Positions 1-21,758 of a stretch of 21,758 bases of DNA are shown piece by piece. The notes under the pieces were generated by a model, which was not told the origin of the DNA, searched no databases, and saw only the letters and a list, made by a program, of their open reading frames with translations. The position numbers were made by a program, and so were the translations under genes. How positions within the stretch are numbered: position 1 is the first letter of the stretch; every line of letters starts with the position of its first letter. Source of the DNA: a virus; the IMG/VR virus record IMGVR_UViG_3300033998_000286, positions 1 through 21,758 of that record; one strand, given 5' to 3'.

Positions 1-623
1 ATCTGCGTGTCCGTGGCCACGTAGAGCCTCCCGGCCGTCCCCGGGGCAGGCTTGTTAGCGTCAGGGCCGGCCTGGATGGAGGGGACGGAGCCGGCATTGG
101 CAACTGCCCCGATAGTTTCAGGAGTTATCGCTTCAACTTCAGCTCTCAAATCATTAAGTTCCGAAGCGGTCGCAAAAACCAGCGACTCATCTATAATCGC
201 GCTGACGCTGGAGGCATTGCCCACGATCGTAATGATGTCGATGTTCTTCTCAACGATGTCCGGCCCGCCGCCGGCAGGAATATACTCTGCTGTGGCCCCG
301 GCATTGCCGTAGCAGTACAGTATCTCTCCGAGGTCGGGATCCTGAGCGAAGACACCCAACTCACGGAAGTAGAACCCCTCCGTGATTTCCTGGTTGGACA
401 GTACCGTGCCGATGAGAGCCTTACCGTCGGAGAGGCGTTTCATCTTGTTCAAAGGCAAGGACAGGACCTCATGTTTCAACGCCGTTAGGTCGACGATTGA
501 GCTTCCGCCCAGTTCCCCGTCACCTAAACCTATCCGGGTAAACGTAAGCTGTGTCCCCAGCTGGGCCTTGGCTTGAAGGGCCCGGCCCCTGTTGGTGATG
601 ACTAGACCCCCGAACGCACCCAT
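1..623 (-). CDS. H: Phage tail fibre protein, N-terminal part (P2 gpH / tail-collar fibre DUF3751 type), cut by the window edge
   Basis: Read on the minus strand, 207 codons are open from an ATG at 621-623 to the left edge, so the C-terminal receptor-binding part is missing. The start MGAFGGLVITNRGRALQAKA, then a TFTRIGLGDG segment and a FREIGVF-like stretch (FYFRELGVFA), are typical of the N-terminal baseplate-attachment domain of P2 gpH-like fibres. The last visible part (PETIGAVANA, then a GTAGRLYVATDT segment) looks like the start of the shaft of phage side fibres. The ATG follows the gpI stop directly (TAA then ATG), with AGGTGG about 5 bases upstream. Gene order I then H matches P2. Role: host recognition at the baseplate periphery. 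The family call is confident; receptor specificity cannot be read here. Confidence 0.85.
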   Translation of the reverse strand, partial: MGAFGGLVITNRGRALQAKAQLGTQLTFTRIGLGDGELGGSSIVDLTALKHEVLSLPLNKMKRLSDGKALIGTVLSNQEITEGFYFRELGVFAQDPDLGEILYCYGNAGATAEYIPAGGGPDIVEKNIDIITIVGNASSVSAIIDESLVFATASELNDLRAEVEAITPETIGAVANAGSVPSIQAGPDANKPAPGTAGRLYVATDTQ

Positions 624-1187
624 TTATACCACCTGCCGTATAGTCAGATTGTCGCCGGTGTAAACCACGCCGGCGTAAAAGAGAGATAAACTCTCGGTTT
701 GGGTTATCTCGACTTTCTCCAGCCAGGAGCGCGCGTTCTTGACACTATTTAGGGCCCGGATGAACTCCTGGGCCCTCTCTTGTGTCGCCGCCGGGTTATT
801 GGTAGTTACCTTGAAGTAATAGGGTTGGCCGCCATAGTCAAACCACTCCACAACTTGGCCGTCATCGAAAAGAGCTGTGATTAACTCTTCAACAGCCGCT
901 GGTGTGCCCTTACGCTTATGCCAGTCCAGAGAGCCTTTTACCAAGGACCTTTTTTGTTCCAGCGGAAGATCAGGCTCGTAAAAGTCAACGTGATACTGGC
1001 GAGCCAGTAGATCCAGCACAGGCCCGGAGAGATTGTCAAGCCTGGAAATAAAAAGGCACTGGTCTACGGCTTGAGTAACGGCCTTTAGTTCAGCATCCAA
1101 GGCGGCAGCTGCAGCCGCTACTTTAGGATCCTGGGCAATATTCGGTGGCAGGATATCAATCAATCGGATATCCCTAATGTTAATCAT
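624..1187 (-). CDS. I: Baseplate/tail protein I (P2 gpI family)
   Basis: A 187-residue protein starting at the ATG at 1187 (MINIRDIRLI), chosen because GGAGGG lies just upstream inside the end of gpJ; a longer reading from 1217 has no better signal. The N-terminal LPPNIAQDPKV segment, the QYHVDFYEPDLPLEQKR stretch and KGTPAAVEELI are typical of P2 gpI, and P2 gpI is of similar length (176 residues). It forms part of the baseplate between the wedge protein J and the fibre H. It overlaps the 3' end of gpJ by 8 bases and its stop abuts the fibre ATG, which suggests coupled translation. Confidence 0.85.
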   Translation of the reverse strand: MINIRDIRLIDILPPNIAQDPKVAAAAAALDAELKAVTQAVDQCLFISRLDNLSGPVLDLLARQYHVDFYEPDLPLEQKRSLVKGSLDWHKRKGTPAAVEELITALFDDGQVVEWFDYGGQPYYFKVTTNNPAATQERAQEFIRALNSVKNARSWLEKVEITQTESLSLFYAGVVYTGDNLTIRQVV

Positions 1188-2292
1188 CCTCCAGCCCTCC
1201 ATACTGTACCGTGACATTCCCGGCCACAGCTACCTGGGACGGAGTAATTGTCGTGAACACAGGCGATGTAACCTCTACCCGCTTGGCCCCGGCCGCCATC
1301 ACCCGCGCTATGAGTTCAGAAGGGTTAATGTCGCGCCCCAGGCGCGAGCGCTGCCAAGCCACGTAGTCGTTCACAGCAGCAGTAACGGCCTGCTGGATGT
1401 TAGCCGCTACAGTAGTATTCTCACTAGCAATCCAATAGGTGAGCACCACGTCGTAGTTCACAACCTCGGGCACCAAAACGGTAACATGATCCGTAAGCGG
1501 CCGGACGCGCTTATCATTGCACACTGAAGCCACTGCATCCAAGATTTCCTGGCTTGGAATTTGGCCGCCCTCGAGCAGGGGCCGGATCTCGATCTCCCCA
1601 GGCGCCGGCGATGTTACCGAAACATCGATGATAGACTGGTGCGCCGTTCGCGCCCAGTATTTGTATGCTTCGCTGGGGCCGGCAACAGAGAATCTCTCTG
1701 GGGCCTGGCGAATGCGCTCACGGAACGCATCGTCGGACTCAACATCAGCGCCGCCGGAGCTAGTAGTAATGTTGGTGACCGACTTTATCCAGGGGAGCGG
1801 GTCCACCAGCTTGTTGATCTGCCCGGGTTGCCAGCCGTTGCCACTCACGCCGGCAGTGGTACATTCCGCCGCCACGTCTATCTCCGTTGTGCCGGCCGGC
1901 ACCGTTGTGGCTGTCGTTGTGGCAAAAAACAACTTGCCGTCTGGGGTCGCCCTCGTACCGGCCGGGATAGTCACCGCCTGGGGCTGCGGAGCAGATAAGG
2001 TAAAACGCAACGTGGTCTTAGCAGATTGCGCTGGCAATCTTTCTGCACCAACCAAAGCTCCTAGGTGGTCCAGGTAAGAGCCAGCTGCATAGTGTAGGAG
2101 GTTCTGCTTAGCGGCGTAGTCGATCAGGACCCTCTGCTGGGCGATAATCGCAGCCACAGCCTCAAAGAAGAGCCGTACCGGATCTCCAGGGGCTAACTTG
2201 CGGCCGGAAATGCCTTCGTAAGTAGTGATAATGTTAGCCTCGATCTCACCAACGTCCTTGGACACGAACTGAATATCAGGCAGATTGCTCAA
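1180..2292 (-). CDS. J: Baseplate wedge protein J (P2 gpJ / Mu gp47 family)
   Basis: A 370-residue protein. The N-terminal half has the family pattern of a PGDPVRLFFEAVAAIIAQQR segment followed by LLHYAAGSYLDHLGALVGAE, then a Baseplate_J core with VPAGTTEIDVAAE, GQINKLVDPLPWI and ESDDAFRERIRQAPE. The C-terminal part is a mixed alpha/beta region ending in a TVQYGGLEDD tail. It forms the inner wedge of the contractile-tail baseplate, joining W and I. The start is a TTG at 2290-2292 with GAGG four bases upstream; it overlaps the end of gpW by 17 bases. It is longer than P2 gpJ (302 residues), closer to Mu gp47. Confidence 0.9.
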   Translation of the reverse strand: MSNLPDIQFVSKDVGEIEANIITTYEGISGRKLAPGDPVRLFFEAVAAIIAQQRVLIDYAAKQNLLHYAAGSYLDHLGALVGAERLPAQSAKTTLRFTLSAPQPQAVTIPAGTRATPDGKLFFATTTATTVPAGTTEIDVAAECTTAGVSGNGWQPGQINKLVDPLPWIKSVTNITTSSGGADVESDDAFRERIRQAPERFSVAGPSEAYKYWARTAHQSIIDVSVTSPAPGEIEIRPLLEGGQIPSQEILDAVASVCNDKRVRPLTDHVTVLVPEVVNYDVVLTYWIASENTTVAANIQQAVTAAVNDYVAWQRSRLGRDINPSELIARVMAAGAKRVEVTSPVFTTITPSQVAVAGNVTVQYGGLEDD

Positions 2293-2596
2293 CCAGCCTC
2301 ACCCTCACTTTCGGCCGGAGTACGCCTTCTTTGGCATCACCCTCGTAGGTGACCTGCGTTACCGCCGCCCGTGGTTCCCAAAGACGTACAGCAGCGATGA
2401 TTTCAGCAGTGAGCCTGGCTTGGGCCACAGGCAATGGCTCATCTAACATGGTGGCCGACAGGCCGAAATCCCGGTTGAGGGGTGTGGAGTACTTAGGCGT
2501 GCTGATAATCGTCTTGACATTTTGCAGGATCTCGGCCGTCTCCGAAGCCGGAGCAAAATCTATCTCCATAGCGCCTCCGCTAACTTCGAACTCCAT
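2276..2596 (-). CDS. W: Baseplate wedge protein W (P2 gpW / T4 gp25-like)
   Basis: A 106-residue protein of the GPW/gp25 family, with the core ILQNVKTIISTPKYSTPL followed by RDFGLSA (the family's T-P-x-x-x-x-P-L/M-x-x-x-FG pattern) and a C-terminal WEPRAAVTQVTY stretch. It belongs to the lysozyme-like fold wedge proteins that bind the sheath base in contractile injection machines. The ATG at 2594-2596 has GAGGGGG seven bases upstream. An alternative ATG twelve codons... ten codons further in (2566, MEIDFAPASE) has GGAGG only four bases away, so the exact N-terminus is uncertain. It sits between gpU and gpJ. Confidence 0.85.
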   Translation of the reverse strand: MEFEVSGGAMEIDFAPASETAEILQNVKTIISTPKYSTPLNRDFGLSATMLDEPLPVAQARLTAEIIAAVRLWEPRAAVTQVTYEGDAKEGVLRPKVRVRLVEQSA

Positions 2597-2610
2597 CAGC
2601 AAACCCCCTC

Positions 2611-3000
2611 TTAGACGTACTCCTCAAGTTCTACCTCAACCACACCTACAAGAACATTGCCGCGGTTATCAACGTGGGTCCATCTCTGCCTCAGTGATTT
2701 TACAACCCAGAGGTTAACGCCCAGTCCTTTACCTCCGATAACCAGCGGCACCGCTTTGCCTGACCTAGCCAACTCAACTAAGGCATCCATCTCCCTACGG
2801 GGGTTGATCCCATAAGAGACATCAAAGCGCATAGTAAACCTGATGGTATCAAGATCCGGGCCCAGGTATTCGGGCTTGGGCTTGGCAAGGTGTATGCCAT
2901 GCTTCCCCCACCGGCTGGCAGTCTCGCGCTCAAAGTCCTCAAAGGTGCGGATCGTGTCGGCCGACACAACGAATACCACGTCACCCAACGCACCGATCAC
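2611..3000 (-). CDS. U: Tail protein U (P2 gpU family)
   Basis: A 129-residue protein with the P2 gpU layout: an N-terminal MIGALGDVVFVVS strand pair, a TIRTFEDFERET segment with a following RWGKHG, a P-x-x-E-Y-LGPDLDTI strand and a GGKGLGVNLWVVKSL hairpin, ending in a strand with many valines and glutamates. GpU is involved in tail assembly/completion in P2-like phages. The start is GTG at 2998-3000, with AAGGGGG upstream; the spike gene V ends 10 bases before it. In P2 itself U lies next to T and D; here it lies between V and W, so the order is rearranged relative to P2. Confidence 0.75.
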   Translation of the reverse strand: MIGALGDVVFVVSADTIRTFEDFERETASRWGKHGIHLAKPKPEYLGPDLDTIRFTMRFDVSYGINPRREMDALVELARSGKAVPLVIGGKGLGVNLWVVKSLRQRWTHVDNRGNVLVGVVEVELEEYV

Positions 3001-3012
3001 GCCGCCACCCCC

Positions 3013-3492
3013 TTACTGTGGCTTACCTGTCAGCCCGCCGACATCGTTCTCCTGGTGAACGTGGTTCTTTAGAGAAATCCCGTCGGCAATTACGTCACCA
3101 GTCACGTTGACGTTACCCGCGGCTACAATGTTGACGGGTCCAACGGCATTAATAGTGAGAGTATGGGACGCCCGGTCGTACTCAACACTGGTTCCATCCT
3201 CAAAGCGAACCATCCGCTTGTCGGCGCTGGCCGCCGGGGGCTGATCTTCCCTCGAATAGATAGCGCCCAGGACGAACCCTTCGGCATTGCCTGTAGGCAG
3301 GAAGATGCACACCACATGCTCGCCCACGTCCGGTAGGTAATAATCCTTATTGCGCAGTGTCTGGCGCTGAAGTACCGGCAGGTCGTAAGAAACCAAACCA
3401 TGAGCCTCAAAAACGACTCGGGCCGTCGCGTTGACAGGATCAACCGCCGACACGCGTCCGACCCGAATCAGGTTTTTTAACACGTTTTCCAT
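3013..3492 (-). CDS. V: Baseplate assembly protein V, central tail spike (P2 gpV / Mu gp45 family)
   Basis: A 159-residue spike protein. Residues 1-85 form an OB-fold-like domain (GRVSAVDPVN, LPVLQRQTLRNKDYYLPDVG, then GEHVVCIFLPTGN and GFVLGAIYSRED). Residues 95-140 show short repeating strands (SVEYDRASHTLTI, then VNIVAAGNVNVTGDVIADG), typical of the triple beta-helix. The end SLKNHVHQEND holds His144-x-His146, the H-x-H motif that binds iron at the apex of P2/Mu spikes. It punctures the outer envelope layer on contraction. ATG at 3492 overlaps the gpD stop (TAATG). It is shorter than P2 gpV (211 residues). Confidence 0.9.
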   Translation of the reverse strand: MENVLKNLIRVGRVSAVDPVNATARVVFEAHGLVSYDLPVLQRQTLRNKDYYLPDVGEHVVCIFLPTGNAEGFVLGAIYSREDQPPAASADKRMVRFEDGTSVEYDRASHTLTINAVGPVNIVAAGNVNVTGDVIADGISLKNHVHQENDVGGLTGKPQ

Positions 3493-4508
3493 TAGTACCC
3501 CTCCAGCACCCGGCGCAGCTCCAACTTTACTGTGTAGCCTGGGCCGCTGTGCTCGGCCGTCTCGACGAAGTATTTGCCGTCGAACTTGCCCCAGCCCTGG
3601 ATCATTACCGTGACTCCAGCCACTAGGCGGATATCACCCATCATGGTTATGCTGAACTTTACTTCTTCCTTGTTCTTTTGCCGTAGCCTCATCTTGGCCA
3701 GGCGCTCGGCTTCGGCTATGCTGGTGACCCGTTCGTTGATGACAAGCGTTTTCCCGGTCTTGGGACGGTTCGGCGGTGTATAGGTATATCTGATGCTTTC
3801 TTTACCGTGGCCACCTTTATATTCAACCCGAGCTGCCGAGTAAACCTCGCGAGTCGCAGATATGGCCGAATATGAAATGACCGACGACTTGCCCCTAACG
3901 ATAGTCGTGATAGGTGCCATCTTTTCGTACTTACTTTCGTCAAAGACCACGACCTGTTTATTTGTAACCTTCAGGGCCAAGCCGGCATCCTCACATAGCC
4001 GGAGGAGAAATGCCAAGTCCGACTCCTCGGTCTGTTCAATGCGGTCATACTCCGGGTTATAGTCGGCATCATACAGGAGCTTCAAGCCGGCACCACCGGC
4101 AATATCCTTGGCAATAACTGATAACCGCGTTTTTTCCCAGGCTCTCGTTTTGTCTTCCCCGACAAGGGAAGAAGATACTGGGACGGAAAGGGCTTTTATC
4201 TTAACAGTATCCGGTGGACCGGATGATTCAATTTCATCGACTTCAAATTTCCCTAGGGGTAGTTTTTGAACCTGTCCCTCCCGCTCCCAGTGCTGGACCA
4301 ACAAAGAAGCCACAAGGGTAGCGCCCTTCTCCGGCATCCAAGAGGATCTCCAGAGGCCTGCTCGATCCTCAAGCGAGATCTGAAGGTCGTCTGCCTTGCC
4401 GCTGGCATAGTCGGTATAGGAGAAGTCAAGCAGATAGGGTGCCAAATCCGCAGAAATATCCCGGTTGCCATAGGTTAGGAGGAGCCGTGCCCGCCGGGTC
4501 TCGGCCAT
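3492..4508 (-). CDS. D: Tail hub protein D (P2 gpD, 'late control D' family)
   Basis: A 338-residue protein beginning MAETRRARLLLTYGNRDI, with the early SYTDYASGKADDLQISLEDR segment (the family's D-x-x-G-xx-D-x-x-x-I-x-L-xD pattern), a mid-section DEIESSGPPDTVKIKA, and a late AEHSGPGYTVKLELRRV end. This is the VgrG/gp27-like hub that carries the spike V. Despite the name 'late control D' it is structural in the tail. The ATG at 4508 overlaps the gpX stop (TAATG) and has GGGAGGGAG a few bases upstream; a 7-codon extension is open but lacks a better signal. It sits between X and V. Confidence 0.88.
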   Translation of the reverse strand: MAETRRARLLLTYGNRDISADLAPYLLDFSYTDYASGKADDLQISLEDRAGLWRSSWMPEKGATLVASLLVQHWEREGQVQKLPLGKFEVDEIESSGPPDTVKIKALSVPVSSSLVGEDKTRAWEKTRLSVIAKDIAGGAGLKLLYDADYNPEYDRIEQTEESDLAFLLRLCEDAGLALKVTNKQVVVFDESKYEKMAPITTIVRGKSSVISYSAISATREVYSAARVEYKGGHGKESIRYTYTPPNRPKTGKTLVINERVTSIAEAERLAKMRLRQKNKEEVKFSITMMGDIRLVAGVTVMIQGWGKFDGKYFVETAEHSGPGYTVKLELRRVLEGY

Positions 4509-4717
4509 TATGCTCCCTCCCGCTTCCACGGGGGCAGAGTTGCCGGGGCGGGTGCTTCTATTTCAGGGACCTTAAGCCTTATATTGGCATTAAAAAACAC
4601 CGTCTCGCGGTGCTCGGGATTAGCCTCTATCAGCTTTGTCATATAAAATTCGCTGCCATAAACTTTAAACGCAATTAAGTCCCAGGTATCGCCTTGCACC
4701 GTCACATACTCACGCAT
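4508..4717 (-). CDS. X: Tail protein X (P2 gpX family, LysM-like)
   Basis: A 69-residue protein, close in size to P2 gpX (67 residues). The N-terminal YVTVQGDTWDLIAFKVYGSE segment is a LysM-like pattern (V-Q-x-G-D-T-x-x-x-I-A), followed by LIEANPEHRETVFFNANI and a proline-rich tail (PAPATLPPW). LysM-like X proteins sit in the baseplate hub region, near D. Its start overlaps the 3' end of the tape measure gene by 8 bases, and its stop shares a base with the start of D. Confidence 0.85.
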   Translation of the reverse strand: MREYVTVQGDTWDLIAFKVYGSEFYMTKLIEANPEHRETVFFNANIRLKVPEIEAPAPATLPPWKREGA

Positions 4718-6974
4718 AGCTCAACCGCCTTTCCTGGCGTAGATAGGACCTGAAGCGTGCTGCAAAGTCATCTTCTGCGTCCTTAGCCGCTCGCCTGACC
4801 TGCCCCTCGACGTCCCGGCCGCCGTAGATATTATAGACAGGTGCGTAAGTAATGCTGGCCCCGGCAGTCGGCCGCACGCCCAGCATCTCACCCGCCTTCG
4901 CCCATATCGACAATGCCCGGGGTGAGCCGTCCAGAGGAATGGCAGCTTCTGGGCCTTCTTCAGCAAACCAGGCAACATGTGGACGGGTGAAAATGCCTCC
5001 TGTCGCATGCCGTGGAATGCTCATGTTGGCAGCAACGGCGTTTTCCCCGCCCCCCAAACCTAAGAAAGACTTAACCTTGTCCCATTTATCCCCAAGCCAG
5101 GCTAGCTTTTCTCTTAGCCAGGCAAATTTCCCTTCCAACCAGTCAAATACGCCGGCAAATCGGTTTCTGATCCCTTCAACAAACTGGCGAAGAGCCTCTC
5201 TGGGATCGTTCCAGAGAGTAATAAACCAAGCCTTTACCTTGTCCCAGTTCTTTATCAGCAAATAACCGGCACCAATCAACAACCCTATGCCTGCTATTAC
5301 CAGGCCGATAGGGTTGGCGTTCAATGCTGCGTTAAAAAGCCACTGTGCTGCCGTCCACGCTTTGGTAGCGGCCGTGATTATCACCATCTTGCCGTAATAA
5401 AGCGCCAACCTCCCCGCTGACAGCAGACCCTGCCCCGCTTTCATAGCCATGTTCCACAGCCACTGTGCTGCCGTCCACGCTTTGGTAGCACCAGTGGCCA
5501 GCTTTTGGCCCAGTTCCATCCTTCTGGTCCAGGCATAAAGCTTTATGAACGGCGTAGCGATAATGGCGCTAACATACCCAAGACCCCACAGCGCCACGCT
5601 AAGTCCCAAAACGCTGCTTGTGCCGAGTGTGACAGCCTTGGCCAACTGCGGGTGTTCGTCCGCAAACCTCTGGACCCACCCAATTACTTCTGCCGCCTTG
5701 TTCGACAGTATAGTGACATAGGGAAGCAAAATATTGCCGATGGAAATTCCTAACGCCGCAGCACGATTTTTCAGCAATATAAGGCTGTTTCCGGCCGTTG
5801 CTGCCCGTGCCTCGAATTCTTTCTGCATGCTACCGGTGTATTGGGAAGCGTCGCCGACCTTCTTGAAGTTTTGCTCAAGAGCCCCTAGGTTGGTTAAGAG
5901 CGGCGCAATTGCACCGATGCTTTCTTTGCCGAAGAGATCACTCAGCACCGCTGCCCGCTTATACTCCGGCAGCTTTTGCAGGGCACGCAGAACTTTAAGA
6001 ATCGCCCCTTCGGCATCCTTTTGCATTAACTTGGCCATTGTTTTGGCGTTCAAGCCAAGCGCCTTAAACGCCTCGGCCTGACTCTTGGTGGCCCCTTCGC
6101 CGGCTGTAAGGCCGAGAATCAGGTTCTTTATCCCCGTCGCCGCAACTTCCTCGGTGATACCGGCCGATACCATTGTTGCGCCCAGGGCAGCTATCTGGCC
6201 CGCCGCCGCGCCACCCACTTCTCCTAGCGGGCCAATCCTGCGCACTACTTCGGAAATCTTCGGCGCCGAGGCCGCTGTTGTGTTCCCCAGGTAGTTTATT
6301 TGGTCAGCAAGTGCGACAACCTGCTGTTGGTTCATGCGAAACGCCGCTCGCCACTCGGCCATCATTTGCCCGGCTTCTTCTGCCGTAATGTCGAAGGCTA
6401 CGCCCATTTTTGCCGCGGCGTCGGCAAAACTAATAAGCTCTTCACGAGCTATCCCTGCCTGACCGCCAGCAGCGACTATTTGTGCTAGGCCGCTTGCGGC
6501 CATCGGGATCCGAGTAGAGAGCGTTAGTATGTCCCTACTCATCTCCGCAAACTGCTTTGGCGTCTCGAAGTCCACCACTTTTCGGACGTCGGCCATGGCA
6601 GATTCAAAATCCATAGCCATTTTTACCGGAGCACCTACTGTTACGGCAGTTTCGACTGCCCCCAGGAGGCCCGCCCTCATCCGGCCCCGAAACTCGTCCA
6701 CACGCTGTTCAAGATTGATGGCTCCCGCCAAATTCTTTTGAGCTCTTTCTGCTTTCTGCAACTGGTCCGTCAACTTCGCATAGGACGCCGCATATTCTTC
6801 GGTGCTGATAGCGCCGGTTTTTTGTGCTTTTTCCAACTCGCGGAGCTCGGCCCGAAGGGATGAGATTCGCTGATTCAGCTGCTGCAACCTGCCCGCGGCA
6901 GATGTGAAAGTACTGCCGAAAGAAGAGTTGACCTTCCCAGCAATCTCGATTGCCATTTCGAATACGCGCGCCAC
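4710..6974 (-). CDS. T: Tail tape measure protein (P2 gpT type)
   Basis: A 754-residue protein that sets tail length and is ejected with the DNA. A coiled coil covers about residues 20-95 (AGRLQQLNQRISSLRAELRE and onwards). A TP901-type tape-measure core follows (FESAMADVRKVVDFET, then GLAQIVAAGGQAGI). Hydrophobic segments lie near LGLSVALWGLGYVSAIIAT and IGLVIAGIGLLIGAGYLLI, and the C-terminus has the common ATGGIFTRPHVAWFAEEGPE motif. The start GTG at 6972-6974 has AAGGAGG nine bases upstream; it lies 4 bases after the E' stop. An ATG 42 bases upstream is open but poorly placed. The gene contains a 32-base direct repeat. Confidence 0.92.
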   Translation of the reverse strand: MARVFEMAIEIAGKVNSSFGSTFTSAAGRLQQLNQRISSLRAELRELEKAQKTGAISTEEYAASYAKLTDQLQKAERAQKNLAGAINLEQRVDEFRGRMRAGLLGAVETAVTVGAPVKMAMDFESAMADVRKVVDFETPKQFAEMSRDILTLSTRIPMAASGLAQIVAAGGQAGIAREELISFADAAAKMGVAFDITAEEAGQMMAEWRAAFRMNQQQVVALADQINYLGNTTAASAPKISEVVRRIGPLGEVGGAAAGQIAALGATMVSAGITEEVAATGIKNLILGLTAGEGATKSQAEAFKALGLNAKTMAKLMQKDAEGAILKVLRALQKLPEYKRAAVLSDLFGKESIGAIAPLLTNLGALEQNFKKVGDASQYTGSMQKEFEARAATAGNSLILLKNRAAALGISIGNILLPYVTILSNKAAEVIGWVQRFADEHPQLAKAVTLGTSSVLGLSVALWGLGYVSAIIATPFIKLYAWTRRMELGQKLATGATKAWTAAQWLWNMAMKAGQGLLSAGRLALYYGKMVIITAATKAWTAAQWLFNAALNANPIGLVIAGIGLLIGAGYLLIKNWDKVKAWFITLWNDPREALRQFVEGIRNRFAGVFDWLEGKFAWLREKLAWLGDKWDKVKSFLGLGGGENAVAANMSIPRHATGGIFTRPHVAWFAEEGPEAAIPLDGSPRALSIWAKAGEMLGVRPTAGASITYAPVYNIYGGRDVEGQVRRAAKDAEDDFAARFRSYLRQERRLSYA
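5338..5489. repeat. Pair of identical 32-base direct repeats inside the tape measure gene
   Basis: The 32 bases at 5338-5369 are repeated exactly at 5458-5489. The copies start 120 bases apart, which is 40 codons, so the reading frame is kept. They encode two copies of ATKAWTAAQWL in the hydrophobic part of the tape measure protein. The spacing and frame suggest an internal duplication, or recent gene conversion between two existing protein repeats. Confidence 0.9.
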
Positions 6975-6978
6975 TGTC

Positions 6979-7412
6979 TCATCCCTCCTTGGACAGGACC
7001 TTAATGGCCACGTCAACCCAGTCGCTTAGTTCCGTAAGGGGCAATGATAGCCAATACGAAACCGGGGTAAAGGCGCTCATAGCCAGCCGGAGGCTAACCT
7101 CCATGAGCACGCGCCGAACGCTTGCCCCGAATCCTAGCCGAGCAAAAAATTCTGCACGGTCATAGTCACGGTCGTGAAATCTTTGGCCGGCAGGGATAAT
7201 ATCAGGTCAACCGGCACCTTGCCTGCCTTGGCAGCCACGAGGGCCAGATAAGTTTTGGACAGCTCGGGAACAGGAGAATTATCTCCCAGGGCTCTAGTCT
7301 GGTTAGAAGCCGAGATGAGATCTTGTCCGGTCAGGGCTTCAAGGTCCAGCTCAATCTCTGGATACTCTTTGCCGTCATAGATGTGAGGCTTCGCAAAAAC
7401 GATCCTTTCCAT
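6979..7412 (-). CDS. E+E': Tail assembly chaperone gpE+E', made by -1 programmed frameshift
   Basis: Translation starts at the gpE ATG (7410-7412), follows gpE for 90 codons to the TTG at 7143-7145, slips back one base on T TTT TTG, and continues for 54 codons in the -1 frame to a TGA at 6979-6981, giving 144 residues. The extension runs from ARLGFGASVRR to VDVAIKVLSKEG and contains SYWLSLPLTELSDWV, the L-P-L-x-E-L-xx-W pattern of E'-type extensions. P2 makes a gpE+E' of very similar size from the same heptamer. The E' frame has no start of its own and no independent ribosome-binding site, and it overlaps the zero-frame stop, as expected. It is likely to act as a chaperone on the tape measure protein encoded next. 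Confidence 0.88.
7134..7412 (-). CDS. E: Tail assembly chaperone gpE (P2 gpE / Mu gp41-like)
   Basis: A 92-residue product of the unshifted frame. MERIVFAKPHIYDGKEYPEI and the EIELDLEALTGQDLI segment match the gpE/tail assembly chaperone pattern, in which a short strand-rich N-terminus leads to a 'D-L-x-x-L-T-G-x-D' turn. The length is almost that of P2 gpE (91 residues). ATG at 7410-7412 has AAAGGAG nine bases upstream; a GTG two codons earlier would be too close to it. The gene ends in ...QNFLLG and a TAG, with the slippery heptamer five codons before the stop. It lies between the tube gene and the tape measure, the conserved position for these chaperones. Confidence 0.88.
   Translation of the reverse strand: MERIVFAKPHIYDGKEYPEIELDLEALTGQDLISASNQTRALGDNSPVPELSKTYLALVAAKAGKVPVDLILSLPAKDFTTVTMTVQNFLLG
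7143..7149 (-). other. Slippery heptamer T TTT TTG for -1 ribosomal frameshift
   Basis: On the minus strand the zero frame reads AAT TTT TTG CTC GGC TAG, which gives the X XXY YYZ heptamer T TTT TTG in the right phase. A -1 shift here opens 54 further codons. The same heptamer is used in P2 gene E. No strong downstream hairpin is obvious by eye; a weak structure cannot be excluded. Confidence 0.88.
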
Positions 7413-7439
7413 CAACACCGGCTCCTTTCATGGTATAAT
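7412..7439 (+). promoter_or_regulatory. Extended -10 promoter on the plus strand for the antisense membrane protein
   Basis: The -10 box TATAAT is perfect at 7434-7439, with TGG directly before it (extended -10, TGn). A weak -35 candidate TCAACA lies at 7412-7417, 16 bases upstream, across the start codon of gpE. A transcript would start near 7446. This promoter faces the opposite way to the tail operon, so it is unlikely to serve it. Confidence 0.75.
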
Positions 7440-7460
7440 CAGAAAAAAGAGGTGATTCGG

Positions 7461-7733
7461 GTGGGAATCCTGGATATTTTAATAAGAGTGTTCGTCTGGG
7501 GAATCTTTTTAGCTTTTTCGTGGATTCCTGGCATTATGGTAGGAGTCCTCCTAGAAATGACAATTGGCCGCTGGGCTTACTGGCCTGGATTTCTTCTCGG
7601 CGTTGCCATATTCCTAATCTACATCGCCGAAAATTTCTATGGCGGCTCACCCAAGAACAAAAGCAGCCCTTCTCCTTTTGCAGCGGCTCGCCGCGTACGA
7701 GCAGTCAAGAGATACTTAAGCCCAAAGAAATGA
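7461..7733 (+). CDS. Small two-helix membrane protein in antisense orientation (moron candidate)
   Basis: A 90-residue protein starting at GTG 7461, with AAAGAGGTG six bases upstream. It is the only gene on the plus strand. Two strongly hydrophobic segments are visible, about residues 7-31 (ILIRVFVWGIFLAFSWIPGI onward) and 41-56 (PGFLLGVAIFLIYIA), separated by a short EMTIGRW turn. The C-terminal 30 residues are polar and basic (ARRVRAVKR, ending SPKK), so N-in/C-in topology is likely. It has its own promoter upstream and a terminator immediately downstream, an autonomous cassette inside the late tail operon. I do not recognise the family. By position and form it is a lysogenic-conversion or superinfection-exclusion candidate, which is inference only. 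Confidence 0.82.
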   Translation: MGILDILIRVFVWGIFLAFSWIPGIMVGVLLEMTIGRWAYWPGFLLGVAIFLIYIAENFYGGSPKNKSSPSPFAAARRVRAVKRYLSPKK

Positions 7734-7742
7734 ATGTTCCAA

Positions 7743-7776
7743 GGCCCGCTGGTATTTCCAGCGGGCCCTAATTTTT
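7743..7776 (+). terminator. Rho-independent terminator of the antisense membrane gene
   Basis: A perfect 10-base-pair GC-rich stem (GGCCCGCTGG at 7743-7752, CCAGCGGGCC at 7758-7767) with a 5-base loop is followed by CTAATTTTT. The U-tract is only on the plus-strand transcript. Read from the minus strand the hairpin has no following T run, so it should not stop the late operon. It ends four bases before the tube gene's stop codon region. Confidence 0.88.
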
Positions 7777-7779
7777 GCA

Positions 7780-8298
7780 TCATAGACCCAGAGCTTGCCG
7801 GACCTCCTTCAAATAATCTTTGCCGTTGATCCGGCAGATGTAGTTATACTTGTCTATTTCAACGATTTCTTTGCCGTCAACGCTGACTTTGAGATATATT
7901 ACCTCGAACTCGTTTGAGGCATCAGCAGTAGCCCCAACTTCAAACTTCCCGAGAGAGGTAGTCTTAGGAATTCCCCGAACACTTGCCCTAAGAGACGAAG
8001 TGCGGTATTCTCCCGTAGCTGCGTCATAAAGTTGAGCCGCACCCCTGAAATCAAGATTGTGAGCTCGTGGTTCGGCGAGCCCAATAGTTGGCTTGACGAC
8101 AGTCCGCCAGTTAATGGTACATGTCATGCTGCCGTAATGACCTAGAACGGGGCTTTCAACTTCGCCAGCGATACCGGCGCCCTTAACCGTCTCGGTCATG
8201 GCTTCGATCTTAGGCAGCTCGACATCGGCAATCCCCAAGAGGTCCGTCCCATCCTCATAGACGCGGAAGTTGATCAGCTTCTCCGGTACCGGATTCAT
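7780..8298 (-). CDS. FII: Major tail tube protein (P2 FII family)
   Basis: A 172-residue protein, the same length as P2 FII. It starts MNPVPEKLINFRVYEDGTDL and has the family's LLGIADVELPKIEAMTET segment, then GAGIAGEVESPVLGHYGSMT, and a late YLKVSVDGKEIVEIDKYNYI. It polymerises into the inner tube under the sheath. The ATG at 8298 has AAAGGGGG upstream and lies just after the sheath stop. The next tail gene on this strand is gpE, but an oppositely oriented gene cassette of about 350 bases separates them. Identification is confident. Confidence 0.92.
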   Translation of the reverse strand: MNPVPEKLINFRVYEDGTDLLGIADVELPKIEAMTETVKGAGIAGEVESPVLGHYGSMTCTINWRTVVKPTIGLAEPRAHNLDFRGAAQLYDAATGEYRTSSLRASVRGIPKTTSLGKFEVGATADASNEFEVIYLKVSVDGKEIVEIDKYNYICRINGKDYLKEVRQALGL

Positions 8299-8313
8299 TT
8301 ATTCCGCCCCCTT

Positions 8314-9765
8314 TCACGCCGCGAAGAGCGACTTCAGATATTGCGGATCATACTCCACAATGAAATCAATTTCCCGGGCCGGCGGCGGCGGAGTAACGTA
8401 AACATGGAAGCGCAGAATACCGTCCAGCAAATCAGTATCTGGGTTCTCGCTTTGGAGAAATTCCACCCGGCCCCCGAGAATGAATTCTCGGGCCGTCAGG
8501 CCGTTGAGCCAAATATTAGCGCTGTCAACAATCGTATCGATAAGCCGGCGCTTAACCGGGTAGTCAACCTTTTGCCAAAAGGTAAGCACCAAAGTGTTCG
8601 CAATCCAGTCACACATCCGACGGATGGGCAGGAATGTATCTTTCGGATCCGTCACCGCAGGATAGGCGCCGGTGCGGTTTCCCCACACCTTCCAGCCGCC
8701 GATAAAGTTTAGGGCCGTAATAATGCCCTGGCCATTTAGATAAGCCGCTTCGTCCGGACCTAGAGTTATCTCTGTACCGTCTGCCAGTACCGCACCATTG
8801 GCCTGGAGGCTCTTGTTCGACGGACTTGTATATGGGATATCGTCGTTCTCTGCGTCGGTCCGGCAGATTACCCCGGCAAGTTGGGTAGACAAGTGATACT
8901 CTTCATCTCCGAGTGTTACTTTCGGCCAGCACACTGCCTGCCGTGGAGAGGTGTAGCTGTTGGTCTCTTTCCAATTGGGCACATCGGTGTATTTCTTAAC
9001 TTCGCTTGTTGGAACGTCGACAAGGGCAATGCACTTGAAGTGACCGTTGATGTTGCTGGCCTTGGCCACCATGACCGCAGCCACCGCCGGATCGCGAGCC
9101 CACCCCGGGGCCAGGACCATGCCGGGGACGAACCGATAGAGAGGGAAAACCCTATTGAGCAGTTCCAGACCCTCATAAGCTCCGGTATTTACGTCAACCC
9201 CACCAATTATATCGCTCGCGGTCACCATGGTCGGGTCCAGGCACTCATAATCCACCTTAAGAGTAGCCGCTGCAGGAATGGATCCGGTGGTCACTCGGTT
9301 AATAACTGCCCTGCCTGCATCGTCGAAGGTCACAAGGTAATCAGTGTTCGCAACATAAGTAGTGCTACCATCCTGGCTCTTTACCACTACGGTTTCTTTC
9401 AGCACCCCGGTATTGGCCAGTGTTGCCTGGTCGTTTACCAGGGTAACACTTTCCCCCGTTACACTCTTCTTGTGAACAGCCGGATCCAGCACGTTTACCA
9501 GTACTACCGGAGCTACAGCAAATAGAGCAAAATGGGACTTAATAAACTCGCAGAGGGTATAATTAGCCCAATCGTCACTATAACCAAACTGCTTCACGGC
9601 CTCTTCATAGGTATAGCAAAGCACCGGCTTATTTACCGGTGCGGGTTCAGCCGCCAGGTTCACCGGAGCAGTGCCGAACACTACCGGCAGGCCGGCCGTA
9701 GCCTGAACCGGTGGAGTAACGGAAGTGGGTACTTCGGTGACATAAACCCCATGCTTGTAGGTCAT
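8314..9765 (-). CDS. FI: Tail sheath protein (P2 FI / Mu gpL family)
   Basis: A 483-residue contractile sheath subunit. The N-terminus MTYKHGVYVTEVPTSVTPPV is characteristic: a G-V-x-V-x-E-x-P pattern and a following TAGLPVVFGTAPVNLA segment. The C-terminal domain has the usual NRTGAYPAVTDPKDTFLPIR and CDWIANTLVLTFWQKVD segments and ends in EYDPQYLKSLFAA. It is longer than P2 FI (396 residues); the extra length lies in an inserted middle domain (about residues 110-180, strand-rich, with TTYVANTDYLVTFDDAGRA). The ATG at 9765 lies 3 bases after the previous stop. Its presence shows that the tail is contractile. Confidence 0.95.
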   Translation of the reverse strand: MTYKHGVYVTEVPTSVTPPVQATAGLPVVFGTAPVNLAAEPAPVNKPVLCYTYEEAVKQFGYSDDWANYTLCEFIKSHFALFAVAPVVLVNVLDPAVHKKSVTGESVTLVNDQATLANTGVLKETVVVKSQDGSTTYVANTDYLVTFDDAGRAVINRVTTGSIPAAATLKVDYECLDPTMVTASDIIGGVDVNTGAYEGLELLNRVFPLYRFVPGMVLAPGWARDPAVAAVMVAKASNINGHFKCIALVDVPTSEVKKYTDVPNWKETNSYTSPRQAVCWPKVTLGDEEYHLSTQLAGVICRTDAENDDIPYTSPSNKSLQANGAVLADGTEITLGPDEAAYLNGQGIITALNFIGGWKVWGNRTGAYPAVTDPKDTFLPIRRMCDWIANTLVLTFWQKVDYPVKRRLIDTIVDSANIWLNGLTAREFILGGRVEFLQSENPDTDLLDGILRFHVYVTPPPPAREIDFIVEYDPQYLKSLFAA

Positions 9766-9768
9766 AGA

Positions 9769-10041
9769 TTATGCACCACCCTTCGAGATAAACTGCAGGA
9801 CTTCGTTAAAAAGCGCATTTTCGGGCGTGCCTTTAGTGGCGATAGCTTTCTCCGTCCGTGCCAGGTCGGTTACCGGCACGAACAGCAACTTGATTGCCGG
9901 GCATTTATCGAAAAGGGTACTCAAATGCACCGGCAGGCCACCCTTGAACACGGTATACCTTTGTAGCGCCCCGCCAGGAAGATTGGGGCCGCAGTAAATA
10001 AGCCGCTCCGGCTGTGGGGCGGCCTTAGTCGATTTACTCAT
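9769..10041 (-). CDS. Small conserved phage protein of unknown function upstream of the sheath
   Basis: A 90-residue protein starting at ATG 10041, where GGAGG lies nine bases upstream and the start overlaps the stop of the preceding gene (ATGAGTAA). It contains RLIYCGPNLPGGALQRYTVF, then GGLPVHLSTLFDKCPAIKLL and FVPVTDLARTEKAIA. There are no transmembrane segments or known catalytic motifs that I can see. I recall similar short proteins preceding sheath genes in Bacillota prophages, but cannot name a family. Its position at the head-tail module border suggests a structural or assembly role for the tail. Confidence 0.75.
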   Translation of the reverse strand: MSKSTKAAPQPERLIYCGPNLPGGALQRYTVFKGGLPVHLSTLFDKCPAIKLLFVPVTDLARTEKAIATKGTPENALFNEVLQFISKGGA

Positions 10042-10492
10042 ATTCCAATCCCTCCAAAACAGGATGAGCAACCGTCCAAATAGTGGTCATGATGCCTATC
10101 CACTGCGGATAGGGCTGCTCTTCAGGGAACTCAAACTTCATGGGATACTCAACCCGGAAGCGGTTGGCAATCACGCGCCGCTTAAAGAGCTCCTGCCAGA
10201 TACGCTGGAGGATATTGGCAACGTCACGCCAGCCCTGCTGCGCGTCCTCGGAGTATGTGCCCGCGATTATCTTTACGGTGACGGTAGCCCCGTCTTCTTC
10301 GTCGGTCCCATCGATCAGGCGTACAATCACGAAGGGAAAGTCCGGCTCTGGTCCAGCATTCTTGGGCGGCAAATAGCCGGTGACCACCTGGGGTGGTTTC
10401 ACATCGCCTAACCGGTTAGTATCAAGCTGATAGTTCTTAACCACGTCCTCCAGAAAGGCCTTCAACTCGTCTACCAACAGGACCGGCGTCAT
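10034..10492 (-). CDS. Probable tail terminator / tail completion protein (gpU position)
   Basis: A 152-residue protein starting MTPVLLVDELKAFLEDVV, with FPFVIVRLIDGTDEEDGAT, an IIAGTYSEDAQQGWRDVANI segment and a C-terminal PYPQWIGIMTTIWTVAHPV. The mixed alpha/beta pattern, with an early helix, central strands and a D-x-x-x-G-W-R-D-V helix, is that of tail-terminator-like proteins. It occupies the place of lambda gpU, right after gpZ, and is of similar size (gpU 131 residues). The ATG overlaps the gpZ stop (ATGA) and GAGGTG lies upstream. I cannot confirm fold or function from sequence alone; the role is inferred from position. Confidence 0.7.
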   Translation of the reverse strand: MTPVLLVDELKAFLEDVVKNYQLDTNRLGDVKPPQVVTGYLPPKNAGPEPDFPFVIVRLIDGTDEEDGATVTVKIIAGTYSEDAQQGWRDVANILQRIWQELFKRRVIANRFRVEYPMKFEFPEEQPYPQWIGIMTTIWTVAHPVLEGLEYE

Positions 10493-11112
10493 TTGCCAAC
10501 ACCTCGCAATAACCGATCAATTTCGTGCTCTAAGCGGCTTTCAAGACGCTCTCGGGCCTGTTCTTCTACAAATTCGGTGACCGACTTGTGCCCGAGCATT
10601 TGGGGCAGCGATGGACCGTACAGCTGTTGAATCGGCAGGTCTTTAACCTTTTTCTTTTTGAGCTGCCCTCCAACGCGCACGAACATTTCTTCGCGGCGAC
10701 GCGGCGTGCCAGCCCTGATAAAAGCGCCCACATGCCCCGATGCCATACGGGCCACAAAGGCTCCTTTAATCGGGCCTCCCTCACCGCGCACAACTCGGGC
10801 AATAGTAGGCTTTGCCCTGCGTTTTGTCGGGGGCTTAGATGGCGTCAAACGAAACTTGGAAAGGGGTATTGGGCTCCCCTTCGCGTGAACGATAGCCGCC
10901 AGGTCGTCCGGCGTTGCCTTTTTAATCTTGATGGCATCCCTGACATCTGCTGCTTTGATGTAATAGCGCTCACGCACCTTTCTGACGGCGTCGGTCCTTG
11001 CCCCTTCAGCCGCGCGATTCAACGCCGCGACGAGGGCCTTTGTAACCCCGTTAGGGACATTTTTGAGAAGCGCCTCGGCCCGGGCGATCTGGTCCGCGTC
11101 CACGGTTATCAT
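10489..11112 (-). CDS. Z: Minor tail protein Z (lambda gpZ family)
   Basis: A 207-residue basic protein, near the size of lambda gpZ (192). Residues 1-45 form helices (ITVDADQIARAEALLKNVPN), followed by AAEGARTDAVRKVRERYYIK, the family's pattern of helices ending in a Y-x-I-K-A strand, then ISLSKFRL-like PIPLSKFRLTP and a GGPIKGAFVARMASGHVGAF loop. Lambda gpZ acts at the head-proximal end of the tail and is needed for proper connection. Overlap ATGA with the FII-like gene upstream. Finding a gpZ-like gene ahead of a contractile tail shows that the joint zone was kept with the head module. Confidence 0.82.
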   Translation of the reverse strand: MITVDADQIARAEALLKNVPNGVTKALVAALNRAAEGARTDAVRKVRERYYIKAADVRDAIKIKKATPDDLAAIVHAKGSPIPLSKFRLTPSKPPTKRRAKPTIARVVRGEGGPIKGAFVARMASGHVGAFIRAGTPRRREEMFVRVGGQLKKKKVKDLPIQQLYGPSLPQMLGHKSVTEFVEEQARERLESRLEHEIDRLLRGVGK

Positions 11113-11432
11113 GACTCATTGGCCCCCAATACGATCTCCAGTACGCCCATAGCCTCGCTGCATTCTACCACCAGGTACAGCTTCCCATCCAAGCGCATCT
11201 GCTGCCCAAATACCGGACGGGCAGGGAGGTCTGCTGCTTTAACATAAACAGCAACCTCCCCTTTATAGACGCCGTCGTACTGCTCGCTTTTATCGTTGCT
11301 GCGAATCTTGAGAATATCGCTGTCGACCACAGCCAGCACTTGGCGGCCATCGAAGTCATGCATCTCGGCAAACTCGTCGGGATTGAAAAAGGTAGGTAAA
11401 TCCGAAGCTAAAAAATCCCGTAGCTTCGGCAT
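11109..11432 (-). CDS. Head-tail joining protein (lambda gpFII-like)
   Basis: A 107-residue protein with DLPTFFNPDEFAEMHDFDGR near the N-terminus, a YDGVYKGEVAVYVKAADL segment, and RPVFGQQMRLDGKLYLVVEC, ending in a MGVLEIVLGANES strand. This is the pattern of gpFII-like joiners: an FFN-x-x-EFA-x-xH loop and a 'dL-x-x-rP-x-xG-x-x-x-x-DG' strand pair. It is close in length to lambda gpFII (117). It binds the portal-proximal neck and provides the site for tail joining. ATG at 11432 has GAGGCGG about 9 bases upstream. Its stop overlaps the gpZ start. Confidence 0.78.
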   Translation of the reverse strand: MPKLRDFLASDLPTFFNPDEFAEMHDFDGRQVLAVVDSDILKIRSNDKSEQYDGVYKGEVAVYVKAADLPARPVFGQQMRLDGKLYLVVECSEAMGVLEIVLGANES

Positions 11433-11437
11433 TTGCT

Positions 11438-11758
11438 TTACCGCCTCTTCTCCTTTCTAGGCTTAATCAAATCGGCCGGGTCGATAGCCGGTACCTCAGG
11501 CTCAGCTTCTACCTCTTGACCGGAAGCTTGATGCTCAGGCGCTGCTTCCCCAGTAGAAGCCACGGTTTTACTTTTGTCGGGTACTTTCGCATCCGAAACT
11601 TGTGGAGGGGCATACTTCTCGATAGCCCCGTTGGAACCCTCAATCAAGCGGGCCTCTTCCTCGTCGGAGAGGCCCGCTATGATCTGTCCGCCAGGCTGGC
11701 CGGGGCCGTACGTTACGCCGTTGTACCGCACACGGAAGCGTTTAACCAGTACTGCCAC
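11438..11758 (-). CDS. Small head protein of unknown function at the lambda FI position
   Basis: A 106-residue protein. The N-terminal 45 residues (KRFRVRYNGVTYGPGQPGGQ, then IIAGLSDEEEARLIEG) show the compact beta pattern 'Y-N-G-x-x-Y-x-P-G-xx-I-x-x-L-xx-EEA-x-R-L' found in many small phage proteins near capsid genes. The C-terminal half is low complexity, acidic and rich in proline, alanine and glutamate, ending RKEKRR. Lambda FI also lies between E and FII and stimulates packaging; that equivalence is by position only. The GTG at 11756-11758 has AGGTG seven bases upstream, better than the TTG two codons earlier, which directly abuts it. Confidence 0.75.
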   Translation of the reverse strand: MAVLVKRFRVRYNGVTYGPGQPGGQIIAGLSDEEEARLIEGSNGAIEKYAPPQVSDAKVPDKSKTVASTGEAAPEHQASGQEVEAEPEVPAIDPADLIKPRKEKRR

Positions 11759-11768
11759 TGCCAATCAC

Positions 11769-12833
11769 CTACTTAACCTTGAGAACAAACCAAGAATCGA
11801 CGTCTTCCGGCTTCGGCAACGGCCGTGAAGCAACGCGGATCATCTTGGTGTCGTTGTTTACGTCTTTCCACACCTTGGGGACACGCTTGCCCTCGTAGGT
11901 ATGGAACTCCCCATCACTTTCCTCTAGTTGCGTCACGGCGCCGTAAAGCATGGTCCCCAGTCCGGTACGTCCCATAATCAGGTAGTCATCCGGCATCATG
12001 GGATACTCTTGGCCATCATCATCAATAAACCACTCATCGTAAGTGTAGAGCTCCAGGCCCAGGCTGGTCAGGGTGCCGATATAGGTTACCCCGTCCATCT
12101 GGACCTTGGGCTGCACCTGGCCGATGGTTAAGTTCCGGATATCGAGCAATGCCTGGATTTTGCTGTCATTGATAAACATATCCGCTACGTTATTGGCCAT
12201 AACCACAATGTTGGGGTTTCGTCCAGACTTCTGAATGATCTCTAGACGGATGCGTTTCAGATCCCCGTACTTGTCGCTAGTAGCCTCACTCCAAGCCGCG
12301 ACGCCAGCCAGAATTTCCTTGTTGGTGAAGCCGTAGTCAATGACGTCTTCGACGTACTCGCTCCCGCCTACTTTATCGATATAACCCTTGATGGTCACCT
12401 GGCCGTTGAGCAAAAGCTGCCGGCAGAACCATTCCTCGCGGCGGGTGATCATCTCGTCGAGTTCAGCCAGGTCCTTGGCCAGGAGTTCCTGTGCCCGCTG
12501 CTCCGGGCTTCGCTGGCTGTATATGTTTTCGCCCAGCAGCCGGGTGCTGATGTCATCTACAGTCAACGCGCGTTGCGGAGCGATGTACGGCGTGACGTAA
12601 GTGTCAGTCTTGAAGCCTCCGCGGTCAACGGTGATGCCGCCGCGCCGGCGGGCCACAAACGGGGCCATCTTCCGCTTACCCTTTTTAAAGTCAACGTCGA
12701 CTTTTTCCGTGATGAACGTCTCCACGCCGGGGAAGAAAGTGTCGCGGAAAAAGGTCCGCACGGGCATCATCAATTCGACGGCTTGCATCATTGTTCTGGT
12801 TTCGTAGATCGGAATTGCAGCCAATTCAATCAT
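11769..12833 (-). CDS. E (head): Major capsid protein (lambda gpE family)
   Basis: A 354-residue protein, close to lambda gpE (341). The N-terminal TFFRDTFFPGVETFITEKVDVDF pattern, the GGFKTDTYVTPYIAPQRAL segment and QRAQELLAKDLAELDEMITR are typical of the Phage_cap_E family with the HK97 fold. It forms the icosahedral shell, decorated by the D-like protein encoded just upstream. An ATG at 12833 opens the frame but AAGGAGG touches it with no spacing; the in-frame TTG at codon 4 (12822-12824) lies nine bases from the same AAGGAGG and may be the real start. The name E (head) here is distinct from tail gene E. Confidence 0.93.
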   Translation of the reverse strand: MIELAAIPIYETRTMMQAVELMMPVRTFFRDTFFPGVETFITEKVDVDFKKGKRKMAPFVARRRGGITVDRGGFKTDTYVTPYIAPQRALTVDDISTRLLGENIYSQRSPEQRAQELLAKDLAELDEMITRREEWFCRQLLLNGQVTIKGYIDKVGGSEYVEDVIDYGFTNKEILAGVAAWSEATSDKYGDLKRIRLEIIQKSGRNPNIVVMANNVADMFINDSKIQALLDIRNLTIGQVQPKVQMDGVTYIGTLTSLGLELYTYDEWFIDDDGQEYPMMPDDYLIMGRTGLGTMLYGAVTQLEESDGEFHTYEGKRVPKVWKDVNNDTKMIRVASRPLPKPEDVDSWFVLKVK

Positions 12834-12838
12834 CCTCC

Positions 12839-13216
12839 TTAATACGGAATATTGTCGCTCAGGAAGATGCCAAGTTCCCTAAGTCTGGTTTCATGGTTAG
12901 CTGCCGTATCGGTGCCGCCAAAAATGAGCGCTTTGCGGTTGAAGTGACCGCTAACATAGGCCTCGGCGACAACGTTGCCGCCCGTGGTGTCTACGTCATC
13001 CGCCAGAATACTGTCAGCAACTTGGCTGCCATCGGTATTGGTACTATTAACTGGCACGGCCAACCCAGTAGCAGTGATAATCCCCAGGACGGTGCCTCTC
13101 TTCAATACTCCCTGATCAGCCTTCAACGTTACAGCTTTAACCAGAAGTGGCACTTCATTGCCGGCAATAAGATTATCCGGTACAAAGGTATCTAGACTAC
13201 TATAGAGCTGAGCCAT
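12839..13216 (-). CDS. D (head): Head decoration protein (lambda gpD family)
   Basis: A 125-residue protein, slightly longer than lambda gpD (110). It contains NLIAGNEVPLLVKAVTLKAD, then GVLKRGTVLGIITA, AEAYVSGHFNRKALIFGGTD and a C-terminal LRELGIFL segment, all characteristic of gpD-like trimeric decoration proteins that clamp the expanded capsid. The ATG shares one base with the protease stop (TAATG). It lies between protease and capsid gene exactly as in lambda. Confidence 0.9.
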   Translation of the reverse strand: MAQLYSSLDTFVPDNLIAGNEVPLLVKAVTLKADQGVLKRGTVLGIITATGLAVPVNSTNTDGSQVADSILADDVDTTGGNVVAEAYVSGHFNRKALIFGGTDTAANHETRLRELGIFLSDNIPY

Positions 13217-13584
13217 TATCCTCTCTTCCTCCTTTTGTTCGCATATTCAGCAATTGCTTGGGCAACGTTAGGCTCAACTTTCTGAGGCTGCCCTTTGACC
13301 CCAGATACACCAGATTCCTCATAGTCTTTCTTTAATGCATCAAGATACTTCTGCCCCTTGGCGGCGTCTACTTTTAGCGCCTCCAAGGCCAGCTGCTCGG
13401 CGGTCATCGGTTGTTCATACTTCGCTTTCTTCACTAATTCTGGGACCAGGGTCCGGCTGATTTCATCGATAGCCTGGATGCGCTGGCGTTCAGCTTTTAC
13501 CCCCTCTTCCCTGGCCGCAGCCTCCAGCTGAGCGACCAGTCCGGGGAAGTGCTGTCTAAGATCGTCAACGGTTTTAATTTCCAA
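13216..13584 (-). CDS. Nested scaffold protein from internal TTG start (lambda Nu3-like)
   Basis: Within the protease gene, in the same frame, AAAGGAGG at 13593-13600 stands exactly eight bases before a TTG at 13582-13584 (codon 347). Translation from there would give 122 residues: EIKTVDDLRQHFPGLVAQLE, then coiled-coil-like helices (AAREEGVKAERQRIQAIDEI, ALEALKVDAAKGQKYLDAL) and a basic end YANKRRKRG. Charged, helical composition and the basic C-terminus fit scaffold proteins that bind the capsid shell. In lambda, Nu3 is made from an internal start in gene C in the same way. The signal is as strong as those of neighbouring genes, so expression is likely, though unproven. Confidence 0.8.
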   Translation of the reverse strand: MEIKTVDDLRQHFPGLVAQLEAAAREEGVKAERQRIQAIDEISRTLVPELVKKAKYEQPMTAEQLALEALKVDAAKGQKYLDALKKDYEESGVSGVKGQPQKVEPNVAQAIAEYANKRRKRG

Positions 13585-14622
13585 TTTGTTATCCTCCTTT
13601 CTATTCTCTCCCTGTTCCTCCCAGGGCGGAGTGCGTCCAAATTGACGGTAGTGATCACCCAAGTGATCTTTAACTTTTTCTATGTCCTCATCCGGGATGT
13701 CCGTCTGGGACAATCTTTGTCCGGCTTTAACCACCCCCTCCCATACAATAGCGCCATCGCTCGGGCGGTGATGAGGAAGCTTTAAATCCGAAAACCGCTC
13801 CGGTGGCATCTTGGGCGCCCAGGCGTAGTGACCAGCGATTCTCCGTTTTTCCTCGTTAGAAAGTTCATCCCATCTTTTATCAGTAAAGTCCTCTAAGTTC
13901 GGCGCTTTCCATGGTTCATCTTCCGGCGCTTTTTTCCGAGATACGTCGTTTGGTACTACGCCATTTTTTATTGCTGGCACGGGCGGCCGGCTCTTGAATT
14001 TGGACAAGTCGTGGCTGATGCTATTCACTACCAACAGGCTGCCTTTCATTGCCATCTGCACATTTTGAAACAGCACTTCATCGGCAAATCCCTTTTCTAC
14101 CGCCTCCTCACCGGTCATCCACGTTTCCTCATCCATCATCTTTGACAGGGCTTTCCGGTCCAGGCCAGTCTTGGCCATGTAAGCATTAACGATAGACTCT
14201 TTAACTGCATCAAGTTGCTCGGCAAATCGCTCCATCTCCTCGGCAGTGTAGTACCCAACCAGCCCAATTGCCGGGTTGTGGATCATCATCATGGCATTGG
14301 CCGGTATTTTCACGGTGTCCCCCGCCATGGCCACGATACTGGCTGCGCTTGCAGCCAGCCCATCAACGATCACCGTAACTTTAGCCGCACTCGTTTTAAG
14401 CTGGGTATAAATGGCCTGAGCAGCGAACACGTCACCACCGGCAGAATTAATCCTCACTGTGATATTGGACTTAGCCCCTAGCGCTTTTAGATCTTCGTAA
14501 AACTGCCTGGGAGTGACCAAATCCCCTCCTTCCCACCAGGGTTGATCTGAAGCAATTTCCCCATAAAGGAGAAGTTCAGCTTCATCTTCAGATAGGTTTC
14601 TAAACATCCAAAACTTGCCCAA
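13216..14622 (-). CDS. C: Head maturation protease, ClpP-type (S14), with extra middle domain and C-terminal scaffold region
   Basis: A 468-residue protein. Residues 15-190 form a ClpP-like fold: INSAGGDVFAAQAIYTQL, GLAASAASIVAMAG with the likely nucleophile Ser92, MMMIHNPAIG with His115, and MDEETWMTGEEAVEKGFADE with a probable Asp164. Residues about 230-336 form a separate domain (TDKRWDELSNEEKRRIAGHY, then LKLPHHRPSDGAIVWEGVV, then DHLGDHYRQFG). Residues 347-468 are charged and helix-rich, as in scaffold regions. The TTG at 14620-14622 is the start, as AAGGGAGG lies seven bases upstream. The protease processes the procapsid; the C-terminal part is likely also produced alone from an internal start. 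Confidence 0.9.
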   Translation of the reverse strand: MGKFWMFRNLSEDEAELLLYGEIASDQPWWEGGDLVTPRQFYEDLKALGAKSNITVRINSAGGDVFAAQAIYTQLKTSAAKVTVIVDGLAASAASIVAMAGDTVKIPANAMMMIHNPAIGLVGYYTAEEMERFAEQLDAVKESIVNAYMAKTGLDRKALSKMMDEETWMTGEEAVEKGFADEVLFQNVQMAMKGSLLVVNSISHDLSKFKSRPPVPAIKNGVVPNDVSRKKAPEDEPWKAPNLEDFTDKRWDELSNEEKRRIAGHYAWAPKMPPERFSDLKLPHHRPSDGAIVWEGVVKAGQRLSQTDIPDEDIEKVKDHLGDHYRQFGRTPPWEEQGENRKEDNKLEIKTVDDLRQHFPGLVAQLEAAAREEGVKAERQRIQAIDEISRTLVPELVKKAKYEQPMTAEQLALEALKVDAAKGQKYLDALKKDYEESGVSGVKGQPQKVEPNVAQAIAEYANKRRKRG

Positions 14623-14625
14623 GGT

Positions 14626-16215
14626 TTATCCTCCCTTCACTGTCACTTCTAGCGGTAAGCCGGCTTCCTGCATCAGCTGGTTTTCGCGCTGCAGCTGCTC
14701 AATGTTCCTGTCGAAATCGCCGCCGGTGAGTTCGATAGCTTCTCGCTCTCGGGTAGAGAAGCCGCTGGCCACCCTCATTTTGGCTGCCTGCACCTCTTTC
14801 ACTGGATCGATCTGCCCGGGCGCCGGTCCGTGCCATTCTGCCCGGCTCCATGCCTTTGTCACCAGAGGGTCATTAAAAAACCCGGGCGCTGAAATTCTGC
14901 CCCGGGCCACTGCCTCGGCGAGCCACAATTCATACACAGGCTGGCAAAAATCACTGGCAAACCATGTCCGCCGCATCCGGAAAGCCTTCCAAGCCTCTAA
15001 GAGCGCCGCCCGGCTGGCGGAATAGCTGGCCGTGAAGCTCTTTAAAAGCAGCTCATAGGGTATCTCCAGGGCTGCCCCTATGTGTCTGGCTAGGGCTGTA
15101 ACGAAAGCATCGAAGTTCGAGGAAGGCCGCTTCGGGTCGGCAGTAGCGATGTCGTACCCAGGCGGCAGGGTATTTATGGTCCCGGCCCCCAGTTCAAAGG
15201 CATTGGGGTCCAGGTCCACCTTTTCGTTTTGCGATATAGCTTCGGCCAGTGGGAATTCCGTAAACGGTATCTGGCTTTCCTTGATGAACACCGTAAAGAA
15301 GCCCGTTACAATGGCCGCCATTAGTTCAGCCTCGGTGTATCTGGTAATCTGCTTAAGGTTTTCTATAACCGGCGCCAAATATGGAACCCCGCGGTATTGC
15401 TCGCACCGCTCCGCCTCCATGATCTGCAGCACATTTGGCCTCCCTGTACGCGGTCCAAAGGCTTCCACGCGCTGCCACTTAATTGTCTCTGTCGGCCTGG
15501 CCGGATCTCCTGGGTACATATTGGATATCCAGTAAGCCACCACCGCCCCTTCCTCATCGATCTCAACGCCGTTTACGATCCTGTTTCCATTATTCGGGTT
15601 CTTCCCCCAAACGCGGTTCATAGCAAATATGCTTCCTGGAGTTTCAGCTGGCGTGCTGATCCGGTCTGCCTCTACCAAATGGAGCCGAAGAGAATATGGG
15701 AAATACAGCTGCGGTTCGGCCTGCTTTATTAACACCCAGCCGTCGCCATTAAGCAGGGTGGACATGAAAAGTATGGACTGCATTTCATAAAAATTGTTTA
15801 GGCGCATAGCGTCGCAGAATACACTTTCGGCCCACACCGCGAATTCGCGCTCGGTATTCTTTTCCCACTGCTCCGCTTGCTCCCGGCTGATACCCAGAAA
15901 CTCATAATCAATCCGGCATTTTAACCTCAACCCGGCACCTACCACGTTGGTTCTGGACGTTACGATGGCAGACCGCCCCAGCGCCCCTCCCATAAACAGG
16001 TCCCTGGATCTCTGTCTCAAGATGTTCAGGTTCATATCAATGTCCGCCTGCGGACTGCTTGACCAAGCCTGCCATCCTTTCATGGACTTCTTGCGCACGG
16101 AAGCACCGGATTCGGAATAGCCGGTGTCCGAAAACCGAAGCGCCCGGCGGGCTGCCTGGCGCTTCAAAGCCATCCCTGGGCTAAAAAACGCTATTATCCG
16201 GTCAAGCGCATTCAA
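14626..16215 (-). CDS. B: Portal protein (lambda gpB family)
   Basis: A 529-residue protein, almost the length of lambda gpB (533). The early KGWQAWSSSPQADIDMNLNI, RQRSRDLFMGGALGRSAIVT and RTNVVGAGLRLKCRIDYE segments, followed by LRLHLVEADRIS, RGVPYLAPVIENLKQITRYT and LEIPYELLLKSFTASYSASR, are the hallmarks of the lambda portal family. It forms the dodecameric DNA gate at one vertex. The TTG at 16213-16215 is the start of the open frame, with GGTGGTGG upstream; a methionine 14 codons in (MALKRQ) is the main alternative. Its stop overlaps the protease gene's ribosome-binding site. Confidence 0.94.
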   Translation of the reverse strand: MNALDRIIAFFSPGMALKRQAARRALRFSDTGYSESGASVRKKSMKGWQAWSSSPQADIDMNLNILRQRSRDLFMGGALGRSAIVTSRTNVVGAGLRLKCRIDYEFLGISREQAEQWEKNTEREFAVWAESVFCDAMRLNNFYEMQSILFMSTLLNGDGWVLIKQAEPQLYFPYSLRLHLVEADRISTPAETPGSIFAMNRVWGKNPNNGNRIVNGVEIDEEGAVVAYWISNMYPGDPARPTETIKWQRVEAFGPRTGRPNVLQIMEAERCEQYRGVPYLAPVIENLKQITRYTEAELMAAIVTGFFTVFIKESQIPFTEFPLAEAISQNEKVDLDPNAFELGAGTINTLPPGYDIATADPKRPSSNFDAFVTALARHIGAALEIPYELLLKSFTASYSASRAALLEAWKAFRMRRTWFASDFCQPVYELWLAEAVARGRISAPGFFNDPLVTKAWSRAEWHGPAPGQIDPVKEVQAAKMRVASGFSTREREAIELTGGDFDRNIEQLQRENQLMQEAGLPLEVTVKGG

Positions 16216-16228
16216 TTTTCCACCACCC

Positions 16229-16465
16229 TTATATGTCCCTTAGCACCACGCGCCGGGACCTAATTGTAGTGTTACCATTTAGCTGGGCCTCTAGCTGGTA
16301 GACCAGTCTCTCTAACTCATTGATGGCCTCTCTGATGCTCGGCAGGTCCGCCCGGCGGAGCACCCTGGAACCAATACGGTATTCCTGGCCGGCGAGAACC
16401 GCCAATTCAGCTTCGTAGTAGGCATTGAGGCGTTCTTTTGCTTTCTGTAGCCTTTCTTCCAGCAT
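16229..16465 (-). CDS. Small head-joining protein at the lambda gpW position (DUF6148-like)
   Basis: A 78-residue, mostly helical protein with the pattern AYYEAELAVLAGQEYRIGSR, a following VLRRADLPSIREAINELER and a closing VYQLEAQLN. This A-E-L-A-V-xx-G-Q-x-Y-x-I-G-x-R pattern is that of the DUF6148 family found before portal genes. In lambda the gpW gene (68 residues) sits in the same place between the large terminase and the portal. I chose the ATG at 16465 with GGTGG five bases upstream; an ATG 12 bases earlier abuts GGGGAG with no spacing. The joining role is by position. Confidence 0.82.
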   Translation of the reverse strand: MLEERLQKAKERLNAYYEAELAVLAGQEYRIGSRVLRRADLPSIREAINELERLVYQLEAQLNGNTTIRSRRVVLRDI

Positions 16466-16497
16466 AAATACCACCATCTCCCCGCTTAGAAATAACG

Positions 16498-16535
16498 AAA
16501 AAGCAGCCGTTTTTGTTAAAAATCAGCTGCTTTTT
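16498..16535. terminator. Possible intra-operon hairpin terminator at the end of the large terminase gene
   Basis: AAAAAGCAGC at 16498-16507 pairs with GCTGCTTTTT at 16526-16535, an exact 10-base inverted repeat with an 18-base A/T-rich loop. Both strands carry a T run after the stem. The terminase stop codon at 16516-16518 lies inside the loop. It would fit a partial terminator or attenuator that tunes the head genes downstream. The long loop and only five G-C pairs make it weaker than the other terminators. Confidence 0.5.
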
Positions 16536-18372
16536 TGATGCAACCGTAACGTTTTTGAGGCAATTTAGGGGTAAGTTTCGGTGCATTTTGGGGCCCAAAA
16601 GCCACCTCTTTCAGACGTTTTTCTAGGGCTTCAAAGTCCGGATTAACCAATTTTAAGGCCGCTAAATTATATACTCGCAGGTCCAAAGGCTCATTTCTCC
16701 TGTCTTTCCCAATACTTTCCCATACTGCAACGATTCGGCCTTTATTTTTACGGAAGACCTGCCGCTCAGATATGAGGCCTTTAAAATAGACCTGATCGTA
16801 CCCTCGCTCTTCCTGGACGGGGAAATGGCAGTACTTCGGCCCGGGTTGTTTAATCTTCAACCGCTGCATGATTGCTGTCTTGCCCGAATCAACCCCAAGC
16901 AGAATTAGCGGCACCCGGTATTTGTTATTCCGGGATATTTTATATACCAGCGGAATGCCGGCGCCGCTCTGCCCTTTCACAGGGAAAACCCTTTTCTGCA
17001 ACCTCTCTGCGCAGAACCTGTAAACCTCGTCCGTAAAATGCCCGCCGGAGTCGACGCAGGTGCAGGCAATTACTAGGCCGGTACCGTCAGCGAAGCTCCA
17101 GACCTTGGATAATTTATCATCTACCTGCTGCCACGTTTCTTTATCGTCGGGCTTACCCCAGATAATACCCTTTTCTATACCCCAGGACTCTTCCCCACGG
17201 CCCCAGCCAACGACTTCATATTCCAGGCGGTCGTCCTGGGTATCAACGGCCATTGTTAAAAGCAAAACTCCCGCCGGAAGTTCAGCATCATATTCTTCGC
17301 GGCGCTCAAGCAGCATAGTTTCGTCCTCGATTTCCCCGCGCTCTTCCCACGGTTCCCCTAGCACAGTGTTGACAAATACCTTGAACCTTTCAGGATCATC
17401 CTTGGATTCCAGATATTCCTGGATAATCCTTTTCCAGGAATACCACGGGGAGACAAATGAATTGAGCCTGAAGCTTCTTATACCGTTTTCAATGGCTGCC
17501 GGATTATCGGCAATCCACTTAGCCGGTTGCCTCTTAATGGTAAATTCATCGAATTCCTGAAGACAGGAAGGACACCTCCAGCGGACGTCAAGAACCGTGT
17601 ATATTACTTTCCCGTTTTTTTCGTGTTTCTCGTACTCGAACTGGATATCCCGCAACTCGATAAAATGGTATTCGTCGCATCCCGGACACTGGATACACCA
17701 TTTCTCCTGAGTGCCTAGCTCGTATTCAGATTCTATCCGGGAAGCCCCCCGGACGGTAGGGGTCGAGACAAAGACTTTCTTTCTGTTCCAGAAAGTAGTG
17801 GTCCGCTTTTCGGCTAGAGCTATGGGGTCTCCTTCGTTGCCGGCACTGTCTGGATACCTGTCTACCTCGTCACATAGCAGTATGCGAATCGGCCGGCTGG
17901 CAAGCCCCGCAGGGCTGTTCGCACCCCCTATGGCCAAAAACCCACCAGGGAAAACTTTAAGCAAAATGGTATTGTTTAGATCCCTCGTTTTTGAGTCGGA
18001 GACTTTCCGGGCCAGAACTTCCGTATCGGCGATCATGGGAGCTATGCGCCTTTTGGAATAGTCCTGGGCTATTTCAATCGTGGGTTGCACTAACAAGATA
18101 GGGCCCGGGTCAACGTCTATGTAGTAGCCGATGATGTTGTTAATTATTTCCGATTTGCCCACCTGAGAGCTGGACATGACCACTACTTTCTCCACTCTTG
18201 GGTCGGTTATGCAGTCCATGATTTCCCGTTGGTATGGGGCCCGGTCCGTCTGCCACTGGCCGGGTTCTGCCGAGTTTTCCGAAGACAGCTTGCGATACTT
18301 ATCGGCCCACTGGCTGACTGTTAGTTTCGGCGGTGGGGCCACGGCTCTGGCTATCCTGCGGAACAACTTCAT
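16516..18372 (-). CDS. A: Terminase large subunit (lambda gpA family)
   Basis: A 618-residue packaging motor, close to lambda gpA (641). Residues 13-50 have the PPPKLTVSQWADKYRKLSSE opening of the GpA family. The Walker A-like motif MSSSQVGKSE is at 66-75, and the Walker B ILLCDEVD at 164-171. Cys226-x2-Cys229-x2-Cys232 and Cys267-x2-Cys270 form a probable zinc site. The nuclease region starts near LLTMAVDTQDDR (Asp377) with a later CVDSGGHFTDEV. The ATG at 18372 has AGAGG just upstream. A start at 18426 is open but has a weak signal. It overlaps the 3' end of the small-subunit gene by 74 bases in another frame. Confidence 0.93.
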   Translation of the reverse strand: MKLFRRIARAVAPPPKLTVSQWADKYRKLSSENSAEPGQWQTDRAPYQREIMDCITDPRVEKVVVMSSSQVGKSEIINNIIGYYIDVDPGPILLVQPTIEIAQDYSKRRIAPMIADTEVLARKVSDSKTRDLNNTILLKVFPGGFLAIGGANSPAGLASRPIRILLCDEVDRYPDSAGNEGDPIALAEKRTTTFWNRKKVFVSTPTVRGASRIESEYELGTQEKWCIQCPGCDEYHFIELRDIQFEYEKHEKNGKVIYTVLDVRWRCPSCLQEFDEFTIKRQPAKWIADNPAAIENGIRSFRLNSFVSPWYSWKRIIQEYLESKDDPERFKVFVNTVLGEPWEERGEIEDETMLLERREEYDAELPAGVLLLTMAVDTQDDRLEYEVVGWGRGEESWGIEKGIIWGKPDDKETWQQVDDKLSKVWSFADGTGLVIACTCVDSGGHFTDEVYRFCAERLQKRVFPVKGQSGAGIPLVYKISRNNKYRVPLILLGVDSGKTAIMQRLKIKQPGPKYCHFPVQEERGYDQVYFKGLISERQVFRKNKGRIVAVWESIGKDRRNEPLDLRVYNLAALKLVNPDFEALEKRLKEVAFGPQNAPKLTPKLPQKRYGCIKKAADF

Positions 18373-18901
18373 TGTCCTCTTCAAGTTCTTCAAAGTCTTC
18401 ACCCCCGGCGAATAAGGCCGGGTCATAGTCTTTCAGTTCGTTCAGAGCCTCCAGGAGTTCTATGTTAATGGCTTCGCTGATTTCAGCCAAGTTTTTCATG
18501 CCAATTATCTTAGGCGCCACCTTCTGGGGTATGGCAAGGATACGGTTGCGGAAGGTGGTAAGCATGTCGGTCATAACCAGCTCTACATCAGCTGCGTCGT
18601 GTAGCCGGTTTTGCAACCTAGCCAGCTTTAATTCGGCGATTTGTCGCTTCGCTTTTTCGTGCAAGGCCTTTTCTTCCCAGTATCGCCGGGCCGCTTCTTC
18701 TTCCTCTTCGGTCATCTGCCCGGTCCGCAAGAAATCCAGGTACTTTTTGATGTTTAACTTCAATAAAAAGCGCCCTGGAGCCTGTTTTTCCAGGACGCCC
18801 TCTTTGGCCAGCTGATTAATGCGCTGGCGTGTATATCCCAAAAGGTCGGCCAGCACGTCGGTGCTTACGACCAGATCGGATATATCCCTTTTTACTTCCA
18901 T
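18299..18901 (-). CDS. Terminase small subunit / DNA-packaging protein (lambda Nu1-like)
   Basis: A 200-residue protein. Residues about 12-37 form a helix-turn-helix of Nu1/winged type (STDVLADLLGYTRQRINQLA), followed by GRFLLKLNIKKYLDFLR. A long charged helix (EEEEEAARRYWEEKALHEKA onward) and QIAELKLARLQNRLHDAADV follow, the region that in Nu1-like proteins contacts the large subunit. The end is low complexity. I chose the ATG at 18901 with GGAG 10 bases upstream; an ATG 30 bases earlier (MRFSFRSDTN) with GAGG eight bases away is nearly as good. It is the first gene of the late operon, right after a terminator and a short gap. Confidence 0.83.
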   Translation of the reverse strand: MEVKRDISDLVVSTDVLADLLGYTRQRINQLAKEGVLEKQAPGRFLLKLNIKKYLDFLRTGQMTEEEEEAARRYWEEKALHEKAKRQIAELKLARLQNRLHDAADVELVMTDMLTTFRNRILAIPQKVAPKIIGMKNLAEISEAINIELLEALNELKDYDPALFAGGEDFEELEEDNEVVPQDSQSRGPTAETNSQPVGR

Positions 18902-19013
18902 ATTTGTGTCACTCCGGAAAGAAAACCTCATTGAAAAATCCTCAAACCTGGCCCAAAACCGGGGCTCGCGAGATCCGCAACCGCCGGGGACCCAGAAGGA
19001 CCCGTTCATAATC
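18902..19013 (-). promoter_or_regulatory. Gap expected to contain the late-operon promoter
   Basis: This 112-base gap separates the lipoprotein terminator from the terminase genes, so transcription of the structural operon should start here unless it relies on readthrough. I see no good -10/-35 pair, which fits an activator-dependent promoter. Two GGGTCC copies on the minus strand (18998-19003 and 18988-18993) lie exactly one helical turn (10 bases) apart, and there is an 8-base palindrome CTCGCGAG at 18965-18972. These are candidate activator sites only. Confidence 0.35.
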
Positions 19014-19041
19014 AAAACAAGAGCCTCGCGGCTCTTGTTTT
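19014..19041 (-). terminator. Strong rho-independent terminator after the lipoprotein gene
   Basis: A perfect 12-base inverted repeat (AAAACAAGAGCC / GGCTCTTGTTTT) with a 4-base loop, GCGA (GNRA) on the minus strand. The lipoprotein stop codon (19040-19042) overlaps it. A T run ends the stem on both strands, so it may work in both directions, but only minus-strand genes are present nearby. Confidence 0.88.
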
Positions 19042-19720
19042 ATTGAGTCAATTTCACACTCTCCAACCCGCTAATTACAATCATTTGCCCCTCTTTAAGC
19101 GAGACTTTTACTTTTTCTACCCCTAAGTCTCCACCCAGTATTTCATTCACCACTGGTATCTCGCCATTATACACAACAAAGTTGCCGCTTCCTTTAGCTG
19201 TAGTAACAACATAGCTTCCGGCTGGAACGTCCCTGCCAACTAAATGGTTGCCTGAGGGAAGTGTCGTTTTCAACTTAATTTCCGCCGGCTTGAATAGAAC
19301 CTTGTTTATGCCGGATATCTGAATTGTATTGCCTTCGGATAGATCAACTTCGAGTTTAGTTATACCAATTTGATTACTGGCGTTGTCCGTAAGTATTTCG
19401 TTTACTACGGGCATTTCGCCATCATAGACGACAAAATTCCCCGTTCCTTTAAGGCTTGTAATCTCATATCTGCCAGGAACTACGTCTTCCCCTACCACAA
19501 ACTCTCCCGCGAATAATTCGACTTCCTTTGCAGTGTTTACGTATTTCTTATTAGCTTCCGGTTGCTTCTGGGCAACATTGGCTCCTGCCTTTCCCCCTGC
19601 TTTTTCTTCTGTTTTTGCCGTCTGTTGGGCGGGCGCGCTACTACTCCCACAACCTACCACATTTGCAACGATCAGCAAAACCACAAGAAACAAGCACAAC
19701 AATCTTAAGGCCTTGTTCAT
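19040..19720 (-). CDS. Secreted lipoprotein with two tandem copies of one domain (moron candidate)
   Basis: A 226-residue protein starting at the ATG at 19718-19720, with AAAGGGGGGAG just upstream; an upstream extension is open but lacks a signal. Residues 1-24 are a lipoprotein signal peptide: MNK, a hydrophobic run (LLCLFLVVLLIVANVV) and the lipobox VVGC with Cys24. A polar linker (SSSAPAQQTAKTEEK, A/K/Q-rich) covers 25-65. Two related domains follow at about 71-145 and 157-225: both have a V-P-[GA]-x-Y-x-[IV]-T start, a GxGNFVVYxGExPVVNEIL core and an I-x-[IV]-SG end. The protein is probably anchored outside the cell membrane. I do not recognise a named family. Its placement as a terminated single-gene unit between regulator and terminase suggests an accessory role such as superinfection exclusion. 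Confidence 0.88.
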   Translation of the reverse strand: MNKALRLLCLFLVVLLIVANVVGCGSSSAPAQQTAKTEEKAGGKAGANVAQKQPEANKKYVNTAKEVELFAGEFVVGEDVVPGRYEITSLKGTGNFVVYDGEMPVVNEILTDNASNQIGITKLEVDLSEGNTIQISGINKVLFKPAEIKLKTTLPSGNHLVGRDVPAGSYVVTTAKGSGNFVVYNGEIPVVNEILGGDLGVEKVKVSLKEGQMIVISGLESVKLTQ

Positions 19721-19747
19721 GAAACTCCCCCCTTTAAAGGGAGATCT

Positions 19748-19775
19748 TCTATAAAAAGAACAAAATTCCTTCCAA
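19748..19775 (-). promoter_or_regulatory. Candidate promoter close to the lipoprotein gene
   Basis: Minus strand: -35 TTGGAA (19770-19775) and -10 TATAGA (19748-19753), 16-base spacer, each with four of six consensus bases. The start would be 25-30 bases from the lipoprotein ATG. Moderately likely only. Confidence 0.4.
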
Positions 19776-19902
19776 GCCATTAAAGCTGCTCTTGCTTTTG
19801 GAAACGCCAATTCTAAGCCACGCCCTCGCACCCGGCCCCACCCCTGCCACTACGGTGCGTTCACCCCTCCGGCTTGCGCCGGCATCCTGATAGTGCGCAA
19901 TA

Positions 19903-19925
19903 CAAAAGCCGCCCTCGCGGACGGC
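19903..19925 (-). terminator. Terminator or attenuator hairpin with GNRA loop downstream of the late regulator
   Basis: On the minus strand GCCGTCC GCGA GGGCGGC forms a 7-pair stem (one G-U) with a GNRA tetraloop, followed by TTTTGTATT. It can end transcripts of the regulator gene, and it lies about 15-20 bases downstream of the extended -10 promoter's likely start point, where it could also act as an early attenuator of a leader for the lipoprotein gene. Confidence 0.75.
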
Positions 19926-19937
19926 TCCACCATGCAC

Positions 19938-19946
19938 ATTATAGCA
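19938..19946 (-). promoter_or_regulatory. Extended -10 promoter directly after the late regulator gene
   Basis: The minus strand reads TGCTATAAT, a perfect TATAAT with the TGn extension. No good -35 is present at 17 bases (ACTTCT), but extended -10 promoters can do without it. The place where a -35 would be lies in a near-perfect dyad at 19960-19981, so control by a bound regulator is plausible. Confidence 0.6.
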
Positions 19947-19959
19947 CATGATTTCGCTG

Positions 19960-19981
19960 AAGAAGTCTTAGACTTTCTTCT
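19960..19981. promoter_or_regulatory. Near-perfect dyad, possible operator
   Basis: GAAGAAAGTCTAAGACTTCT plus TC on the minus strand: arms GAAGA(A)AGTCT and AGACTTCTTC match as inverted repeats over 10 bases each with a single extra A. It touches the stop of the late regulator gene and covers the -35 zone of the promoter at 19938-19946. It may be an operator or an RNA stem; there is no T run after it. Confidence 0.4.
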
Positions 19982-20412
19982 CATCCCGCTGCTTTCTCGC
20001 TTGGCCTGACCAAATCGCGTTCCGTGGCCAGAAGAACAATATGCAGCACGATGTTTTCGCGCCATTTGAAGAATAGGCTTCGGCTAATGTGTAGCTTCCT
20101 AGCGACCATGTCTGGGCGCATTCTATCGAAGTAGCGATACTTGACCAGCATTTTATACTCGGTCGGCATAGCTTCAAGCGCATCATGGATGCATTCTACC
20201 CACTTTGCCTGTTCTGTTTCATCTAGTCGCGCCAGCTTTATGCCGCGCACTGCTGTCGGATCGCTAGCGCAACCTTTACTTTTCCCTTCAAAACGGTGAG
20301 GCGTGCCATACAAAACCTCGGCCCGCGCCTCGTTAAGCTCCCGGACGTGCTCTTGATAGTTGTAAAGCTCATGCTCGATGCGTCGGAAAAGCTCTTTCGA
20401 GATGATCGGCAC
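19981..20412 (-). CDS. ArpU/RinA-like late transcription regulator
   Basis: A 143-residue protein. The N-terminal LFRRIEHELYNYQEHVRELN and a conserved DPTAVRGIKLARLDETEQAK segment, followed by a sigma-70 region-4-like helix-turn-helix (residues about 82-122: EYKMLVKYRYFDRM, PDMVARKLHISRSLFFKWRE), match the ArpU/RinA/LmaC group of phage late-gene activators. These proteins turn on packaging and structural genes in Gram-positive phages, which fits its place just before the terminase. The start is GTG at 20410-20412 with AGGAGGGGAG upstream. The TGA stop at 19981-19983 touches a dyad. Confidence 0.78.
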   Translation of the reverse strand: MPIISKELFRRIEHELYNYQEHVRELNEARAEVLYGTPHRFEGKSKGCASDPTAVRGIKLARLDETEQAKWVECIHDALEAMPTEYKMLVKYRYFDRMRPDMVARKLHISRSLFFKWRENIVLHIVLLATERDLVRPSEKAAG

Positions 20413-20441
20413 GCCTCTCCCCTCCTACATCCTGTCGTTTT

Positions 20442-20609
20442 TTATGCCGCCTTCCTCTGGCCATAACGCCGGGCCGGCCAGATCTCGATGCACTGCCCGG
20501 TGCGGTAATCCAGCCGCCAGAGCAGCCCGCAGCTGGTGCAGAGCCATCCGCGCCGGCGCTACCAAGGTATCCATGCTCGGACCATCGAGCACCCGCAGGT
20601 GCAGATCAT
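20442..20609 (-). pseudogene. Small zinc-ribbon gene interrupted by an in-frame amber codon
   Basis: An ATG at 20607-20609 directly follows the TAG of the preceding gene and has GGAGGAGG eight bases upstream. The frame reads MICTCGCSMVRAWIPW, then TAG at 20559-20561, then 38 codons (RRRGWLCTSCGLLWRLDYRT, then GQCIEIWPARRYGQRKAA) to a TAA at 20442-20444. The two halves together make one compact zinc ribbon: Cys3/5/7 before the amber and a CTSCG motif after it, with conserved tryptophans. One base change (TGG to TAG, or another sense codon) would repair it. TAG is an ordinary stop in neighbouring genes, so genome-wide recoding is unlikely. It could be a recent pseudogene, a readthrough gene, or a sequencing error. 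Confidence 0.6.
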
Positions 20610-20828
20610 CTAGACCGCCTCCTCCCCGGTCTCGATCACCACGCTATTTAGGGCCCGGGCATACCTGCCAGCCGGCACTATTTCGTGCCTTTCTTGCCAA
20701 ATCATTGTTCGCATGCGCAGATCGTGGTTTTTTAGTGCTTCTTGCCAGCATCTACTGCACCGCCCCGTGATTCCGATTTCGTCGGCAGGAAAAATGCCGC
20801 CGCAGCCCGCACAACGCACCTGGCCCAT
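20610..20828 (-). CDS. Small zinc-ribbon protein of unknown function
   Basis: A 72-residue protein with Cys6-x2-Cys9 and Cys24-x2-Cys27 (RCAGCGGIF and GRCSRCWQEA), a treble-clef or zinc-ribbon knuckle pair at the N-terminus. The rest is helical and charged (LRMRTMIWQERHEI), without further motifs. Such proteins are frequent in the early-to-late transition region of Bacillota phages; DNA or protein binding is likely but not shown. Its ATG directly follows the RusA stop (TAG then ATG), and its own stop is followed directly by the next ATG. Confidence 0.75.
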   Translation of the reverse strand: MGQVRCAGCGGIFPADEIGITGRCSRCWQEALKNHDLRMRTMIWQERHEIVPAGRYARALNSVVIETGEEAV

Positions 20829-21179
20829 CTAACCAGCCTCCTCTATCCACTGCCCTACCCAGACCTCGACGCGCTCGTTTGTGTCCGTGTACCGCGTAAC
20901 CGACAGGTGTGCTACCTGAGAATCGTCCTCGTACACTACGCCGCGCAAGCCGTCCAAAATGGCCTTCGCCAGGTTATCAACATCTGCCTTGCCGCGCGTC
21001 CAGATCACCATGTCCACCGCCACCGGCCCACGTAGCATTTCGCCCTGCATGGCCTGCCTGGCACAGTAGCCCACAAACTTTTCATAGGCACGCGTTGCTT
21101 CTGGGGTGTAAACGCTGCGCCTGCCGAACCTGGGTCGCTGCTTCGGTTGCGGGTGACCGGGCACCGTAAACGCGATCAT
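20829..21179 (-). CDS. rusA: RusA-family Holliday junction resolvase
   Basis: A 116-residue endodeoxyribonuclease of the RusA family, which cuts four-way junctions as a dimer. Visible hallmarks: the N-terminal TVPGHPQPKQRPRFGRR with the K-x-RPR motif, then the catalytic KADVDNLAKAILDGLRGVVY (Asp66, Asp68, Asn69, Lys72, Asp76) and EDDSQVAHL (Asp85, Asp86). The ATG at 21177-21179 has GGAGGTG six to seven bases upstream; a start at 21284 would run far into the MazG gene and lacks family similarity. It resolves recombination or replication intermediates before packaging. It lies between mazG and the zinc-ribbon gene. Confidence 0.92.
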   Translation of the reverse strand: MIAFTVPGHPQPKQRPRFGRRSVYTPEATRAYEKFVGYCARQAMQGEMLRGPVAVDMVIWTRGKADVDNLAKAILDGLRGVVYEDDSQVAHLSVTRYTDTNERVEVWVGQWIEEAG

Positions 21180-21192
21180 CGCCGCACCTCCA

Positions 21193-21540
21193 TCATAGCC
21201 CATCGTCATCGTAGTCCAGTTCCCTGCGGTTCCGGCTGCGCTCCTCGCTGAAGCCTTCGGGGTATCTCTGCCGCAGCTTTTCAATGTTAAGCGCCATTAC
21301 CTCATCCAGCGTAATGTCAAACTCGCGCAGGATATTGGCAATATACCAAAGCATGTCCCCAGCTTCTTCCCGCACTTTTGGCTTGTTCGTGGGGTGGCCG
21401 TGATACAATACTTTTTTAACGTGGTCTATAAGCTCTCCCGCCTCACCCACAAGACCTAGGCAGTAGTTAAGCAGCCGTTCTCTCATGCAATCTTTTGGCG
21501 CCGTCCTCGCCGCCAGCTGTTGATACTCATTGCCCGTCAT
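21193..21540 (-). CDS. mazG: MazG-like nucleotide pyrophosphohydrolase
   Basis: A 115-residue single-domain protein of the all-alpha NTP pyrophosphohydrolase superfamily. The magnesium-binding motifs are visible: GLVGEAGELIDHVKK (Glu33-x2-Glu36) and REEAGDMLWYIANI (Glu59-x2-Asp62), with a following LDEVMALNIEKLRQRYPEGF, typical of MazG proteins. It hydrolyses nucleoside triphosphates, possibly to balance pools or remove unusual nucleotides during phage growth. The ATG follows the upstream stop directly (TAG then ATG) with GGAGG seven bases away. The last 15 residues are acidic (ELDYDDDGL) and outside the core domain. Confidence 0.88.
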   Translation of the reverse strand: MTGNEYQQLAARTAPKDCMRERLLNYCLGLVGEAGELIDHVKKVLYHGHPTNKPKVREEAGDMLWYIANILREFDITLDEVMALNIEKLRQRYPEGFSEERSRNRRELDYDDDGL

Positions 21541-21690
21541 CTACCTGCCTCCTGTTTCACAATAAATGTCTTGCAGTAAGTTCCAGAACCAGCCGGCAAT
21601 AAAGGGAATAAACTCTTTGTCCGTCTTGAACCGCTTGCGAGCCGCCCATAGCTCTTTTTCCAGCTTGTCATATGTCCACTTCTTAACCAT
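21541..21690 (-). CDS. Small protein of unknown function
   Basis: A 49-residue protein, MVKKWTYDKLEKELWAARKR and onward, ending WFWNLLQDIYCETGGR. It is helical, basic at the start and aromatic-rich at the end, without a motif I recognise. ATG at 21688-21690 with GGGGAG eleven bases upstream; a TTG eleven codons earlier (21723) is open but has no clear ribosome-binding site. Its stop TAG is directly followed by the mazG ATG. The 68 bases to the right edge show no further gene. Confidence 0.6.
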   Translation of the reverse strand: MVKKWTYDKLEKELWAARKRFKTDKEFIPFIAGWFWNLLQDIYCETGGR

Positions 21691-21758
21691 CTTCTTACTA
21701 TCTCCCCTGACGCATATTTCCAAAACGCGGGGCCGCGGCGCTACTACATATTGCGGAT

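What the first reader, a model, noticed from the sequence alone, without database searches (positions are those of the whole stretch)
7412..7776. Autonomous antisense membrane-protein cassette inside the late tail operon
Seen: the only plus-strand gene, with a perfect extended -10 promoter (TGG TATAAT), a good ribosome-binding site, a 90-residue two-helix membrane protein and a 10-pair terminator with T-tract, all within about 360 bases between the tube gene and gpE. Known: promoter-gene-terminator cassettes between phage structural genes are called morons, are usually expressed in the lysogen, and often protect against other phages. Inferred: late minus-strand transcription will run over it and silence it, so expression is likely limited to lysogeny. 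The gene family is unknown to me.
Basis: partly seen in the sequence, partly recalled or inferred. Interest (0 to 1): 0.78.

Follow-up and report, generated by a model that had tools for sequence, protein, structure and literature searches.

The report
Antisense prophage membrane-protein cassette, CRISPR-linked
A tiny self-contained membrane-protein gene sits backwards among the tail genes of a family of dormant bacterial viruses, where it probably guards the host cell against competing viruses, and one bacterium has taken up the whole gene unit, intact, as an outsized 'spacer' in its own CRISPR memory bank.

Summary
Window 7412-7777 holds a plus-strand promoter, ribosome site, 90-codon gene (GTG 7461, stop 7731-7733) and GC hairpin with T-tract, between the tail-tube and gpE-type chaperone genes. 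It is not chance: homologues lie at the same antisense position in ten other phages or prophages, dN/dS is 0.13-0.44, and 16 of 20 copies keep an exact TATAAT (1.4 expected). Other relatives lack it; some that have it carry integrases. It matches no named family.
'Reverse moron, probably superinfection exclusion' is well supported by anatomy and analogy (P2 fun(Z), HK97 gp15 and gene 23) but untested. One correction: most cassette-less relatives also have a hairpin after the tube gene, so the terminator probably predates the cassette.
Unexpected: copies outside tail operons cluster at type I-B CRISPR-Cas loci. In genome G135 the whole cassette is a 477-bp giant spacer in a 419-repeat array, between perfect repeats, 90% identical and colinear to phage L006, with the CCN PAM of the array's ordinary spacers. 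In three other genomes the gene lies beside cas6 or cas8b. Whether these captures work or are accidents is open.

The parts
7412..7439 (+). Sigma-70/A type promoter: TCAACA, 16-nt spacer, extended -10 TGG-TATAAT
   Evidence: exact TATAAT in 16 of 20 homologous upstream regions
7447..7454 (+). Ribosome-binding site AAGAGGTG
   Evidence: sequence
7461..7733 (+). 90-codon gene for a small membrane protein (GTG start, TGA stop)
   Evidence: homologues in phages and genomes; dN/dS well below 1; AlphaFold2 helices
7743..7777 (+). GC hairpin (10 pairs) and T-tract; probably the tube-gene 3' hairpin used by the cassette as terminator
7134..7418 (-). Flanking gene: gpE-type tail assembly chaperone
   Evidence: Pfam Phage_TAC_7 1.2e-6; phrog_3140 1.9e-30
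7780..8298 (-). Flanking gene: tail tube (P2 FII type)
   Evidence: Pfam Phage_tube 2.2e-49

Best explanation
A reverse-strand moron of temperate contractile-tailed phages of Bacillota. Shown: an intact, conserved promoter-gene-hairpin unit encoding a fast-evolving small membrane protein, at one fixed antisense slot (tail tube / gpE chaperone junction), present in some relatives and absent in others. Inferred: while phage late genes are repressed, host sigma-A RNA polymerase transcribes it in the lysogen; the protein sits in the cytoplasmic membrane with its basic tail inside; it most likely blocks entry of related phages at the membrane (DNA passage through the tape-measure or tail-tube conduit), that is, superinfection exclusion. 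On induction, minus-strand late transcription would run across it and switch it off.
For: Conserved antisense position and promoter in ten other phages or prophages; purifying selection; optional presence; integrases in cassette-bearing phages; membrane helices with conserved G24/G28 and G43/G47; it diverges faster than its neighbours, e.g. L006 51% against tube 80% and chaperone 78%, L004 39% against 79% and 69%, as expected of an arms-race gene; [quoted passage not shown] non-tail copies cluster at CRISPR-Cas defence loci.
Against: No expression or challenge data. No sequence or fold relation to any known exclusion protein. Small membrane proteins have many functions. The CRISPR link could be passive capture.
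Confidence: 0.6

Rival explanations
1. A lysogenic-conversion membrane protein unrelated to phage exclusion (host fitness, membrane stress, transport); still a moron.
For: Lone copy by argH in G175 with no phage genes found nearby; no similarity to defence proteins.
Against: Rapid divergence and clustering of non-tail copies at CRISPR-Cas loci fit defence better.
Confidence: 0.22
2. The antisense transcript or convergent transcription, rather than the protein, matters: it damps leaky expression of the tail operon in the lysogen.
For: Strong antisense promoter facing late transcription at the tube/chaperone junction.
Against: The reading frame is under purifying selection; the gene persists away from tail operons; the transcript would not overlap the chaperone or tube genes, because the unit lies between them.
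Confidence: 0.07
3. A holin, antiholin or other lysis protein.
For: Small protein with about two membrane helices.
Against: Own promoter opposite to the late operon, no lysis gene beside it in the window, lone copies kept in bacterial genomes, no holin model matched.
Confidence: 0.05
4. Chance ORF with chance promoter and terminator.
For: The promoter and terminator counts of the region are only modestly above shuffles (4 against 1.7; 5 against 2.7).
Against: Conservation across many phages with dN/dS well below 1.
Confidence: 0.01

Closest known systems
HK97 gp15 moron (superinfection exclusion; Cumby et al. 2012, as cited in PMC10883804)
   Same: Small predicted membrane protein encoded as a moron among tail genes, next to tail chaperone and tape measure; a terminator is annotated after it.
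   Different: On the same strand as the tail genes; 62 aa; no sequence relation (hhalign probability 0.5%); different tail type and host.
P2 fun(Z)
   Same: Nonessential reverse-strand gene among P2 tail genes, noted as lysogenic conversion and as blocking T5 growth; tail modules of the same P2 type (FII tube, E chaperone with -1 frameshift).
   Different: Lies between G and FI, about 529 aa, not a small membrane protein; P2 has only a short gap between FII and E.
HK97 gene 23 'reverse moron'
   Same: Antisense gene with its own terminator inside the tail operon.
   Different: Other position; no sequence relation.
Sie2009 of Tuc2009 and Ltp of TP-J34
   Same: Small membrane-associated prophage proteins of Gram-positive hosts that block DNA injection (PMC10883804).
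   Different: Other genome positions and protein types (my knowledge; sequences not compared here).

Membership tests
Moron (autonomous gene between phage structural genes) | Own promoter, gene and terminator between structural genes | tested here: met
   the hairpin is probably shared with the tube gene
Moron (autonomous gene between phage structural genes) | Present in some, absent in other close relatives at the same site | tested here: met
Moron (autonomous gene between phage structural genes) | Expressed in the lysogen | not testable with these tools
   Only the conserved promoter motif
Superinfection-exclusion membrane protein | Encoded by temperate phages | tested here: met
   Integrase in 3 of 6 cassette-bearing records; homologues in bacterial genomes; the window itself lacks that region
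Superinfection-exclusion membrane protein | Membrane protein | tested here: met
   Hydropathy and AlphaFold2, predictions only
Superinfection-exclusion membrane protein | Protects the host cell against phages | not testable with these tools
   Needs a challenge experiment
HK97 gp15 family | Sequence homology to gp15 | tested here: not met
   hhalign probability 0.5%
CRISPR spacer (the G135 477-bp copy, not the window) | Bounded on both sides by the array's repeats | tested here: met
   Perfect repeats at both ends
CRISPR spacer (the G135 477-bp copy, not the window) | Source protospacer has the PAM of the array's other spacers | tested here: met
   CCA 5' of the source in L006; CCN at 10 of 15 ordinary spacers
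CRISPR spacer (the G135 477-bp copy, not the window) | Length typical of the array's spacers (nearly all 35-44 nt) | tested here: not met
   477 bp; 902- and 159-bp intervals occur in the same array

The most novel reading that the evidence does not exclude
CRISPR adaptation is a route by which bacteria acquire whole phage genes: oversized prespacers carrying self-sufficient cassettes (here a putative exclusion protein with its own promoter and terminator) enter arrays as giant spacers and are then expressed as a second defence, and genes now beside cas operons (G105, G143, G277) descend from such captures. Not excluded, because G135 shows an intact capture with matching PAM and repeats on both sides, a second giant spacer of that array carries another small phage gene with a CCA PAM, and a relative of that gene lies between CRISPR repeats in G105.
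Probability: 0.12. Interest if true: 0.9.

Novelty: new variant of a known kind. Interest (0 to 1): 0.62.

Why it matters
It gives a testable candidate exclusion protein family with no named relatives, in phages of thermophilic and anaerobic Bacillota, whose exclusion systems look little studied (my judgement). It shows that the tube/chaperone junction is a fixed antisense slot that can hold unlike-looking small membrane proteins. The link to CRISPR-Cas loci, above all a complete cassette stored as a 477-bp spacer with the right PAM, raises the directly testable question whether CRISPR adaptation can capture working genes.

Tried and rejected
First translation was one base out of frame (two searches returned errors); corrected to 7461-7730. 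Pfam and PHROGs hits to the family are scattered, weak and inconsistent between members (best MFS_1, 1.5e-5 in one of 17), taken as generic membrane similarity; NCBIfam and PADLOC gave none. Foldseek against BFVD and PDB gave nothing with E below 0.3. Holin reading rejected on context. For the giant spacer, a degenerate-repeat artefact is rejected (477 bp colinear with a phage, perfect repeats on both sides) and misassembly is unlikely; recombination between ordinary spacers and phage DNA was considered, and the PAM at the 5' end fits acquisition better, but recombination is not excluded. G132 discarded as a non-homologue (match inside a 453-codon frame, MurJ-like by my reading). Viral scans with other members found the gene at no other phage position. 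No isolated phage among 50,697 records has it. Full-text searches for unusually long, oversized or exceptionally long spacers found nothing, and one search listed nothing on gene-bearing spacers; the library is incomplete.

Full report
Observation. The window (an IMG/VR viral record) carries minus-strand head and tail genes. Between the tail tube (7780-8298) and the gpE-type chaperone (7134-7418) lies a plus-strand unit: TCAACA-16-TGG-TATAAT, ribosome site, GTG 7461 to stop 7731-7733 (90 aa), hairpin 7743-7767 and T-tract.

More than chance. The tube protein drew 66 viral and 25 genomic loci. At the same tube/chaperone junction, antisense, homologues occur in L004, L006, L007 (seen again as the Carboxydothermus islandicus locus L071), L008, L009, L022 (seen again as L073), L024, L072, L118 and L122; contig L002 is identical to the window over about 1,170 bases. 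L048, L095 and L015 have the same anatomy with ORFs of marginal or no detectable homology. Pairwise dN/dS: L006/L115 0.14, L007/L118 0.21, L009/L022 0.13, L004/L122 0.22, L008/L072 0.44. Exact TATAAT in 16 of 20 upstream regions, 1.44 expected. Many relatives have only a short gap at this junction (L005, L011, L012 and others), so the gene is optional.

Correction on the terminator. A hairpin of at least 7 bp follows the tube gene in 19 of 26 cassette-less relatives and in 12 of 13 cassette-bearing ones. The cassette probably came to use an existing tube-3' hairpin.

The protein. Nothing in Pfam passes its cut-off for the window protein, NCBIfam and PADLOC give nothing, and PHROGs gives only weak hits; no isolated phage encodes it. 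Seventeen members align with conserved G24/G28 and G43/G47 (two GxxxG spacings) and, in one subgroup, a basic SPF...RR tail. AlphaFold2: helices 3-19, 21-35, 37-60, 72-86, pLDDT 82.5. Foldseek gave nothing. It diverges faster than its neighbours.

Lifestyle. Integrases occur in three of six records with a cassette, and several homologues lie in bacterial genome assemblies. The window lacks the lysogeny region, so temperateness is inferred from relatives.

Copies outside tail operons. A profile search of 399 genomes of the phylum of G007 (C. islandicus) gave 11 with matches at E up to 0.001, one of them (G132) judged spurious. Class and order searches added few. All three held genomes of the class of C. 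islandicus carry homologues. Non-tail contexts: (a) G135: inside a CRISPR array of 419 repeats (109,711-141,696), beside Cas4, Cas1 and Cas3 genes. The cassette is a 477-bp interval between two perfect repeats, 89.6% identical over its full length to phage L006 5419-5896. Fifteen ordinary spacers of this array match this phage group (shuffled spacers: none of 738), ten of them with CCN at the 5' flank; the giant spacer's source has CCA on that side, and TGG after its other end. (b) G105 and G143: gene divergent from cas6 of a type I-B operon, in G143 about 0.75 kb from an array; probably one ancestral event. (c) G277: a 68-aa form about 175 bp upstream of cas8b-cas7-cas5-cas3. (d) G451: a short fragment at the end of an array. 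Against these: G175 by argH, G217 a prophage remnant with a truncated chaperone gene, G407 and G492 a fragment and a pseudogene. So about 4 of 8 independent non-tail loci are at CRISPR-Cas. If some 3% of a genome lies that near CRISPR (my estimate), chance is of order 1e-4; this is post hoc and rough.

A second giant spacer in G135 (902 bp) matches phages L156-L163; with its start placed on them it follows CCA in the seven closest. It holds the 3' end of one phage gene and a complete-looking ORF of about 82 codons. A relative of that ORF lies in G105 between a degenerate repeat (1,924,650) and the start of an array (1,926,257). The G105 contig length, 2,401,520, suggests Carboxydothermus hydrogenoformans; that is from memory and not confirmed.

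Mechanism. Best supported: a reverse moron transcribed by host polymerase in the lysogen, encoding a small membrane protein that excludes related phages at the membrane. Gene reality, antisense position, conservation and optional presence are shown; lysogenic expression, silencing by late transcription and exclusion are inferred. HK97 gp15 and P2 fun(Z) are analogues by function and position, not shown to be relatives.

What the CRISPR link means. Two readings remain: a defence gene kept with other defence genes, or passive capture of phage DNA by arrays that tolerate long prespacers. The dN/dS between the giant-spacer gene and the phage gene (0.14) reflects phage evolution before capture as much as anything after it, so it does not show domestication; the G105/G143 pair is too similar to decide (3 synonymous and 4 other changes).

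Noticed in passing
L115 9355-9831 (G135:C21, interval 124354-124831): 477-bp giant CRISPR spacer holding the whole cassette plus the end of the tube gene, between perfect repeats, source flanked by CCA and TGG.
   Followed up: yes
G135:C21 129102-130004 (in L115) and G105:C1 1924650-1926257 (in L135): A 902-bp giant spacer in the same array holds the end of one phage gene and a small complete-looking ORF; a relative of that ORF lies between CRISPR repeats in another genome.
   Followed up: partly
L116 9513-9833, L117 9404-9694, L119 9493-9699: Homologues of the window gene beside type I-B cas6 or cas8b genes in three genomes.
   Followed up: partly
L048 5577-5828, L095 4965-5225, L015 5556-5777: Same antisense slot with unlike-looking small membrane ORFs: the slot may take different genes.
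   Followed up: partly
window about 7134-7160, minus strand: T-run (TTTTTTG) at the end of the chaperone gene, seen in many relatives; likely the P2 E/E' type -1 frameshift site.
   Followed up: no
window 19040-19831, minus strand: Putative lipoprotein (VVGCGSS near the N-terminus) with two similar halves by the terminase genes; phrog_32160, unknown function. A possible second accessory gene.
   Followed up: no
L120 9926-10213 (G175): Complete lone homologue between argH and an HD-domain gene, with no prophage genes found nearby.
   Followed up: partly
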